This document shows positions 1 to 64,000 of a DNA stretch of 64,000 nucleotides, in pieces. Below the pieces are notes generated by a model that was given only the letters and a program-made list of their open reading frames with translations, did no database searches and was not told where the DNA came from. Each line of letters begins with the position of its first letter. Position 1 is the first letter of the stretch. Position numbers and translations under genes: made by a program. This DNA comes from Lacticaseibacillus pabuli (GTDB lineage Bacteria; Bacillota; Bacilli; Lactobacillales; Lactobacillaceae): assembly GCF_028736235.1 (NCBI RefSeq), contig NZ_CP117884.1:992001-1056000 (forward strand). The letters run 5' to 3'.

Positions 1-677
1 TTCCAGAAGAAATGAACCCATTCTTGGGCTACCGTGCGATCCGCATTAGCTTGGATCGTCAGGAAATCTTCCGCACACAGCTCCGTGCATTGCTTCGGGC
101 ATCTGCCTTCGGTAACCTGCGCATTATGTTCCCAATGGTTGCGACCGTTCAGGAATTCCAGGCTGCTAAGAAGATCTTCCTTGAAGAGAAGGACAAGCTT
201 GTTAAGGCTGGCACCAAGGTTTCTGACGATATCCAGTTGGGTATCATGATTGAAATCCCTGCTGCCGCTGTACTGGCAGACCAGTTTGCTAAGTACGTTG
301 ACTTCTTCTCAATCGGTACCAACGACCTGATTCAGTACACAATGGCTGCTGACCGTGGTAATGAACATGTTTCTTACCTCTACCAGCCATACAACCCATC
401 CATCCTTCGCCTCGTTAAGCACACAATTGACGCAGCGCACAAGGAAGGCAAGTGGGTCGGCATGTGTGGTGAAGCGGCTGGTGACCCAATCATGGTGCCA
501 CTGCTGCTCGGCATGGGCCTTGACGAATACTCCATGAGTGCTACCTCCATTCTTAAGGTACGTAGCCAAATGAAGAAGTTGTCAACCGCCGACATGGCTA
601 AGGTTGCTGAAAAAGCACTGAATGACAGTATTTCAAACGATGACAACAAGAAGCTCGTTGAAGAAGCTACGAAGTAA
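1..677 (+). CDS. ptsI: PTS enzyme I, C-terminal part (partial at window start)
   Basis: This is the last ~224 residues of phosphoenolpyruvate-protein phosphotransferase, the cytoplasmic enzyme that takes phosphate from PEP and passes it to HPr at the head of the sugar PTS. The reading frame is open to the left edge, so the start lies outside the window; the family is about 570 residues long. The PEP-binding TIM-barrel is visible: IEIPAA, then FFSIGTNDL, then the active-site cysteine in GMCGEAAGD, followed by the usual C-terminal helix. ptsH would be expected just upstream. A terminator follows within 20 bases, so this is the last gene of its operon. Assignment is secure. Confidence 0.97.
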
Positions 678-689
678 TTGAAGTCGTTG

Positions 690-724
690 ATGGCGTCCTC
701 CCTTATTGGGGGGCGTCTTTTTTT
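690..724 (+). terminator. Rho-independent terminator of ptsI
   Basis: A C-rich arm (about 697-702) pairs with a G-run (708-713) around a TTATT loop, followed by seven Ts. The structured repeat begins at the very end of this T-run. Confidence 0.8.
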
Positions 725-985
725 GCAATTTCGCTTAGCAAACGATGAGTCAGTTAATGCCCGACGTTGCGAAGCAGCGTTCGGACATTTACTGACTCAC
801 GGCGCTTAGCGAAATGCAGTCAGGCGATGCGAACGCATCGTCTGACCCAGTGTATGATGGCAATCAAACTAAAATAGCATATCTGCCTTCGCGAAGCGGC
901 GTCCGTTTACTTACAGACTCACATGCACTTAGTCGGTTTGCAGTGATTAATTGCGCTAGCAATTTATCACATCCATGCTCTTAAC
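725..985. repeat. Structured palindromic repeat, copy 1
   Basis: This fills most of the non-coding stretch between ptsI and copY. A 93-nt hairpin at 725-817 has outer arms TTTCGCTTAGC / GCTTAGCGAAA, middle arms GAGTCAGT / ACTGACTC and an apical GC-rich stem closed by a GAA loop. A second hairpin lies at 943-970 (GTGATTAATTGC, loop GCTA, GCAATTTATCAC). Between them (818-942) is extra material holding another palindrome (822-847) and what looks like a degenerate right arm ending in TTTGCAG, so this copy may be a composite of several units. A second copy at 31781-31925 has the same architecture with compensatory changes. No ORF is visible inside. The class is not recognised. Confidence 0.8.
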
Positions 986-1066
986 GTTCTTAACGCTCTC
1001 AATCACCAGCGCCCAAACATGACCACCCCCGTGCTCCCCGACACCACCATCCGTCACACCAGAACA

Positions 1067-1095
1067 TTGACTCCCTCCATTTACACATGTAAACT
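1067..1095 (+). promoter_or_regulatory. copY promoter with cop box
   Basis: TTGACT (1067-1072), a 17-bp spacer and TAAACT (1090-1095) form a plausible promoter. The palindrome TACACATGTA at 1082-1091, inside the longer TTTACACATGTAAA, matches the known TACAnnTGTA cop box bound by CopY. It overlaps the spacer and -10, so bound repressor would block the promoter. Autoregulation is inferred. Confidence 0.75.
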
Positions 1096-1124
1096 ATAGC
1101 TAGAAACCAAAAGGGGCGGTAGCA

Positions 1125-1574
1125 ATGGCAAACGGAAAAGAAAGTATTAGCCCAGCTGAATGGACGGTCATGCGTGTCGTGTGGACTTTGGGCGAAGCAG
1201 ACGCCAAAACAGTGGCTGTCAGTGTCGATCCAGCCTTGGCGTGGGCAGAGGCGACGGTCAAAACCCTGCTTAATCGTTTGGTCAAGAAGGGGTACTTGCA
1301 GACGCGCAAGGACGGCCGGCGGTTCATCTACTCGGCAACCGTTGCGGAGCAGTCCACGATGACGAGCGAATTGTCTAAGCTGCTGGACGCCATGTGTGCG
1401 CATAAACTGGGCGGTAGTCTGGTCAACGTTCTGAATGACACCACGCTCAGCAAGTCTGACATTGACGGGCTGGTCAAGATGTTGCAGTGCAAACGTGACG
1501 CGGCCCCTGATCAAGTCGAATGCAACTGCATTAATCAGGAAGCTTGCGCGCATATCAGCGCTTCGACAAATTAG
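1125..1574 (+). CDS. copY: CopY/BlaI-family copper-responsive repressor
   Basis: A 149-residue BlaI/MecI/CopY-type winged-helix repressor. The N-terminal ~75 residues carry the helix-turn-helix (SPAEWTVMRVVW ... TVKTLLNRLVKKGYL, then the wing DGRRFIYSA). CopY represses copper-export genes and is released when Cu(I) displaces Zn(II) at C-terminal cysteines. Here the tail reads CNCINQEACAH: C-x-C-x5-C-x-H instead of the usual C-x-C-x4-C-x-C, so the metal site is altered by one residue of spacing and a Cys-to-His change. The cop box upstream fits this identity. No copA, copB or copZ follows; the next gene is convergent. The start is ATG with AAGGGGCGG upstream. Confidence 0.85.
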   Translation: MANGKESISPAEWTVMRVVWTLGEADAKTVAVSVDPALAWAEATVKTLLNRLVKKGYLQTRKDGRRFIYSATVAEQSTMTSELSKLLDAMCAHKLGGSLVNVLNDTTLSKSDIDGLVKMLQCKRDAAPDQVECNCINQEACAHISASTN

Positions 1575-1594
1575 ACGTCAATAATGGCGCATGC

Positions 1595-1632
1595 AAAAAG
1601 GCGGTAATGAGCGAATCATTACCGCCTTTAGT
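1595..1632. terminator. Bidirectional terminator between copY and the ABM gene
   Basis: A perfect 14-bp stem (1597-1610 / 1616-1629) around loop GCGAA. The A-run at 1595-1599 gives the T-run on the minus strand, so the convergent gene is the better-served partner. Confidence 0.8.
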
Positions 1633-1648
1633 CAAATTAAATGTTGAA

Positions 1649-2158
1649 TTAATCGAGGTACTCGTGTGGGGACAGAACCTTGTAGCCGACCTCGTGATAG
1701 CCGCCGCTGTTGGCAGCACGTGTGGTAAACTGACGAAGTGGGGTAAATGCAGGCGTTTCCTTCATTGCGAAGAAATCAGTGCTCTCTTGCCATGAGGAGA
1801 GGAGTAAGTACTGGATTTGGTCTTCCTTAACCCGGCAGAGATACATCGCGCCCAGGCCGGTGTAAATGTCGGTGGTTTCGAAGAGCTTGTCCATTTGGTG
1901 CACGAAAAGCGGTTCCTCTTCCTTGGTGATGTAGAAGTACATGCACTGCACATATTCACCCATCGTAATGTCGCCTTGTTTGCGCGTCACTGAAAACTTG
2001 ATGGGACTCGAGAACGCGCCACGTCCAGACAAGTCCAGCAGCATGCTGGCTTGCAGTGGTGATGACGGCTTTAGTAAAAATGATGGCTTTGGTGTCTTTT
2101 TAATTAAGCTGGCCATGAATGGCTGGCTACCGAAAACTGTCTGAATATATTCTGTCAT
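1649..2158 (-). CDS. ABM (antibiotic biosynthesis monooxygenase)-domain protein, HmoB-like
   Basis: A 169-residue protein whose C-terminal half resembles a ferredoxin-like ABM domain: a conserved aromatic/hydrophobic strand (QYLLLSSWQES), then a helix with FFAMKETPAF. In length and layout it is like Bacillus HmoB/YhgC, a heme-degrading monooxygenase, but heme ligands cannot be assigned by eye and its substrate is unknown. The start is ATG at 2158, with GGAGG 8 nt upstream; the longer frame to 2221 lacks a ribosome site. It diverges from the metallo-hydrolase gene, their starts being 69 bases apart. Family call moderate, function weak. Confidence 0.65.
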   Translation of the reverse strand: MTEYIQTVFGSQPFMASLIKKTPKPSFLLKPSSPLQASMLLDLSGRGAFSSPIKFSVTRKQGDITMGEYVQCMYFYITKEEEPLFVHQMDKLFETTDIYTGLGAMYLCRVKEDQIQYLLLSSWQESTDFFAMKETPAFTPLRQFTTRAANSGGYHEVGYKVLSPHEYLD

Positions 2159-2227
2159 GTGAACTACCTCCACATGAAGTATACCGCTTTCACAAGCGGC
2201 AATGAAAGCAAAGGAGCTCAAAATATT

Positions 2228-2965
2228 ATGGAATTAAGAATTCTTGGCTATTACGGCGGTTACCCAGACAACGGGGTCGGGACGAGTGGCTACTTGCTGA
2301 CCAGTAACGGTTACAACCTCGTGATGGATTTGGGGAGTAGCACCTTGTTACCCCTTGAGCAAATCATGGATCCATTGCAGCTGGATGGGGTTCTCTTAAC
2401 GCATTATCACCACGACCACACGGCAGACTTTGGTACCCTGCAGTACCTCTGGCAGTTGCGTCCTGGCGATAAGAAGGAACCCGTGCTACCCGTCTATGGT
2501 AATACCAAGGATCCCCTGAACTTTGCGGCTCTAACCTTTGGCGACTATACGAAAGGTATTGGTTACGCTGGTGACAGTGAGATTCAAGCCGGACCATTCA
2601 AATTGACCTTCTTGGAAACCGAGCATCCAGTCCCAGCCTTTGCTGTTCGCGTTGAAGATACGACCAATGGCAAGGTGCTCGTCAACACCAGCGACACCCG
2701 CTACTTCCCTGAACTAGCCGAATTTGCTAAGGGTGCGGACATGTTAATGGCCGACACGAACTTCTTTGCAGACAAACCCAAGCCACGCTGGCACCTAACC
2801 GCGCCGGAAGCCGGACAGATTGCTAAGGATGCTGGTGTGCAGACATTGCTGCTGACACATTTGCCGCAAAATGGGAACCTGGAAACCTTGCGTAAACAGG
2901 CTGAGCAAACCGCGGGTAACATTCCAATTTTACTGGCCAGTGACCAGGATTACCTCCGCATTTGA
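2228..2965 (+). CDS. Metallo-beta-lactamase-fold hydrolase, YhfI-like
   Basis: A 245-residue MBL-fold protein of the RNase Z/YhfI branch. The zinc motif HYHHDHTAD is at about residues 60-68, a further metal ligand candidate is in ETEHPVPAF, an aspartate in MLMADTNFF, and the last histidine in LLTHLPQ. YhfI-type proteins are cytosolic metal-dependent hydrolases without a settled substrate. The start is ATG 2228 behind AAAGGAG; the longer upstream frame overlaps the divergent gene's leader and is not used. No operon partner: mecA follows after a 100-base gap. Confidence 0.8.
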   Translation: MELRILGYYGGYPDNGVGTSGYLLTSNGYNLVMDLGSSTLLPLEQIMDPLQLDGVLLTHYHHDHTADFGTLQYLWQLRPGDKKEPVLPVYGNTKDPLNFAALTFGDYTKGIGYAGDSEIQAGPFKLTFLETEHPVPAFAVRVEDTTNGKVLVNTSDTRYFPELAEFAKGADMLMADTNFFADKPKPRWHLTAPEAGQIAKDAGVQTLLLTHLPQNGNLETLRKQAEQTAGNIPILLASDQDYLRI

Positions 2966-3074
2966 CAACGTGAGTCACTATGTTACAATTGCACAATTAT
3001 CAGGCCTGAACCGATTGTAGCGCGCCACAATTTGCTATAATCGGGGCGGTAGATAGCTGAAGGGAGTGACAGCT

Positions 3075-3818
3075 GTGGAAATGGAACGCATTAACGACGA
3101 CACGATTCGCGTCTTCATGAATTTGGACGAACTCAATGATCGTGGCATCAAGATGTTAGATCTGATTAAGGACCACAAGCGCGTGGAGGATTTCTTCTAC
3201 TCCGTTCTTGATGAAGTAGATACGAAGCATACCTTCGTCAACGAGGGACCCGTCACATTCCAAGTAATGCCAAGTGGGACTGGTCTTGAGATTTTCATTT
3301 CAAAGGGTCAGCCTGACCAGACGCAAAACACCGATGATTCTGACGATGAAACGCAGGACACCGCGGCCACACCGAACGTGACGCCTCAGAGCCACGCGCC
3401 AAAACATCGCGCGGCTGAGGACGATCAGGATGGCCAGATTGCCCATGATTCCCTCGAACAGTTCTTCCCAGAGGGCGTTGAAGAGGGTCGGCCCGATAGC
3501 GGCCAACCTGAGACGTTCTTTGGCAACCAGCTGAAGCGCAGTGTGACGCTTGAACTCAAGAGCTTCGACGACATGGTTGCCTTGGCTCAGGAATTGTACC
3601 TGAACGGCGGCACCAGTGACCTCTATAAGTATCAAGGCAAGTACTACGTTGTCTTGACCTTCGAGCGTGACTTGGTTGATGACTTTGATGCTGAACGCCA
3701 GGCGAACCTCGCGCATGAATACGGTGACACCACCAAGGTGGATGCCGATGTGCTAAGCGAGTATGGTGAGCAGTTGATGGATGGTAGTGCACTTGAGATT
3801 ACCCGGTACTACTTTTAA
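3075..3818 (+). CDS. mecA: Adaptor protein MecA
   Basis: A 247-residue ClpC adaptor. It brings substrates to ClpCP protease and is needed for ClpC hexamer assembly. The N-terminal domain (1-~80, ERINDDTIRVFMN, DLNDRGI-like segment) binds targets; a long acidic linker (about 80-150) follows; the C-terminal domain (about 155-247, ending ALEITRYYF) is the ClpC-binding part. Start chosen as GTG 3075 with GGGAG 8 nt upstream; the GTG at 3066 overlaps that site. Monocistronic, with a strong terminator. In lactobacilli its likely role is stress proteolysis. Confidence 0.92.
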   Translation: MEMERINDDTIRVFMNLDELNDRGIKMLDLIKDHKRVEDFFYSVLDEVDTKHTFVNEGPVTFQVMPSGTGLEIFISKGQPDQTQNTDDSDDETQDTAATPNVTPQSHAPKHRAAEDDQDGQIAHDSLEQFFPEGVEEGRPDSGQPETFFGNQLKRSVTLELKSFDDMVALAQELYLNGGTSDLYKYQGKYYVVLTFERDLVDDFDAERQANLAHEYGDTTKVDADVLSEYGEQLMDGSALEITRYYF

Positions 3819-3835
3819 AACATGACAGTTTAAAT

Positions 3836-3868
3836 AGGGCGTCAGCGATTTTTCGCTGACGCCCTTTT
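3836..3868 (+). terminator. mecA terminator
   Basis: A perfect 13-bp stem (AGGGCGTCAGCGA and its complement) around TTTT, followed by Ts. It lies between convergent mecA and azlD and may serve both. Confidence 0.9.
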
Positions 3869-3877
3869 GTTGCACTT

Positions 3878-4207
3878 CTACATGAGAAAACGAATTAATG
3901 CCATGGTGACAACGCCGACTGCCGCGATAGCGAGTAGCGACCGGGTGAGCACCGCCGTGATGACGCACGGGATTGCCGCGAGAAAATTGGGCACGTTGAG
4001 TGTCGGCAGGCTGCCTGCGTGCCGAACAAACAAGTTGCTTGCAACAAAGGCGGCCATGATGGCGACGGGGACAAAGGCGAGGAAGTTAGTGAGAAACCGT
4101 GGCATGCCAAAGCGTTTGAGCAAAACGAAGGGGAGTACGCGGCACAGCCAGGAAACAAGGCCGGTACCAATAATGACGGCAATCAGATAGGTATTAAGAC
4201 TGAGCAT
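3878..4207 (-). CDS. azlD: Branched-chain amino acid exporter small subunit AzlD
   Basis: A 109-residue membrane protein with four hydrophobic helices (for example LIAVIIGTGLVSWL, FVPVAIMAAFVASNLF, LLAIAAVGVVTMALI). It pairs with AzlC to export branched-chain amino acids or analogues. The ATG at 4207 overlaps the end of azlC by 14 bases, so translation is probably coupled. Upstream in-frame codons run through azlC and lack a ribosome site. Confidence 0.88.
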   Translation of the reverse strand: MLSLNTYLIAVIIGTGLVSWLCRVLPFVLLKRFGMPRFLTNFLAFVPVAIMAAFVASNLFVRHAGSLPTLNVPNFLAAIPCVITAVLTRSLLAIAAVGVVTMALIRFLM

Positions 4208-4904
4208 GAGCACGGACCCCCATTCCAAAGAGACAAGCGATGACGGTGACAACCAGCGTGACAATTCCAGATGGCATAAAGATGAGGCCAATGTATGTCA
4301 GGACGAACACCAGGCCGACGATGGTGAACTGTAGGCCCAATTTTTCGCCGCGGTCGCCGATGATTTGCAGGTACAAGAGTCCGATGAACATCGACACCAG
4401 CGCGTAATCCAGGCCCCACTGCTCAGGATTACTGATTAAACCACCGAGCAAATTACCGGCGAGACAGGCAGCGGCCCAGGCGAGGTATGCGAAGATGTTG
4501 CTCGCATTCAACCACTGAAAACTGAGGCGGTGATCGGTGTAGTTGAGTTTGTTCATGGACAAGGCAAAGGTCTCATCCGTGAGCAGGCTACCTAGAATGA
4601 TGTTGCGGCGCATACTGTCCTTGGTGAAGTAGGGGGCAACCGTCATGCTGGTGAGCAGCATGCGGGCACTCAGCATCAAGACCGAAAAGAGAATCGAGAG
4701 GTAGGGGCTATGAATGGCGAACATGCTGACAATCACGAACTGCGCCGCTCCCGAGTATGTAATCAGTGCCATAAGCAAGGCACCTAAAGCTGAAATATGT
4801 GCGGCACTGCTGACGATACCAAACGCCAGGCCAATGCCGATGTAGCCAAACACGGTTGGCAGGGTATCTGTTAGACCGGTTTTGCTGTCGAGTGAGTTGT
4901 TCAT
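4194..4904 (-). CDS. azlC: Branched-chain amino acid exporter large subunit AzlC
   Basis: A 236-residue polytopic membrane protein, AzlC family (TLPTVFGYIGIGLAFG near the N-terminus, then ALITYSGAAQFV and LLTDETFAL). It forms the transporter with AzlD. The start is ATG 4904 with AGGAG nine bases upstream. A hairpin with a T-run ends directly at this ribosome site, so expression needs read-through or a promoter inside the upstream gene. Confidence 0.9.
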   Translation of the reverse strand: MNNSLDSKTGLTDTLPTVFGYIGIGLAFGIVSSAAHISALGALLMALITYSGAAQFVIVSMFAIHSPYLSILFSVLMLSARMLLTSMTVAPYFTKDSMRRNIILGSLLTDETFALSMNKLNYTDHRLSFQWLNASNIFAYLAWAAACLAGNLLGGLISNPEQWGLDYALVSMFIGLLYLQIIGDRGEKLGLQFTIVGLVFVLTYIGLIFMPSGIVTLVVTVIACLFGMGVRAHAQS

Positions 4905-4918
4905 ACGCAATTTCTCCT

Positions 4919-4951
4919 AAAAAAACGGCACCCCTTCAAAAAGGGTGCCGC
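4919..4951 (-). terminator. Terminator or attenuator in front of azlC
   Basis: On the minus strand an 8-bp GC stem CGGCACCC / GGGTGCCG is followed by seven Ts that run straight into AGGAG of azlC. It ends the upstream HicB-like gene, but also sits where an azlC leader attenuator would. Confidence 0.8.
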
Positions 4952-4960
4952 CACATGTTT

Positions 4961-5344
4961 TTACAAAGCTACAGGCTTGTGGTATTCGACCAAATGAGAC
5001 AACTTGTCTGCTTGCCGGCGAATCTCCTCGGGGAGGTTTTGGGCGATTGTGAAAGTGGTTTGCATTTGGTGCGGATCAAAGTCACCGGGCACGCTAACAA
5101 TGGTATAAAATGTATTTTCCTTGTTATCTGGTATGGACGACAAGGTGTAGGCAGCGAGCGCCGCTTCATCATGCGGTAGCTGCTTTAAAAAGTCAGAGAG
5201 TACCCGGTACGAGTAATAGACGGCTTCAAGGTATGTGACCCCAGACGCGAAGAGGTTCGGAATAGTCGGAAACTCAATCGTATAACCCGTCTTGGTTTTT
5301 GTGTTTTTGGCAACAAAGAAATAGTGCCGTGTGCTGTCAGCCAT
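4961..5344 (-). CDS. HicB-like protein (no HicA partner)
   Basis: A 127-residue protein whose first ~60 residues resemble the HicB partial RNase H-like fold: a strand near HYFFVAKN, then GYTIEFPTIPNLFASG and a helix TYLEAVYYSYRVLSDFL. HicB proteins are antitoxins to HicA RNases, but no small HicA-like ORF is adjacent, so this looks like a solo HicB-fold protein, a type common in lactobacilli. The start is ATG 5344 behind GAGGAGGG. It may share a transcript with azlCD through the leaky terminator. Confidence 0.6.
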   Translation of the reverse strand: MADSTRHYFFVAKNTKTKTGYTIEFPTIPNLFASGVTYLEAVYYSYRVLSDFLKQLPHDEAALAAYTLSSIPDNKENTFYTIVSVPGDFDPHQMQTTFTIAQNLPEEIRRQADKLSHLVEYHKPVAL

Positions 5345-5462
5345 ATTCGTCCCTCCTCCTAATTCATGTAACATTATAACATGGTTAGAAAGAATCCGAA
5401 ATACCTCATTTAAATTAAAGCCCTTTACTCAATATTTTTATAATCCACTCGCGGCTTAGGCC

Positions 5463-5492
5463 TTGGCAAATGAATAAAAACCGTGCTATACT
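5463..5492 (+). promoter_or_regulatory. Promoter of tRNA-Gly and the argS leader
   Basis: TTGGCA (5463-5468), an 18-bp spacer and TATACT (5487-5492) with a TG extension. It lies 16 bases upstream of the tRNA. No second promoter fits between the tRNA and the argS leader. Confidence 0.75.
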
Positions 5493-5507
5493 AGTTTTCG
5501 TTCTGAT

Positions 5508-5578
5508 GCGGTCGTAGTTTAGTGGTAAAACTTCAGCTTCCCAAGCTGATGTCGCGAGTTCGATTCTCGTCGACCGCT
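5508..5578 (+). tRNA. tRNA-Gly (anticodon CCC)
   Basis: A full cloverleaf: acceptor GCGGTCG / CGACCGC, D-arm GTTT/AAAC, anticodon stem TCAGC/GCTGA with loop TTCCCAA (anticodon CCC, reads GGG), T-arm with TTCGATT. The discriminator is T and the CCA end is not encoded. It runs into the argS leader without a terminator. Confidence 0.93.
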
Positions 5579-5579
5579 G

Positions 5580-5775
5580 CAAACCCAGTGAGGGTGAAGA
5601 TCTGAGTCACAGCATGACAGTGAGCCCCTGCCGGTGGAAACGGGGTATGTGAAGCTCGGGGCGCGCACTTGAGGGTAATTTTCATATTGAGTGGGCGTAA
5701 GCCAACGAGAGTGGTAACGCGGGCGTGGCTCGTCTCTTTCATTTTATATGGAAGTGGCGGGCCCTTTTTATTTCG
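5580..5775 (+). promoter_or_regulatory. T-box leader of argS
   Basis: The region carries a T-box-type antiterminator sequence (GAGTGGTAACGCGG at about 5710-5723) followed by a terminator stem and Ts (up to 5770). The UGGU bulge fits a tRNA with A73. A plausible specifier is CGC (Arg), inferred by lining up the GCAC that follows it with the thrS leader. Uncharged tRNA-Arg should stabilise the antiterminator and turn argS on. The leader starts within a few bases of tRNA-Gly. Confidence 0.75.
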
Positions 5776-5788
5776 AGGAGGAAATTTC

Positions 5789-7471
5789 ATGGATTTTAAA
5801 AACCAGGTTGTCGACGCACTCAGCGCAGTGCTCAAAGATGAACTTAGTGCTGACCAGATTAAGGGCTTAATCGAAGTCCCTAAGACGAGCGAATTGGGCG
5901 ATTTTGCTTTTCCAACGTTCATGCTGGCAAAGACACGGCACATGGCACCAATTAAGATTGCGGCTGAAATCGCGGACCAGCTCGATAGCAGCAACTTCAG
6001 TAAGGTTGTTGCCACTGGGGCATATGTGAACTTCTTCCTTGCCCAGACCACCTTCGCGCAGCAAGTCCTCGCCGATATTGCGCAGCAAGGTGCTGATTAC
6101 GGTAAGCAGAACCTCGGGAGTGGCAACGTGCCAATTGACATGTCTAGTCCTAACATTGCCAAGCCAATGTCCATGGGTCACTTGCGGTCAACTGTGATTG
6201 GGAACTCAATCGCCAAGATCTTGACCAAGGTGGGTTACTCCCCGATTAAGATCAACCACTTAGGCGACTGGGGGACCCAGTTTGGGAAACTCATCGTGGC
6301 TTACAAGAAATGGGGGAGTGAAGAGGCGGTTAAGGCCGACCCAATCACCAACCTCTTGCACTACTACGTGCGTTTCCACAAGGAGGCTGAAACCCAGCCT
6401 GAATTGGATGATGAAGCACGTGCCTGGTTCAAGAAGCTGGAAGACGGCGACCCAGAGGCCCACGAGCTGTGGAGCTGGTTCCGTGGTGCCAGTCTGAAGG
6501 AATTCAAGCGGATCTACGATATCCTCGGCGTTAAGTTTGACAGCTTTAATGGTGAAGCTTTCTACAACGACAAGATGGACAAGGTGATTGATGAGCTCAA
6601 CGACAAGCATTTGCTCAAGGAAAGCCGCGGCGCTGAAGTGGTTGATTTGTCCAAGTACGACTTGAACCCAGCCCTCATTCGTAAGAGTGATGGGGCGTCC
6701 CTCTACATGACCCGTGATTTGGCTGCGGCGATTTACCGTCATGATGAATACAACTTTACCCAGAGCCTGTACGTGGTCGGAATGGAACAAACCGAACACT
6801 TTAAGCAGCTCAAGGCCGTCTTGCTCGAGATGGGCCACGACTGGGCCAACGATATTCACCACATCCCATTTGGCCTGATTACTGCCAACGGGAAGAAGCT
6901 TTCCACGCGTAAGGGTAACGTGATCCTGCTCGAGAAGGTTCTTGGCGAAGCCGTTGAACTGGCGAAGACCCAGATTGCGGAAAAGCACCCTGACTTGCAG
7001 AATGCCGACCAGGTTGCCGAAGACGTTGGTGTGGGCGCCGTTGTCTTCCATGACCTGAAGAGCGAACGGGTTGACAACTTCGACTTTAACCTCGAAGACG
7101 TTGTGCGTTTTGAAGGTGAAACTGGGCCTTATGTTCAGTACACCAACGCGCGTGCCAACAGTATTTTGACCAAGGCGAGCGCTAAGGCTGATGCCAGCGT
7201 TGTGCTCGATGACGATTCTGCGTGGGACGTGTTGAAATTGCTGGCTGATTTCCCGGCCACAGTTGCACGTGCAGCACGCGAATACGAACCATCTGTGATT
7301 GCCAAGTACGCTTTGCGTTTGGCTAAAGGCTTTAACCAATATTACGCGCACACCAAGATTCTGGTTGAAGACGCACAGTTGCCAGCTCGCTTGGCACTCG
7401 TTCAGAGCGTCAGCACCGTGCTGACCGAATCCTTGAATCTGCTTGGTGTCCGCGCACCGAAGGAAATGTAG
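5789..7471 (+). CDS. argS: Arginyl-tRNA synthetase
   Basis: A 560-residue class I synthetase that charges tRNA-Arg. N-terminal Arg-S domain (1-~85), catalytic core with the HIGH-like signature written PMSMGHLRST (first His replaced by Ser, as often seen in lactic acid bacteria), the KMSKS equivalent KKLSTRKG, and a C-terminal DALR anticodon-binding domain. Start is ATG 5789 with GAGGAGG upstream; the longer frame begins inside the T-box. argR follows 18 bases later, so charging and arginine control share a transcript. Confidence 0.96.
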   Translation: MDFKNQVVDALSAVLKDELSADQIKGLIEVPKTSELGDFAFPTFMLAKTRHMAPIKIAAEIADQLDSSNFSKVVATGAYVNFFLAQTTFAQQVLADIAQQGADYGKQNLGSGNVPIDMSSPNIAKPMSMGHLRSTVIGNSIAKILTKVGYSPIKINHLGDWGTQFGKLIVAYKKWGSEEAVKADPITNLLHYYVRFHKEAETQPELDDEARAWFKKLEDGDPEAHELWSWFRGASLKEFKRIYDILGVKFDSFNGEAFYNDKMDKVIDELNDKHLLKESRGAEVVDLSKYDLNPALIRKSDGASLYMTRDLAAAIYRHDEYNFTQSLYVVGMEQTEHFKQLKAVLLEMGHDWANDIHHIPFGLITANGKKLSTRKGNVILLEKVLGEAVELAKTQIAEKHPDLQNADQVAEDVGVGAVVFHDLKSERVDNFDFNLEDVVRFEGETGPYVQYTNARANSILTKASAKADASVVLDDDSAWDVLKLLADFPATVARAAREYEPSVIAKYALRLAKGFNQYYAHTKILVEDAQLPARLALVQSVSTVLTESLNLLGVRAPKEM

Positions 7472-7489
7472 TCTGAGGAGGCCGCACCA

Positions 7490-7954
7490 ATGAAAAAGGC
7501 AGACCGTCAAAAGGTGGTTGCAAACATCATCGAAACACAGGTGGTGCAAACACAAGATCAACTGTTGCAAGAACTAGAAAAGGCCGGTTTCCAGGCGACT
7601 CAGGCAACGGTGTCCCGCGATATCCGCGAGATGCGTATCGTGAAGTCCAAGGATAGCACGGGCATCAGCCGGTATACGATCCTGAAGAATATTGATGAAG
7701 AAAAGCTCACCGATAAACTTAACAACATGGTCAAGGAAGTCGGCATTAGTGTCACCCGTGTCATGTTTATGAACGTCATCAAAACTTTGCCTAGCAATGG
7801 TAACTTGCTTGCGGCACTGATTGATGATGCGAACTTCCCCCAAGTGGTCGGGACCGTGGCCGGACATGACACGATTGTGGTCATCAGTCCAGATGTTGAA
7901 TCGGCAGAATGGTTCTATTCTCAGTACCACGACGCCCTATTGAAAACCAAGTAA
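7490..7954 (+). CDS. argR: Arginine repressor ArgR
   Basis: A 154-residue ArgR/AhrC regulator. The N-terminal winged helix (ATVSRDIREMRIVK at about 39-52) binds ARG boxes; the C-terminal domain (GTVAGHDTIVVI at about 122-133) forms the arginine-binding hexamer. The tail ALLKTK completes a full-length protein. Placed directly after argS, a common arrangement in lactobacilli. No arginine biosynthesis genes are in the window. Confidence 0.93.
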   Translation: MKKADRQKVVANIIETQVVQTQDQLLQELEKAGFQATQATVSRDIREMRIVKSKDSTGISRYTILKNIDEEKLTDKLNNMVKEVGISVTRVMFMNVIKTLPSNGNLLAALIDDANFPQVVGTVAGHDTIVVISPDVESAEWFYSQYHDALLKTK

Positions 7955-7957
7955 GAC

Positions 7958-8009
7958 AAAACGCGCCCCGTCGTCTCCTGATGTCTAGAGACGGTGGAAC
8001 GCGTTTTTT
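7958..8009. terminator. Terminator between argR and the pseudouridine synthase gene
   Basis: AAAACGCG (7958-7965) pairs with CGCGTTTT (8000-8007), with an inner GTCTC/GAGAC stem and a T-run. The symmetric A and T runs suggest use by both convergent genes. Confidence 0.85.
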
Positions 8010-8018
8010 GCTTTTATG

Positions 8019-8834
8019 CTAACGGGTGAAGGTCCGTTCGGTTGCGCTGAATGGCATGATGAGCTTGATTTCGTAGGCGGTCAGGTGCAGGTGATCTGCC
8101 GGCGCACCGCCGTATAAGGGATCCCCAATAATCGGGTGACCAATATGCGCCATGTGCACCCGAATTTGGTGGGTACGGCCGGTGTCTAACACGACATGGA
8201 CGGTGTCAAAACCGGGTTGCTGCGCCATGCGGGTGTAGTGGGTGCGTGCCGGAAGACCATCAGCGCGAACTTCTCGTTTGCGAACATCATCGTCCGCATG
8301 ACCGATTGGGGCGTCAATCGTGCCTCGTGCGGGGATGCCGGGTGCGACGTCCGCTTGGTAAAAGCGGTGCATGACACGGGTTGCCAGTTCGCGATTAATA
8401 ATGGCCTGTGTGAGCGGGTCCTTGGCGAAAATCATGAGACCCTGCGTTTCCATGTCGAGACGATGGGTAATGTAGACGTCAGCCTGTAGGTAACCCGCGA
8501 CTCGGTTTACCATTGTGTCGGTTTCGCTGGCCTTGTTCGGGTGCGTCTTAATGCCGGCGGGTTTGTCCACTATGAGAAAATCATCGTTTTCGAATACCAC
8601 ACGGATGGGAGTTGGGCTGCGGACATAGTCGGTCCCTGCTGCGGAGAAGGACAAATCCACACGGCTACCACGCGCGACGGGTGCCGCGACGGACTGATAT
8701 TGCCCGTTGACGGTGATTTGACGTTTTTGGCGTAATTCACCCTGGTAGTGTCGGGGGATGCGCCAGGCCTGCATGAGGGCGCGCAGCGAGGCGGCAGCCT
8801 GGTGCGTGCTGATTACCTTGTGAAAATCGGTCAA
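8019..8834 (-). CDS. RluA/RluD-family pseudouridine synthase
   Basis: A 271-residue RNA pseudouridine synthase that isomerises uridines in rRNA or tRNA. The catalytic motif HRLDMETQGL holds the invariant aspartate (the usual TSG is TQG here). A weak S4-like N-terminus (ELRQKRQITVNG) precedes the core; GRTHQIRVHMAHIGHPIIGDPLYG is the typical C-terminal signature region. The start is TTG 8834 with GGAG eight bases upstream; the longer frame crosses the divergent pbp promoter. The exact target site cannot be told. Confidence 0.88.
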   Translation of the reverse strand: MTDFHKVISTHQAAASLRALMQAWRIPRHYQGELRQKRQITVNGQYQSVAAPVARGSRVDLSFSAAGTDYVRSPTPIRVVFENDDFLIVDKPAGIKTHPNKASETDTMVNRVAGYLQADVYITHRLDMETQGLMIFAKDPLTQAIINRELATRVMHRFYQADVAPGIPARGTIDAPIGHADDDVRKREVRADGLPARTHYTRMAQQPGFDTVHVVLDTGRTHQIRVHMAHIGHPIIGDPLYGGAPADHLHLTAYEIKLIMPFSATERTFTR

Positions 8835-8970
8835 AGGTCTCACTCCAATTCTACAAAAAACAGTTAAAGTAGTTATTAGTGCCGTGCTAGCGGGAGTTTG
8901 TATGCTACAATTTTCGAAGGCACGACACGGATACATTACAGCATAGCATTGATGGGAAGGAAGTGGCACT

Positions 8971-11067
8971 GTGGCCAGCAACGACAATCAAGAACCGCAA
9001 CATACCGGCAGTAATATTTGGCATGCGATTTGGGCTAAAATCCGCTGGTTCTTCCGGCGTTTTCAACTGATTCGTTGGGCAATTTTACTGGTGCTACTCG
9101 TCATTCTCGGTTTCAGTAGTTACTTTACATACAAGGCAAAGACTGCGGATGTCCAGAATATTAAGAGTTCACTCCAAACGAAAACAGAAGTGTTAGATAA
9201 GAATAACCAGGTCGCCGGGAGCCTCTATTCACAAAAGGGCACATGGGTTGATCTCGACAAGATTTCTCCCGCAGTTCAAAATGCGGTGATCAGCACGGAA
9301 GACCGTAGTTTTTACAAGAACCCTGGTTTTGATATCAAGGGGATTTTACGTTCCGTTGTCGGGGTTATCATTCACCACGGCCAAATCACCGGTGGCGGGA
9401 GCACGCTGACACAGCAGTTGGCCAAGAACACGCTGCTGACGCAAAAGCAAAGTTTGATGCGTAAGGGCCAAGAAATCTTCTTGGCGGTGCAAATTACTAA
9501 GTCCTATTCCAAACGAGACATTTTGGCGATGTATCTGAATAACGCCTACTTCGGAAACGGGGTCTGGGGTGTTCAGGACGCGTCACAGCGCTACTTCGGG
9601 AAGAGCGCTAGCGAACTAACAACGGGTGAGGGTGCTACACTTGCGGCAATGCTGCGGAACCCGAGTTTCTATAACCCTGTGGATCACATGGATAATGCGA
9701 TTGCCCGGCGCAACCTGGTCTTACAACTTGAGGTCGAGGCTGGCCACCTGACGGCCGCGGAGGCGAATGCCGCCAAGCAGACACAACTGACGCTGGCGAA
9801 CACCTATCAGGCGCAGAACGTCGACAAGTACCCCTCATACTTTGATGCCGTCATCGACGAGGCCGTTCGTCACGGTGTGTCCGAAAATGACCTGCTGAAC
9901 AAGGGGTACAAGGTCTACACGACGCTCAACCAAAGTTACCAGCAACAGTTAGACGCGACGTTCGCACGCTCGTGGCTGTTCCCGAATAACGCGTCTGACG
10001 GGACGTTGGCTCAGGCTGCCTCGGTTGCGGTTGATCCCAAGACCGGTGGTGTTTTGGCCGTCGAAGGTAGTCGCGGCAAGCACGTCTACCGTGGCTTGAA
10101 CTACGCGACCCAATTGTCCGGTCGGTCACCTGGCTCGACAATCAAGCCCTTGATGGTCTACACGCCCGCACTCGAGAGTGGTTATCATTACGACTCGGAG
10201 TTGTCGGACGAGAAACAACCATTTGGGAAGAACAATTACACGCCAACCAACCCAACTGGTGTCTATCAGGATAAAGTGCCGATGTACACGGCCTTGGCAC
10301 AAAGTCTGAACGTACCACCAGTTTGGTTACTCAGCAAGATGGGGGTACAGAAGGGGGTCAGCAGTCTGGACCGCTTCGGCATCTCACTCAAGAAGTCTGA
10401 TCAGAACCTCGCTGCGGCACTGGGCGGGGTCAGCACCAACATCACGCCACTCATGCTCGCACGTGCCTACTCAGCGTTTGCGAACGGCGGCCAGCTGCCT
10501 GAAACGCACTTTATTCGCAAGATTGTCGACGCCAGTGGGACGGTGATTTACCAGAGTAATACCGACTCGTCATCGATTATGACGTCGAGTGTGGCCAAGG
10601 AAATGACCAGCATGATGATTGGTACCTTCAACCACGGGACTGCCGTGAATGCCAAACCCGCTGGCTACACCGTGGCGGGTAAGACGGGAAGTTCTGAAGT
10701 CCCAAGTTCCTGGGGTTATGGTAGTAAGGACCAGTGGCTCGTGGGTTACACGCCGGATATTGTGCTTGCAACCTGGACGGGCTTCGAATACACTGATAAA
10801 CAGCATTACCTCCCTGGTACAAGTGAGGACGGGGTCTCGCGGATTTTCAAGGATGAGATGTCTAATATCCTGCCGCAGACGCCGCAAACCAGCTTCAATA
10901 CCCAGGATGCCCAAACGATGGCAACCAACTCAGGAACTGCAACGAGCGGTGCGAGTGGTAGTGACATCTGGTCGGGTATCCAGCAGGGTGTTCAGGGCGG
11001 TGTTGATTCAGCCAAGAACACAATCAGTGGCTGGGCTGATGATATCAAACAATTTTTCAACCAATAA
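8971..11067 (+). CDS. Class A penicillin-binding protein (PBP2A/PBP1A type)
   Basis: A 698-residue bifunctional peptidoglycan synthase. One N-terminal transmembrane helix (about 36-55), then a GT51 glycosyltransferase with its catalytic glutamate in STEDRSFY (~110) and GGSTLTQQLAKN; then the transpeptidase with SPGSTIKP (Ser ~390), a SLN triad element, and AGKTGSSEV (~570). The C-terminal tail is rich in Ser, Gly, Thr and Gln and probably wall-exposed. The start is GTG 8971 with GGAAGGAAG upstream. It is closely followed by yheA. Confidence 0.94.
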   Translation: MASNDNQEPQHTGSNIWHAIWAKIRWFFRRFQLIRWAILLVLLVILGFSSYFTYKAKTADVQNIKSSLQTKTEVLDKNNQVAGSLYSQKGTWVDLDKISPAVQNAVISTEDRSFYKNPGFDIKGILRSVVGVIIHHGQITGGGSTLTQQLAKNTLLTQKQSLMRKGQEIFLAVQITKSYSKRDILAMYLNNAYFGNGVWGVQDASQRYFGKSASELTTGEGATLAAMLRNPSFYNPVDHMDNAIARRNLVLQLEVEAGHLTAAEANAAKQTQLTLANTYQAQNVDKYPSYFDAVIDEAVRHGVSENDLLNKGYKVYTTLNQSYQQQLDATFARSWLFPNNASDGTLAQAASVAVDPKTGGVLAVEGSRGKHVYRGLNYATQLSGRSPGSTIKPLMVYTPALESGYHYDSELSDEKQPFGKNNYTPTNPTGVYQDKVPMYTALAQSLNVPPVWLLSKMGVQKGVSSLDRFGISLKKSDQNLAAALGGVSTNITPLMLARAYSAFANGGQLPETHFIRKIVDASGTVIYQSNTDSSSIMTSSVAKEMTSMMIGTFNHGTAVNAKPAGYTVAGKTGSSEVPSSWGYGSKDQWLVGYTPDIVLATWTGFEYTDKQHYLPGTSEDGVSRIFKDEMSNILPQTPQTSFNTQDAQTMATNSGTATSGASGSDIWSGIQQGVQGGVDSAKNTISGWADDIKQFFNQ

Positions 11068-11080
11068 GGAGAAACGAAAC

Positions 11081-11425
11081 ATGGACGTAATGGACAAAGC
11101 AAGTGAGATGGCTGCGGCTATCAAAGAAACTACCGAATACCTCGATTTGAAGCAAGCCTTCGACATGCTCAAGCTGGACGCTGTTGCATATGGCGTCTTC
11201 CAAAACTTTGAAATGAAGCAGTCCGAATTGCAGCAGAAGGCCGCACAGGGCGTGAAGATCAGCGATGAAGAAATGCAGGAATTGCAGACGGTTGGTGCTA
11301 AGCTCCAGACTAGCGAAGCCATCGTGAAGTTGATGGACAAAGAGCAGGCTATGGCCCAACTGATGGACAAGCTGAACGGCGTTGTGAATGCCCCAATCGC
11401 CGAGCTTTACCGTCCCCAGAACTAA
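11081..11425 (+). CDS. yheA: YlbF/YheA-family protein
   Basis: A 114-residue all-helical protein of the YlbF/YmcA family (DUF964), with heptad-like helices (LDLKQAFDMLKLDAVAYGVF ... MQELQTVGAKLQ). YlbF and YmcA relatives work with RNase Y in mRNA processing in Bacillus; the role of YheA itself is not settled. ATG 11081 has AAGGAG nine bases upstream and is 13 bases past the PBP stop, so the two are one transcript. A much longer frame begins inside the PBP gene and is an artefact. Confidence 0.85.
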   Translation: MDVMDKASEMAAAIKETTEYLDLKQAFDMLKLDAVAYGVFQNFEMKQSELQQKAAQGVKISDEEMQELQTVGAKLQTSEAIVKLMDKEQAMAQLMDKLNGVVNAPIAELYRPQN

Positions 11426-11444
11426 GCCCCACTAGAATTAAGCG

Positions 11445-11470
11445 AAAGGCCGTTGCGACGGCCTTTTTTG
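11445..11470 (+). terminator. yheA terminator
   Basis: AAAGGCCGT, loop TGCG, ACGGCC and six Ts. Confidence 0.9.
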
Positions 11471-11551
11471 TTGCAACGGCGACGATGAAGGCTAGAATTT
11501 TAACCCGATTACCGGTATGATAAACGTAATAGGAAGATGGAGGTCACGCTA

Positions 11552-12526
11552 TTGGCTAAGCATTTGTTTGAATATCGCAACGGTGAAGATATTGAGTTGC
11601 CACTGCTGATTAAGTCGGCGGACATACGGATTGCCAAAAATGGCAAGAAGTTCATCGCGTTAATTCTCCAAGATACGTCAGGTCACATGCCGGCGAAGCT
11701 CTGGGACGCCAGTGATGCGGCAATTGAGCAGTACAAGGCGGGCGAGGTTGTGCACGTGCGTGGTAAGCGGGAGCTGTACAATGACAACCCGCAAATCAAG
11801 CTGTACGGCATGCGTTTAGCTACCCAGGAAGAGGGCAATGATCCGAAGTACTTCCTGGAGCGCGCACCTGAAAAGTCAGGGGACATGGAGGAGGACATCA
11901 GCAGTTTTGTATTTGATATTCTCAATCCAAACTGGAACCGCATCGTGCGTAAACTCCTGGCTGATCACCATGACGCGTTCTTCTCATACCCAGCGGCAAA
12001 GTCCAACCATCACGCCAATGGTGGCGGCCTGGCCTTCCACACGCTCTCAATTCTGCGTTTGGCCAAGCATGTCGGGGAGCAGTATCCGAATATCAATGTT
12101 TCCTTGCTATACGCTGGTGCGATTCTCCATGACATGGGCAAGACCATTGAGCTGAGTGGCCCCGTATCCACGGAGTACACCGTGACCGGTAATTTGATTG
12201 GCCACATCGTTCTCATTGACGAAGAAATCATTCGGGCCTGCATCGAGCTGAAGATTGATAGTACGCAGGAAGACGTGGTGTTACTTCGGCACATGATTCT
12301 CGCCCACCACGGTTTGCTTGAATATGGGTCTCCTGTTCGGCCACAATTGCCTGAAGCACAGATTCTTCATGACCTCGATGAATTGGATGCGTCCATTAAC
12401 ATGATGACCACGGCTGTGGCGCATGTAGAGGGGGGTCAATTCTCCGAACGGCTCTTCGGCATGGACAACCGGCGTTTCTACCGACCAGAAGGGATTCAAC
12501 ATTTATCTGGTTCACCAAAAGAATAG
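11552..12526 (+). CDS. yhaM: 3'-5' exoribonuclease YhaM
   Basis: A 324-residue exonuclease that trims RNA (and ssDNA) 3' ends. An N-terminal OB-type nucleic-acid-binding domain (about 15-105) precedes an HD domain with AFHTLSILRLA and the metal pair in AILHDMGKT, plus LAHHGLLEYGS. The start is read as TTG 11552 with GGAGG eight bases upstream; the ATG at 11537 sits on the ribosome site of this start and lacks its own spacing. Its own terminator follows. It belongs to the prsA-hit-ecs neighbourhood seen in Bacillus. Confidence 0.9.
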   Translation: MAKHLFEYRNGEDIELPLLIKSADIRIAKNGKKFIALILQDTSGHMPAKLWDASDAAIEQYKAGEVVHVRGKRELYNDNPQIKLYGMRLATQEEGNDPKYFLERAPEKSGDMEEDISSFVFDILNPNWNRIVRKLLADHHDAFFSYPAAKSNHHANGGGLAFHTLSILRLAKHVGEQYPNINVSLLYAGAILHDMGKTIELSGPVSTEYTVTGNLIGHIVLIDEEIIRACIELKIDSTQEDVVLLRHMILAHHGLLEYGSPVRPQLPEAQILHDLDELDASINMMTTAVAHVEGGQFSERLFGMDNRRFYRPEGIQHLSGSPKE

Positions 12527-12548
12527 ACTGACTATAAGTTTTATCTGT

Positions 12549-12577
12549 GGGTTTCGTCGTCTGACGAAACCCTTTTT
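12549..12577 (+). terminator. yhaM terminator
   Basis: GGGTTTCGTC, loop GTCT, GACGAAACCC and six Ts. Confidence 0.92.
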
Positions 12578-12594
12578 TATGGGCTTTAAGGCAT

Positions 12595-12685
12595 AAAAAA
12601 ACCACCGTCGGGGTGACGGTGGAAAATTTTCGGGGGGATTTTTTTGAGGGAGTGTATAGAGATGTGAATCGGCTAATGCCGCTCT
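12595..12685 (-). ncRNA. Candidate small RNA between yhaM and prsA
   Basis: On the minus strand a perfect TATAAT (12697-12692) is followed about 7 bases on by a stretch with a hairpin (CGGC ATTA GCCG inside ATAGAG/CTCTAT), C-rich single-stranded runs (CTCCCTC, CCCCCC), then a clean terminator: CCACCGTC / GACGGTGG (12602-12622) and seven Ts. No ORF fits. prsA already has its own terminator upstream at 12907-12942, so this second minus-strand terminator calls for a separate transcript of ~90 nt. The -35 is poor. The C-rich runs could pair with Shine-Dalgarno sequences; that is inference. Confidence 0.5.
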
Positions 12686-12906
12686 ATGTCTATTATATTA
12701 GCAGACCATAATTTTAATAGTGAGCAACATTTGAAAGATATATTACGTCTTTTGTAACGGCGGTCCCCACAGCATGAATGTCTATGATAAGAAATAGCTT
12801 TAACAATGAAAAAATAAAACGTTAATTACATGACCACCAGAAAATGTCGTGTGAAAAAGTCATGTAAATACTGCACCGTTGGGAAACGCTCGCGTTTGTT
12901 GTGCAA
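12686..12906. other. Non-coding stretch between the candidate sRNA promoter and the prsA terminator
   Basis: AT-rich, no plausible ORF with a ribosome site on either strand, no clear repeat. Apart from the -10 at 12692-12697 nothing is recognised. Confidence 0.5.
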
Positions 12907-12942
12907 ATAAAAAAACCAGCCCGCAATCGTTGCGAGCTGGTT
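12907..12942 (-). terminator. prsA terminator
   Basis: AACCAGC (12914-12920) pairs with GCTGGTT (12936-12942); the A-run at 12907-12915 gives the T-run on the minus strand. Confidence 0.88.
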
Positions 12943-12959
12943 CAAATTAATGTTTAAAA

Positions 12960-13895
12960 TTAGTTGGCCTGTGCTGCGCCTGCATCGGTGGCACTAGCAG
13001 AGCTAGGGTCGAGGTAGGTGGAGAGTACATCCTTCAGGTCCTTGTCGTCAACCTTGGCGTTAACCTTCTTCAGAACCTTCGCAATGACCTTATTCATAAC
13101 GGTCTGGTCGGATTCCCAAGCGGTGTAAACCTGGTCGGTGACAGCTTTCTTAACCTTAGGATCGCTGAGCTTGCCCTTACCTGGTGTGCTAATCACACGG
13201 ATAACGTGGTAGCCGTATTGCGTCTTAACAGGTTTTTCGGTGAATTGGCCGTTCTTGGTCAGCTTGAATGCAGCGGTCTTAAAGTCGCTGTCGAGCTGGG
13301 TATCGGTGTTGTCGAATGCAGGAAGTTCACCCTTGTTGTTCTTGGTACCGGTATCGGTGGAGTTCTTCTTTGCGAGTTCACCGAAGTTAGCGGTGGTGTT
13401 CTTTTCGCCCTTGAACTGGTCAATGATCTTCTGTGCTTCAGCACTGGTCTTCACCAGAATGTGCTGAACCTTGATTTTTGGCTGGTAAGTCTTGTACTGC
13501 TTCTTGAGCTGTGCTTCTGTAGGCTTCTTAAGATCCTTCAGAGCAACTTCTGTCAGCAAGGAGGTCTTGATCTGGTCCTTGTAAGAAGATTCGGTGTAGC
13601 CGTTCTGGCTCAGGGTAGCAGCAAAGGAGGAACCGTACTGGGCCTTAACAGCGTTGAACTGCTTGTTGACCTTCTTGTCGGAAACTTTCTTGCCGTATTC
13701 CTGGTCCATTGCCTTCGCAACAATCATGCTACGGAGAACCTGCTGGCCAGCAGCACTCTTCTTCATCTGAGAGTAGTAGTCCTGCTGCGTGATCTTAGCA
13801 CCCTTCATACTTGCAACGGTGCTCCCATTGCTAGAGCAACCTGCGAGTAATACGGCGACTGCGAGGCCAGTGAGGCCCAGAATCCATTTCTTCAT
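12960..13895 (-). CDS. prsA: Foldase lipoprotein PrsA
   Basis: A 311-residue extracytoplasmic peptidyl-prolyl isomerase anchored by lipid. The signal peptide ends in the lipobox LLAGC (Cys ~20). An N-terminal chaperone region leads to a parvulin-type PPIase domain (about 140-235, KVQHILVKT ... TQYGYHVIRV), then a C-terminal helical region and an Ala/Ser tail. It helps secreted proteins and PBPs fold after Sec export. Synteny with yhaM, the YtxH-like gene, hit and ecs matches Bacillus. The ribosome site is weak. Confidence 0.94.
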   Translation of the reverse strand: MKKWILGLTGLAVAVLLAGCSSNGSTVASMKGAKITQQDYYSQMKKSAAGQQVLRSMIVAKAMDQEYGKKVSDKKVNKQFNAVKAQYGSSFAATLSQNGYTESSYKDQIKTSLLTEVALKDLKKPTEAQLKKQYKTYQPKIKVQHILVKTSAEAQKIIDQFKGEKNTTANFGELAKKNSTDTGTKNNKGELPAFDNTDTQLDSDFKTAAFKLTKNGQFTEKPVKTQYGYHVIRVISTPGKGKLSDPKVKKAVTDQVYTAWESDQTVMNKVIAKVLKKVNAKVDDKDLKDVLSTYLDPSSASATDAGAAQAN

Positions 13896-13993
13896 TATCT
13901 TGACACATCCTAATCTAAAAATTTATCCGCGATAGCGAACCTGACGTCTAATATAGCATATTGTGCGTTTTAAATCTGAATTTCACTAAAGTT

Positions 13994-14356
13994 TCATACA
14001 TCCTTATTATTATCGTCGGAGTTCGCCGCGTCGTTGATCGCGTCCAAACTCGTACTGATTTGGTCCAGTAATGGCGCGACTTTGAACTGATAGGCCGCGA
14101 CGTCACGCTTGATGCCGTCTGTTGCAGGGGTCAAATATTCGTCTGCAGAATCCTTTAGGTTGCTAACGGCATTTTGCAGGCGTTCACGGGCGTCGTTCAA
14201 TTTTTGAACGTCCGCTATGGTGTCCTGCGTGTAATTTGTAATCTGCTGGCGATTTTCGGCACCGCTTTTGCGGTTATTGAGCAAACCGTAAACTGCGCCA
14301 GAAATCAGTCCCAAAACGAGGCCATGGCCAAATGAAAAGATCGGTTTTTTGCTCAT
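13994..14356 (-). CDS. YtxH/YhaH-like membrane-anchored protein
   Basis: A 120-residue protein with one N-terminal hydrophobic segment (GLVLGLISGAVYGLL) and a long charged helical tail likely to form a coiled coil, ending in an Asp/Asn-rich C-terminus. This is the YtxH-like plan, and the position next to hit matches Bacillus yhaH. Function is unknown; a general stress association is known for YtxH relatives. Its ribosome site lies in the last codons of hit (CTGGAG), so the two genes are coupled. Confidence 0.75.
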   Translation of the reverse strand: MSKKPIFSFGHGLVLGLISGAVYGLLNNRKSGAENRQQITNYTQDTIADVQKLNDARERLQNAVSNLKDSADEYLTPATDGIKRDVAAYQFKVAPLLDQISTSLDAINDAANSDDNNKDV

Positions 14357-14357
14357 A

Positions 14358-14786
14358 TTAATTCTCCAGTTGGGCGCGAATGCCCGCCGCTAATTTTTCT
14401 GCGGCGGCGGGGTCGAATTGATCCGAGTGGTCGCCAAAGTGAATGCTAAAGTCATCATTCTCGCTGTAGCGGGGAATCAGGTGAATGTGGGAGTGCATCA
14501 CGCTCTGGTAGGCGAGGGTACCATTGTTGTTCAAAATGTTCATCCCCTTGATTGCTGGGTTGGACGCCTTGATGGCACGCGCAATCTTGGGTAGCCGTGC
14601 GAACACATCCGCTGCCAGTTCGTCGTCGTAGGCGAAAATGTCCTGAATGTGCTTTTTGGGTACCAGGAGCGTGTGGCCTGGGGTGGCCTGACTCATGTCG
14701 AGGAACGCCATTACTTTGTCGTCTTCATAAATTTTGGTGCTGGGAATATCACCGGCAATAATTTTGCAGAATACACAATCGGTCAT
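14358..14786 (-). CDS. hit: HIT-family nucleotide-binding protein
   Basis: A 142-residue histidine-triad protein. The metal-binding N-terminus CVFCKII and the triad HSHIHLIPR (~100-108) are intact. HIT proteins hydrolyse purine nucleoside phosphoramidates such as AMP-lysine. ATG 14786 with AGGAG ten bases upstream. It diverges from ecsA, as in Bacillus. Confidence 0.93.
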   Translation of the reverse strand: MTDCVFCKIIAGDIPSTKIYEDDKVMAFLDMSQATPGHTLLVPKKHIQDIFAYDDELAADVFARLPKIARAIKASNPAIKGMNILNNNGTLAYQSVMHSHIHLIPRYSENDDFSIHFGDHSDQFDPAAAEKLAAGIRAQLEN

Positions 14787-14871
14787 AGCTAATCGACTCC
14801 TTTATAAGTAGGTTTGGTTACCATTATGGTATCATACTAGGCGAAGAAAGACAGAATGTGAGGAACACCAA

Positions 14872-15609
14872 ATGGCTTTAAAAATCAGTAACTTGAGCGG
14901 TGGGTACGGGCAGACGCCAGTGCTTCATGATGTCGACTTTTCCGTGGCTGACGGCCGAGTTGTCGGACTCATTGGTTTGAATGGTGCGGGGAAATCCACG
15001 ACCATTAAACACATTATCGGACTATTACAACCACGTAGCGGCAAAATCGAACTGAATGGCAAGACGCTGGCCCAGGACGAGCGCGCCTACCGTCAGGCCA
15101 TCGCTTACGTTCCCGAGACGCCGGTGCTGTACCCTGACCTGACGTTACGCGAACATTTGGAGCTGACCATGATGGCCTATAGTCTGGACAAGGACCAGGC
15201 GTGGGCAACATTGCAGCCCATGCTGAAGAAGTTTCGGCTGGACACGAAACTCGACTGGTTCCCCGATAATTTTTCCAAGGGGATGAAGCAGAAGGTCATG
15301 ATTGCTGCCGCGTTTATGACCAACGCCCAGCTTTACATCATCGATGAGCCGTTTACGGGTCTAGATCCCGTCGCGGTGCACGACCTGCTGGATTTGGTCG
15401 CTGCCAAGAAAGCGGCGGGGGCGAGTGTCTTGATGTCCACCCATGTTCTGGCCACTGCACAGGACAACGCGGACAGCTTTGTTTTGCTCAAAGACGGCCG
15501 TGTCCGTGCGGAAGGAACTCTGGATCAGTTGCGGGTGACGATGCAAATGCCCGCAGCTAGTCTTGATGATATGTACATGGCGATTACGCGGGAGGGGCAA
15601 AGTGAGTAA
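14872..15609 (+). CDS. ecsA: ABC transporter ATP-binding protein EcsA
   Basis: A 245-residue ATPase with Walker A GLNGAGKST (~40), signature NFSKGMKQK (~137) in place of the usual LSGGQ, Walker B LYIIDEPFTGLD (~158) and the switch histidine in STHVLATA. With EcsB it forms an ABC transporter that affects protein secretion, intramembrane proteolysis by RasP and competence in Bacillus. It overlaps ecsB by 8 bases. Confidence 0.92.
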   Translation: MALKISNLSGGYGQTPVLHDVDFSVADGRVVGLIGLNGAGKSTTIKHIIGLLQPRSGKIELNGKTLAQDERAYRQAIAYVPETPVLYPDLTLREHLELTMMAYSLDKDQAWATLQPMLKKFRLDTKLDWFPDNFSKGMKQKVMIAAAFMTNAQLYIIDEPFTGLDPVAVHDLLDLVAAKKAAGASVLMSTHVLATAQDNADSFVLLKDGRVRAEGTLDQLRVTMQMPAASLDDMYMAITREGQSE

Positions 15610-16798
15610 ACTGTGGCGTCAGCGGCTCACGGCGCACGCCAAGGCACAAAGCCGGTATTTGCGCCGCGTCTTCAACGATAATTTTGTCATCGTCCTAATT
15701 GTGATGCTGGGCGCCTTATTGTACGCCTACAGCAATTTCGTCAATCACATTGTTTATGAGCCCTGGCTAATGGTGCTGGTCGGCGTCATTTTGGGTGGCA
15801 GTTTACTGCTGGGTCAGCTGGCGACCATGCTGGAAAACGCTGACGAAGCGTTCCTCTTGCCGCAACTGGCCGCAATGCGCGACTATCTGCGCCAGGGTGT
15901 TACTTATTCGATGGCGTTGCCAGCGGTCATTCAGGTGCTGCTAACGATTGCGGCCTGGCCACTTATGGGTGGCGGCATGCCTGTCGGGGTCACAATGGTG
16001 GTACCAATTCTCATTGGCCAGGTCCTGTTCAAGTGGGCGGACATGCAACTGCAACTTGCCCAGTTGTACCGAGCACAGCTGCGCTATGCCCGCACCTTAC
16101 TTGCCTTGCTCGCGGCTGCGGTTGATGTTGCCGCGTTGTTCACGAGCGGCTGGGTGGCACTTGTTGTCGCGGCGCTGATTGCCGTTGCCGCAACGATGGC
16201 CGCACGCCGCTACACGGCGGGGCAATTTGATATCCACTTGGCCATTCAGCGCGAAAATGCCCGGATGGCGACCATCTACCGCTTCTACAACTTATTCACG
16301 GATGTTCCGGGCCTGGGTGGCATGGTCCACCGCCGCGCCTATCTGGACGGCTTGCTCAAGCGGATGCAGGGTCAGACCACAAACACGTGGCGGTACCTCT
16401 ACACGCGCGGTCTACTGCGGAGTGATGAATTCGGTAGCTTGAGTTTGCGGCTGTCGTTAACGGGTGCAGTTCTGATTCTTTTATGTAATAATTGGTGGCT
16501 GGCGCTTATCTTGGGCCTAGTTTTCATCTATGTGCTCGGCATTCAACTCGAGCCACTCGCCCGGCGCTACGACGAAATTGTCTTTACCCATCTTTATCCA
16601 ACGCCTGCCAGCGATCGACCGGTCGCGTGGGCGCAGACTGTGACCCCCGTACTCATGGCACAAGCGCTGCTGGCAGGGGTCGTGAGCGCAATTCACCAGC
16701 GGACATTGCTGGGACTAGTTCCACTGCTGGGGATGCTCGTGGCCGCGTACTTGCTACCGTACACAATCTTGCAGCGACGAATCGCCAAACGACAATAA
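15602..16798 (+). CDS. ecsB: ABC transporter permease EcsB
   Basis: A 398-residue integral membrane protein with about eight to ten hydrophobic stretches (first at residues ~28-50; clusters near 105-185 and 285-400), the EcsB family. Start taken as GTG 15602, preceded by GGAGGGG and overlapping the ecsA stop; the longer frame runs back through ecsA. Transport substrate unknown. No clear terminator before trmB. Confidence 0.88.
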   Translation: MSKLWRQRLTAHAKAQSRYLRRVFNDNFVIVLIVMLGALLYAYSNFVNHIVYEPWLMVLVGVILGGSLLLGQLATMLENADEAFLLPQLAAMRDYLRQGVTYSMALPAVIQVLLTIAAWPLMGGGMPVGVTMVVPILIGQVLFKWADMQLQLAQLYRAQLRYARTLLALLAAAVDVAALFTSGWVALVVAALIAVAATMAARRYTAGQFDIHLAIQRENARMATIYRFYNLFTDVPGLGGMVHRRAYLDGLLKRMQGQTTNTWRYLYTRGLLRSDEFGSLSLRLSLTGAVLILLCNNWWLALILGLVFIYVLGIQLEPLARRYDEIVFTHLYPTPASDRPVAWAQTVTPVLMAQALLAGVVSAIHQRTLLGLVPLLGMLVAAYLLPYTILQRRIAKRQ

Positions 16799-16863
16799 AA
16801 AAAGGCCGCACACTGGCGACCGATTATCTTTAATATCATAAAGTAGTAAGAAAGAGGAAACAA

Positions 16864-17508
16864 ATGCGACTGCGTAATAAATCATGGGCCAAGCCGCTCA
16901 TTAAAGCGAATCCGGATATGATCAGCATTACCCCAACTGGCATGCAGGGAAAGTGGCAAGAAAAATTTGCCGACAATCAGCCCCTCATGCTAGAAGTTGG
17001 TTCGGGTAAGGGCCGCTTCATCACGGAAATGGCGAAGGCCAATCCACATCAGAATTTCATCGCCCTCGAATTGCAGGAGACCGCGATTGCGTACATTCTG
17101 CGCAAACAGGTCGAGCTCAAGTTGCCCAATTTGCACCTCATCTTGGGTGACGGGGCTGACCTGAGCGAATACTTTGCAGCAAACGAAGTGGCTGGATTGT
17201 TCCTGAACTTCTCCGACCCATGGCCCAAGACGCGCCACGAGAAGCGCCGGTTAACCTACAAGTCATTTCTCAGTCAATACGAAAATATCATGGCTGAGGG
17301 TGCCCCGCTGCAGTTCAAAACTGACAACCAGGGCTTGTTCGAATACTCGCTCGTCAGCATGAACAACTATGGGATGCAATTTGACCTCGTGAGCCTGGAC
17401 TTGCACAAAGATAAGCGGGTCGAAGGTAACATCGAGACAGAGTATGAGCACAAATTCAGTTCAAAGGGTGGGCGGATTTACGAATTACTCGCTAAATTCA
17501 AGCACTAA
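16864..17508 (+). CDS. trmB: tRNA (guanine-N7-)-methyltransferase TrmB
   Basis: A 214-residue enzyme that makes m7G46 in tRNA. SAM motif [14 protein letters not shown] (~44-57) and the family signature [15 protein letters not shown] (~118-132) are present, with the C-terminal [12 protein letters not shown] 16864 behind AGAGGAAAC. Its stop overlaps the stop of the convergent small gene by four bases. Confidence 0.95.
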
Positions 17509-17801
17509 TCGCGTAGTGTAACCTGGCCATTGACATCATTTGCGACAAAGGCGACGGTTTCACGACGCCCATTGATGTTGGTGATGACGCCGCCGCGGTA
17601 TTGCGGGACGTTAGCCCGCACTGTGGGCGTCTCTTCAATCCATCCGCCGACAACAGAAGGACCAGCCATGTGCTGGGCCTTTTTTAGATAGTCGCGGGTG
17701 CGTGCTGCGCGAACCTGTTGCGTGTGTTGCGCAGCGAGGGCGGCACAAACAGCACCGGCAGCGGTTAAAGCAATGAGCGTCAATTTCGTATTTTTTTGCA
17801 T
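17505..17801 (-). CDS. Small predicted exported or membrane-anchored protein, unknown
   Basis: A 98-residue protein with a basic start and one hydrophobic segment ([18 protein letters not shown]), then a short polar domain ([10 protein letters not shown] ... [22 protein letters not shown]) that looks like a compact beta fold, in the manner of PepSY-like wall proteins. I do not recognise the family. Good ribosome site (GGAGG) before ATG 17801. The 3' ends of this gene and trmB overlap by four bases with no terminator between, so some transcript interference is possible. Confidence 0.7.
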
Positions 17802-17925
17802 GGCGATTCCTCCATAGCTGCATTATACGACTACCTGGGGACGCTGGAAATATTGTCAGGGATACAGTAGAATAGTTGTTTGGAAAAAGTGTCCGGTGAA
17901 TGGACGCAAAAAGGAGAACGATTAA

Positions 17926-18573
17926 ATGCTGATTACTAGTTACAGCCCCAAGGTTTTGGGTGATACCTTGATTGCCATTACTGCGCGCGATGAGGCTTCT
18001 CAGCGCTCTGAACGTCAGGGCGACATTGTCCAAATCAAGGGCAAATCCGGTCAGCTGCTGGGCTACAACTTTTTTAACGCCAGCAAGATTTTGTCCGATT
18101 TGGGCAACAACGATGGTCAGGTTTTCCTCAGCGCAGAACAAGTTGCTGCCCTTAATGCCGCCATCACTGCTGCCGGATTTACCGACGAACTGGAACTGGA
18201 TGAGACACCCAAGTTTGTCATCGGGGTCGTGACAGAATTCAAAGCACATCCTGATTCCGACCACCTCCACGTTGCACAGGTTGACCTGGGCAATGGCTTG
18301 GTTAAGCAAATTGTCTGCGGGGCACCAAACGCTGCTTTGGGTCAGCATGCGGTTGCCGCACTCCCAGGGGCAATGATGCCTGATGGTAAATTAATCTGGC
18401 CTGGCGCACTGCGCGGGGTTGATAGTTACGGGATGCTTTGCTCGGCACGTGAACTCGGGTTGCCAAATGCCCCTCAAAAGCGCGGCATCCTGGTCCTTCC
18501 AGATTCCGTACCTGCAGGGACACCATTTGATTTCGACAAGGCCGAGGCATTCTTGGCTGCAAATCAAGACTAA
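17926..18573 (+). CDS. ytpR: YtpR-family tRNA-binding-domain protein
   Basis: A 215-residue protein. The first ~90 residues are the YtpR-specific N-terminal domain; the rest is an EMAP/TRBD OB-fold (FKAHPDSDHLHVAQVDLG ... IVCGAPN ... PGAMMPDG ... SYGMLCSARELGL), the same domain found at the N-terminus of PheT at the far end of this window. Stand-alone YtpR may bind tRNA; its role is not established. AAGGAG precedes ATG 17926. Confidence 0.88.
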   Translation: MLITSYSPKVLGDTLIAITARDEASQRSERQGDIVQIKGKSGQLLGYNFFNASKILSDLGNNDGQVFLSAEQVAALNAAITAAGFTDELELDETPKFVIGVVTEFKAHPDSDHLHVAQVDLGNGLVKQIVCGAPNAALGQHAVAALPGAMMPDGKLIWPGALRGVDSYGMLCSARELGLPNAPQKRGILVLPDSVPAGTPFDFDKAEAFLAANQD

Positions 18574-18586
18574 TTTGGGCATGTAG

Positions 18587-18612
18587 GGGTCGCCGCGGCG
18601 GCCTTTTTTTTT
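18587..18612 (+). terminator. ytpR terminator
   Basis: A GC stem GGTCGCC / GGCGGCC followed by nine Ts. Confidence 0.85.
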
Positions 18613-18733
18613 GTCGTGCTAAGGGCTGAAAATCGGCCCATCTGCTTAAAATTTGAACCATCATGCAAGCAGTTCATTAGAAGCGCATTAGTTTGTGCTA
18701 TTATTGACGTACAGCCCTTAAGGAGGAATTGTG

Positions 18734-19300
18734 ATGGCGCAGCAAAATGGCCCTAAACCAGATGCAACGAGTGATCCGCAGTATGCATCTGTCGACCGGC
18801 TGGCACAATTAACTGCCAATCCGGCTATTCCGCGGCGCAAACCAGGCGCGCGGGTAGATTACAACAAACTAGCTAGTGAGATGAAGCATCAGGATGATGA
18901 TTTGTTTCTGCTAGCTGATGCGCGACATGATGGGGTGCCGCTGGCTCAGGTCGAACAACCCAAACCAGCGCAACCGGCGACTAAACCGCCCCTTCAGGCA
19001 ACAAGCGCCAGTGCCAAACCAAGTGATGTGCAAACAACGACAAATTCAGCGCCAACGCCTGACAAAATCGAGCAGGCGGTAACTGCGGGCCAGAAATCCG
19101 TGGCTAGCCCTGAAAAGCCGGTGGGTGCGCAATCCTGGCCCGTGACGGTACAAAAACCCGCCCCACGGCCTCTGGTGGACGATCAGCCTGCTGAGCACCA
19201 GCACGTCATGAAACGGAGTGGTTTGTCACCGCGTTTCAATCCCGTGCCGAACTTCGCACAGGTCGATCAAGCGTATGTCGCATATCGCAATAATAAATAA
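18734..19300 (+). CDS. Disordered Ala/Pro/Gln-rich protein upstream of murC, unknown
   Basis: A 188-residue soluble protein without membrane segments. A short conserved-looking head (PRRKPGARVDYNKLASEM, ~31-48, then DDDLFLLADAR) is followed by ~100 residues of low-complexity Ala, Pro, Thr, Gln and Lys, and ends in a compact tail (RSGLSPRFNPVPNFAQVDQAYVAY). The layout suggests two short binding motifs joined by a flexible linker. ATG 18734 has AGGAGG seven bases upstream, the best start of two. It precedes murC by 30 bases and probably shares its transcript; in Bacillus this slot holds the SftA DNA translocase, but no ATPase motor is present here. Confidence 0.75.
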   Translation: MAQQNGPKPDATSDPQYASVDRLAQLTANPAIPRRKPGARVDYNKLASEMKHQDDDLFLLADARHDGVPLAQVEQPKPAQPATKPPLQATSASAKPSDVQTTTNSAPTPDKIEQAVTAGQKSVASPEKPVGAQSWPVTVQKPAPRPLVDDQPAEHQHVMKRSGLSPRFNPVPNFAQVDQAYVAYRNNK

Positions 19301-19330
19301 ACAAATAATTTCGGAAAGAAGATTCGTTTA

Positions 19331-20647
19331 ATGACTGAGACAGATTACTTTATTGGTATCAAGGGTTCAGGGATGAGTGCGCTTGCCCTGATTTTGCATG
19401 ATTTGGGACACGAGGTTCTGGGCAGTGACATCACCCAGTACACTTTCACTCAGCGCGGGTTGGAACAAGCTGGCATCGAGTGCTTACCATTTGACGCCGC
19501 TAACTTGAAGCCCGGCTACACCGTCATCGCAGGGAACAGTTTCACGGATGACCATCCAGAAATTGTCCGCGCCCGCGAACTGGGTCTCACCATTTACCGC
19601 TACCATGAATACCTCGGGAAGTTAATCCAGGGCTACACGAGCATCGGGGTTGCCGGTGCGCATGGGAAGACCAGCACGACTGGTCTGCTCTCACACACAT
19701 TGAGTGGCATTGCCAAGACGAGCTACCTCATTGGGGATGGAACCGGTGTCGGCGTCAAGGATTCCAAGTTCTTTGTCTTCGAAGCCGACGAATACCGGCG
19801 TCATTTCTTGGCCTACAGCCCCGACTATCTGATCATGACCAACATCGACTTTGACCATCCTGACTACTACACGGGCATTGAAGATGTATACGATGCTTTT
19901 GAAACTGAGGGTAAGCAGGTTAAGAAGGGCATCTTCGCATGGGGCGATGACCCATGGCTGCGTAAACTCGACGTTGACGTGCCCGTTTATTACTACGGGA
20001 TTCACGATACGGATGACTTTATTGCCAAAAACGTTGTCCGCAACACTAAGGGCTCCGAGTTTGACGCTTACTTCCACGATGAACTGATTGGTCACTTCAT
20101 GGTGCCACTGTTTGGTGAACACAGCGTCCTTAACGCGCTGGCAGTCGTAGCTGTTTCCTACACGGAACACTTGCAGCCAGAATTCATTGCGCGCGAACTG
20201 GCTAACTTTGGTGGGGTCAAGCGCCGTTTCTCCGAAACCAAGCTCGGCGACATTACGCTGGTTGACGACTACGCGCACCACCCAAGTGAAATTAGTGCGA
20301 CGCTGGACGCTGCCCGGCAAAAGTACCCAGATAAGAAGCTGGTGGCAGTCTTCCAGCCACACACGTACAGCCGCCTGATTGCTTACCTGGACGAATTTGC
20401 CCAGACGCTCGACCGCGCCGATGAAGTCTACCTGACCCCAATCTTTAGCTCGGCCCGTGAACAAAGCGGTAGTGTGTCCTCTGAAGATTTGGGCGCTAAG
20501 ATTAGTCACGGTGGGACGGTCATCACGCAGGACGACCTGACCCCATTGCTGGCTGAACACGATGCGGTTCTCGTCTTCATGGGGGCCGGTGACATTCAGA
20601 AGTACGAACGTGAATACGAAAAACAGCGGGCAGCGCAAAATAAGTAA
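19331..20647 (+). CDS. murC: UDP-N-acetylmuramate--L-alanine ligase
   Basis: A 438-residue Mur ligase that adds L-Ala to UDP-MurNAc in peptidoglycan precursor synthesis. N-terminal UDP-binding [14 protein letters not shown] loop [10 protein letters not shown] (~115), central [10 protein letters not shown] and DDYAHHPSE near residue 310 are intact. The ribosome site (GGAAAGAAG) is moderate. Confidence 0.97.
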
Positions 20648-20731
20648 ACTCAGACTTTAGTCGGTGGACGAATAACACTGGTGTCTGTATAATTGCCTAT
20701 TAAATAGAATTGAATTTGAAAGGATGATTAT

Positions 20732-21439
20732 ATGCAAGAGCGGCGTTCTGTTTCGGAAGCCGGACTCAGCGGCTTCTTCGGTCGCGTCTATGGCAACATG
20801 GCTTTAGGATTATTAACAACGGCGGTGGTTACCGGTCTGTTGATGACGGTCTTTAAAGCGCCATATCTCGCGCTCATGACGAGCACCCCGATGATGCAGT
20901 GGGTGTTCATGTTCCTCCCGTTGCTATTTGTGATTTTGGCCTCCACCGGTAACTCGGTTCAAAATCCGGGCCGCGCGCGTGTCATGTTTCTCTTAATGTC
21001 CGCGAGCGAGGGGACCACGATGTCCGTGATCATGATGATGACCAGTACCACGACGGCGGTCGCCGCATTGCTGGTCACCGCGGTCATCTTCGGTACCATG
21101 TCGATGGTCGGTATCTTTGGCAAACGTGATTTGAGTCATGCGGGTAACATCGCAATAACCGCCCTGTTCGGGGTCATTGCGATTTCCGTGCTGAACTTCT
21201 TCATGCGTTCCACGGGTGTCGCTATGCTGATTAATTACGTCATCCTGGGTATCTTTATTATCCTGGTGGCAGCTGATAACCAGCGGCTCAAGCAGTTTTA
21301 CGCTAGTGCTGAAGCACAGGGCGATGTTGCGGTCAGTTCTTTGGCCGTGCAAGGTGCAATCATGTTGTACCTGGACTTCTTGAACCTGTTCCTGACCATC
21401 ATCCAGATCTTTGGGATTGGCGGCAACAATAACAACTAA
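20732..21439 (+). CDS. Bax inhibitor-1/YccA-family membrane protein
   Basis: A 235-residue protein with seven hydrophobic helices and the BI-1 family start (GFFGRVYGNMALGLLTTA). Some bacterial BI-1 members are pH-gated calcium leak channels (YetJ); others bind FtsH. The acidic pore residues cannot be confirmed by eye. The C-terminus ends in an Asn run (GGNNNN). ATG with AAAGGATG upstream. A weak GC hairpin at about 21456-21480 may terminate it. Confidence 0.85.
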   Translation: MQERRSVSEAGLSGFFGRVYGNMALGLLTTAVVTGLLMTVFKAPYLALMTSTPMMQWVFMFLPLLFVILASTGNSVQNPGRARVMFLLMSASEGTTMSVIMMMTSTTTAVAALLVTAVIFGTMSMVGIFGKRDLSHAGNIAITALFGVIAISVLNFFMRSTGVAMLINYVILGIFIILVAADNQRLKQFYASAEAQGDVAVSSLAVQGAIMLYLDFLNLFLTIIQIFGIGGNNNN

Positions 21440-21559
21440 AGTGATTCACCATTTGGGGGCTGCGCTTGCGTAGTCCTCTTTGTGTGTCTGCAACCACGAA
21501 CAGCTGTAATCTGCTAAAATAGAGTGTGACAATTACGGAATAAGAAAAGGGGTAGCAAT

Positions 21560-24199
21560 TTGGCTGACACAGTATTGCTGATTGATGGAAATTCCATCGC
21601 CTTCCGTGCATTCTTCGCGACGATTAACTCGCTTGATCGGTTCACGAACCACGCGGGGGTGCACACGAACGCCATCTTTGGTTTCAACAACATGCTCGAT
21701 ATTTTGCTGAAACAGGTGGAGCCTAGCAAGGTGCTCGTTGCCTTTGATGCGGGCAAAACAACGTTCAGAACGGAAAAGTACGGGGATTACAAGGGTGGCC
21801 GCCAAAAAACTGCCAGTGAGCTCCTGGAACAGATGCCCCTGATTAAGCAAATGCTTGATGGCTACGGGATTGAACATTACGAACTCAAAAATTGGGAAGC
21901 TGACGACATTATCGGCACCATGGCCAAGCAGGCAGAAGCAGCCGGTGATGACGTCATCGTTGTCACGGGGGACCGGGACCTGACGCAACTGGCTACAGAG
22001 AAGACGACGGTCGCGGTGACTGTGCATGGGGTTCAGGAACTTGAAGAATACACGCCAAAGTATGTCGAAGAAAAGTTAGGGATCACGCCTAATCAGATTA
22101 TCGACATGAAGGGACTCATGGGCGATACTTCTGATAATTACCCCGGTGTGCAGAAGGTCGGGGAAAAGACTGCCATCAAGCTTGTCAAGCAGTTCGGCTC
22201 GATTGAAAACCTGTATGACAACATCGATACGCTCAAGACCAGTAAAATGAAGGAACATCTGATTGAGGACAAAGATAAGGCCATCATGAGCAAGGACCTG
22301 GCCACGATTCGCCGGAACGCGCCAGTTGAAAAGTCGCTGGATGACATTGGCTATTCTGGTCCGAACGTCGAAGTGCTCCGCGATTTCTTTACTGACATGG
22401 GCATGAAGGGCGCGCTCGCCAAAATCGGTGGCGCCGAAGAAAAGCCGGCACCAAAGGCTAAGTGGTCCGTGCTGAGCGCGGCAAATATTGGCGATGCCCT
22501 CAAGCTGAAGTCACCCGTAGCATTTGGTCTGGAGATGCTTGACGATAACTACCATAACGCGGCAATCTCGGCGTTCTACGTCGGGGATGCTGACCAGACC
22601 TTTGTGAGTGCCGATTTGAGCCTGCTGGATGATTTAGAATTCCACATGTGGCTCGAAGACCCGGCCCGTGAGCTGACTGTTTTCGATGCGAAACGGATGA
22701 TTGTCGCCGCGGCACGACTGCAGCTCAACATTCGGCCAGCATGCGATGAATTGTTAGCTTCCTACCTGCTGGACCCTGACGATAACAGTGCTGACTTGGG
22801 CACCATGGCACGGCGGCGAAGTTACTTAGAGCTGCCAAGCGACGCAGAGGTTTACGGGAAAGGCGCCAAGCGCAAGCAGCCTGAAGATGATGTCTTCTAT
22901 AACCATTTGGCACTCAAGTCACAGGCGCTATTGAAGTTACGCGCTGGACTGCTCACTGACCTTGAAAAACAGGGCGAAACGGATTTGTTTACCAATCTGG
23001 AAATGCCGCTTGCTGGTGTCTTAGCCAAGATGGAAATGCGGGGCATCAAACTCGAGCCGGATACTTTGGCAGAGATGGGCAAAAACTTTGAAGGTAGCCT
23101 GGCCGTCATGGAACAGGACATTTACCGTGAAGCGGGCCACGAGTTCAACATCAACTCGCCAAAGCAACTGGGGACGGTGCTCTTTGAAGACCTCGGTTTG
23201 CCAGCCGTAAAGAAAACCAAGACGGGGAACTACTCCACTAACGTTGAAGTACTCGAACAGTTGCAGTCCGCACACCCCATCGTGAAGGATATCTTGAGCT
23301 GGCGCGAGCTGTCCAAGATTCAGTCCACCTACGTAAATGGTCTGCAGAAGGCGCTTCAGCCGGACGGGCGTATTCATACCCGTTATCTGCAGACGCTGAC
23401 GCAAACGGGCCGCTTAAGTTCCATCGACCCGAACATGCAGAACATCCCGGCTCGCGGAACCGGTAAGCAGGTTCGCAAGGCCTTTGTGCCAAGCCATAAG
23501 GACTGGATCATCTACAGTTCTGACTATTCCCAAATTGAACTGCGCGTGCTCGCCCACATTTCGGGGGATGAAAACATGCGTGAGGCCTTTCGTGAGGGCC
23601 GCGATATCCATGCCAACACCGCGATGAAGATTTTTAACCTGAAAAGTCCTGACGAGGTGACACCTGACATGCGGCGGCAGGCCAAGGCCACGAACTTCGG
23701 GATTGTTTACGGGATTTCCGACTTTGGTTTGGCCCGCAACATCGGGATTACCCGCACACAGGCCAAGCAGTTCATCGAAGGTTACTTCAACCAGTATCCA
23801 AAGGTTCACGAATACATGGATAAGATGGTCGAGGTCGCGAAGAAACAAGGCTATGTGGAGACCATTTTGCACCGCCGGCGGTACTTACATGACATCAATA
23901 GTCGCAACTTTAACCTGCGCAGTTTTGCCGAACGTACCGCGATGAACACGCCAATTCAGGGTAGCGCGGCCGACATTATTAAGATTGCGATGGTGCGCAT
24001 GGACAAGGCGCTGAAGGATGCCAAACTGCAGGCCCGGATGTTGCTCCAGGTCCATGACGAACTGATCTTTGAAGCCCCAGCGAGTGAATTGGAAGAACTC
24101 AAGAAGCTCACGGCGAGCGTCATGGATTCAGCCATCAAACTTGCCGTGCCTCTGAAGGTTGATAGTCATGCCGGTGACAACTGGTTTGATGCGAAGTAG
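21560..24199 (+). CDS. polA: DNA polymerase I
   Basis: An 879-residue family A polymerase for gap filling and Okazaki fragment maturation. 5'-3' exonuclease domain at 1-~290 (LLIDGNSIAFRAFF, KTFRTEKY-like region, VVTGDRDLTQL). The middle domain lacks the catalytic D-x-E of a 3'-5' exonuclease (FGLEML in that place), as usual in Gram-positives, so proofreading is absent. Polymerase motifs: A YSSDYSQIELRVLAH, B near RRQAKATNFGIVYG, C QVHDELIFE. Start TTG 21560 with AGGGGTAG upstream. mutM follows after 11 bases. Confidence 0.96.
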   Translation: MADTVLLIDGNSIAFRAFFATINSLDRFTNHAGVHTNAIFGFNNMLDILLKQVEPSKVLVAFDAGKTTFRTEKYGDYKGGRQKTASELLEQMPLIKQMLDGYGIEHYELKNWEADDIIGTMAKQAEAAGDDVIVVTGDRDLTQLATEKTTVAVTVHGVQELEEYTPKYVEEKLGITPNQIIDMKGLMGDTSDNYPGVQKVGEKTAIKLVKQFGSIENLYDNIDTLKTSKMKEHLIEDKDKAIMSKDLATIRRNAPVEKSLDDIGYSGPNVEVLRDFFTDMGMKGALAKIGGAEEKPAPKAKWSVLSAANIGDALKLKSPVAFGLEMLDDNYHNAAISAFYVGDADQTFVSADLSLLDDLEFHMWLEDPARELTVFDAKRMIVAAARLQLNIRPACDELLASYLLDPDDNSADLGTMARRRSYLELPSDAEVYGKGAKRKQPEDDVFYNHLALKSQALLKLRAGLLTDLEKQGETDLFTNLEMPLAGVLAKMEMRGIKLEPDTLAEMGKNFEGSLAVMEQDIYREAGHEFNINSPKQLGTVLFEDLGLPAVKKTKTGNYSTNVEVLEQLQSAHPIVKDILSWRELSKIQSTYVNGLQKALQPDGRIHTRYLQTLTQTGRLSSIDPNMQNIPARGTGKQVRKAFVPSHKDWIIYSSDYSQIELRVLAHISGDENMREAFREGRDIHANTAMKIFNLKSPDEVTPDMRRQAKATNFGIVYGISDFGLARNIGITRTQAKQFIEGYFNQYPKVHEYMDKMVEVAKKQGYVETILHRRRYLHDINSRNFNLRSFAERTAMNTPIQGSAADIIKIAMVRMDKALKDAKLQARMLLQVHDELIFEAPASELEELKKLTASVMDSAIKLAVPLKVDSHAGDNWFDAK

Positions 24200-24210
24200 G
24201 AGGGATAGTC

Positions 24211-25050
24211 ATGCCTGAATTACCGGAAGTTGAAACCGTTCGCCGCGGTCTAAAACAGCTAATTATCGGCAAAAAAATAGTCGGTGTTGATACTGATTGG
24301 GAAAAAATCATGAACGGCGGGCTCGACCTCTTTCGCGCCCAATTGATTGGGCACAGCTTTACTAGCATTGATCGGCGGGGCAAATACCTCTTATTGCGGC
24401 TGGATGGCGATTTGACGATTGTCAGCCACCTGCGTATGGAAGGCAAGTATGCGCTCATGACGGATAAGAACGAGCCCAAGCAGCGATTCCAGCACGTCTG
24501 GTTCACATTCAGTGATGGTAGCCAACTGCGTTACTATGATTCCCGCAAGTTTGGCCGGATGACGATTGTGCCAACGGGTCAGGAGTATGCGGAAATCAAC
24601 GGGCTGGCGAAGATGGGACCGGAGCCGGTTGCGAGTGACTTCAAGGTGCCTGATTTCAAGGCGCGCTTGATGCGTCACAAGAAGGCGGTTAAGACCGTCC
24701 TGCTCGATCAGAATGTGGTCGCAGGAATCGGCAATATTTACGCCGATGAGACGCTCTGGATGAGTAAGATTCACCCAGAACAGGCAGCCAACACCTTGAG
24801 TGATGCTCAAATTCAAGTGTTACATGACAATATTATCAAGGAACTGGCGACCGCCATTAAGTTTAAGGGGACGACCGTGCATTCCTTCGTTGACGCGAAC
24901 GGCGCCTCTGGTGGCTTTCAGAACAAGCTGGAGGTGTATGGCAAAAAGGGTGAGCCTTGCCCGCGCTGCGGAACCGCAATTGAAAAGATCAAGGTGAACG
25001 GCCGCGGCACGCATTTTTGCCCGCATTGCCAGGTCCGGACGGATATTTAA
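24211..25050 (+). CDS. mutM: Formamidopyrimidine-DNA glycosylase
   Basis: A 279-residue base-excision repair enzyme removing 8-oxoguanine and Fapy lesions and nicking the DNA. The catalytic N-terminal Pro (after Met removal) in PELPEVETVRRGL is intact, as are the helix-two-turn-helix KTVLLDQNVVAGIGNIYADE and the C-terminal zinc finger (CPRCGTAIEK ... CPHCQ). AGGAGG before ATG. Confidence 0.97.
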   Translation: MPELPEVETVRRGLKQLIIGKKIVGVDTDWEKIMNGGLDLFRAQLIGHSFTSIDRRGKYLLLRLDGDLTIVSHLRMEGKYALMTDKNEPKQRFQHVWFTFSDGSQLRYYDSRKFGRMTIVPTGQEYAEINGLAKMGPEPVASDFKVPDFKARLMRHKKAVKTVLLDQNVVAGIGNIYADETLWMSKIHPEQAANTLSDAQIQVLHDNIIKELATAIKFKGTTVHSFVDANGASGGFQNKLEVYGKKGEPCPRCGTAIEKIKVNGRGTHFCPHCQVRTDI

Positions 25051-25062
25051 CGAGGTGACGAG

Positions 25063-25659
25063 ATGTCCTTTAAACTAGGAATTACAGGTGGCATTGGCAC
25101 AGGCAAGTCGGCGGTCGTCGCTGACTTTAAAGAACTGGGCGCCGCTGTGCTCAGTGCGGATGATGTTGCGCGAGAGGTGATGGCAGCGGGTAGTCCCGTG
25201 CTGGCCCAATTGCGTAAAACGTTTGGCCCGCAAGTCATTGCGCCAAACGGTGGGGTGAATCGCGGGGTGCTTGGTCAGCTGATTTTTGCAGACCCGGCCA
25301 AGCGGCAACAGCTGAATCAGATCGTTCAACCACTGATTCGCAGCAAGTTTGAGGATGAGTTGACGCAGTTAGCGGCGCAACACGCATTTGTTGTTTGCGA
25401 GGTTCCTTTATTGTTTGAGGAGCACTACGAAAATCTATTTGATGCCGTGCTCGTCGTGGAGGCGCCGGCAGGGGTGCAGCAAGAGCGCGTGATGTCCCGC
25501 GATGGCTTGACCCGCGTGGCTGCAGAGCGGCGTATTGCGTCGCAAATGCCACTGGCTGACAAGCTCGAACGCGCCGATTACGCCATCAATACGGACGGTC
25601 CTGAGCAGCTACGTCAGATCCAGGTTCAACAACTCATGAATCATCTGGCGGAAAACTAG
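25063..25659 (+). CDS. coaE: Dephospho-CoA kinase
   Basis: A 198-residue P-loop kinase for the last step of coenzyme A synthesis. Walker A GGIGTGKS at residues ~8-15, VLSADDVARE, and the lid region RDGLTRVAAERRIASQM are as expected. It follows mutM by 12 bases and is in the polA-mutM-coaE transcript. Confidence 0.95.
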   Translation: MSFKLGITGGIGTGKSAVVADFKELGAAVLSADDVAREVMAAGSPVLAQLRKTFGPQVIAPNGGVNRGVLGQLIFADPAKRQQLNQIVQPLIRSKFEDELTQLAAQHAFVVCEVPLLFEEHYENLFDAVLVVEAPAGVQQERVMSRDGLTRVAAERRIASQMPLADKLERADYAINTDGPEQLRQIQVQQLMNHLAEN

Positions 25660-25714
25660 GATTTTTAGACGTTATTCGTTATAATCTAGTAAGTTAAGCG
25701 AGGAGGAATCAGCG

Positions 25715-26179
25715 GTGCAGTGTCCACATTGTCATCACAATAGCTCACGAGTGGTCGATTCACGGCCAACAGACGGCGGTGCGGCCATTCGGCGGCGGCG
25801 CGAATGTGAGAATTGCGGCTATCGATTTACAACATTTGAACGCGTTGAGCAGACGCCGCTCCTCGTCATCAAGAAGAACGGGACCCGTGAAGAGTTTAAC
25901 CGCGAAAAGATTCTCCGTGGCCTCATCCGGGCATCTGAAAAGCGGCCGGTCACGATGGAGCAGATGCGCCACATTGTCGAGCAGGTTGAAAACAAACTGC
26001 GCGCGATTGGCGAAAACGAAGTGTCTAGTCAGACCATTGGGGAACAGGTCATGAGCCTGCTTGCCGACGTGGATGATGTGGCCTACATTCGTTTTGCCAG
26101 TGTTTACCGGCAGTTCAAGGATATGTCAGTGTTTATGAAAGAGCTCAAGGAAATGATGAACCGCGAGCACAAAGAATAA
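25715..26179 (+). CDS. nrdR: Ribonucleotide reductase repressor NrdR
   Basis: A 154-residue regulator: N-terminal zinc ribbon (CPHCHHNS ... CENCGYRF) and an ATP-cone domain ([17 protein letters not shown]). It senses (d)ATP and represses nrd genes through NrdR boxes. GTG start with AGGAGG upstream. It stands before the replication-restart pair dnaB-dnaI, as in Bacillus and other lactobacilli. Confidence 0.96.
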
Positions 26180-26187
26180 GCATGGCC

Positions 26188-26229
26188 AGCGGTTCGGAAC
26201 GCCTAGCACTGGGTCCCGAACCGCTTTTA
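26188..26229 (+). terminator. nrdR terminator
   Basis: A perfect 10-bp stem AGCGGTTCGG / CCGAACCGCT (26188-26197 / 26216-26225) with a short T-run; likely partial, since dnaB follows after 30 bases. Confidence 0.75.
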
Positions 26230-26258
26230 CTTTACATATGCGTTAGGAGGCAAGCAGT

Positions 26259-27638
26259 ATGCACCCAGTTGAATTTACACCGCAAAGCGACTACCTGGTG
26301 ACCCGAGCGCAACTGCTGAGCGACTTGGATCGGCAAACGCTGGTTTATTTGTACCAGCCGCTCATTGGACCGGTTGCCAGCGCGCTGTATGAAACGCTGT
26401 GGACGCAGGTGAAGGTCCACCCGCAGTACACCCGCGACCGTGCACCACACAGTAAGCTACTCCAAACGTTAGGTTGCGATTTGGACGCACTGTATGACGC
26501 ACGTGTGCATCTGGAAGCAGTGGGTCTCATGAAGACGTACACGCAGGTTGATCAGAGTCGGCATTATATTTATGAAATGTATTCGCCACTGCGACCGGCT
26601 GACTTTATTGCCGATGACTTGCTGGGCACTGCCTTGTATGATGCCGTTGGACCCGCTGAATTTGCGGAGCGGAGTGCCCAGTTTACGGTGACCCCCGTGC
26701 GGCGCCAAGATATGAAGGACCTCACTCGCGGCTTCATGGATGTCTATCATGTCGCGGGAAATGTCCTACAGACGCCAGAGGGGCTGACAGAAGCCCGCGA
26801 GCAGACACGGACGAAGGCGACACCATTGCCGCGCATTAGTAATGATGTCGTGGACTGGGAGCTCCTCGCACGGCTGTTAAGCAAGCAGAACTTGCGGGCG
26901 GAAGAGCTCAGTAGCAAACGTAGCCAGATTGCACAGATTGCCGGCTTTTACGGCATGACAACCAGTGAACTGGCTCGAACCTTGGCTCGCGCCATCGATG
27001 GGTTGACGGGAACGATTGACCTGCGGCGCTTGCAGGCAGAGGCCGACACCGAGTTTGCCCACCAGTCTGCACTGAAGAAGCAGGGGACTGCAGCGACGGT
27101 GAGTGAACCCGCAACCACGCGGGCGTCAGCACCCGCTACGCCGCTCTCGGCTGAAGAGACGGATTTGCTCAATCGTGCCAAGCGGATGAGTGTTGCCGAG
27201 TTCCTAGAGGCTGAGAAGACGAGCCACAGTGCGAACGCATTTGTTGCTCCGAACGAAACCCGTGCACTACGTCAATTGACTGGGCGCAATGTGTTTGATA
27301 TCCCGACGATTAATATTTTGGTCGCTTATGTCCTCGAAGGCCGGACGAGCATTAATCAGTCCTTCCTCGATGCTATCGCCAACTCATGGATTCAAGCCGG
27401 GGTGAACAGCCCCGAGTCGGCGTTAGCACAGATTCGCGACTATAAAGCGGGCAGAACGTCTAACCAGAAAAAGCAGCAACGGAATACACCACGGCGGGGC
27501 CGCCGTGTCGAGAAGCAACCGGACTGGGCGGACAAGAATTACAAGGCACCCACGCGTGTGTTATCGCCCGCTGAGCAAAAACAGCTGAACGCGCGCATTG
27601 CGGCGCTCAGTAAGCCGAAAGATGATTCACAAAAGTAA
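26259..27638 (+). CDS. dnaB: Replication initiation/membrane attachment protein DnaB
   Basis: A 459-residue Bacillus-type DnaB (not the helicase), part of the DnaD-DnaB-DnaI helicase-loading pathway. The N-terminal winged-helix region opens with DYLVTRAQLLSDLDRQTLVYLYQPLIG; the C-terminal DnaB/DnaD domain (about 310-400) includes VFDIPTINILVAYVL and SFLDAIANSWIQAGV. A basic tail follows. ATG with AGGAGG upstream. dnaI follows 12 bases later. Confidence 0.92.
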   Translation: MHPVEFTPQSDYLVTRAQLLSDLDRQTLVYLYQPLIGPVASALYETLWTQVKVHPQYTRDRAPHSKLLQTLGCDLDALYDARVHLEAVGLMKTYTQVDQSRHYIYEMYSPLRPADFIADDLLGTALYDAVGPAEFAERSAQFTVTPVRRQDMKDLTRGFMDVYHVAGNVLQTPEGLTEAREQTRTKATPLPRISNDVVDWELLARLLSKQNLRAEELSSKRSQIAQIAGFYGMTTSELARTLARAIDGLTGTIDLRRLQAEADTEFAHQSALKKQGTAATVSEPATTRASAPATPLSAEETDLLNRAKRMSVAEFLEAEKTSHSANAFVAPNETRALRQLTGRNVFDIPTINILVAYVLEGRTSINQSFLDAIANSWIQAGVNSPESALAQIRDYKAGRTSNQKKQQRNTPRRGRRVEKQPDWADKNYKAPTRVLSPAEQKQLNARIAALSKPKDDSQK

Positions 27639-27650
27639 GGAGTGATTGGT

Positions 27651-28586
27651 GTGCAAAACCTTTCCGCACAAATGCAGCAACTCATGAATCGCAGGGGCCG
27701 TGGCGCCGAGTTTAACCGCATGATGAGCCTGGTGCTCAAGGATACAGATGTCCAGGCATTTTTGAAAGCAAATGAGGCCGAGCTGGATGCGCATGCCGTT
27801 GAGCGCTCGGCGTCGCATTTGTATGAATTTTGCATGCAAAATGCCAAGGCGAAGCGTGGCGAGCCTACGATTGCACCGGGCTATGCACCACGTTTGCGCT
27901 TGAATGATCACTTGATTGATGTGGAGTACGTACCTAACCAGCAAATGATTGCCGAAAGCAAGGCGCGTGAGCAACGCGAGCTGGTAACCGCTGTTAGTAT
28001 GCCCCGTGATATTAAGGACGCCACTTTGGCCGGCTATGAGCAGACACCCGAACGGATGAATGCGATTGTGGCTGCCGCTGATTTTGCGGAGGGGCTGGTT
28101 AAGGCGCCGAAGCAATTCCACCAGGGCTTGTATTTGTACGGGCCGTTCGGGGTTGGCAAGACCTACCTGCTAGGTGCTGTGGCGAACAACCTGGCCGAAC
28201 ACGGAATCGCGTCCACCTTATTGCACCTGCCAACCTTTGCTGTGCAGATGAAAGCTGCGATTTCCCAGGGTGCCGTTTTACCGAAAATTGAACAGGTGCA
28301 AGATGCGCCCGTGCTCATGCTGGATGATATTGGGGCAGAATCTTTTTCGCCTTGGTTCCGGGATGAAGTCCTCGGTGTAATTTTGCAGCACCGGATGGAA
28401 GAAGAGTTACCAACCTGCTTCTCCTCAAACAAGTCGATGGCTGATCTGACGGACTTTCTGGCGGGTCGTGACACGGGCAGTGATGAGGCGACGAAGGCCG
28501 AGCGCATTATGCAACGCGTGAAGTTTTTGAGCCGTGAAATCGTGTTGAACGGTGTAAATCGACGTGAAAACAAGGTCAATCATTAG
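27651..28586 (+). CDS. dnaI: Primosomal helicase loader DnaI
   Basis: A 311-residue AAA+ loader that delivers the replicative helicase. The N-terminal domain is helicase-binding, and the ATPase core has Walker A GPFGVGKT (~165), Walker B MLDDIGAE and the arginine-rich sensor at the C-terminus. Start taken as GTG 27651 with GGAG eight bases upstream; the GTG at 27642 lies on that ribosome site. Confidence 0.93.
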   Translation: MQNLSAQMQQLMNRRGRGAEFNRMMSLVLKDTDVQAFLKANEAELDAHAVERSASHLYEFCMQNAKAKRGEPTIAPGYAPRLRLNDHLIDVEYVPNQQMIAESKAREQRELVTAVSMPRDIKDATLAGYEQTPERMNAIVAAADFAEGLVKAPKQFHQGLYLYGPFGVGKTYLLGAVANNLAEHGIASTLLHLPTFAVQMKAAISQGAVLPKIEQVQDAPVLMLDDIGAESFSPWFRDEVLGVILQHRMEEELPTCFSSNKSMADLTDFLAGRDTGSDEATKAERIMQRVKFLSREIVLNGVNRRENKVNH

Positions 28587-28594
28587 AAAAGTGT

Positions 28595-28623
28595 TTGCAG
28601 TTCGTGAGCAGGTGTGGTTTAAT
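28595..28623 (+). promoter_or_regulatory. thrS promoter
   Basis: TTGCAG (28595-28600), 17-bp spacer, TTTAAT (28618-28623), just upstream of the T-box leader. Confidence 0.6.
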
Positions 28624-28634
28624 AATGGCATCGA

Positions 28635-28849
28635 AGACGGAACAAAAGGTTTGCACAAGTCAGAGAGCGTGACCTAGGCTGAAAATCACGCATCCTGCTT
28701 ACCGCACCACTTCCCGAGATTGCCAGCAATGGCCCTCGACTCTGGTTACGAGTGATTGAGAGGACAGACGTGTCATGCGTCTGCCAATCTGGGTGGAACC
28801 GCGAGCAAATCGTCCCTGATATCAAGCAATTGATATCAGGGATTTTTTT
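28635..28849 (+). promoter_or_regulatory. T-box leader of thrS
   Basis: A T-box riboswitch: AGAGAG element, candidate specifier ACC (Thr) in the CTTACCGC segment, T-box sequence GGGTGGAACCGCG (28791-28803) and a strong terminator (28813-28849: 13-bp stem, GCAA loop, seven Ts). The UGGA bulge expects a tRNA with U73, which suits tRNA-Thr. The gene is switched on by uncharged tRNA-Thr. Confidence 0.92.
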
Positions 28850-28912
28850 ATGCCCGTCTTCATAAAATTGTTTATTAACACCGGTTACGGTGATTGAGGA
28901 AGGAAGATTATT

Positions 28913-30856
28913 ATGGCATTATCTTTGACTTTTCCAGATGGCAGTGTCAAATCATTTGACGATGGCGCTTCAGCATTAGACGTTGCGAAGTCCATCAGTA
29001 TTTCTTTGGGCAAGAAGGCACTGGCCGGCAAGCTGAACGGCAAGCTGGTTGACCTCGATGCCCCAATCAAGGCTGACGGCAAGATCGAAATCGTCACCAA
29101 GGACAGCAAGGACGGCCTCGCCGTTCTGCGTCACACCGCTGCCTTTGTTCTGGCTGATGCATTGAACCAGTTGTTCCCAGGCCTGCGCTTTGGTGAAGGT
29201 ACTGCAACCGAAGACGGTTTCTTCTACGACACCGATAAGGATGACGGCCAGGTTGCCGTTACCGATTTGCCAGCAATCAAGTCCAAGATGCAGGAAATCA
29301 TTAAGGCGGGTGGCCAGATTGAATCCGCCAGCATGAGTGCTGCGGATGCTAAGAAGCGCTACGCTAACGATAAGTTCAAGAGTCAGTTGGCTGATGAAGC
29401 CGGTGACCCAATCTCCGGCCACAAGTTGGGCGATTTCTTCGACTTCAACGAAGGTGCCTTGTTGCCTGACCTGAAGGAACTCAAGCACTTCGACCTGCTC
29501 TCCGTTGCCGGTGCTTACTGGGAAAGTAAGTCATCTAACCCAATGCTCCAACGTGTATACGGGACTGCCTACTTCAAGGCTGCTGACCTGGAAGATGACG
29601 CCAAGCGCCGCCAGGAAGCTAAGGAACGTGACCACCGTGTCATTGGCCGCGACCTCGACTTGTTCTTCGTTGACCCAGAGGTTGGTGCCGGGATGCCTTA
29701 CTGGATGCCAAATGGTGCCACGATTCGCCGTACCATCGAGCGTTACATCGTTGACCGTGAAGTCGCTGACGGGTATGAACATGTTTACACTCCAGTTGCC
29801 GCTAACCTGAACCTGTACAAGACTTCAGGCCACTGGCAGCACTACCGTGAAGACATGTTCCCACCAATGGACATGGGTGAAGGCGAAATGCTTGAACTGC
29901 GTCCGATGAACTGCCCAAGCCACATTCAGATTTACAAGCACCACACACGTTCATACCGCGACTTGCCACTGCGCATCGCTGAACTGGGGATGATGCACCG
30001 TTACGAAAAGTCTGGTGCCTTGTCTGGCCTCCAGCGTGTTCGTGAAATGACCTTGAACGATGGGCACACCTTCGTGGCCCTCGACCAGGTTGAATCCGAA
30101 TTCCAGAAGATCTTGAAGCTGATCTTGAGTGTTTACAAGGACTTTGATATCAACGACGTGACCTACCGTCTGTCCTACCGAGACCCTGCCAACACCGACA
30201 AGTACTTCGATGATGACGAAATGTGGGACCGCAGCCAGCACATGCTGAAGGCCGCCATGGATGACCTTGGCCTCGATTACTACGAAGCTGAAGGGGAAGC
30301 TGCTTTCTACGGTCCAAAGCTGGATATCCAGACTAAGACCGCGCTGGGCAACGAAGAAACCATGTCAACCATTCAGCTGGACTTCATGCTGCCAGATCGC
30401 TTCGACCTGACCTACGTGGGTAAAGATGGTGAAGACCACCGTCCAGTCATGATTCACCGTGGTGTTGTGGGGACGATGGAACGCTTCGTCGCTTACCTGA
30501 CCGAAATCTACAAGGGTGCATTCCCAACCTGGCTCGCACCTACGCAGGTTGTCATGATTCCTGTTAAGAACGACTTGCACGAGGACTACGTAAACAACCT
30601 GAAGGACCAGATGGTTAAGGCCGGTCTGCGCGTTAAGGTTGACGACCGCAACGAAAAGATGGGTTACAAGATTCGTGAGGCCCAGACCAAGAAGGTACCA
30701 TACACGGTCGTTGTTGGTGATGATGAACTGGCTTCCGGTAATGTCTCTGTCCGTCGCTACGGTGAGGACAAGGCATGGGAACAGAGCGCGCCAATGTTCA
30801 TCAACGCGGTGAAGGCTGATGTGGCAAACTACTCACGTAAGGATGCACGTCAATAA
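28913..30856 (+). CDS. thrS: Threonyl-tRNA synthetase
   Basis: A 647-residue class II synthetase: TGS domain (1-~62), editing domain with [11 protein letters not shown], catalytic core with [13 protein letters not shown] and the C-terminal anticodon domain (from ~540, [14 protein letters not shown]). Zinc ligands Cys (in NCP), His and His are in place. AAGGAAG upstream of ATG. Confidence 0.97.
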
Positions 30857-30945
30857 TCGTAAAGTAAATTCAGCTTATCTGTCTGGATATTAACTAATAA
30901 CGTTATTAATTAATTATTCAGATTAATAAACTGAAACATTTATAA

Positions 30946-30986
30946 AAAGCTACAAACACTGTTGTTACAGTATTTGTAGCTTTTTT
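30946..30986 (+). terminator. thrS terminator
   Basis: AAAGCTACAAA pairs with TTTGTAGCTTT, with an inner CTGT/ACAG part and a T-run. Confidence 0.9.
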
Positions 30987-31027
30987 AATTTCACAAAAAA
31001 CGTTACAAAAATAGTTAAAAATATGCT

Positions 31028-31055
31028 TTGGATTTGGCGGCCATCGTTTTATAAT
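31028..31055 (+). promoter_or_regulatory. Promoter of the sortase-like gene
   Basis: TTGGAT (31028-31033), 16-bp spacer, TATAAT (31050-31055). The leader to the start codon is about 80 bases. Confidence 0.65.
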
Positions 31056-31140
31056 AATCATATCAAGAGGGACAGAGTGCTGGGGGGCACGTTGAAGTAC
31101 CGCTTGAGCCGTGCTGGTTGTTCACGGGGAGTGGATAATC

Positions 31141-31668
31141 ATGAAAGCAACGAAAATTTTGGCCTTTGCGCTGGTTATTGGGCTAGCTTTTGGGGGTGGC
31201 GTCACCGAGACGGTAGCGCCACAAAGCTCTTCCAGCTCGATTGTTGTTGCAGCAAGTCAGAAGGTACAACCAAAGAACACGATTAACTTTTTGGGGGTAA
31301 CGATGCAGATCATCAAGGGAAACATGAATGTCACGACCGCACCAAGCGGCAATCGTGTTCAAACTTGGGGTGGTCAAACAACAATTTCAGTCACGGATCA
31401 GCAGTCCACTCACTTGATTGGACACAACACCTCGAACTTCGGCAAAATTGTTCAGCTGAAGAAGGGGTCTGCGGTTACGGTGGTCGACGGTTTTGGACAC
31501 AAGAAGGTTTACCACGTTACCATGACACGCGATGTCAACGATCAAGCGGTTGACATTCACTCTGGGGCAGACGTTTACGACCAGATTGTAAATGCGAAGC
31601 AGGGTGAACAGATTGTGCTGCAGACGTGCTTGACTGAAACTTTGAATCGGATTGTTTGGGCGCGTTAA
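31141..31668 (+). CDS. Secreted sortase-like protein
   Basis: A 175-residue protein with a signal peptide (KATKILAFALVIGLAFGGG, then a Ser-rich stretch with a likely cleavage after VVAA) and a compact sortase-like beta domain. The three sortase catalytic features can be seen: His in LIGHN, Cys in VLQTC, Arg in LNRIVWA near the C-terminus; FGKIVQLKKGSAVTVVDG between them also fits. The Cys-Arg spacing is short. It has no second transmembrane helix, so it may be released or held by an uncleaved signal. No LPXTG substrate gene is adjacent. ATG 31141 with GGGGAG upstream. Transpeptidase activity is inferred. Confidence 0.65.
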   Translation: MKATKILAFALVIGLAFGGGVTETVAPQSSSSSIVVAASQKVQPKNTINFLGVTMQIIKGNMNVTTAPSGNRVQTWGGQTTISVTDQQSTHLIGHNTSNFGKIVQLKKGSAVTVVDGFGHKKVYHVTMTRDVNDQAVDIHSGADVYDQIVNAKQGEQIVLQTCLTETLNRIVWAR

Positions 31669-31749
31669 TCGGCGTCCTGGGTTTAGTAGTCGTGGGCCAG
31701 TTGCCAGCACGGGTGGTTTACAACACGACTGAGTTAAATGTTTCGGGGG

Positions 31750-31780
31750 GACCGGCTTTTAATGAGACCGGTCTTTTTTT
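31750..31780 (+). terminator. Terminator of the sortase-like gene
   Basis: GACCGG / CCGGTC stem followed by seven Ts; the repeat copy 2 starts on the next base. Confidence 0.85.
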
Positions 31781-31925
31781 GCAATTTCCCTTAACAAGTG
31801 ATGAGTCAGTTAACGGACGACTTTGCGAAGCAAAGCTCGCGCGTTTACTGACTCACACGAGTTTAGGGAAATGCAGTGACTAATTGCGCCAGCAATTTGT
31901 CACCTCCATGCCCTTAATCTTTCTA
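31781..31925. repeat. Structured palindromic repeat, copy 2
   Basis: Compact form of the element at 725-985. A 94-nt hairpin (31781-31874) has arms TTTCCCTTAAC / GTTTAGGGAAA, GAGTCAGT / ACTGACTC, and CTTTGC GAA GCAAAG at its tip. One base later a second hairpin (31876-31903: GTGACTAATTGC, loop GCCA, GCAATTTGTCAC) follows, then a shared tail CTCCATGC. Base differences from copy 1 are mostly paired, keeping the stems. Confidence 0.8.
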
Positions 31926-32171
31926 AGTAAGCTATCGTCCCATACCACCCAAATCATCAATCATAATTCAGCAACAGCCGTCACATATACATTCACTATT
32001 TTTTTGTAACGAAACGATACAATTCCACCGGATACCACCAATCCGTGTCACTTAGCCAACCAGCACCGCGAATTGCCAGCCGAACAACCGTTTTTTGCAA
32101 TCTTGCAATATTTTTGATAAACTTATTTTAGACATTAGCGCGTCCCTATCGACAAAACGGAGGACAAACCA
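31926..32171. other. Non-coding stretch upstream of yitT
   Basis: AT-rich with no ORF or strong repeat. TTGCAA (about 32104) and following AT-rich boxes could be the yitT promoter, but no good match is seen. Confidence 0.4.
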
Positions 32172-33002
32172 ATTCGTAAAATAAGATCAAATCAGCTTTA
32201 CAAGTACCTATTCATCACTGTGGCACTCGCCGTCATTGCGATCAGCATAAACCTATTTTTTGCACCGCATGGCGTTGCCGCGGGTGGGGCAACAGGTCTG
32301 GCAATTATTCTGTATGAGATTGCTAAGATTCCAACAGCAGTGAGCACCTTGGTCATCAACGTCATCCTGCTAATCTTGTCATCCTTCCTATTGAGCAAAG
32401 CCACGACGCTGCGCATTTTATATGGTAGTTTGATGTTGCCGGTCCTGATGTTCCTGATTCCAAACACGAACCTCGTGCAGGACCGCACGCTTGCCATCCT
32501 GGTGGGTAGCGTCGTGATTGCTGTCGGGTTCACGATGCTGTATGCCGTCGACGCATCGAGTGGGGGCACAACGGTTCCACCGCTCATCTTTAAACGGTAC
32601 TGGGGAATCAAAACGGCGACTAGTCTGTTTGCCATTGATGTCGTCGTGTCTACGTTAAACATACCCGTTTCTGGAATCGAATCGTTTATCCTAGCGATCT
32701 TCTCGCTCTGGATTACGAACCTGACTATTAACTATCTACAGACCGGGATTGATAAACGACTGCTGTTGCATGTCTTCAGTGGGGAGCAGTTGCGCGAAAT
32801 CAAGACGCAGCTCCTGGACTTACCCGACGCGGAAATTTCGGCGACACTGATTCACGGTGAGGACAATGGTTCTGGCCGTGATATGCTGATGGTGATTGTT
32901 GATCAGCCAGACTATAAAGACACGATCAAACTGATTCGGGCGCTCGATGAAGACGCCTTGGTGATCGCCGGTGATGTCGCTGAAGTCCACGGCGTAAATT
33001 AA
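32172..33002 (+). CDS. YitT-family (DUF161/DUF2179) membrane protein with an ATT start
   Basis: A 276-residue protein with five to six hydrophobic helices (YLFITVALAVIAISINLFF, LVINVILLILSSFLL, ILVGSVVIAVGFTMLY and others) and a soluble C-terminal DUF2179 domain (from ~200). Function is unknown. The only start with correct spacing is ATT 32172, eight bases after GGAGG; the residues it adds (RKIRSNQLYKYLFIT) match the normal family N-terminus, whereas GTG 32220 would cut into the first helix. It lies directly upstream of the infC leader. ATT initiation is inferred. Confidence 0.8.
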   Translation: MRKIRSNQLYKYLFITVALAVIAISINLFFAPHGVAAGGATGLAIILYEIAKIPTAVSTLVINVILLILSSFLLSKATTLRILYGSLMLPVLMFLIPNTNLVQDRTLAILVGSVVIAVGFTMLYAVDASSGGTTVPPLIFKRYWGIKTATSLFAIDVVVSTLNIPVSGIESFILAIFSLWITNLTINYLQTGIDKRLLLHVFSGEQLREIKTQLLDLPDAEISATLIHGEDNGSGRDMLMVIVDQPDYKDTIKLIRALDEDALVIAGDVAEVHGVN

Positions 33003-33004
33003 GT

Positions 33005-33034
33005 TTGACAGCAGTAATGAATATCTTGTATACT
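33005..33034 (+). promoter_or_regulatory. infC operon promoter
   Basis: Consensus TTGACA (33005-33010), 18-bp spacer, TATACT (33029-33034). Confidence 0.85.
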
Positions 33035-33041
33035 GTTCAAG

Positions 33042-33162
33042 TTGAGAAAAAGCAGAAGTTCCCACTTCTCGCCTATGTCGTTTGACCTCTGGGCTCATTA
33101 TGTACGGATATTAATCTGTGGTGGTGGGACTATGCGTAAGCATTCCAGCACCACTTTTTTTG
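33042..33162 (+). promoter_or_regulatory. infC-rpmI-rplT leader (L20-leader type) with terminator
   Basis: A long structured leader ending in a terminator hairpin (GTGGTG ... ATGC GTAA GCAT ... CACCAC and seven Ts, about 33118-33161) ahead of infC. In Bacillus, L20 binds such a leader and favours termination. The position and layout match; the L20-binding fold itself was not confirmed. Confidence 0.75.
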
Positions 33163-33197
33163 CTTTCTCTCACCAAAAATCTTGGAGGTGAATAACC

Positions 33198-33719
33198 ATA
33201 GCAAAAGATATGATGGTCAACGATGGTATTCGCGCGCGCGAAGTTCGACTGATTGCCGCTGATGGTGAACAGCTTGGAATTAAGAGCACGCAGGACGCCA
33301 TTGCCCTTGCCGATAGTGCCAACTTGGATGTCGTCCTCGTTGCACCTACTGCAAAGCCGCCTGTCGCCCGCATCATGGATTACGGTAAATACCGTTTCGA
33401 ACTGCAGAAGAAGCAGCGTGATGCCCGGAAGAAACAGAAAACCATCAACGTTAAAGAAGTTCGCCTCAGTCCGACGATTGAGGAAAACGACTTCCAGACC
33501 AAGCTTAACAACGCGGTGAAGTTCCTCGAAAAGGGTGCCAAGGTTAAGGTATCCATTCGATTCCGCGGGCGTGCTATCACGCATAAGGAGATTGGTCGTA
33601 AGGTACTACTCAAGTTGGCCGATGCCACTAAGGACATTGCGACGGTTGAGTCTGCACCAAAGATGGATGGCCGCAGCATGTTCTTGCTGTTGGCTCCAAA
33701 GGCTGACAAAGAAAACTAA
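33198..33719 (+). CDS. infC: Translation initiation factor IF-3 (ATA start)
   Basis: A 173-residue IF-3. N-domain [21 protein letters not shown], linker with [18 protein letters not shown], and the C-domain ([11 protein letters not shown]). Taking the start as ATA 33198, nine bases after GGAGG, gives [15 protein letters not shown], which matches the family N-terminus; the ATGs at 33210 and 33213 would lack a ribosome site at the right distance. IF-3 genes often use AUU or similar so that IF-3 limits its own translation. Confidence 0.92.
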
Positions 33720-33778
33720 GTCAGTGTATTAAACCTGGTGCAAACGCATCTGGATATAAATTTTAGGAGGAATTCATT

Positions 33779-33979
33779 ATGCCTAAGTTCAAGACACACC
33801 GTGCTTCCGCTAAGCGTTTCAAGCGGACAGCTAGTGGCATGTTCAAGCGCGGCCACGCCTACACTTCTCACCGTTTCCACGGTAAGACCAAGAAGCAGCG
33901 TCGTCAGCTTCGCAAGTCCGGTTTAGTGCACGCAACAACTCTGCGTACTGTACGCAAGATGCTTACCTACATGAAGTAA
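33779..33979 (+). CDS. rpmI: 50S ribosomal protein L35
   Basis: A 66-residue basic protein with the L35 start [16 protein letters not shown] and [19 protein letters not shown] precedes the ATG. Second gene of the infC operon, with no terminator to rplT. Confidence 0.97.
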
Positions 33980-34050
33980 TCGCTACGTGCGCTTACTAGT
34001 CGACTTCATCAAGAAGTCAGAACGCTTTTTCTAATTTAGGAGGTTTTACT

Positions 34051-34407
34051 ATGCCACGTGTTAAGGGTGGAATTGTTACTCGCAAACGTCGTAAGAAGGT
34101 ACTTAAGCTCGTTAAGGGCTACCGTGGTTCCAAGCACCGTCTTTTCAAGGCCGCACATACTCAGCTGATGGTTTCTTACCGTTACGCTTTCCGCGACCGT
34201 CGTGCTAAGAAGCGCTCATACCGCTCCCTTTGGATCGCACGTATCAACGCTGCAGCTCGTCTGAACGACATTTCCTACAGCAAGTTGATGCACGGTTTGA
34301 AGCTTGCCGGTGTCGACATGAACCGCAAGATGCTCGCTGATCTTGCCATCACTGACGCCGACGCTTTCTCCGCACTTGCAGAGACAGCTAAGAAGGCTAA
34401 CGCTTAA
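34051..34407 (+). CDS. rplT: 50S ribosomal protein L20
   Basis: A 118-residue basic protein, [19 protein letters not shown] and the conserved middle [14 protein letters not shown] segment ([20 protein letters not shown]). Early-assembly 23S binder, and the likely repressor of its own operon through the leader at 33042-33162. GGAGG before ATG. Confidence 0.97.
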
Positions 34408-34457
34408 TCATTGCTTTCGTATTTCCAACCGATAGTAATTAAGCATTAGACAAAAGA

Positions 34458-34509
34458 AGACCCGTCCAACCAGTTCGCGATTGCGATTTGGTTGAACGGG
34501 TCTTTTTTT
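34458..34509. terminator. rplT terminator
   Basis: A 14-bp imperfect stem (AGACCCGTCCAACCA and TGGTTGAACGGGTCT) with seven Ts; A-rich on its left, so it may also end the convergent MFS gene. Confidence 0.9.
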
Positions 34510-34511
34510 GC

Positions 34512-35696
34512 TTAGTTGGTTTGGTAATCATGCGGCTTCTGCAGACGCAATGCAAAGGACATCAGCCAGGAGATAGCGAGGAGAACGACCGTCACGAGGT
34601 AAGAAATGTGGTAGTTCCAATCGAGTAGGCTGCCGGCGAGCAATGGTCCGGCGATATTCCCCAGACTGGTGAGTGAGAGGTTCAAGCCGTTGATGATGCC
34701 TTGATTGCTCGTGCTCTGTTTGGTCAGCAGCGTGGTAATGGCTGGCCGCAACAAGTCAAAGCAGGTAAAGGCGATTAGCGTCGCGACCATGACGTGCCAC
34801 TTCACATGCGTCAGGACAATCCAGCCGATCGAAGTGAAACTGAGGAAGAAGCACAGCCTGATCAACCGTGTTTCACCAAGCCACTGCACGATGCGATCAA
34901 AGAAGGCAACTTGCAGGATTAGGGAACACAGACCGTTCAACGTCAGGACCAATGCAATATCTCTGAGGCTGAACTTGAACACTTCATTGACGAAGATGCT
35001 GTAAATACTCTCGAAGCTCTGGAGTCCAAATGAGGAGACCAAAATCAGTGCGAACATCATGACCATGGGGCCAGTCATGACTTTGCGCCAATCGCTGGCC
35101 TTCATATCTGGCGCCGCGCTCGCGGTATGTTGCTGCAACTCGAGGTGTTTGGGTAAGAAGAAAATCGTTGCTAATACTGCGAACAGTCCCATTAATGCTG
35201 CTAAGTAGAAGGGCGTTTTTAAACTGATGCCGGCCAGAATTCCTCCTAGGCCAGGCCCGAGAATCAGCCCACCGCTCAGTGATGCGGACAGGAGGCCAAT
35301 GACCTGAGCGCGTTGCCTTGGCGTGGTAATATCTGCGGCTAAGGCCTGGGCTGTTGGGATGTACATGCCCGCCGCAATCCCGCCGATGATACGCGATAGG
35401 TCAAACAGGCCGAGATGGTTCGTGACGGCGAACAGGAGCTCCGAAACGCCGTAGAGGGCGAGCCCAACGATAATGATGGGTCGGCGACCGATGCGGTCCG
35501 AGAGTTGCCCGATAATGGGTGAGGCGACGAACTGTGCTAAGGCAAATAGTGAGGACATAATGCCCATGTCCGTGGCACTGAGGTGTAGTTGGGTTTTGAG
35601 AAATGGCATGACGGGGAATACAAGGCTCATCCCTAAACACACGAGAAACTCACTAAATACCAGAATGAAGATGGCACGTTTAACTTCACGACTCAT
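34512..35696 (-). CDS. MFS drug/solute efflux transporter
   Basis: A 394-residue protein with twelve hydrophobic helices and MFS motif A (GQLSDRIGRRP, ~60-70), the 14-to-12 TMS drug:H+ antiporter type related to NorA/Bmr (GPGLGGILAG antiporter motif C near residue 145). Substrate unknown. Start ATG 35696 with AGAGGAG upstream; the longer frame adds ten residues and lacks a ribosome site. Monocistronic. Confidence 0.87.
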   Translation of the reverse strand: MSREVKRAIFILVFSEFLVCLGMSLVFPVMPFLKTQLHLSATDMGIMSSLFALAQFVASPIIGQLSDRIGRRPIIIVGLALYGVSELLFAVTNHLGLFDLSRIIGGIAAGMYIPTAQALAADITTPRQRAQVIGLLSASLSGGLILGPGLGGILAGISLKTPFYLAALMGLFAVLATIFFLPKHLELQQHTASAAPDMKASDWRKVMTGPMVMMFALILVSSFGLQSFESIYSIFVNEVFKFSLRDIALVLTLNGLCSLILQVAFFDRIVQWLGETRLIRLCFFLSFTSIGWIVLTHVKWHVMVATLIAFTCFDLLRPAITTLLTKQSTSNQGIINGLNLSLTSLGNIAGPLLAGSLLDWNYHISYLVTVVLLAISWLMSFALRLQKPHDYQTN

Positions 35697-35814
35697 GAAA
35701 ACACTCCTCTGCTTGCACAATACCAATTAGTTTAGCATTGCGCCTGATAATATACACGGCTGTTTGCGAAATCTAGGTTAAAATAGAAGCACGAGCAATG
35801 ATTGGGAGGGCGTC

Positions 35815-36651
35815 ATGGCAAAGAAACGAAAGTACCGCGGTAATAAGAAAGGTTTCCTCGCACAGGCTGGGGGAATTGTCGCCATTGTGCTGGCGGCGGC
35901 CATGTTCCTCTACCGTGGCGGTTACCTAAATGAGTGGCTGGGCTCGATGAATCAAAACACCATTAGTTCTCAGACCAGCAGTGACAATCGTCTCGATAAA
36001 ACCGCGTATGCCAAGCTAGCAGACATGGATTTTACGAGCGGTGATAAGCCAGTGATTCAGGTGAACGGGGGCAAGAGCACGTTGAATGCGGCCAGCTGGA
36101 AGGGGGAGCGTATCGATTATGGTGCACTGGATCACCTCAACCGGACGACCACGGATACCGCCTACTTGTCGCGGCGAAATCTCGGCAAGAGTGAGGGGCG
36201 ACCGAGTCAAGATTGGACACCCACTGGTTGGCATTACAACCATGGCAGTGATCAGGTCTACAATCGGGGACACCTCATCGCGTACACCTTGACCTTCAAC
36301 ATCAACGCGGATGGTCAGTACGAGCAGGGGGCTGAGGGTTCCTCTGACAACCCGAAGAATTTGGGGACACAAAGTGCGTATTCCAATCAGGTGTTGATGC
36401 AGATTTACGAAGGCCAAGTGCGGGATGCGCTCGCGAGCGGCAAAAAGATGATTTATCAGTCGACGACGGTGTTCCGCGGGGATGAGCTGATGCCGCGCGG
36501 GTACTGGCTTCAGGGCTTGGCAACGGATGGTAGCGTCAATTTTAACGTGTACATCTTCAACGTGCAGCCCGGCTATGATTTCAACTATGCAACGGGGGCC
36601 AAGAAGATTGACCGCAACCTGCACGTGGATGAAAGTGGTTTAGCACATTAG
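35815..36651 (+). CDS. Membrane-anchored EndA-type DNA/RNA non-specific endonuclease
   Basis: A 278-residue protein with a basic N-terminus and one transmembrane helix (GGIVAIVLAAAMFLY), a Ser/Asn-rich linker, and an extracellular beta-beta-alpha metal nuclease domain. The active site reads NRGHLIAY (~147), with N in place of the D of the common DRGH; the His general base is kept, and a metal-ligand Asn lies in SDNPKNLGTQSAYSNQ. Related to pneumococcal EndA, which degrades one strand during DNA uptake. No competence genes adjoin it. GGGAGG before ATG. Confidence 0.85.
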   Translation: MAKKRKYRGNKKGFLAQAGGIVAIVLAAAMFLYRGGYLNEWLGSMNQNTISSQTSSDNRLDKTAYAKLADMDFTSGDKPVIQVNGGKSTLNAASWKGERIDYGALDHLNRTTTDTAYLSRRNLGKSEGRPSQDWTPTGWHYNHGSDQVYNRGHLIAYTLTFNINADGQYEQGAEGSSDNPKNLGTQSAYSNQVLMQIYEGQVRDALASGKKMIYQSTTVFRGDELMPRGYWLQGLATDGSVNFNVYIFNVQPGYDFNYATGAKKIDRNLHVDESGLAH

Positions 36652-36660
36652 GCAGCATGC

Positions 36661-36701
36661 AAAAAGGGTACCACCGCATAACTTGACAGCGGTGGTACCC
36701 T
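36661..36701. terminator. Bidirectional terminator
   Basis: A 13-bp perfect stem (36665-36677 / 36689-36701) with an A-run on the left; it serves the convergent nuclease and oxidoreductase genes. Confidence 0.85.
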
Positions 36702-36726
36702 ATTAACTTAGCAGGACGGCTAACGT

Positions 36727-37677
36727 TTAGAGGCTAGGCCGTACCAGCTTGGTTTCTTCACGTGAGCAAACAATCTTGCCGGCTTTGTGGTGGGTTTCCA
36801 GTTCGGCAACTGCCTGCTGGACCCCGGTCAGACTCATTGGGAACACTTTATCGATGTTAATCCACAAGTCCGCCTGCATCCGCAATGTTTGCAGGAAAGC
36901 AAAGGCTTGCTGAACGTCGGGCGCACCCGCTTCACCAACCACGTGGTAATTCGGGTTGTCCTTCATTGTCTCGGGTAGCGCGTTCAGGCTGACGTAGGTA
37001 CCACCATCCCGCAGCATCCACGCACCCGCACCATCGTCGTCGCCATTGGTTGTGCCATTGAAGACATAGTCAGCTTGGTTGGCAAACTCGGCACCCACGT
37101 TTTCGAGGTCATAGTGACCAGCCGTGTCGGCACCCAATTTCATCAGCAAGTCGTGATTACGTGAGTGACTAATGGCAATAATCTTAAGCCCTTGGAACTT
37201 GGCAATCTGGAGCACGATGCTCCCGACGCCGCCGCTCGCACCTTCGATGGCAATGGTCCGGCCTGGTTTGAGGTTGAACAGTTTCACCGCACTGTAGGCG
37301 GCAATCCCCACTTGTGGCAACGCCGCGCCAATGGTGAATGGCGTGTCATTGTCCAAACGGCCGACCTTCTTCCGCGTTGCCGTGACGTATTCACTGTAGC
37401 CACCGCGCGGCCGGTAGTTCATGACGTGATCGCCGATGCGCAGGTCCGTGACGTCACTGCCAAGCGCCGTTACGACCCCAGCTACCTCGGTGCCGGGAAC
37501 AATTGGAAACTTTGCATCGGCCCCATTTGCACCGTGCAATAGTGACAGGTCGTATGGGTTCAGGCCGAACGCCATGACCTTAATTTGTACTTGATCAGGT
37601 TTGGGTTCGGGGATGTCTGCCTGGATTTCCTGGAAGACATCTGATGCGCCAAACGCATTAAATCCGTATTTTATCAT
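36727..37677 (-). CDS. Zinc-independent MDR-family NADPH:quinone-type oxidoreductase
   Basis: A 316-residue medium-chain dehydrogenase/reductase. N-terminal GroES-like domain (VAFGLNPYDLSLL-type, GTEVAGVV) and nucleotide-binding GASGGVGSIVLQIAK (~150). The catalytic zinc ligands of alcohol dehydrogenases are absent, pointing to a quinone oxidoreductase/enoyl reductase type. Substrate unknown. Start ATG 37677 with GGAGG seven bases upstream. It shares a strand and a 6-base gap with the HAD gene. Confidence 0.85.
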   Translation of the reverse strand: MIKYGFNAFGASDVFQEIQADIPEPKPDQVQIKVMAFGLNPYDLSLLHGANGADAKFPIVPGTEVAGVVTALGSDVTDLRIGDHVMNYRPRGGYSEYVTATRKKVGRLDNDTPFTIGAALPQVGIAAYSAVKLFNLKPGRTIAIEGASGGVGSIVLQIAKFQGLKIIAISHSRNHDLLMKLGADTAGHYDLENVGAEFANQADYVFNGTTNGDDDGAGAWMLRDGGTYVSLNALPETMKDNPNYHVVGEAGAPDVQQAFAFLQTLRMQADLWINIDKVFPMSLTGVQQAVAELETHHKAGKIVCSREETKLVRPSL

Positions 37678-37688
37678 CTGCATGCCTC

Positions 37689-38324
37689 CTATTTGATGAC
37701 CGCTAAGTCGAGGATGGATTCTGGTTGCATCAACATGTAATCTGCCTTGGTGAAGTGCTCGAGGTCATTGGCACCCCAGGTCGCAATGGCAAAACTTACG
37801 CCAGCGTCCTGAGCGCTTTGCATGTCGTAAATGGAATCCCCGATGTATAGGGTATCACGTTTAGCAGCCGACAATTCTTTGAGGGCAAGCGCAATTGGTT
37901 CGCCAGATGGCTTTGGCTTCGCAGCAGCGTCAGATGTAATCAGAACGTCGAAGTAGTCATTGAGCCCGAAGCGATTAAACTCTTGTGCAAGCTCGGCGTC
38001 ATTCTTTGAAGTAATGATGCCAAGCTGCACGCCGCGGTGCTGCAAGTGGGCGAGGGTCCGACGCATGGTCGCAAAGACCCGAACTGATTTCTGCTTTTTG
38101 CCGAGTAGCTCAGTCCAAAGTTTACCCACCGCGGCGCGATCGGCTGGTTCCAGCTTTAACTCATCCAGTGCAACGGCACTAGGAATCCCGAGCGTAAATT
38201 GCAGGTCGTCGTGCTTGAGCTCACGACCTGTGACTTGGGAAACTGCCTCCTGAAGCGAGGAAATAATGACGTCCTCGGTGTCGATGATGGTCCCATCAAT
38301 ATCAAACAAAATAGTTGAAAACAT
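37689..38324 (-). CDS. HAD-superfamily phosphatase (PpaX/Gph-like)
   Basis: A 211-residue subclass I HAD hydrolase: FDIDGTIIDTE (nucleophile Asp and acid Asp at 8 and 10), GIITSKNDAEL for motif II and IGDSIYDMQSAQDAG for motif IV. This is the phosphoglycolate phosphatase/PpaX branch; the substrate is not certain. GGAGG before ATG 38324. Upstream of the oxidoreductase in one transcript. Confidence 0.88.
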   Translation of the reverse strand: MFSTILFDIDGTIIDTEDVIISSLQEAVSQVTGRELKHDDLQFTLGIPSAVALDELKLEPADRAAVGKLWTELLGKKQKSVRVFATMRRTLAHLQHRGVQLGIITSKNDAELAQEFNRFGLNDYFDVLITSDAAAKPKPSGEPIALALKELSAAKRDTLYIGDSIYDMQSAQDAGVSFAIATWGANDLEHFTKADYMLMQPESILDLAVIK

Positions 38325-38439
38325 AAGGCATACCTCCCAATCTGACGGCTGTAACCGTTTTCTAAATCATACAATCTTTACCGACTTTAAACAAGCCTTC
38401 ACATGCAAGGCGGGGTGTGCAAATGAGGCCCATATCCTA

Positions 38440-38445
38440 TATAAT
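38440..38445 (+). promoter_or_regulatory. -10 box of the yqeG operon
   Basis: TATAAT at 38440-38445, 32 bases before the start codon; no convincing -35. Confidence 0.5.
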
Positions 38446-38476
38446 AGTAAAGATAAAACGACGAGGAGGTGCCAGC

Positions 38477-39007
38477 TTGGCACTAGTAACACCCACCTGG
38501 ATGGTCAAGGCCATCTACAAAATTCGACCAGCCACGCTGAAGCGACTGGGTATTCAAGCCGTCTTGACCGACCTCGACAACACATTGATTGCCTGGGATA
38601 ATCCAAATGGGACGGAGCGCCTGCACAATTGGCTTGCAGAAATGCAAACAGCTGGCATCACGGTGATGGTCGTCTCAAACAATAGTCACCAACGGGTTGC
38701 CAAGGCACTCGCGGGGTTGGACTTGCCATTTACCGCACGGGCCCTGAAGCCACTGACGGTTGGCATTGAACGGGCGATTAAACAATTAAAACTACCAAAA
38801 GAAGCTTGCATCATGGTTGGCGATCAGCTTATGACCGACGTGATTGCGGGCAACAGCGCGGGCGTACGCACGGTACTTGTCGAACCGCTCGTGTCGACGG
38901 ACCAGTGGAACACGCTACCAAATCGCTTTGTGGAAGGCTTTATCAAGCGCCACATGAAGCGTCAGGGCACATACAAATACTTGGAGGACATTAATGACGG
39001 ACAATAA
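38477..39007 (+). CDS. yqeG: YqeG-type HAD phosphatase (subclass IIIA)
   Basis: A 176-residue HAD protein, DLDNTLIAWDN for motif I and MVGDQLMTDVIAGN for motif IV. YqeG phosphatases are conserved at the head of this ribosome-biogenesis operon; a phosphatidylglycerophosphatase role is known for relatives. Start TTG 38477, seven bases after GAGGAGG. It overlaps yqeH by 14 bases. Confidence 0.92.
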   Translation: MALVTPTWMVKAIYKIRPATLKRLGIQAVLTDLDNTLIAWDNPNGTERLHNWLAEMQTAGITVMVVSNNSHQRVAKALAGLDLPFTARALKPLTVGIERAIKQLKLPKEACIMVGDQLMTDVIAGNSAGVRTVLVEPLVSTDQWNTLPNRFVEGFIKRHMKRQGTYKYLEDINDGQ

Positions 39008-40109
39008 CAGCGATTTGTACTGCATCGGTTGCGGGGCTAAATTGCAGACGACGGATCCAAATGCGGCAGGCTACCTTCCAGAATCCAGCTTGGCCAAGGC
39101 ACAATCAGGCGAAAGCGAACTATACTGCCAGCGCTGCTTCCGGCTACGCCACTACAACGAAATTCAGCCCGTTGGTTTGACGGACGACGACTTCTTGCGC
39201 CTGTTAAACCTGCTGGGTCAGGCGGACGCCCTCATTGTGAACGTCGTGGATATCTTTGACTTTAACGGGAGCCTGATTCCTGGCTTGCACCGTTTTGTTG
39301 GCGATAACCCTGTCCTCCTAGTTGGGAACAAGGCCGATGTGTTGCCAAAATCACTGCGTCGCGCCAAATTACGCGATTGGTTGAGTCACCAGGCTAATGC
39401 GAATGGCCTGCACCCCGTCGAGACGGTCTTAATGAGCGCCAAGAACCAGTCTGACATTGAAAGCCTCATGCACACGATTGAAAAATACCGCAATGGCCGA
39501 GACGTTTACTTTGTCGGGGTGACCAACACCGGGAAATCCACACTTATTAACGGAATTCTGAAGCAGACGGCCGGGGTCTCAGACCTCATTACGACGTCAC
39601 GCTTCCCTGGCACAACGCTCGACCGGATTCGTCTGGAAATGAGTGATGGGTCAGGCCTGATTGATACACCTGGAATTATTCACCGCAACCAGATGGCACA
39701 TTACCTGGATGCCAAGGACTTGCGCTTGGTCTCACCAAGCAAGGTCATTCGTCCCAAGACTTACCAGCTCAATGATGAACAAACCCTGTTCCTCGCGGGG
39801 TTGGCACGTTTTGATTACCTGCGTGGCCCTCGTGCCGGTTTCACCGTGTATGCGGACAACCAGCTGATGATTCACCGGACCAAACTTGAAACTGCCGATG
39901 ACTTTTACGACCGGCAGAAGGGTGATCTCTTGCAGCCACCGCGTCAGGGGGACGAATTCCCTGACCTAGCGCGCGTTGAGTTTACGCCTAAGGTTGATTC
40001 AGATATCGTCTTTGCCGGCTTGGGCTGGATTAAGGTGCCAGCTGGTGCCGTGGTCGCCGCTTATGCGCCAGAGGGTGTGGACGTTGTGATGCGTCCCGCG
40101 ATGATTTAA
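38994..40109 (+). CDS. yqeH: Ribosome biogenesis GTPase YqeH
   Basis: A 371-residue circularly permuted GTPase needed for 30S assembly. N-terminal zinc finger (CIGCGAKLQT and CQRCFRLRHYN), then G4 (GNKADVLP) before G1 (GVTNTGKST) as expected for the permuted order, G3 as DTPG. ATG with GGAGG. Confidence 0.96.
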   Translation: MTDNNSDLYCIGCGAKLQTTDPNAAGYLPESSLAKAQSGESELYCQRCFRLRHYNEIQPVGLTDDDFLRLLNLLGQADALIVNVVDIFDFNGSLIPGLHRFVGDNPVLLVGNKADVLPKSLRRAKLRDWLSHQANANGLHPVETVLMSAKNQSDIESLMHTIEKYRNGRDVYFVGVTNTGKSTLINGILKQTAGVSDLITTSRFPGTTLDRIRLEMSDGSGLIDTPGIIHRNQMAHYLDAKDLRLVSPSKVIRPKTYQLNDEQTLFLAGLARFDYLRGPRAGFTVYADNQLMIHRTKLETADDFYDRQKGDLLQPPRQGDEFPDLARVEFTPKVDSDIVFAGLGWIKVPAGAVVAAYAPEGVDVVMRPAMI

Positions 40110-40126
40110 CAATTAAGGAGAAAAAC

Positions 40127-40444
40127 ATGCTTACAGGGAAACAAAAGCGTTTGTTGCGGAGCAAGGCCATGACCGAAAAGCCCTTGATCCACTTGGGTAA
40201 GTCCGGTTTGTCTGACACCTTCGTTCAGGGGGTTGCCGCTGCAGTGGACGCACGTGAAATGATTAAGATTAGCCTGCTGCCAGCCGCAGAAGAAACACCG
40301 GCTGAAGTGGGTAGCTTCTTGGTTCAGGAGATTCCTGGCCTCGAGTTGGCCCAAACCATCGGGCGTTCACTCGTGGTTTACAAGAAGTCGAGCAAGGAAG
40401 ATAAGCAGAAGTTATCCAAGCAGATCGAAGGGCTGGCGAAGTAA
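40127..40444 (+). CDS. yhbY: CRM-domain RNA-binding protein YhbY/YqeI
   Basis: A 105-residue CRM-fold protein (LTGKQKRLLRSKAM, IHLGKSGLSD, and GRSLVVYKKSSK). It binds pre-50S particles. AAGGAG before ATG. Confidence 0.94.
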   Translation: MLTGKQKRLLRSKAMTEKPLIHLGKSGLSDTFVQGVAAAVDAREMIKISLLPAAEETPAEVGSFLVQEIPGLELAQTIGRSLVVYKKSSKEDKQKLSKQIEGLAK

Positions 40445-40445
40445 C

Positions 40446-41093
40446 ATGGCGGCGCGGACGGTGCGTTTGTCACAACCGGTACTATCAACTGAACTGAAGG
40501 AACAGATTCTCGGCCCCAATAGGCGCAAGCAGGTAGGTATCTTTGGCGGGACCTTTAATCCGGTCCACACCGGTCATCTGGTGATGGCAGATCAAGTTGG
40601 CACGCAACTGGGCCTGGAAAAGGTCTACTTTATGCCCGACGCGACCCCACCACATGTTGATCACAAGGGGACCATCGATGCGAAGTACCGTGTTGAGATG
40701 CTGGCTGCAGCCATCAAGGATAACCCCTTGTTCGGACTCGAGCTGTGTGAAATTGAGCGCGGCGGCATCAGCTACACTTATGACACCATGGTACAGCTGA
40801 AACAGGCCCATCCCGACGTGGACTATTACTTTATCATTGGGGCGGATATGGTGAATTACTTGCCAAAGTGGCACCGCATCGACGACCTGGTCAAACTGGT
40901 CCACTTTGTTGGCGTCAAACGGCCAGGCTACGCGCCGACAAGCAAGTATCCTGTGGTGTGGGTCGACGCACCGCAACTGGAAATCACATCCACCGCTATC
41001 CGCAAGCGGGTTAAGCACGGTGAAAGTATTCGCTATTTGGTGCCTAATGCCGTAGCCGCGTATATCGAAAAGGAGCGTTTATATCTTGACTGA
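40446..41093 (+). CDS. nadD: Nicotinate-nucleotide adenylyltransferase
   Basis: A 215-residue enzyme of NAD synthesis: GGTFNPVHTGHL (HxGH) and ITSTAIRKR (ISTxxxR). It carries a ~27-residue N-terminal extension before the core, common in lactobacilli. ATG lies one base after yhbY; no strong ribosome site, so coupling is likely. Confidence 0.94.
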   Translation: MAARTVRLSQPVLSTELKEQILGPNRRKQVGIFGGTFNPVHTGHLVMADQVGTQLGLEKVYFMPDATPPHVDHKGTIDAKYRVEMLAAAIKDNPLFGLELCEIERGGISYTYDTMVQLKQAHPDVDYYFIIGADMVNYLPKWHRIDDLVKLVHFVGVKRPGYAPTSKYPVVWVDAPQLEITSTAIRKRVKHGESIRYLVPNAVAAYIEKERLYLD

Positions 41094-41688
41094 TTACGAA
41101 TATCCGCTCACCATGACGGGCGGGCACACGCGCAAGCAACTGATTGCGCTGATGCACAAACGTCTGGACCAGAGTCGTTTTGATCACTGTGTTCGGGTCG
41201 AAGAAACTAGCCGTAAACTGGCCAAGCGCTTTGGCGTGAACGTTGATGAGGCTGGGCTGGCCGGATTACTTCATGACTATGCCAAACAGGTCGAACCGGT
41301 TGATTTTAAGGCAGTCATCAAGCAGCAAGGGCTGGATCCAGCATTGCTCCAGTACAATCGCGGCATCTGGCACGGACTGGTTGGTGTGTGGTTTATTCAA
41401 AAAGAAGTCGGGGTTAGTGATCCCGCCGTCTTGCAGGCAATCAAACGCCACACGACGGGGGACCCCCACATGACGGACCTAGATATGATTACGTTCGTGG
41501 CCGATTTTATCGAACCCGAGCGCAAGCTAGCGGTCCAGGCCGAAGCACGGCAGGCGGCTGAAAAGAGCCTGACTGCGGCGAGTCTGGTGGAGCTCCAGTC
41601 GACGCTGACTTACCTGGTCGAAAAAAAGGCGCGGGTTTACCCATTAACACTCGCATCTTACAATTCACTCATCACCACACTCAAATAG
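41086..41688 (+). CDS. yqeK: HD-domain Ap4A hydrolase-type protein YqeK
   Basis: A 200-residue HD protein (FDHCVRVEE, GLLHDYAKQ). YqeK of Gram-positives is a symmetrical diadenosine tetraphosphate hydrolase. TTG start 41086 overlaps nadD by 8 bases. Confidence 0.93.
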   Translation: MTDYEYPLTMTGGHTRKQLIALMHKRLDQSRFDHCVRVEETSRKLAKRFGVNVDEAGLAGLLHDYAKQVEPVDFKAVIKQQGLDPALLQYNRGIWHGLVGVWFIQKEVGVSDPAVLQAIKRHTTGDPHMTDLDMITFVADFIEPERKLAVQAEARQAAEKSLTAASLVELQSTLTYLVEKKARVYPLTLASYNSLITTLK

Positions 41689-41702
41689 GAGAAATCATTT
41701 AA

Positions 41703-42062
41703 ATGAAGAGTAAAGAATTACTTGAAGTTGTTGTCCGCGCCGCTGACGAAAAGCGTGCAGAAGACATTGTGGCCCTAGACATGCATGAAGTTAGTCTCTT
41801 AGCAGACTACTTCATCGTGGCTAGCGGCAGTTCTGAACGTCAGGTGCAAGCCATCGTTGATAACATCGACGATAAGGTCGAAGAGGCTGGTGGTACCGTG
41901 AAGTCCATCGAAGGAAAGAAGGGGTCCAAGTGGATTCTGATGGATCTCGGCGACGTTGTGGTGCACGTCTTCACACCTGAAGAACGCAGCAACTACAACC
42001 TGGAACAGTTCTGGCAGGATGCGCCACTCGTTGACGTGGGCGCCTACATCGCAGAAGCATGA
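41703..42062 (+). CDS. rsfS: Ribosomal silencing factor RsfS
   Basis: A 119-residue RsfS/Iojap protein (SLLADYFIVASGSSERQVQAI, GDVVVHVFTPEER) that binds L14 and blocks 30S joining under starvation. AGGAG before ATG. Overlaps yqeM by four bases (ATGA). Confidence 0.96.
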   Translation: MKSKELLEVVVRAADEKRAEDIVALDMHEVSLLADYFIVASGSSERQVQAIVDNIDDKVEEAGGTVKSIEGKKGSKWILMDLGDVVVHVFTPEERSNYNLEQFWQDAPLVDVGAYIAEA

Positions 42063-42796
42063 TTTACGACACTTTTGCGGAAGTCTATGACCAGCTCATG
42101 GACCAGGACCTGTACGACGACTGGCTGGATTATGTGAAACAGATTACGCCACCAACGGGCCAGAAGGTTTTAGAGCTCGCAGGTGGTTCTGGTGCGCTCG
42201 CGCTTAAGATGCAGCAGGCGGGCTACGATGTGAGCTTGCTTGATCTTTCTGCCGAGATGCTGACGTTAGCAAGTAAGAAACTGACCAAGGCTGGCATCAC
42301 CATGCGGATTATTCAAGCCGACATGCGTGATTTTGGCGTGGTCGACCAGTTCGACCTGGTCACTTGCTTTGATGACTCCATCTGCTACATGCAAAACAAG
42401 GATGACGTCCGTGCCGTTTTCCGGCAGGTGAATGCCAACTTGAAACCGGGTGGCCGGTTCATGTTTGATGCGCATTCCCTGTACCAGATGGACGAGGTTT
42501 TCCCTGGTTACATGTACAACTACCAGACTGAGGATTTTGCTTTCCTGTGGAGTAGTTATGAGGGCGAGGTCCCACATTCTGCGGAACACGATTTGACCTT
42601 CTTTGTTTACAACGAGGACATTGATGCTTACAAACCACTGATTGAGCAACATAAAGAACGGACTTACCCGAGTGGTGAGTTTATCGACATGTTGCAGGAA
42701 TGCGGGTTTACGGATATTAAGCTGACGGCTGACTTTGGCCGCAATCAGGTCAAACCTGATAGCGTGCGCTGGTTCTTCTCAGCAGTTAAGGCGTAG
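42059..42796 (+). CDS. yqeM: SAM-dependent methyltransferase YqeM
   Basis: A 245-residue class I methyltransferase with motif I LELAGGSGALALKM (~40-53) and DLVTCFDDSICYM. Its target is unknown; its conserved place here hints at a translation role. Confidence 0.9.
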   Translation: MIYDTFAEVYDQLMDQDLYDDWLDYVKQITPPTGQKVLELAGGSGALALKMQQAGYDVSLLDLSAEMLTLASKKLTKAGITMRIIQADMRDFGVVDQFDLVTCFDDSICYMQNKDDVRAVFRQVNANLKPGGRFMFDAHSLYQMDEVFPGYMYNYQTEDFAFLWSSYEGEVPHSAEHDLTFFVYNEDIDAYKPLIEQHKERTYPSGEFIDMLQECGFTDIKLTADFGRNQVKPDSVRWFFSAVKA

Positions 42797-42807
42797 GGAG
42801 GATACGT

Positions 42808-43971
42808 ATGCAGGCCGTTGGGGTGATCGCGGAATTTAATCCATTTCACAAGGGTCACGCATACGTGCTCCGGACGGCGCGTGCACAAAGTGGTGCAGAC
42901 GCCGTCGTTGTCGTTATGGCTGGTAATTTTGTCCAGCGCGGGGAAACGGCAATTGTCGACAAGTGGGCCCGGGCCCGGATGGCATTGGCGAACGGTGCTG
43001 ACTTAGTGGTCGAGCTCCCCATTACCGCAGCCATTCAATCTGCCGAGCTGTTCGCACAAGGCGGCGTTCAGCAGCTGGATGCGATTGGCGTGCAGACACT
43101 TGCTTTTGGGAGTGAACAGCCAGCGCTAGATTATCGCGGCTTGGCGACACAACGCCTGGCACTGGAAGCGGCTAAACCGGATACTGCGTTCAGCGATTTT
43201 CGGCAAACTTACGCTAGCCAGCTCGCGACGTACTACGCGCAGTTAACTGGGAGCCCCATCACGGCACCCAACACGATGTTAGGACTGGCCTACGCTGAGG
43301 CGGCTGTGGCAGCCAAATCGCCGCTACGGCTATTACCAATCCAGCGAATCGGTGGGGCGCATGACAGTCAGGACGGTGACGCCGGCAATTTCGCAAGTGG
43401 CAGTGTCATTCGCGAACAGTTGCTAACGGGACAGGACGTGCAGTCATGGGTGCCGGCAGCTACCGCGTCGCTACTGACGAACACCCACCACTTCACCTGG
43501 GCCGACTTCTGGCCGTTGCTGCGCTATCGCCTGCAGACCGCGAGTCTGGACGAACTACGCAGTATTGACCAGATGAGCGAGGGTCTGGAGTACCGTTTGC
43601 AACAACACGTTGACAGCGCCAAGGATTTTGAGGACTTCTTGCATACGATTAAGTCCAAACGGTACACGTACGCGCGCTTACGTCGTTTGTGTTTAAACGT
43701 TCTGTTGAACTTACGCGCCGCGGAGGTTCAAGCGGCGCGGGATCAGCCGGTGGTGCATGTGCTTGGCTTCACGGCAACGGGCCGAGAATGGCTCCATTTG
43801 CAGCGTAAAACGGCTAGTTTACCGATTGTAACCCGGGTTGCACGTGATATGATTGCCCCCGGCGGCGCGCTGGCGCTGACACAGCGGGCAGATAATTTGA
43901 TTGAAACATTCAGCGGTAAGCCGCAGAACTACGGCCGGCCGCCACTCATGGAGGACAGTTTAAATGCTTAA
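42808..43971 (+). CDS. tmcAL: tRNA(Met) cytidine acetate ligase
   Basis: A 387-residue nucleotidyltransferase-fold enzyme that uses acetate and ATP to form ac4C34 on elongator tRNA-Met. VIAEFNPFHKGH carries the HxGH-type motif, followed by MAGNFVQRGE. GGGAGG before ATG. It overlaps yceD by 8 bases. Confidence 0.93.
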   Translation: MQAVGVIAEFNPFHKGHAYVLRTARAQSGADAVVVVMAGNFVQRGETAIVDKWARARMALANGADLVVELPITAAIQSAELFAQGGVQQLDAIGVQTLAFGSEQPALDYRGLATQRLALEAAKPDTAFSDFRQTYASQLATYYAQLTGSPITAPNTMLGLAYAEAAVAAKSPLRLLPIQRIGGAHDSQDGDAGNFASGSVIREQLLTGQDVQSWVPAATASLLTNTHHFTWADFWPLLRYRLQTASLDELRSIDQMSEGLEYRLQQHVDSAKDFEDFLHTIKSKRYTYARLRRLCLNVLLNLRAAEVQAARDQPVVHVLGFTATGREWLHLQRKTASLPIVTRVARDMIAPGGALALTQRADNLIETFSGKPQNYGRPPLMEDSLNA

Positions 43972-44521
43972 CTGGTCGATTACGACTTTAAAACAATATA
44001 ACCACAAGCCGCTCACGTTCGATGACACTGTCGACGTGAAGGCGGAGCTGATGGAACGGAATCCAGACATTATCGACATGACGCCGGTACACGCAACGGG
44101 TACAATCCTGTTCAGCCGCGGCGACTACACCGTCGATGGGGATCTGAAAGCTGAGGTCACCTTGCCTTCAACACGCAGTTTGGTCCCGGTGCAGGTGCCC
44201 ATTGATTTTCACTTTACCGAAACGTACCTGGCTGACGAATCGCACAGTGATCAGTACGAGGAAGATGACGTGCTGATTCCACTAACGAGTGACTGGCTGG
44301 ATCTCATGCCAGCAGTCAAGGACAACTTATTGCTGTCCTTGCCATTGCGCGTTTTGACCAAGGAAGAGGAAAATGCCGTCACACTACCTAGTGGGGATGA
44401 CTGGACCTTGATGACTGAGGAAGAAGCGGCACCGGTGCCACCAGAAGAGCGTCCGAACAACCCATTTGCGGGCCTGCAGGGGATGTTTGATGACAAGGGT
44501 GACGATTCGGACAAACAGTGA
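43964..44521 (+). CDS. yceD: DUF177/YceD-family protein
   Basis: A 185-residue acidic protein (MLNWSITTLKQYN, ILFSRGDYTVDGDLKAEVTLP, DLMPAVKDNLLLSLPLRVL). DUF177 proteins are linked to 23S rRNA accumulation in plants and bacteria. rpmF, which commonly follows, is absent here; gnd comes next. Confidence 0.88.
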   Translation: MLNWSITTLKQYNHKPLTFDDTVDVKAELMERNPDIIDMTPVHATGTILFSRGDYTVDGDLKAEVTLPSTRSLVPVQVPIDFHFTETYLADESHSDQYEEDDVLIPLTSDWLDLMPAVKDNLLLSLPLRVLTKEEENAVTLPSGDDWTLMTEEEAAPVPPEERPNNPFAGLQGMFDDKGDDSDKQ

Positions 44522-44638
44522 GATAAGTCGGTTGCCTTCTGCGACTTTTCTGCTAGGATTAGAAGAGTAAGTGGATTGATGAACAAGCAAACGAACGATC
44601 AATATGGCATTTACTAAATTAATGGAGGCTTTATACTG

Positions 44639-46063
44639 ATGGACAAACCACAAATTGGTGTTATTGGGATGGCTGTCATGGGGAAGAACCTGGCGCTCAA
44701 CATTGAGAGCCGGGGCAACACCGTGGCAATCTTCAACCGGACGGGTTCAAAGACAAAGAAGGTTGTTGAAGATCACCCTGAAAAGAAGCTCGTGCCTAGC
44801 TATACGATTGAGGATTTCGTTGCCTCTTTGGAAAAGCCACGCCGTATCTTGATGATGGTCAAGGCCGGTGCTGGTACTGACGCCGTGATTGCGCAGTTGC
44901 TGCCATTGCTCGACAAGGGTGACGTTTTGATTGATGGTGGGAACACCTTCTTTGAAGACACCATGCGTCGCAATGCAGAACTGGACAAGTCCGGGATCAA
45001 ATTTATCGGTATGGGTGTTTCTGGTGGTGAACTTGGTGCCCTTGAAGGCCCATCCCTCATGCCAGGTGGCCAGAAGGAAGCTTATGACCTGGTCGCACCT
45101 ATCTTGAACCAGATTGCTGCTAAGGCTGAAGACGGCGAACCATGTGTCACCTACATCGGCCCTAATGGTGCGGGTCACTACGTCAAGATGGTCCACAACG
45201 GGATTGAATATGGCGACATGGAGCTCATTTCTGAGAGCTACAACGTGCTGCGTAACCTCGTTGGCCTGTCCGTCGACGAAATCGCCGGCATCTTCAACGA
45301 CTGGAAGCAGGGCGAACTGTCTTCTTACCTGATTGATATCACTGCTGATATCTTGACCCGTAAGGACGACCAGGGCTCTGACAAGCCAATCGTTGACATG
45401 ATCCTTGATGCCGCTGGTAACAAGGGGACTGGTAAGTGGAGCTCACAGTCAGCCCTCGAACTCGGTGTGCCTCAGTCTGTTATTACCGAATCCGTCTACG
45501 CCCGTTACATCTCCGCGATGAAGGACGAACGTGTGGCTGCAAGCAGGGAATTGCCAAAGCCAGTTGGCAAGGTCAACTTCGACAAGAAGGAAGTTGTCGA
45601 GATGATCCGCAAGGCGCTCTACTTCTCCAAGCTCATGAGTTACGCTCAGGGCTTCGAACAGATGCGTGTTGCTAGCGAGCACTACGACTGGAACCTCCAG
45701 TACGGCGACCTCGCAAAGATCTGGCGTGAAGGCTGCATCATCCGTGCGAAGTTCCTCCAGAACATCACGGATGCTTACACCAAGAACCCAGAACTTTCCA
45801 ACCTGCTCCTTGATGACTACTTCAAGGACATCGCCCGCAACTACCAGGAAGCCGTTCGTGACCTGGTTGCCCTCGCGGTTAAGGCCGGCGTGCCAGTTCC
45901 TGGTTTCTCCGCTGCCATTTCCTACTACGACAGCTACCGTGCAGAAGTATTGCCTGCTAACCTGATTCAGGCGCAGCGTGACTACTTTGGTGCCCACACC
46001 TACCAGCGTGTCGATGACAAGTCTGGCAAGGCTTACCACTACACCTGGTATACCGAACAGTAA
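44639..46063 (+). CDS. gnd: 6-phosphogluconate dehydrogenase (decarboxylating)
   Basis: A 474-residue enzyme of the pentose phosphate pathway, giving ribulose-5-phosphate, CO2 and NADPH. N-terminal [17 protein letters not shown] nucleotide site, substrate-site [12 protein letters not shown], and the C-terminal [17 protein letters not shown] lies ten bases before ATG. Confidence 0.97.
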
Positions 46064-46078
46064 GATTTTAAACTAAAA

Positions 46079-46138
46079 CAAACGGCCTCCAGCAACGTTT
46101 TCCGGTGTTATACCGGCGTTGCTGGAGGCCGTTTTTTT
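46079..46138 (+). terminator. gnd terminator
   Basis: A 17-bp arm (46081-46097 with 46117-46133) plus an inner CCGGT/TACCGG part and seven Ts. The prophage remnant lies directly beyond. Confidence 0.92.
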
Positions 46139-46165
46139 GTTGGTTTGAGTTAGTTTTTGAAATCT

Positions 46166-46205
46166 ATGCGGGATTTTGTGTGGGACTCTCGTAAAATCCC
46201 GCATG
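46166..46205. repeat. 12-bp inverted repeat at the integrase 3' end
   Basis: ATGCGGGATTTT and AAAATCCCGCAT form a perfect 12-bp inverted repeat with a 15-base spacer, 10 bases past the integrase stop. No T-run follows on either strand. It could be an integrase arm site or part of att. Confidence 0.5.
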
Positions 46206-46214
46206 ACTCGCGGG

Positions 46215-47399
46215 TCAACCGTTTGTATAATGCTCAAAACTGTTGAAAACTTCCGAGGTGGATTGTTTAGTTGGGCGAGTGTACTCCTTAGTCATTTCCA
46301 TTGATGAGTGTCCGAGCCAGTGCATGACATCAATCGCAGGTGCCTGAGAAGCAATGGCTTGGGAAGCAAAGAAGTGACGGAATACATGAGGGGAGACGTG
46401 CAGGCCAGTGATATCATTCACTTTTTTAAATAGCTGATTCATTCTAGTCGGGTATTGAGGTGTGCCGTTAATTGTTTGCCATAGCCAAAGAGGGTCTTTT
46501 TTAAATGCCGGATGCTGGGAACGTAGATTTTTGGCAGTTCAGACAGCAAAGCTTAAATCATCAATGATTGAACCGGACACGTATATGGTGCGATATGAGG
46601 CATTGGTCTTTAAAGGATCACCTTCACGTTTGGAATCCGTGTAGATTGTGCGGGACTTGTCTATTTTGATTTCAGCCATTTGTGAGCCGTCAGGTCGTTT
46701 ACTAAATGTGATGGAATTTGTCCGCAGACCGCAGACCTCGCCTCGGCGCATGCCAGTCACGGCCGCCAACGCAATGACTGAATAGTCGTACCGTTTCAGA
46801 GTATGTTTAGCCACATCAAGCCATTTAGCAAAGTCCTCTGGCTGCAATGATTTTGGTCGGGGTTCTTTGCCAGATGTGGTAACACCGTGAGTGCGATTCT
46901 TGTCCAAATATTCGTCTTGAATTGCGGCATTTAAAATAGAATTCAGAGCGATGAGAAGTGACCTAGATGTTTCTTTTGCATAGCCTTGGGCAGCTATATC
47001 ATCTAGCCATTCCTGAACTTGAGGCCTACGAATATCACGCAGGTTCATGTTACCAAAAGCAGGCTTGATACGTTGCTCGTAGCTTGCGACTGCTTTCTTG
47101 GCTGTCGAGGGGCGCCAGCGATTTGTTTTAAGCCGTTGATTCAAGTATTTTTTCCAGTAGCGGTCCAGGGTAATGTGTCCGCTGTTTAACTTGTCGAGTT
47201 TGTTCATTGCAAGATCGGCTTCGAACTGCTTTAGCTCTTTGTCAGCATCGTGCCAGTTTTTAAACCCAGACTTAGTGAACTCAGCACGCTTGTTGTTTGC
47301 GGCATAATAACCGCGACGAATGGCATATAGGGTTATACCTTTGGATGTCTCATATTTGTACAAATGTGGATGCTTGTTCATTGGTGTCCATTTTTTCAT
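46215..47399 (-). pseudogene. int: Phage tyrosine recombinase/integrase, broken by one nonsense codon
   Basis: A ~394-codon integrase interrupted by a single in-frame TGA at 46541-46539; the frame is continuous on both sides. N-terminal arm/core-binding part (YKYETSKGITLYAIRRGYY, then a SAM-like domain ITLDRYWKKYLNQR ... AKKAVASYEQRI), catalytic Arg in TGMRRGEVCGL, then after the stop HVFRH, the second His in HWLGHSS and the nucleophile Tyr in MTKEYTR. Only the TGA separates the halves, so recombination is lost unless it is read through. It faces gnd. Confidence 0.88.
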
Positions 47400-47508
47400 G
47401 ATGATTTGCTCCTTTATGGATTGTTGTTTGAATTAGTAGGTTCGCAGTTCACGAACCTATGTTCGGTATAGCTGTTAAAGAAAAGCCCGTTTTCGGGCTA
47501 CTCATTAC

Positions 47509-48480
47509 TTAATTCTGATTTGTCTGTTCCATCAGAGGCTTTTCCTGCCAATCGGTAGGGAAACCAAGATGTTGAGTAATGCTGTTAATATCAACTGAAT
47601 GAAGTCTATGCTGCAAAGTTCTTGTTCTTTTTCTTAGTGAGTTATAAAGCACACAGTACTCGGTTCTGCTGAGAAAGCATTTTAAGCTAACCAAAACAGA
47701 ATAAACTGTATTTCTCTCATCGTCAGAAGAAATACCGGCAGAATCATGTAAACTATTTAAATATTTTGCACTCGCACGACAGTTAAAATCTATCAGTCGA
47801 TTTCCGTGAGCGCAAACGTTTCTGGTCTCACGAATGTTTTCAATGAACGAGACAAGAGTTTCAGGTGGAATTCTAAGATCATTCAATTCAAGATTGTCTT
47901 CCAAAAAGCCCGTCATATCTTTAGCTATACGGTTTTGAATCCTTAAAGGAAGACTGGAAATGATTGATTGGATGTCTCCAAAGTCAAGGAATTCAACCAA
48001 CACCCACATTGGAACGTCGTCATACTTATTTACATAATAGTTGATGGGGTTGCCGGAATGCTTCCTGTTTCGCTTAATAACCCACGAGATTTTTGAGATA
48101 GTGTACACGATACTTAAAATAGCCTTCTCTTGGTAACAGCCAACGTCCAAGTATGCATATCGTTGGTTGGGATAAGCTTCGGCAAAACGATGTGCTAAGA
48201 CTGATTTTAGATGATTCTCTGCTGACAAAATAGCGTTCATCAAAATTTGCTTCATTTCCTTGTCATAAAAGTAGAGATGACAAACTTCGTCAAAATCTGC
48301 ACCATCTATATAAACATCAGGTTTACTTTGAAAATATTTACTGTATCCATTGACAATATTGTAATAATTATTGGTGAGCAAATAGCGTCTTGCTCTGGAC
48401 TCATCATTAATTAGTAAGCCTCTTTGTTTCAAGAGACTCAGCTGTTGATCAATGCTAAGAAAAACACGCTTTTCATGCAT
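47509..48480 (-). CDS. Abi_2/AbiF-family abortive infection protein with HEPN motif
   Basis: A 323-residue protein of the Abi_2 (AbiD/AbiF) family: the start FLSIDQQLSLLKQRGLLI, then ARRYLLTNNYYNIVNGYSKYF, and in the C-terminal half ENIRETRNVCAHGNRLI, which carries the HEPN R-x4-H RNase motif (RNVCAH, ~240). Such proteins stop phage growth by killing or arresting infected cells, likely through RNA cleavage. Start ATG 48480; upstream in-frame codons lie inside a terminator hairpin. It sits between the integrase and the SHOCT genes of the prophage remnant, the usual place for lysogeny-module defence genes. AT-richer than its neighbours. Its upstream RNA is described separately. Confidence 0.85.
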   Translation of the reverse strand: MHEKRVFLSIDQQLSLLKQRGLLINDESRARRYLLTNNYYNIVNGYSKYFQSKPDVYIDGADFDEVCHLYFYDKEMKQILMNAILSAENHLKSVLAHRFAEAYPNQRYAYLDVGCYQEKAILSIVYTISKISWVIKRNRKHSGNPINYYVNKYDDVPMWVLVEFLDFGDIQSIISSLPLRIQNRIAKDMTGFLEDNLELNDLRIPPETLVSFIENIRETRNVCAHGNRLIDFNCRASAKYLNSLHDSAGISSDDERNTVYSVLVSLKCFLSRTEYCVLYNSLRKRTRTLQHRLHSVDINSITQHLGFPTDWQEKPLMEQTNQN

Positions 48481-48511
48481 AAAAAAACTCCTCATTTTTA
48501 CATGAGGAGTT
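48481..48511 (-). terminator. Terminator hairpin that buries the abi ribosome site
   Basis: On the minus strand AACTCCTCAT pairs perfectly over ten bases with ATGAGGAGTT (48511-48502 with 48495-48486), loop GTAAAA, followed by seven Ts and then the ATG of abi. The 3' arm contains AGGAG, the only ribosome site for that ATG. Confidence 0.88.
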
Positions 48512-48548
48512 CGCAACGGTCCCCGTAGAGATGCCGTCACTTCTTGTT
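48481..48548 (-). ncRNA. Candidate small RNA upstream of the Abi_2 gene (abiF-RNA/type III antitoxin-like)
   Basis: Starting about 7 bases after the -10, ~68 nt with no ORF ends in the terminator at 48511-48481. It holds two ACGG copies and one CCGT that could form alternative stems, one of them ACGG-GGA-CCGT, before the terminator. A promoter-short RNA-terminator-HEPN gene order is that of type III toxin-antitoxin loci, and matches my memory of an abiF RNA motif reported upstream of Abi_2 genes; the match was not checked. Confidence 0.65.
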
Positions 48549-48554
48549 AACCTC

Positions 48555-48583
48555 ATGTTAGAAGACGCAAATACTAAAGTCAA
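48555..48583 (-). promoter_or_regulatory. Promoter of the abi-associated RNA
   Basis: TTGACT (48583-48578), 17-bp spacer, TAACAT (48560-48555), reading leftward. Confidence 0.75.
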
Positions 48584-48615
48584 CACACACTAGAAAATAA
48601 TTTTAAAAGCCTGTC

Positions 48616-49506
48616 CTACAATCCCAGTAGTTCTTTCTTCTTAGCGTCGAAGTCATCTTGTGTGATGACGCCATCGTCAAGCAGAGACTTCATATCGCGT
48701 AACTGGTCAGCAACAGTTTGCTGTTTCGGTGCGACATCAACACCATCGTTTGCCAAGACAGCTTTCCGCATTTCAGCTTCATACTCGTCATTTGAAATCT
48801 GCCCATTGTTAAGTGCTTTTTCCAGCCGGTCAAGTCGTTCCCCAATACTCATGCTTTGGTTAGGGTAACTCGACGTGGGTGATGTCTGAGGCTCTGGAAT
48901 GGCGGGGGTAGGGTCGGATACTGTCTCTCCACGTTCCTGAGCTAAATAAGCTGCCCATGCCGCATCATCATTTGGGTCGGTTGGAGGTGTGAGAGTGTCA
49001 AAAGGCTTCTGATTTAGGACTGGAATGTTTGCTGAATTGTTGCCAATAAGATTACGACGAGTGCCTTCGAAGTCAACGAGACAAACCTTTGCATATGCAT
49101 TTGCTTCTGCGGTAGTCATAGCCCACCTGAGCACAATGGTGTCGTTGGGCCGGTTATCGATGATGTTTTGTGCATCTATAAAAATCATTCTAGTTTGAGT
49201 ACGATCTTCCCATGTGTTGGTTTCGTATTGCCTTCCATGGTTAAATCCAACCACAGCCCCTAATCCACCAGCAAGGGCGCCCCCGACAAAAGCGCTGCCC
49301 AGACCTCCATGACCCTTGGTTTCGGTGTGCATTTTGCCTGCTTTGTGATTCATTCCGATTAAATAAAAGTCGGTCATATCCATTTTCGAACCAGGAAAGT
49401 GAAAAATACGGGATTGTTCATCAAAGATAAACTTGACGTCCATTCCCCATTCTCCGAGTGCTCTCATGCCTGGTCCGTCAACGCCTTCAAACTTGTCCTT
49501 AATCAC
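48616..49506 (-). CDS. SHOCT-tailed prophage protein A, unknown
   Basis: A 296-residue protein: an N-terminal domain (VKFIFDEQSRIFHF ... with a Gly-rich stretch GGLGSAFVGGALAGGLGAVVG at ~75-95 that may be membrane-active), a polar middle, and two C-terminal SHOCT-like helical hairpins (IGERLDRLEKALNNGQISNDEY and DQLRDMKSLLDDGVITQDDF). SHOCT modules often end short secreted or membrane proteins and mediate oligomerisation. Start GTG 49506 with GGAGG seven bases upstream; the frame above it is a shifted copy of the neighbour's tail. Function not known. Confidence 0.7.
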   Translation of the reverse strand: MIKDKFEGVDGPGMRALGEWGMDVKFIFDEQSRIFHFPGSKMDMTDFYLIGMNHKAGKMHTETKGHGGLGSAFVGGALAGGLGAVVGFNHGRQYETNTWEDRTQTRMIFIDAQNIIDNRPNDTIVLRWAMTTAEANAYAKVCLVDFEGTRRNLIGNNSANIPVLNQKPFDTLTPPTDPNDDAAWAAYLAQERGETVSDPTPAIPEPQTSPTSSYPNQSMSIGERLDRLEKALNNGQISNDEYEAEMRKAVLANDGVDVAPKQQTVADQLRDMKSLLDDGVITQDDFDAKKKELLGL

Positions 49507-49522
49507 ATTCAACCCTCCATAA

Positions 49523-50089
49523 TCACAAACCCAGCAGCTGCTTCTTCTTTGTATCAAAGTCAGCTTGAGTGATGACACCATCATCAAGCAGTGACTTCAT
49601 GTCGCGAAGTTGGTCAGGAACGGTTGAGGATTGCTGTGCAGTGGCAGGCTGGGCTTTACGCTCAGACATCGCAGGCCAAGAATCCACGGTCCGCTGTACG
49701 TTCTGAATGTTGTCTTTCCAGAAGCCTTCACCAGCCATGAAAGTGTAGCAGATGTAGGTAGCCTTTTTACCGTTGGAATCCGTAATTTCCATGCGGTCAG
49801 CGTTGAAGAGCAGGCGACCATTGATGAACTTGGTCTTGCTAATCTCGACGTTGCCAACATCTTCATAGGATACAAAGTGGTGTGTTCCATTGAAATGGCG
49901 CATCAGGTTGAGTCCCATAAAAAGAATGCCATTGTTCTGGAAACTGGCGATGTAGTAGCGGTCGCTCAAAGCTGCATAGCTACCCAAAAGCATCTTGATA
50001 CCACTGACAGATTCGATGTACACGCTTGTTGAAGGGTCGTTGGGATAATCGAGTTTACCTAGTTCTTGTTGAATTGCATCTAATTTCAT
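49523..50089 (-). CDS. SHOCT-tailed prophage protein B (PH-like domain), unknown
   Basis: A 188-residue protein: a PH-like beta domain (about 25-140; YYIASFQNNGILFMGLNL, HHFVSYEDVGNVEISKTKF, NGRLLFNADRMEITDSNGK) and a C-terminal SHOCT tail almost identical to that of protein A (DQLRDMKSLLDDGVIT). Their last ~100 bases form a direct repeat, so the two may have arisen by tail duplication. The ribosome site is weak. Confidence 0.7.
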   Translation of the reverse strand: MKLDAIQQELGKLDYPNDPSTSVYIESVSGIKMLLGSYAALSDRYYIASFQNNGILFMGLNLMRHFNGTHHFVSYEDVGNVEISKTKFINGRLLFNADRMEITDSNGKKATYICYTFMAGEGFWKDNIQNVQRTVDSWPAMSERKAQPATAQQSSTVPDQLRDMKSLLDDGVITQADFDTKKKQLLGL

Positions 50090-50104
50090 TATTTCTCAGT
50101 GCTC

Positions 50105-50899
50105 CTACTTTGTTGTGTGATCCACAATCTTATCAACCATGAATGCAGGAACTGTAGAGTCATCGCCGTTTGTTGTTTCATAAGTGTACGTATTCCAGTA
50201 CTTGCCATAAAAAGTAACGTTGTCATCCTCTAAAATGCGTACGCCGTGTGTTAGTGATGGTTTGTATTGAATGTAAACAAGCTGGTCAGTATCGCCGTTC
50301 AAAGCAACTAACAAGTTTACACGGCTTGTTTTTTCACTTGCCACCTGGAAAACTTGACCAGAAAATTGCATTTTAACCTTGTCAAATTTATCGGGTGTGC
50401 GAACTAGCTGATCATAGCTGTAGTTAGGGGAGTAGTAATTCTCTGCTGCTTTCTTTTGAGCAGCCTTGCTTGAGCTCGAGGCGTCTTCAGCAGAAGATGA
50501 GCTACTGTAAGCTTTGGCATCATCCTGGGCGTGGTCGGAGAATGCTAACTTCTTGACCTTTTTGTAATCACCAGCATGAAAATCATCGTATTCATCTGGC
50601 TTTTTGTTTGAGCCGAAGATATATGCAGTGTCAACTGAGCCATCATCATTTGCTTCAATGTGCCACTTGCCATTTTTGACCTTGGACACATCCATGATAG
50701 AGCCATTCACCCCATACCCAACATACTTATAGCCAGAGGCCTTTCCTCGTACGTCTGCCATATCATCTTTGATTTTGCCATCTTTGAGACCACTTGTAAT
50801 GGTGAGCGACTTGGCAGGCTTTGCTGTACTTTGTGACCCACATGCGGCAAGCATCATCGTACCCATAGCGACTGCTGTCGCAACAACAACTTTTTTCAT
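50105..50899 (-). CDS. Prophage-encoded lipoprotein
   Basis: A 264-residue lipoprotein with lipobox LAAC (Cys ~20). A first domain (SLTITSGLKDGKIKDDMAD ... DGSVDTAYIFGSNKKP) is joined by a Ser/Ala linker (~130-150) to a second (SYDQLVRTPDKFDKVKMQFSG ... VTFYGKYWNTYTYE). This two-domain type is frequent in lactobacillus lysogeny modules, where lipoproteins can block entry of related phages; that role is inferred. GGAGG before ATG. Confidence 0.8.
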   Translation of the reverse strand: MKKVVVATAVAMGTMMLAACGSQSTAKPAKSLTITSGLKDGKIKDDMADVRGKASGYKYVGYGVNGSIMDVSKVKNGKWHIEANDDGSVDTAYIFGSNKKPDEYDDFHAGDYKKVKKLAFSDHAQDDAKAYSSSSSAEDASSSSKAAQKKAAENYYSPNYSYDQLVRTPDKFDKVKMQFSGQVFQVASEKTSRVNLLVALNGDTDQLVYIQYKPSLTHGVRILEDDNVTFYGKYWNTYTYETTNGDDSTVPAFMVDKIVDHTTK

Positions 50900-50946
50900 T
50901 TCATCCTCCGAGAACGTTTGTTATTAGCTAGTTAAAAAAATAAGCC

Positions 50947-51375
50947 TTAAATTCCATACATAGTTTGTAGGTCGCCGATTGTTTCAGGTAGGTGGCCTGT
51001 TTCTTCATTATATAGCTCTGTCAGTAAAGTGAGGCAGAATGACTCTGCCTGTTGCTCTGACTTGCTGTAGCCATGATCTGCAGTTCGATAATAGGCGGCT
51101 ACACCATTTTGCATGACGGCATGGCCCAATTCGTGTGCCAAAACTCTAGTGCGTAAGGGGCTGTCTCTAATTGCTGATGACAGTATTATGAACGGCTTGT
51201 CATCGGGTAGAAAACCGGTACGACCCAGTTTGTCCTTACCAAGAGCATTTGACCACATCAAATCAATATCGAGTATCTCAACCAGTTTCCATGGGTCAGC
51301 AGTGCCATATCGAAATTTCATGAAGAACGCCCATTCCTGAGCGGTTCGAGGTACATCATCCTTTGGGTCAATCAC
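50947..51375 (-). CDS. ImmA/IrrE-family metallopeptidase
   Basis: A 142-residue zincin with the HELGH motif (VLAHELGHAV, ~82-91) and a Glu further on (EQQAESFC). ImmA-type peptidases cleave the partner phage repressor and switch mobile elements on. GTG start overlaps the repressor stop by four bases (GTGA), so the two are co-translated. Confidence 0.9.
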   Translation of the reverse strand: MIDPKDDVPRTAQEWAFFMKFRYGTADPWKLVEILDIDLMWSNALGKDKLGRTGFLPDDKPFIILSSAIRDSPLRTRVLAHELGHAVMQNGVAAYYRTADHGYSKSEQQAESFCLTLLTELYNEETGHLPETIGDLQTMYGI

Positions 51376-51776
51376 TTATTGTCGCCACCTTCGTCCTTGT
51401 TGATTGGCATTCGCTTCAGATTCAGGCGGTTCCAGAAGATTTGGGTCATAGACATCTTAAGCTTGTCTTTCTCATCTTCAGTAAGCTCAGCACCACCAAA
51501 AGAGAAACCATCCATAGCTGCTGGATCATCGAGCCAAGTCTTCAAGTCAGTGACCTGCTGTTGAGTGGCCCATGCTGGAGTTTTGTTCACTCCTAATAAG
51601 TAGTCAACAGTCACACTGTAGTACTGTGCTAGCTTCATCTTGGTGGAGTCATCTGGTTGCCGTTTGCCAGATTCATACGCGGTATAAGCAGGCCTAGTAA
51701 TGCCCAAAAAATTAGCCACGTCCTCTTGTGTTAAGTGCTTTGCTAGTCGCAACTCTTTTAATCGTTCAGGTAACAT
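51372..51776 (-). CDS. CI-like phage repressor (XRE family)
   Basis: A 134-residue repressor. The N-terminal HTH (LTQEDVANFLGITRPAYTAYESGKRQP, ~15-40) is typical; the C-terminal part (to NLKRMPINKDEGG) has no LexA-type peptidase, as expected when an ImmA partner does the cleaving. AGGAGG seven bases before ATG. Divergent from the cro stump; three likely operators lie between. Confidence 0.9.
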   Translation of the reverse strand: MLPERLKELRLAKHLTQEDVANFLGITRPAYTAYESGKRQPDDSTKMKLAQYYSVTVDYLLGVNKTPAWATQQQVTDLKTWLDDPAAMDGFSFGGAELTEDEKDKLKMSMTQIFWNRLNLKRMPINKDEGGDNK

Positions 51777-51801
51777 TACGGCACCTCCTTATGCGACTAT
51801 G

Positions 51802-51901
51802 GTAACAAATAGTTACAGACAAAAAAGTTTCGATTTGTGACAATTTAGGCTTTACATGTAACGATGTGTGACGCACTATAATAGATGTAACGAAATGATA
51901 C
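51802..51901. promoter_or_regulatory. Repressor operators O1-O3 and the cro promoter
   Basis: Three 15-bp sites with half-sites around a 5-base centre: GTAAC-n5-GTTAC (51802-51816), GTAAC-n5-GTGAC (51858-51872), GTAAC-n5-GATAC (51887-51901). The rightward -10 TATAAT (51877-51882) lies between O2 and O3; TTTACA (51851-51856) is a wide-spaced -35. Confidence 0.75.
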
Positions 51902-51919
51902 GTGAAAGGTGGTACGAAA

Positions 51920-52021
51920 TTGAGAGAGTGGTTAAAGCAAGCTCGCGAGCAATCTGGCTTGACTCAGAAAGAACTCGCACAAAGCGTTGATGTCACTCGT
52001 CCTGCGTACAAGGAACAATAA
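51920..52021 (+). pseudogene. Truncated Cro-like XRE regulator
   Basis: TTG start behind AAAGGTGG, then 33 codons that match an XRE helix-turn-helix start (REWLKQAREQSGLTQKELAQ, DVTRPAY) and break off as KEQ then TAA. The related CI repeats the same TRPAY but continues with its recognition turn; here the rest is gone. This marks the right deletion junction of the prophage. Confidence 0.8.
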
Positions 52022-52035
52022 GCAACTATTACACT

Positions 52036-52085
52036 AAAATCACCCGTCTCCATTGGCAAATGTCGGTGGAGACGGGTGATTTTTT
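52036..52085. terminator. Terminator between the cro stump and the Nox-like gene
   Basis: A 13-bp stem ATCACCCGTCTCC / GGAGACGGGTGAT with Ts on the right and As on the left. Confidence 0.85.
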
Positions 52086-52089
52086 GCGC

Positions 52090-53385
52090 TTAATTTGCAG
52101 CGAGTTCTGCTTCATTAATGACGTTAATCGGAGCGGCAAGGGACGGCTGGAAGAAGAAATCGGCGTATTCGAGGTCTTCGACGGTCATCTTCGCTTGAAT
52201 GGCAAGCGCAACGACGTTGATGTACGCGGTGACGTTCACATCGGACAACAGCTGGGCGCCGAGCACGCGGCGGGAGGTCGGATCATAGATTAATTTGAAC
52301 TGAATTTCCGCGTTCATTGTGGCCGGCGCGTCCGCCATGAGCAGGGGTGCGGTCACGAAGCTACTGGCCACGGCGGCACCGGATTTACCAGCCGTCACGG
52401 TGCTCAGGCCAGTTGCGGCGAAGAACTTGCCGAAGACTTCCAGCGCACTGGTACCGGAAACTCCAGGGAACTTGCGGGTAGGCGCACCGAGGTAACGACC
52501 GGCAAAGCGACCACCACGGGCAGCATTGCTGGCGAGGCTAATGCGGAGCTCGGTATCGGTTGGTAAGTAGTTGACGGTGGTGGCATCCCCAACCGCTAAG
52601 ATGTCGGGGTCGCTCGTCCGCATGTAAGCATCAGTTTTGACAACGCCGCGTGAATCCAAATCAACGATGCCTTGGAGCCAAGCCGTGTTGGCGCGATTGC
52701 CAACCGCAACGATGACGAGGTCGGCAGGGTAGGTGCCCTTCTCGCTACGCACGGCGGTGACGTGACCATCTTGACCGATGAATTCCTGGACGCCTTCTCC
52801 GAGCGCGAGGGTAACGCCTGATTCGGTCATGTTGGCTGCAATCTGGCTGGAGAACTCGCTGTCGAGGTTTGTGGCAACCGGCTGATCCGCGATGTCGACC
52901 ACGGTGACGTGCTTACCGGCCTGATTGAACGGTTCCGCGAACATGACACCGATGTAACCGGCACCCACGATGACCACGTTCTTGATGTCGGGGTTTTGCA
53001 CCTGCTTTTTCAGGGTAAAGATGGATGACCGGTGCGCGATGCTCATGACGCCGTCTAGTTTGGCGCCGGGCAGAGGCAGCTCAATCGCAGCGGAGCCGGT
53101 GCTGAGAATTAACTTGTCATAGCTGTAATCCTGACTGCTCGCCCCGGTGGTGGCAGTTAAACTGTGCGTCGCGGGGTTCAACTGGGTCACGGTGGTTTGG
53201 TTGTGCACGGTGACACCTTGCTGCGCCAGTGCGCTTAAGTGCATCGCGGCATTTGCACCCCAGCCTTGGACGAGGGCAAGGTCGCCAGCTTCGAACCAAT
53301 CAATGCTGGTCACTTCGGGATTATCAACCAAGGCGCGAACACTTTCGGCGCCGCTAATGGAACCACCAATTACAATAACGTGCAT
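52090..53385 (-). CDS. FAD-dependent NADH oxidase/CoA-disulfide reductase-like protein without catalytic Cys
   Basis: A 431-residue flavoprotein of the Nox/Npr/CoADR family. FAD site VIVIGGSISG at the N-terminus, NAD site VVIVGAGYIGVMFAE (~150), second FAD segment PDILAVGDAT (~268) and the dimerisation domain. In the family the redox Cys is at about residue 42 in SCGI and an active His at 10. Here residue 42 is Trp (GWGA) and residue 10 is Ile. Water-forming or peroxidase chemistry is therefore not expected. ATG 53385 with AGGAG. Divergent from the TetR gene. Confidence 0.85.
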   Translation of the reverse strand: MHVIVIGGSISGAESVRALVDNPEVTSIDWFEAGDLALVQGWGANAAMHLSALAQQGVTVHNQTTVTQLNPATHSLTATTGASSQDYSYDKLILSTGSAAIELPLPGAKLDGVMSIAHRSSIFTLKKQVQNPDIKNVVIVGAGYIGVMFAEPFNQAGKHVTVVDIADQPVATNLDSEFSSQIAANMTESGVTLALGEGVQEFIGQDGHVTAVRSEKGTYPADLVIVAVGNRANTAWLQGIVDLDSRGVVKTDAYMRTSDPDILAVGDATTVNYLPTDTELRISLASNAARGGRFAGRYLGAPTRKFPGVSGTSALEVFGKFFAATGLSTVTAGKSGAAVASSFVTAPLLMADAPATMNAEIQFKLIYDPTSRRVLGAQLLSDVNVTAYINVVALAIQAKMTVEDLEYADFFFQPSLAAPINVINEAELAAN

Positions 53386-53546
53386 ATTTAAATTTCTCCT
53401 TTTTAGAAACAATCTGTATCTAACTAATGAACTCATTTAGCATACTGGCTGGCGATAAGCGGGTCAATAAGATACACAACGAATCCTATTTATTTACGGT
53501 ACGGTTTGGCGTAAACTGTTTCTAAAGTGAAGGGTGGCGACATGAA

Positions 53547-54149
53547 ATGGCAACTAATGACTCACGGCGGCGGGGTGACGCCTTGGAACACGATATTTTC
53601 GCAGCGACGTACGCGTTATTGCAGGAACAGGATTATCAGCAGATTACCTTTAGTCAGGTGGCGGCGCGGGCGCATACCAGCCGGAGTGTCATTTATCGCT
53701 ACTGGGATAGTGTACTGGATCTGGTGATACAGACGATCCTCTATGAAATTGAGGTAACCCCCAGTGTTCTCAATCAGGATGACTTTGATATGGGGAGTTT
53801 GCGAGCGGATTTGATTGCCCTAGCAACCACGTTTGCACAAGCAACGCAAACGGGTCCGAACCAGTATTTCCGCATCGTCTTTCTGTCAGCGGTCAGGCAG
53901 GACCAGCGTCGTGAGCTGCAGCGGATGATGGATTGTGTTCGCGCTGGGAACCTTGCGATTATGGACCAACTTATCCAGCGTGCGGTTCAGCGCGGCGAGT
54001 TAGTCCGGGTGCCCAACCAAACGGCGCGGATGGTTCTGTTTGACATGTTGCGCTATTACGACATGACATACGGGGTCGCGGCGATTGATGGCGACCGAAT
54101 TCATCATCTGGTCGATGACATTGTGATGCCGGCATTGCGTAATGGTTGA
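53547..54149 (+). CDS. TetR-family regulator
   Basis: A 200-residue regulator. HTH at about 30-55 (ITFSQVAARAHTSRSVIYRYW) and a helical ligand domain. It probably controls itself and the divergent Nox-like gene; the 160-base intergenic region would carry the operator, which I could not pick out with confidence. Confidence 0.87.
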   Translation: MATNDSRRRGDALEHDIFAATYALLQEQDYQQITFSQVAARAHTSRSVIYRYWDSVLDLVIQTILYEIEVTPSVLNQDDFDMGSLRADLIALATTFAQATQTGPNQYFRIVFLSAVRQDQRRELQRMMDCVRAGNLAIMDQLIQRAVQRGELVRVPNQTARMVLFDMLRYYDMTYGVAAIDGDRIHHLVDDIVMPALRNG

Positions 54150-54154
54150 GACAC

Positions 54155-54188
54155 AAAAACGCCCGTCGCATGCATGCGACGGGCGTTT
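54155..54188. terminator. Bidirectional terminator (perfect palindrome)
   Basis: A 32-bp perfect palindrome centred on GCATGC, with an A-run on the left and Ts on the right. It ends both the TetR and pepD genes. Confidence 0.85.
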
Positions 54189-54201
54189 CTAGGCGGCATA
54201 A

Positions 54202-55608
54202 TTAGTCGTTCAAGGTGAACTGAAGCTTCATCTGTGGGGCGGCTAATGCAACCATCTGACCAAGCAACTTGTTGGAGTTATCGAAGCTGACCTGGGCCAT
54301 CTTAGCGTTGACTTCTTCGAGGTATGCGGAGAGGTCCTTGTGGTTCTTGTAGTCGGCATCAGCCTTCATCTGCAAGTTCCGGCAAGCGCCAACGGTCTTT
54401 TGCTCGAAGATGTTTTCGAAGTCTTCGAACAAACCGAAGTTCGTGTCGCCGAAGACACCGAGCGTTGCGCTGAGCCAGTACATCTTGGAGACATCGAAGT
54501 CCTTGGTGATGTCTCGGTAAACGGCAGGCGTGTCGTTGATGTTGGCATAGAAAGGCACAACGGCGTTAAAGGTGTTCGGTGCAAAGGCGAGCCAGTGAAT
54601 TGCGGAGATTTCTTCAGGCACGTTGTTGCGCAACTGGAGAATGTGCAGTTCCTGGTTCCGGTTGATCCCGATTGGCCGGAATTGTTTCTTTTCAGCCTCG
54701 GTACCAGTGCCGTATGGGTCGTAAGGGGTGTTTTGGTAGTGAGAAGACAGGACAAACTTCATGTCTTCAACCGAAATCTTCTTATCGGTCCGGCAAATGA
54801 ATGGGAGATCCTGGTCGATTGGTTCGGTGTCAAATTCAGGATTGAAGTACTTCTGACCGTACCAGGCACGCGGGTTGTTGTAGCGGGTATCCTTGATGGT
54901 TGAGCTACCAAAGATGTGACGCATGTCGTAGCCTTCAGGGTCTGGGTTCAAGTGATTCTTAGCAATCAAGTCCTGCAAATCAGCGGATGCCATGTAATCA
55001 GGAGAATCAAAGTCAAAGTCATCGATGTTCATGCGGTTCGGGGCAATGACATAGGCATCGTCCGGAATGCGGACGGCCATCCAGTGATGACCGGCGATGG
55101 ATTCGAAGTACCAGGCTTCGTTCTTGTCGGCAAAGCAAATGCCGTTGGTCTCGTACGTGCCGTACTTTTCGAGCAGGCTGCCCAGACGCTTAACCCCGTC
55201 GCGAGCAGAGTGAATGTATGGCAGGGTGATGGTTGGCATGTCTTCTTCGCCAAGTCCTTCATCAACGAGTGGGTCAATACCCAGGATGCGGGAGTTGGTC
55301 GTGATGGTTTCGGTTGAACTCATCGCAACGTTTTCGCTGTTGATGCCTGAAGCACCCCAGACCCCTTCAGCAGGGTCCGCGTTTGGCGTTTCAGTGTAAC
55401 GAAGTGGGTTGTCAGGCAAGTCCAAGTTGAACTTGCTGAGCACGCTCTGGTAGTGCCGTGGCTGATCAGCTGGTTGGATTACAACAAATTTCTGGGGAAC
55501 CAGTGGGCCAGCGCCATCTTCATTGCGGGCAATCATGACGGAGCCATCAATACTAGCATCCTTACCCACAAGCATCGTGGTACAGGAGCCGTGAACACGT
55601 TTAGTCAT
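54202..55608 (-). CDS. pepD: Dipeptidase PepD (C69 family)
   Basis: A 468-residue Ntn-hydrolase dipeptidase with broad dipeptide specificity. The catalytic Cys is close to the start (GSCTTMLVGKDAS, Cys 9) and would become N-terminal after processing; downstream IARNEDGAGP, EGVWGASGINSENVAMS and the mid-region SIAGHHWMAVRIPDD are conserved family segments. Cytoplasmic; used for peptide nitrogen. Confidence 0.93.
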   Translation of the reverse strand: MTKRVHGSCTTMLVGKDASIDGSVMIARNEDGAGPLVPQKFVVIQPADQPRHYQSVLSKFNLDLPDNPLRYTETPNADPAEGVWGASGINSENVAMSSTETITTNSRILGIDPLVDEGLGEEDMPTITLPYIHSARDGVKRLGSLLEKYGTYETNGICFADKNEAWYFESIAGHHWMAVRIPDDAYVIAPNRMNIDDFDFDSPDYMASADLQDLIAKNHLNPDPEGYDMRHIFGSSTIKDTRYNNPRAWYGQKYFNPEFDTEPIDQDLPFICRTDKKISVEDMKFVLSSHYQNTPYDPYGTGTEAEKKQFRPIGINRNQELHILQLRNNVPEEISAIHWLAFAPNTFNAVVPFYANINDTPAVYRDITKDFDVSKMYWLSATLGVFGDTNFGLFEDFENIFEQKTVGACRNLQMKADADYKNHKDLSAYLEEVNAKMAQVSFDNSNKLLGQMVALAAPQMKLQFTLND

Positions 55609-55961
55609 TCAAGGTCATCTCTTTCAAAATAGTTTGCGCAGTTGCGCTTCAATTAATAGTGTAGGCGAAAGCCGCGTAAAATGCACCCGCTAGTCCCGAA
55701 TTCGTCATAGTCGGGATAGCTTTGCTGAAAATTAATGACGATTGGTCTCATTTTTCGCGCGCGGCGTTCGAGATGAAAACAGGGGATGCTCTCAGCACAT
55801 CCTCAATTAGCTTTGTCTGTGAAATGCTTTAATTGCCCGCTGACAAAGCGCTTGACACTAGTAGTGGAAAGCTTTGCGGTTGACTGTTATAATGAGAAAG
55901 TGCTAGATTGTACGTTTACTTATGAAAATAACAACAAGTTAGTTTAAGGAGTGGCAGTGTA
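55609..55961. other. Intergenic region with extended -10 promoter for the two-component operon
   Basis: 353 bases between divergent pepD and the response regulator. TATAAT (55888-55893) with a TG one base upstream is an extended -10. A palindrome-like CAAAGCGCTTG at about 55844-55854 could be a regulator site. No ORF. Confidence 0.55.
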
Positions 55962-56648
55962 ATGAGTAAGATTTTGATTATTGAAGACGAAAAAAACTTG
56001 GCGCGTTTTGTTGAACTCGAATTGAAACATGAGGGTGATGAAACGGCCGTTTACATGAATGGCCGTAAGGGTCTTGACGCCGCATTGAACGAAGATTGGG
56101 ACGCCATTTTACTTGATTTGATGCTCCCTGATTTGAACGGGCTGGAAATTTGCCGCCGCGTTCGTCAGGTGAAGAGCACCCCAATTATCATGATGACCGC
56201 TCGTGATTCTGTCATTGACCGTGTCTCCGGCCTTGACCACGGTGCCGATGACTACATCGTTAAGCCATTTGCCATTGAAGAATTACTTGCACGCCTGCGC
56301 GCTTTGCTCCGCCGTGTGAACACCCTGGATGCGTCAAACCAGGCCAAGCAGACGACGATCAAGTACCGCGACCTGGTCATTGAAAAGGAAAACCGCATTG
56401 TCCGTCGCGGTGATGACATCATTGAATTGACCAAGCGTGAATACGAACTGCTGCTGACCTTGATGGAAAACATCAACGTTGTGCTGGCACGTGACGTTCT
56501 TCTCAGCAAGGTGTGGGGCTACAACTCTGACGTTGAAACCAACGTTGTCGATGTGTACGTCCGCTACATCCGTAACAAGATTGATCGTCCTGGTGAACAG
56601 AGCTACATTCAGACCGTTCGGGGTACGGGCTACGTTATGCGTTCCTAA
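55962..56648 (+). CDS. OmpR-family response regulator, ArlR/CovR-like
   Basis: A 228-residue regulator: receiver with acidic pair ED (8-10), phospho-acceptor Asp 52 (DAILLDLMLPD), Thr and Lys of MMTAR and IVKPF, and a C-terminal winged helix (from ~135, ELTKREYELL, VDVYVRYIRNKID). Paired by one-base overlap with a kinase. Resembles ArlR/CovR, which control surface and stress genes. Confidence 0.9.
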   Translation: MSKILIIEDEKNLARFVELELKHEGDETAVYMNGRKGLDAALNEDWDAILLDLMLPDLNGLEICRRVRQVKSTPIIMMTARDSVIDRVSGLDHGADDYIVKPFAIEELLARLRALLRRVNTLDASNQAKQTTIKYRDLVIEKENRIVRRGDDIIELTKREYELLLTLMENINVVLARDVLLSKVWGYNSDVETNVVDVYVRYIRNKIDRPGEQSYIQTVRGTGYVMRS

Positions 56649-58231
56649 TGGCTGATCAACAGAGCCAACCGAAACCGAAGCAACGGTTTGTGTCCTTACG
56701 TTGGACCTGGGCAGCCACGGTGGGTTTCGGTATCTTCCTGACGTTTCTCGTCTTTTCGCTTATTATCTATGGCGTGATGCGACAGACCCTGGTTGCTCAA
56801 GAGACAAGTACAGTAACTGATACGGTCAACGCGGTTCGTTCGCGGCTCACCCCAGTTGCGAAAAACCTGACTGTGAGTTCTGTGCGCCCGCTGCTTGATA
56901 GCAACGTGAGCCAGAACTTTGATCAGTACATGGTTGGCGATACCAGTCGGCGCAGCATTTTTTCAGATTCTACATTCGAAAAAATGTCGCGTGAGGACAT
57001 TAACGTGACGGTATACGACAAGAGTGGGCGATTGCTGTTCAACTCGCGTAGTACACCGCCAAAGCTTGTGCGGACAACGCCGCTAAAGGTCAAGGCTGAA
57101 CAACATGCCGGCTTTGATGGCTTGGTTGGTCGCGCGGCGGTTGTCAGTGATTCTACTGGCCGCCGGATTGGTTACGTCCAAGTGGCGGATGCCATGACCG
57201 CTTTCCACCAGACGATGAACACCATTACCGCAACGATTTATGCGGTAAGTGCGGCAGCACTGATTTTGTCGGCACTCGTCGGGTTCTGGCTTGCCAACCG
57301 CTTCTTGCGGCCCATCAAGCGCATTACGACAACGATTGACAAGATCAACTCGGAGCCGCAGAGTGATGTCCGGATTGAACAAATCAAACACAATGATGAG
57401 TTGCACCAACTGATTGACGAGTTTAATGGGATGCTCGATCGGATTCAGCGTTTCATGGACCAGCAGAGTGACTTCGTGGGGGATGTCTCCCACGAGTTGC
57501 GCACGCCAGTTGCCGTCATCGAAGGCCACCTTCAGCTGCTCAACCGCTGGGGGAAGGACGATCCTGAGGTCCTCGACGAATCACTGGCTGCTTCACTGCA
57601 GGAAATTTCCCGCATGAAGAGTCTCATCCAGGAAATGCTCGACCTGACGCGTGCAGACCAAGTCGACATGCAGTTTCCAACTGCCGTGGCCGATGTGCGT
57701 GCCGTGACGACCCAAGTTGTGGGTGACATGCAGATGATTCATCCTGATTTTGCCATCACGCTTGAGGACGAGTTGCACGATGCGGCGTGGGCCCAAATCT
57801 ACCGGAATCATATGGAACAAATCCTGATTATTCTGATTGATAACGCCATCAAGTACTCGCGCAACCGCAAAGAGGTACACGTCTCGCTCGGCGTGTCGCA
57901 CAATTCCGTTGACCTGGCCATTCAGGACTTCGGGGAAGGCATTGCGCCTGATGACGTGCCGCGGGTCTTCCACCGCTTCTACCGGGTGGATAAAGCCCGG
58001 AGCCGCGAGAAGGGTGGCAATGGTTTGGGGCTGTCGATTGCCAAGCAATTGGTTGACGGCTACCACGGATCCATTAGCGTTGATTCCGCCATTGGTTCCG
58101 GCTCCGTCTTCCGGATTTCGTTACCGTTGCTCACAGATGAGCGGCGCGCGGAATTGCAGAAGCTGGACGCCAGCACCGGTGAAGATGCATACTCCGCCAT
58201 TGAAAAGGATATTGAACATTCACAGTTGTAA
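56648..58231 (+). CDS. Sensor histidine kinase, ArlS-like
   Basis: A 527-residue kinase. Transmembrane helices at about 25-47 and 194-218 bracket an extracellular sensor domain (~150 residues) with no recognised ligand site; then HAMP (KRITTTIDKINSEP), HisKA with phospho-His ~281 (VSHELRTPVAVIEGH), and HATPase with N-box NAIKYS and NGLGLSIA. The start overlaps the regulator stop (TAATG). Confidence 0.9.
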   Translation: MADQQSQPKPKQRFVSLRWTWAATVGFGIFLTFLVFSLIIYGVMRQTLVAQETSTVTDTVNAVRSRLTPVAKNLTVSSVRPLLDSNVSQNFDQYMVGDTSRRSIFSDSTFEKMSREDINVTVYDKSGRLLFNSRSTPPKLVRTTPLKVKAEQHAGFDGLVGRAAVVSDSTGRRIGYVQVADAMTAFHQTMNTITATIYAVSAAALILSALVGFWLANRFLRPIKRITTTIDKINSEPQSDVRIEQIKHNDELHQLIDEFNGMLDRIQRFMDQQSDFVGDVSHELRTPVAVIEGHLQLLNRWGKDDPEVLDESLAASLQEISRMKSLIQEMLDLTRADQVDMQFPTAVADVRAVTTQVVGDMQMIHPDFAITLEDELHDAAWAQIYRNHMEQILIILIDNAIKYSRNRKEVHVSLGVSHNSVDLAIQDFGEGIAPDDVPRVFHRFYRVDKARSREKGGNGLGLSIAKQLVDGYHGSISVDSAIGSGSVFRISLPLLTDERRAELQKLDASTGEDAYSAIEKDIEHSQL

Positions 58232-58240
58232 GGCTGGTCC

Positions 58241-58270
58241 GGGTCTCACCAATTTGGTGGGGCCCTTTTT
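58241..58270 (+). terminator. Terminator of the two-component operon
   Basis: GGGTCTCACC / GGTGGGGCCC around AATTT, then five Ts. Confidence 0.85.
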
Positions 58271-58276
58271 CTGCGC

Positions 58277-58310
58277 AAAAAAATCCGCAACCCTGACGCG
58301 TTGCGGATTT
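58277..58310 (-). terminator. yidC terminator
   Basis: AAATCCGCAAC / GTTGCGGATTT stem with an A-run on the left giving a T-run on the minus strand. Confidence 0.9.
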
Positions 58311-58318
58311 AGCTTCAT

Positions 58319-59374
58319 TTAGTTTTTAGGACGCTGTTGTTTCCCTGCATTACGCTTGCGCAGGTCTGCTTCAGTCGTCGAGGCTGAGTTGGTGACGTCG
58401 CGTGGCTTGCGCTTACGCTCGTCAGGATTGCCTTCTTCGGCCTCAGCCGCCATACCCGCGAACTGCGAGAAACTGTCTGGGTTTGGCGCCTTGTCGTTGA
58501 TGCTACCGTCATCGTCAAACATCGTGGCATCGACAACGATAACCGGTGGCTTCTTGTCATATTCGCTATCCAAACGCTTGCGGATGTTTGGAATAATCAT
58601 GAAGCTGATGATGGCTTGTTGGACAACCATCATGACACCACCACCGAGGAAGTAGAGACCTAAACCAGCGGAGGAAGCCATACTGATGAAGAACGTCATC
58701 ATTGGGCTGAAGATGACCATGGAACGCATGGTCTTACGCTGATCAGGGGTGGCACTCAGCAGGCTCATGTAACCTTGGACCAGGTAGAGTGCGGTCGCGA
58801 TGATGGTCACAATCATGCTGGGCTTCCCAAGTTGAATCCCGAAGAAGCTGGCCTTGTAAATATCTGGTGAGTAGGCAACGGCTTGGTAAAGGGCTGAGAA
58901 GATAGGCAACTGAATCAGGAGGGCTAAGCAACCCATCTTGGGCATCATGCTGCTGCCGTTCTTCTTGTATACGTCCTGCATGAGACCGTTGATGCGCATC
59001 TGTTCCTGCTGACCATTTGCAACCTTGCCGGCAGCCTGCAGCAATTTGAGCTGTGGCTGGAGGACCTTGGCTTTTTCCTGTTGCTCAGTCATGTTGCGTT
59101 GCTGGTTAATCATGCTTGGCATCAAGACCAAACGCACGATGATGGTGAAGACCAGGATGGCAATCCCGTAACCACTGGCACCACCGATTAAGCCGGCAAA
59201 CCATTCGAGGAGGTTCTGCATGGGGTGACCCAAGTATTTGTACAGGTTCCCATAGAGGAAGCCGGTTGGAATCCGGGGTTGGCCGCTAGTTGCACGGCGA
59301 CCACATGCTGCGAGGAAGAGCATAATGCTACTCAGACTCGCGAGAGTAAAGAGCTTTTTTGTTTTATTCTTCAT
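58319..59374 (-). CDS. yidC: Membrane protein insertase YidC (lipoprotein form)
   Basis: A 351-residue YidC/OxaA insertase. Lipobox LAAC (Cys ~25), then five transmembrane helices (WFAGLIGGASGYGIAILVFTIIVRLVLMP ... and GLGLYFLGGGVMMVVQQAII) around the hydrophilic groove with its Arg (in IVRLVLMP). A long charged tail (from ~275, about 75 residues, DDDGSIND ... RKRNAGKQQR) is typical of the YidC2 type that can bind ribosomes. Confidence 0.93.
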   Translation of the reverse strand: MKNKTKKLFTLASLSSIMLFLAACGRRATSGQPRIPTGFLYGNLYKYLGHPMQNLLEWFAGLIGGASGYGIAILVFTIIVRLVLMPSMINQQRNMTEQQEKAKVLQPQLKLLQAAGKVANGQQEQMRINGLMQDVYKKNGSSMMPKMGCLALLIQLPIFSALYQAVAYSPDIYKASFFGIQLGKPSMIVTIIATALYLVQGYMSLLSATPDQRKTMRSMVIFSPMMTFFISMASSAGLGLYFLGGGVMMVVQQAIISFMIIPNIRKRLDSEYDKKPPVIVVDATMFDDDGSINDKAPNPDSFSQFAGMAAEAEEGNPDERKRKPRDVTNSASTTEADLRKRNAGKQQRPKN

Positions 59375-59434
59375 TGATGATTTAATTTCCCTTCGCGATT
59401 ATCCCTTCAACTATACGTTAAGGGGTTCGGCCTT

Positions 59435-59716
59435 TCAACCAACAACATTAAAACCGTCATATGTTGGCAGGGGGTCGAGCTGATGGTCCTCGTAAACGGA
59501 GACACGCCCAGCAGGGGTGGGGCTGTCTTTGATGCCCTTGCGGAAACGATTCATTTCATACTCACTACCAAGCGCAAAGATTTCGACGGAACCATCTGCC
59601 TTGTTCGCAACGGTGCCGCGGATGTGCAATTGGTCGGCAAGCATTTTGGTCGTCCAGCGGAAACCAACCCCCTGAACTAGACCGGTAACGCGAATTTGGT
59701 ATGCGACCTCATTCAA
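59435..59716 (-). CDS. acyP: Acylphosphatase
   Basis: A 93-residue enzyme hydrolysing acylphosphates: VQGVGFRW with the substrate-binding Arg (~20) and GTVANKADGSVEI with the catalytic Asn (~38). TTG start nine bases after GGGAGG. A short GC hairpin with a T-run precedes its ribosome site. Confidence 0.93.
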   Translation of the reverse strand: MNEVAYQIRVTGLVQGVGFRWTTKMLADQLHIRGTVANKADGSVEIFALGSEYEMNRFRKGIKDSPTPAGRVSVYEDHQLDPLPTYDGFNVVG

Positions 59717-59733
59717 TAGAAAAAACCTCCCAA

Positions 59734-59755
59734 ATAAAAATCGGCACGGGGCCGA
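59734..59755 (-). terminator. Weak terminator-like hairpin upstream of acyP
   Basis: TCGGC / GCCGA (5 bp, loop ACGGG) followed on the minus strand by a T-rich run into GGGAGG. It could attenuate acyP or be incidental. Confidence 0.35.
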
Positions 59756-59827
59756 AATTAATGATACCTATATATTAGCACAGCAGCGGGCCTTGCTATG
59801 CTATACTTTGGTTCGGAGGATTTACAC

Positions 59828-60586
59828 ATGGAGACTATTACATCACCTAAGAATGACCATATTAAGTTAGCCAAGAAGCTGACCGTTAAGAAAAATCAGA
59901 AGGACTACGACCGTTACCTGCTCGAAGGCCCACACGAAGTTCGTGACGCCCTCGCTGCCGGCGTACAGCCTGATCGTTTGTACGTAACCAGCAAGTACAC
60001 GCAGGATAAGGATTTCCGGCCATACTACAACCGGACAACGGAGATTACCTCTGAGGTTGCCGCACATCTGAGCAGCACCAGCACGACGCAGGGTGTCTTT
60101 GCCGTATTGCCATTGCCACACACTAAGTTGCCGGACCCTTTGCACGGGAGCTTCTTGCTTCTGGATGGGATTCAGGATCCTGGTAACGTCGGCACGATGG
60201 TCCGGACGGCTGACGCTGCTGGTGTCCAGACTGTTGTGCTTGGTAAGCAAACCGCCGATGCCTTCTCACCCAAAGTTTTGCGTGCCATGCAGGGGAGTCA
60301 GTTCCACGTTAACGTGGTGTCTGAGGACTTGGTTAAGCTGGTACCAAAGCTGCAACGTGCCGGCGTGCCAGTTTACGGGACAGAACTGAACGATCAGGCG
60401 AAGCCTTACGCCTCAATCGCCAAGACCGATAACTTCGCACTCATTATGGGTAACGAAGGGAATGGAATGCGCCCTGAACTGCTCGCACGGACGGATGTTA
60501 ACATCTACATTCCAATGCGTGGTAACGCGGAATCCCTGAACGTCGGGGTTGCCACGGGGGTTGTCTTGTTCCACATCATGGGCTAG
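59828..60586 (+). CDS. TrmH/SpoU-family RNA methyltransferase
   Basis: A 252-residue SPOUT 2'-O-methyltransferase: an N-terminal substrate-binding part (VKKNQKDYDRYLLEGPHEVRDAL) and the knotted domain with NVGTMVRTADA, LIMGNEGNGM and NVGVATGVVLF. The rRNA target is not known. It may be autonomous; ATG 59828 has CGGAGGA upstream and a -10 TATACT (59802-59807) lies ahead. Confidence 0.9.
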   Translation: METITSPKNDHIKLAKKLTVKKNQKDYDRYLLEGPHEVRDALAAGVQPDRLYVTSKYTQDKDFRPYYNRTTEITSEVAAHLSSTSTTQGVFAVLPLPHTKLPDPLHGSFLLLDGIQDPGNVGTMVRTADAAGVQTVVLGKQTADAFSPKVLRAMQGSQFHVNVVSEDLVKLVPKLQRAGVPVYGTELNDQAKPYASIAKTDNFALIMGNEGNGMRPELLARTDVNIYIPMRGNAESLNVGVATGVVLFHIMG

Positions 60587-60688
60587 TCGTTTAATATATT
60601 ACATTTACCTTGAGTCTTGTCACCGGTATTGAGTTCGTTGACAGAACCTGTTATCATTGCGTCAAACAGCGCAAAGGAAGGTTTTGCA

Positions 60689-61201
60689 ATGGAGAAATAT
60701 CGTGATTGGCAACATGACGATGATTACCTGGCGTTAGTCGGGGATTTGCTCGCTAAGCCTGAAGTACAGCGATTGGCTGATTTTACGCAGCATTACTATT
60801 CTAACCGCTTGGAGCACTCGATCCGGGTCTCCTATACTAGCTACTTAATTGCGAAGAAATTGCACCTGGACGTCCGGAGCACAGCTCGGGCCGGCCTGCT
60901 GCATGACCTTTTCTATTACGACTGGCGCACTACCAAGTTCAACCTGGGGACACACGCCTACGTGCACCCACGCATTGCCCTGCATAATGCGGAGCACTTG
61001 ACGCAGTTGAACGACAAGGAACGCGATATCATCATTAAGCACATGTGGGGTGCCACTTTGGCATTACCTAAGTATGCAGAGAGCTTCATTGTCTCTCTGG
61101 TTGATGATTATGCCGCAACGGCTGAAGTCGCCCACCCATGGCGCCGGCAATTGGTCGCAAAATTCGCTCATGTTAATATTGACGAAAATGATTTGAAATA
61201 G
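60689..61201 (+). CDS. HD-domain hydrolase
   Basis: A 170-residue HD-superfamily protein: HSIRVSYTSYLIAKKL and GLLHDLFYYDWR hold the metal-binding pair, with HPRIALHNAEHL and IIIKHMWG further on. Likely a phosphohydrolase of nucleotides; substrate unknown. ATG 60689 with AAAGGAAGG upstream; the longer frame is not supported. Confidence 0.85.
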   Translation: MEKYRDWQHDDDYLALVGDLLAKPEVQRLADFTQHYYSNRLEHSIRVSYTSYLIAKKLHLDVRSTARAGLLHDLFYYDWRTTKFNLGTHAYVHPRIALHNAEHLTQLNDKERDIIIKHMWGATLALPKYAESFIVSLVDDYAATAEVAHPWRRQLVAKFAHVNIDENDLK

Positions 61202-61208
61202 ACAATTC

Positions 61209-61233
61209 AAAGTCGGCTATGGCCGGCTTTTTA
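61209..61233 (+). terminator. Terminator of the HD gene
   Basis: AAGTCGGC, loop TATG, GCCGGCTT and Ts. Confidence 0.85.
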
Positions 61234-61261
61234 ATTTCGCTAACTTTTTGTAAATAAACCC

Positions 61262-61289
61262 TTGTCCTTTTGTTGAGAAACGGTATACT
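61262..61289 (+). promoter_or_regulatory. Promoter of the HxlR gene
   Basis: TTGTCC (61262-61267), 16-bp spacer, TATACT (61284-61289). Confidence 0.6.
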
Positions 61290-61336
61290 CTACTTAGGAT
61301 TACTATCAAAACGTAAGCAAATAAGGGGTAATAACT

Positions 61337-61699
61337 ATGCAAGTCACAACTACAAGCGCACCGTGTACCAATCAGAAGGCAAAGACGATTTGCCCACACT
61401 TCTCCAAGGCGTTCATGATTCTTGGTAAGAAGTGGAACGGTCTGATCCTCGACGTTCTGCTTGATGGTCCAGCTCGCTTTAAGGATATTGCAGCGGCTGT
61501 GACGAAGTGTTCTGACCGTGTTCTGGTCGAACGTCTGAAGGAACTTGAGGCAGATGGCCTCGTTCAGCGCGTGACCCACACGGACTCCGCATTGATTGAA
61601 TACCAGCTGACCGCAAAGGGTGCTGGCTTGTCCGATGTGCTCACCGCAGCTCATGCGTGGGGTGATGAATGGCTCACGGACGAAGAATGTGTTGACTAG
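61337..61699 (+). CDS. HxlR-family regulator
   Basis: A 120-residue winged-helix regulator (HFSKAFMILGKKWNGLILDVLL, ARFKDIAAAV, LVERLKELEADGLV). HxlR members such as YodB and HypR sense quinones, diamide or hypochlorite through an N-terminal Cys; Cys 10 and Cys 19 (CPHF) are candidates here. No obvious target gene adjoins it; the next gene is pheS with its own T-box. Confidence 0.88.
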   Translation: MQVTTTSAPCTNQKAKTICPHFSKAFMILGKKWNGLILDVLLDGPARFKDIAAAVTKCSDRVLVERLKELEADGLVQRVTHTDSALIEYQLTAKGAGLSDVLTAAHAWGDEWLTDEECVD

Positions 61700-61759
61700 G
61701 CGTCTTCTGACAGCTAAACTGTTTGAGGATAGCAAAACAAAGGCGTTGACGAAAACGCA

Positions 61760-61977
61760 GGCATAAAACATCGACAGGAAATAGAAGCCACTGACTGGAA
61801 GCTTCTTCAATGTTGTATGTCCGTATTCATTTTCTGAGCTGACTTACTAGCAATTGCGGTAAGCTCCGGTCGCACCGTTACCGCCTGAATGAAGTGCACA
61901 TGTTTTTGTGTGAACAAGGGTGGTACCGCGGCTCGCTCGTCCCTGACTGTCATAGTGACAGTTGGGGATTTTTTTGT
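61760..61977 (+). promoter_or_regulatory. T-box leader of pheST
   Basis: The T-box core AAGGGTGGTACCGCGG is at 61916-61931, followed by a terminator (61940-61977: TCCC..ACTGTCA / TGACAGT..GGGA and seven Ts). A possible TTC (Phe) specifier is in GCTTCTTCAATG at about 61800-61811. A GAGCT/AGCTC hairpin at 61837-61866 would be stem III. The UGGU bulge fits A73. Confidence 0.85.
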
Positions 61978-62004
61978 GCGTGCATTGACGAAAGGACATA
62001 CAAA

Positions 62005-63051
62005 ATGGAACAACAGGATAAGCTTAAGAAATTGCTGGGCGAGAACCAGCTTAAAATCAAGGGGATTGATAGCCTTGACGATCTCGATAAAGTTCGTGTG
62101 AACCTGCTTGGTAAGAAGGGGCCCATCACCGAGGTACTCCGCGGGATGCGTAACCTTGATGCGACTGAACGGCCAAAAGTGGGGGCATTTGCCAACCGCG
62201 TGCGTGATGAACTGCAAGCGGCAATCGAAGAACGGCGCAATACCCTGCGTCAGGAAAACATCAACCGCAAGTTAGCTAACGACACGGTTGATGTCACCCT
62301 TCCCGGGACGCCTGTTCGTCAGGGGACCCCGCATATCTTGCAGCAGGTCATCGATAACCTGTCCGAGCTGTTCCTGGGCATGGGTTACCAGGTTGTCGAC
62401 AGTTTCGAAGTGGAAGAGGACCATTACAACTTCGAAATGCTGAACATCCCCGCAGATCACCCCGCACGCGACATGCAGGATACCTTCTATTTGACGAAGG
62501 AACTGCTGATGCGGACCCAAACTTCTGCTGCCCAGGCGCGTACGCTCGAGCGTCATGACTTCAGCAAGGGCCCACTCAAGATGATTTGCCCAGGCCGGGT
62601 TTACCGTCGCGATACTGACGATGCGACCCACAGCCACCAGTTCCACCAGATGGAAGGGCTCGTCATTGATAAGAACATTACGATGGGCGACTTGAAGGGG
62701 ACACTCCTCAAGATGGCCCAACACGTTCTGGGTGCTGACCGCAAGATTCGTCTGCGTCCTTCATACTTCCCGTTCACGGAGCCAAGTGTTGAAGTCGATG
62801 TCTCTTGCTTCAAGTGCGGCGGCAAGGGTTGTGCCGTCTGCAAGTACAGCGGCTGGATCGAAGTGCTCGGTGCCGGTATGGTGCACCCGAACGTGCTGAC
62901 AGCGGCTGGCGTTGACCCAGAAGTTTACGGCGGCTTCGCATTCGGGATTGGACCAGACCGTCTCGCAATGCTCAAGTATGGTGTTGACGACATCCGCGCA
63001 TTCTATACGGATGACGTTCGCTTCCTCGAACAATTCTCAACGGAGGGCTAA
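62005..63051 (+). CDS. pheS: Phenylalanyl-tRNA synthetase alpha subunit
   Basis: A 348-residue class II subunit: N-terminal coiled coil, motif region [22 protein letters not shown], and the C-terminal core with [13 protein letters not shown], a CxxC-type segment [16 protein letters not shown], and [18 protein letters not shown] precedes ATG 62005; the upstream frame passes through the T-box. Confidence 0.96.
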
Positions 63052-63058
63052 TTAAACA

Positions 63059-64000
63059 ATGGATGTTTCATATGAATGGTTAAAAGAACTCGTCGACGTG
63101 CCAGTTAGCCCCAAGGAATTGGGCGAAAAGGTATCCGTCACCGGGATTGAAGTCCCAAGTGTGACCTACCGCGGTGCTGGGATGAAGAACTTGGTCATCG
63201 GCCACGTGCTGAGCACCAAGCCACACCCAGACAGTGATCACCTGGTTATCTGCCAGGTCGACGTTGGAGAGGATGAACCTCGTCAGATTATCTGTGGCGC
63301 GCCAAACGTGGCTGCCGGCCAGACCGTCATTGCGGCTTTGCCTGGTGCACGCATCGGCGACAACAACAAGATTAAGCGCGGCAAGATTCGCGGCGAAGTC
63401 AGTGACGGGATGCTCTGTGCACTCCAGGAAATTGGCTTCCCCGACACCTTGGCACCTAACAAGTACAGTGACGGCATTTACGTTTTCCAAGATGCGATTA
63501 AGCCAGGCACCGATGCCCTTGAAGTTTTAGGGATGAAGGACGCCATTCTTGACTTTGATATCACCCCTAACCGTGCTGATGTGCTCGGGATGCGCGGTGT
63601 GGCTTGGGAAGTTGGCGCAACATACGGCAACAAGCCACACTTCAGCGAGCCCAAGCTGGTTGAAGAGGGCCCTGACGTTAACACGTTCCTGACCTCCAAG
63701 GTTGAAGACGAAAAAGACACCATGAGCTACAACTTGCGCGTGGTGACCAACGTCAAGGTCGGCGAGAGCCCACTTTGGATGCAGAAACGGCTCTGGAATG
63801 CGGGCGTTAAGCCACACAACAACATCGTGGATATCACCAATTACATCATGTTGTACTACGGGCAGCCAATGCACGCGTACGACTATGACAAGCTAACCAG
63901 CAAGGAAATCGACGTTCGCCGTGCCCAGGCAGGTGAGAAGGTCACAACCTTGGATGGCAGCGAGCTGGAGCTGGTCAACTCTGACATTGTCATCACAGAC
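63059..64000 (+). CDS. pheT: Phenylalanyl-tRNA synthetase beta subunit, N-terminal part (runs off window)
   Basis: The first 314 residues of a subunit that is normally ~800 long, open at the right edge. N-terminal DVSYEWLKELVDVPVSP, the EMAP/TRBD domain (STKPHPDSDHLVICQVDVG ... IICGAPNVAAGQ ... SDGMLCALQEIG), then B3/B4 start (DITPNRADVLGMRGVA, NIVDITNYIML). It follows pheS by 7 bases with GGAGG in the end of pheS. Confidence 0.95.
   Translation, partial: MDVSYEWLKELVDVPVSPKELGEKVSVTGIEVPSVTYRGAGMKNLVIGHVLSTKPHPDSDHLVICQVDVGEDEPRQIICGAPNVAAGQTVIAALPGARIGDNNKIKRGKIRGEVSDGMLCALQEIGFPDTLAPNKYSDGIYVFQDAIKPGTDALEVLGMKDAILDFDITPNRADVLGMRGVAWEVGATYGNKPHFSEPKLVEEGPDVNTFLTSKVEDEKDTMSYNLRVVTNVKVGESPLWMQKRLWNAGVKPHNNIVDITNYIMLYYGQPMHAYDYDKLTSKEIDVRRAQAGEKVTTLDGSELELVNSDIVITD

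Follow-up and report, generated by a model that had tools for sequence, protein, structure and literature searches.

A covarying leader RNA precedes an AbiF-type gene of Lacticaseibacillus pabuli and its core recurs without a nearby toxin gene in phages

We analyzed a 64,000-nt stretch of the Lacticaseibacillus pabuli genome (contig NZ_CP117884.1; hereafter the window) and found that its Abi_2/AbiF-type gene is preceded by a leader RNA of a separate, strongly covarying family, which is absent from Rfam and new for the known AbiF kind. The locus (Table 1) is very probably a type III-like AbiF toxin-antitoxin or abortive-infection unit, in which the small RNA would silence the AbiF protein.

Table 1. 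Features of the AbiF-type locus, in positions of the window
Feature	Position	Strand	Basis
-35 element TTGACT	48578..48583	(-)	sequence; relatives with the same spacing, chosen partly for having a promoter
-10 element TAACAT	48555..48560	(-)	sequence; relatives; 17 bases from the -35 element
Element P, ACATGAGG, end of the -10 element and the bases behind it	48551..48558	(-)	complementary to 48500-48507; permutation test, 39 loci
Predicted 68-nt leader RNA (putative antitoxin and terminator)	48481..48548	(-)	start inferred from phiC2 spacing
Core hairpin GUGACGG-CA-UCUC-UACG-GGGA-CCGUUGC	48513..48540	(-)	fold; covariation
Terminator hairpin	48485..48512	(-)	fold; remaining U tract runs to 48481
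Partner of P, CCUCAUGU, terminator 5' arm and loop (T5)	48500..48507	(-)	complementarity and covariation tests
Ribosome site AGGAG in the terminator 3' arm	48488..48492	(-)	sequence; 7 nt before the ATG at 48480
Abi_2/AbiF-type HEPN protein gene, 323 aa	47509..48480	(-)	Pfam Abi_2; PADLOC AbiD; profile match to PDB 8vz6
HEPN RNase motif RNVCAH, residues 220-225	47806..47823	(-)	conservation in 17 aligned relatives

The encoded protein matched Pfam Abi_2 (PF07751) with E = 3.3e-36 and 125.7 bits, against a curated cut-off of 25.6, and was called AbiD by PADLOC (E = 3.1e-54). Relatives were gathered from genomes, phages and viral contigs. A profile of 17 of them matched PDB entry 8vz6, an Abi family protein (E = 1.6e-20) described in PMC12737573 as the PbAbiF-RNA complex, and R220, N221, A224 and H225 were invariant across the alignment. 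Both the Abi_2/AbiF HEPN assignment and the R-x4-H motif of a preliminary description of this DNA were thereby confirmed. Close relatives were found in Lacticaseibacillus hulanensis (68% identity) and on one viral contig (69%); another genome of the same genus carries a locus with the same leader and a protein likewise 68% identical. An Abi_2 relative at E <= 1e-3 was present in 100 of 397 Lactobacillaceae genomes. A plasmid search with the protein returned 250 records, all below 60% identity, with a maximum of about 30% among the 60 matches listed. Beside the gene, an integrase is split into two open reading frames (46215-46442 and 46539-47399), which fits prophage decay. Upstream of the leader and co-directional with it, two neighboring proteins with C-terminal SHOCT domains are encoded at 48616-50089; no terminator was found in the 32-base gap.

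The mechanical open reading frame of the Abi_2 gene is open back to a GTG at 48540, and we adopted the ATG at 48480 as its start. Transcription was predicted to begin near 48548, 7 nt past the -10 element as in phage phiC2, whose spacing was itself derived by applying the 168-nt distance published for strain R20291. The TTGACT-17-TAACAT promoter of the preliminary description is present on the minus strand, and the predicted RNA has the length of about 68 bases given there. Positions 48547-48481 fold into two hairpins with -28.8 kcal/mol, compared to -13.2 +/- 2.7 for 200 shuffled sequences (z = -5.75). The first is bulged and carries a UACG loop; both the fold and the covariation reported below support this single hairpin instead of the alternative ACGG/CCGT stems proposed previously. 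The second is the terminator, whose stem (48512-48502 with 48495-48485) comprises 11 pairs, the outermost being G-U, and not the 10 previously described, and the seven Ts (48487-48481) are present as described. Its 3' arm contains AGGAG, as had also been noted, and the ribosome site is thus buried in the fold.

Of 84 loci with at least 36% protein identity (redundancy kept), 81 have both promoter and terminator spaced as in the window locus, while L014, L050 and L086 failed the promoter, terminator or spacing filters; the layout is therefore not due to chance. In total, 129 loci had an upstream region, 95 passed these filters and 47 remained as non-redundant, namely 39 with a leader of the window's family and 8 with a second leader type. 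Satellites of Streptococcus salivarius and S. vestibularis carry relatives with leaders of the window's type. Conservation of the leader among Abi_2 homologs, whose absence had been named beforehand as grounds for refutation, was thus observed.

We aligned 29 of the 39 leaders by sequence only (alignment A2), leaving aside ten that were judged by eye to be less alignable (L041, L045, L049, L055-L057, L087 and L096-L098), so that the pair counts lean to the clearer members. In the 11-pair core, 86.2% of the cells were paired, compared to 71.5% in shuffled alignments and at most 52.0% when the pairing was slid. Changes on both sides of a pair occurred in 52 cells (16.5 in shuffles) and the covariation score was 0.521 (0.260 in shuffles); none of 500 shuffles matched any of these three measures, and 3 of 500 matched the count of further pair types. 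Pairs with a double change showed no excess (6 compared to 5.4 in shuffles, matched in 240 of 500). One core pair occurs as UA, AU, GU, CG, GC and UG. The upstream hairpin, for which a covariation test had been suggested, therefore covaries beyond both the shuffled and the slid controls in these 29 relatives. A covariance model built from A2 (R2), which includes the window locus, recovered the window leader from its own genome with E = 2.3e-12, the next matches having E = 0.004 and 0.62.

By our distance rule, 26 of the 39 non-redundant relatives have their start codon shortly after the terminator, and 25 of these 26 have a purine run resembling a ribosome site in the 3' arm; for the remaining one, L006, the motif list used found no such run. 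In the other 13 relatives the start codon is farther away, and hiding of the ribosome site is therefore not universal. A second leader family, AGATCAAGTTCGGAGGGCCC...GGAGTAGGTGCCGAACTAAC followed by a terminator, stands upstream of Abi_2 genes in L017-L021, L024 and L026-L030. The Abi_2 proteins of these loci are about 30% identical, and no Rfam abiF match was found in those scanned.

The leader does not belong to the Rfam abiF family (RF03085), to which the preliminary description had likened it. The suggested covariance-model check, run as a full Rfam scan of 47300-48900, gave no abiF RNA match at E <= 1, and the only match listed at the locus was mir-87 on the other strand (E = 0.89), which we regard as noise. 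The same library detected the abiF motif in C. difficile phage phiC2 with 37.6 bits. None of 20 related loci, including eight with a leader of the window's type, reached the gathering score of the abiF model, and among 101 Lactobacillaceae genomes RF03085 gave matches at E <= 10 in nine, none of them above the cut-off. We therefore rejected membership; RF03085 differs from the leader in both sequence and structure.

We propose that transcription from the unit's own promoter would mostly stop after about 68 nt in vivo, yielding a small RNA whose bulged hairpin would bind and silence the AbiF protein. Rare read-through would give the mRNA of the putative toxin with the ribosome site still folded into the terminator stem, so that toxin output would be restricted at two levels. 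The presumed trigger is that, during infection, the RNA is lost or the leader unfolds, which would free the ribonuclease and stop the cell. This mechanism is the known one carried over, since homology and layout of the locus fit the AbiF kind. In C. difficile, the AbiF leader RNA RCd22 is described as being terminated upstream of the gene, lowering the expression of that gene, and neutralizing AbiFCd in cis and in trans via direct binding (PMC12373285); the AbiF/AbiFr toxin-antitoxin is reviewed in PMC12737573. AbiFCd/RCd22, which is located in the phi027 prophage, resembles the window locus in its Abi_2 protein with an R-x4-H motif, its SigA promoter, the short terminated upstream RNA, the read-through mRNA and the type III-like antitoxin. 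It differs in that RCd22 contains two Rfam abiF motifs and the ribosome site stands apart (PMC12373285), whereas the window leader contains one hairpin that differs in sequence and structure, and its ribosome site lies within the terminator. PbAbiF/AbiFr (8vz6) is also alike, with a protein homologous by profile search and an antitoxin RNA that we compare by its description in PMC12737573, although the protein is distant.

The type III-like layout put forward in the preliminary description agrees with these data by its terminated short RNA and hidden ribosome site and by the AbiF/RCd22 precedent. A structured RNA, a terminator and a gene for an RNase-like toxin stand behind one promoter, as judged from the sequence. 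Type III antitoxins are described as tandem RNA repeats, as in ToxI (PMC8860590), while the window leader holds a single core; AbiF systems are nevertheless filed under type III in PMC12737573 and PMC12948488. Against the antitoxin reading stand the missing Rfam abiF match and the single core unit where RCd22 has two motifs.

The leader could also be a mere cis attenuator or sensor whose terminator or ribosome site opens in response to a phage protein or to falling temperature, the small RNA being a by-product that binds no protein. The model for this is AbiD1 of Lactococcus lactis plasmid pIL105, a protein of the AbiD/F group whose leader, compared here by description, likewise gives a terminated transcript, of 50 bases, ending before the gene, with a sequestered ribosome site; in AbiD1 this site is located in a stem downstream of the terminator (PMC2661086). 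Translation of AbiD1 is reported to be switched on by phage Orf1 and by cold (PMC2661086), and the fusion of the terminator with the start region in 26 of 39 relatives would suit such a switch. However, the covarying core sits outside of both the terminator and the ribosome site, it occurs in phages without a nearby toxin gene, which a purely cis-acting element would not explain, and RCd22 binds its AbiF protein (PMC12373285). We therefore regard a purely cis-acting leader as improbable and retain the antitoxin reading. The translational-lid part of our proposal is weakened by the report that removal of the AbiD1 terminator stem did not raise translation (PMC2661086).

The loci share a further feature. 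Element P, which reaches from the -10 hexamer roughly to the start site, is complementary to T5 of its own locus. Over the 39 loci, own pairs scored 19.0, compared to 13.05 +/- 0.52 for permuted partners, and none of 10,000 permutations reached this value, although relatedness among the loci remains in this comparison. An earlier set of 27 loci gave 0 of 5000 permutations, with the signal only at the -10 region. In the second leader type the score was reached by 38 and 44 of 5000 permutations (n = 10, two scores) and by 702 of 10,000 (n = 8), and the complementarity is therefore doubtful there. A plain direct repeat of the terminator 3' arm (T3) was rejected as a description of P, as the complement to T5 wins.

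P could conceivably act as an antiterminator for transcripts reading in from upstream, pairing with T5 before the 3' arm is made and thereby allowing read-through into the toxin gene and exposing the ribosome site. The permutation result and its restriction to the -10 region are in line with this, as are several other observations: at T5:T3 G.U positions, P tracks T5 and not T3 in 42 of 44 cases (in segments picked for their T5 match), the complement exceeds the direct repeat in 32 loci compared to 4, with 3 ties, P:T5 folds in 38 of 39 partial read-in transcripts, and the upstream open reading frame selected for each locus, its longest within 700 nt, runs in the same direction in 37 of 39. 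On the other hand, the full-length read-in RNA favors the terminator in 36 of 39 loci. The strength of P:T5 was independent of an upstream terminator-like site (rho = 0.08, p = 0.64), the means being 8.28 for the 9 loci with such a site and 7.78 for the 30 without. G.U pairs were not favored over A.C mismatches (10 compared to 13), and selection of P:T5 at the RNA level is therefore unsupported. Being upstream of the predicted start, P is absent from RNA made from the unit's own promoter, and the second leader type (8-10 loci) gives a weak signal. Antitermination is thus a tentative reading that we consider rather doubtful. As judged from these sequence comparisons, the P:T5 complementarity is a real but unexplained feature, and a simple read-in antiterminator is not supported.

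The leader core was also found apart from Abi_2 genes. Among 295 genomes of the order, R2 found 13 matches with E <= 1e-4; 9 precede an Abi_2 gene and 4 (L175-L178) do not adjoin one. Matches above this threshold were left uninterpreted, and all but one of those fetched had no adjoining Abi_2 gene. L175 and L177 may be decayed AbiF loci; in L175 (4640-5260) an intact leader is followed by a closed reading frame and then by a HIRAN-domain gene, and the toxin gene seems lost. L176, from a genome of the window's family, belongs to a prophage, where an ArpU-type activator and terS flank it and tRNA-like elements precede it. L178 stands behind an endolysin, has its own -10-like element and terminator (by eye) and is close to an ABC-three-component system, of which SMEK/CTD10 and DUF2326 genes were observed downstream of the toxin-free core (3830-6733).

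In viral sequences, BLAST with the L176 core gave weak matches (E = 0.6 to 8) to 23 Streptococcus agalactiae phages, and four S. agalactiae phages were detected by R2 with E = 3.5e-7 to 6.4e-7, values that are optimistic on pre-selected viral contigs. A core pattern retrieved 36 viral stretches, compared to 6 with a reversed-pattern control, so that some matches are expected by chance. Fourteen of the stretches are on contigs listed with Abi_2, and for the other 22 a search of the stored stretch gave no Abi_2 match at E <= 1e-3. These 22 represent 14 distinct cores, 13 of which form at least five of the six pairs not fixed by the pattern, where 2.9% would be expected with uniform bases; all six are formed in 7 of the 14.

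We aligned the 14 pattern-found cores, including the unpaired L192, with L176 and L201 (alignment A3), in which the pattern-fixed columns cannot vary. In these 16 cores 92.6% of the cells were paired (82.4% in shuffles), 22 cells carried double changes (7.1 in shuffles) and the covariation score was 0.414 (0.229 in shuffles), each matched in 0 of 500 shuffles; neither the pairs with a double change (128 of 500) nor the pair types (105 of 500) exceeded the shuffled alignments. L192 is probably a chance match (one of six free pairs, no R2 match), and R2 E-values of 0.0026, 0.00054 and 0.00029 make L191, L180 and the L179 group, respectively, doubtful. Nine Abi_2-free contigs from a tighter promoter-plus-core pattern were dropped as they had no R2 match. 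No Abi_2 was found at E <= 0.1 in 14 of 17 whole records examined, some of which may be fragments; the record of L190 has an Abi_2 gene at its far end, and those of Javan35 and Javan5 encode a divergent Abi_2. The S. thermophilus phages Sfi11, Sfi19, Sfi21, SFi18, O1205 and CHPC919 match both core and flank (12 records including duplicates), with R2 E-values of about 3e-8 for Sfi11 and O1205. SW13, SW14, SW1151 and YMC-2011 share the flank, and R2 detected no core in them; related phages thus exist both with and without the hairpin.

The toxin-free cores stand in recurring surroundings. Late activator and terminase genes flank the core in L176, L195, L198 and L202, terS or a methyltransferase-terS block follows it in L185 and L183, and lysis genes precede it in L178, L194, Sfi11 and O1205. 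L184, L189 and L197 deviate from this late-operon pattern, with transposase and PnuC, RhuM, and endonuclease neighbors, respectively. In L189 (6907-6975), a leader-like RNA, accompanied by a promoter-like stretch and a terminator-like hairpin, was observed between an HTH regulator and a RhuM-family gene, and its 100-kb record contains no Abi_2 at E <= 0.1.

The core is surrounded by tRNA-like elements in the three S. agalactiae phages inspected (L201, L202 and L203). A strict one-strand search found 9 such elements no farther than 700 nt from the core, distributed over 6 of 19 loci, and one in about 131 kb beyond; three of these six are S. agalactiae phages related to each other. Elements of this kind were seen in L176 (6700-6846), L184, L198 and L201-L203, some consisting only of an acceptor stem and T arm; they are possibly processing sites. 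Behind the lysin of Sfi11 (L214, 1440-2000) and O1205 (L218, 1440-2061), several short units were discerned by eye, each with a TATAAT-like element, a hairpin and a T run, and the AbiF-type core is one of them. A second hairpin there, CCTCTCAC...GAGGGAGG, has counterparts in the core-less SW13, SW14 and SW1151. These units are perhaps an array of small phage RNAs.

Toxin-free cores could be functionless remnants of lost AbiF loci. Two of the four Abi_2-less genome matches do look decayed (L175, and L177 with an apparent broken toxin remnant), and an Abi_2 gene at the far end of its record, as in L190, would suit such an origin. Yet covariation persists in the phage cores, and unrelated phages carry them at similar places (between activator and terminase, before terS, behind the lysin). 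Searches for toxin pieces were negative, both in the stored stretches at E <= 1e-3 and, above noise level, in L176 and L178. We consider it unlikely that the phage cores are mere remnants.

From the combined sequence comparisons, we somewhat favor the view that phages of lactic acid bacteria and streptococci use stand-alone AbiF hairpins as RNA antidotes against host AbiF/AbiD, with some copies in arrays of tRNA-like elements where the late operon begins or after the lysin, and that this would be a recurrent natural counter-defense. A core common to toxin loci and phages is expected if it binds AbiF and phages use it as a decoy. Such a decoy is described for phage phiTE, whose pseudo-ToxI is an RNA mimic of a type III antitoxin (PMC3475682). 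It is likewise a toxin-free set of antitoxin-RNA copies in a phage, but its toxin is ToxN and its protection of the phage was shown experimentally, whereas the phage AbiF cores are known from sequence. The RNA anti-CRISPR rAcrVIA1, described as blocking Cas13 by structural mimicry (PMC12948488), is alike in idea, in that a phage RNA mimics the RNA partner of a HEPN-type RNase, as compared by description, but its target is Cas13. Our literature search, which covered only a minority of subscription journals, found no title or abstract beginning on an AbiF decoy.

With this leader family, the AbiF loci of lactobacilli and streptococci gain a recognizable RNA partner that is missing from Rfam, and a single leader element combines terminator, start region and lid over the ribosome site. 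In S. thermophilus, AbiD is reported to be the most common non-CRISPR, non-restriction defense (74 of 263 strains; PMC12322248), and the AbiD systems evaluated gave low to moderate protection against streptococcal phages (PMC11514479). The toxin-free copies suggest counter-defense in well-studied dairy phages. In two reviews, Cas13 is traced back to AbiF (PMC12737573, PMC12948488), and the AbiF/Cas13 study of Zilberzwige-Tal et al., 2025, is cited in PMC12373285 and PMC12737573. If the antidote reading is true, it would mean RNA counter-defense against a toxin family that has been proposed as the ancestor of Cas13.
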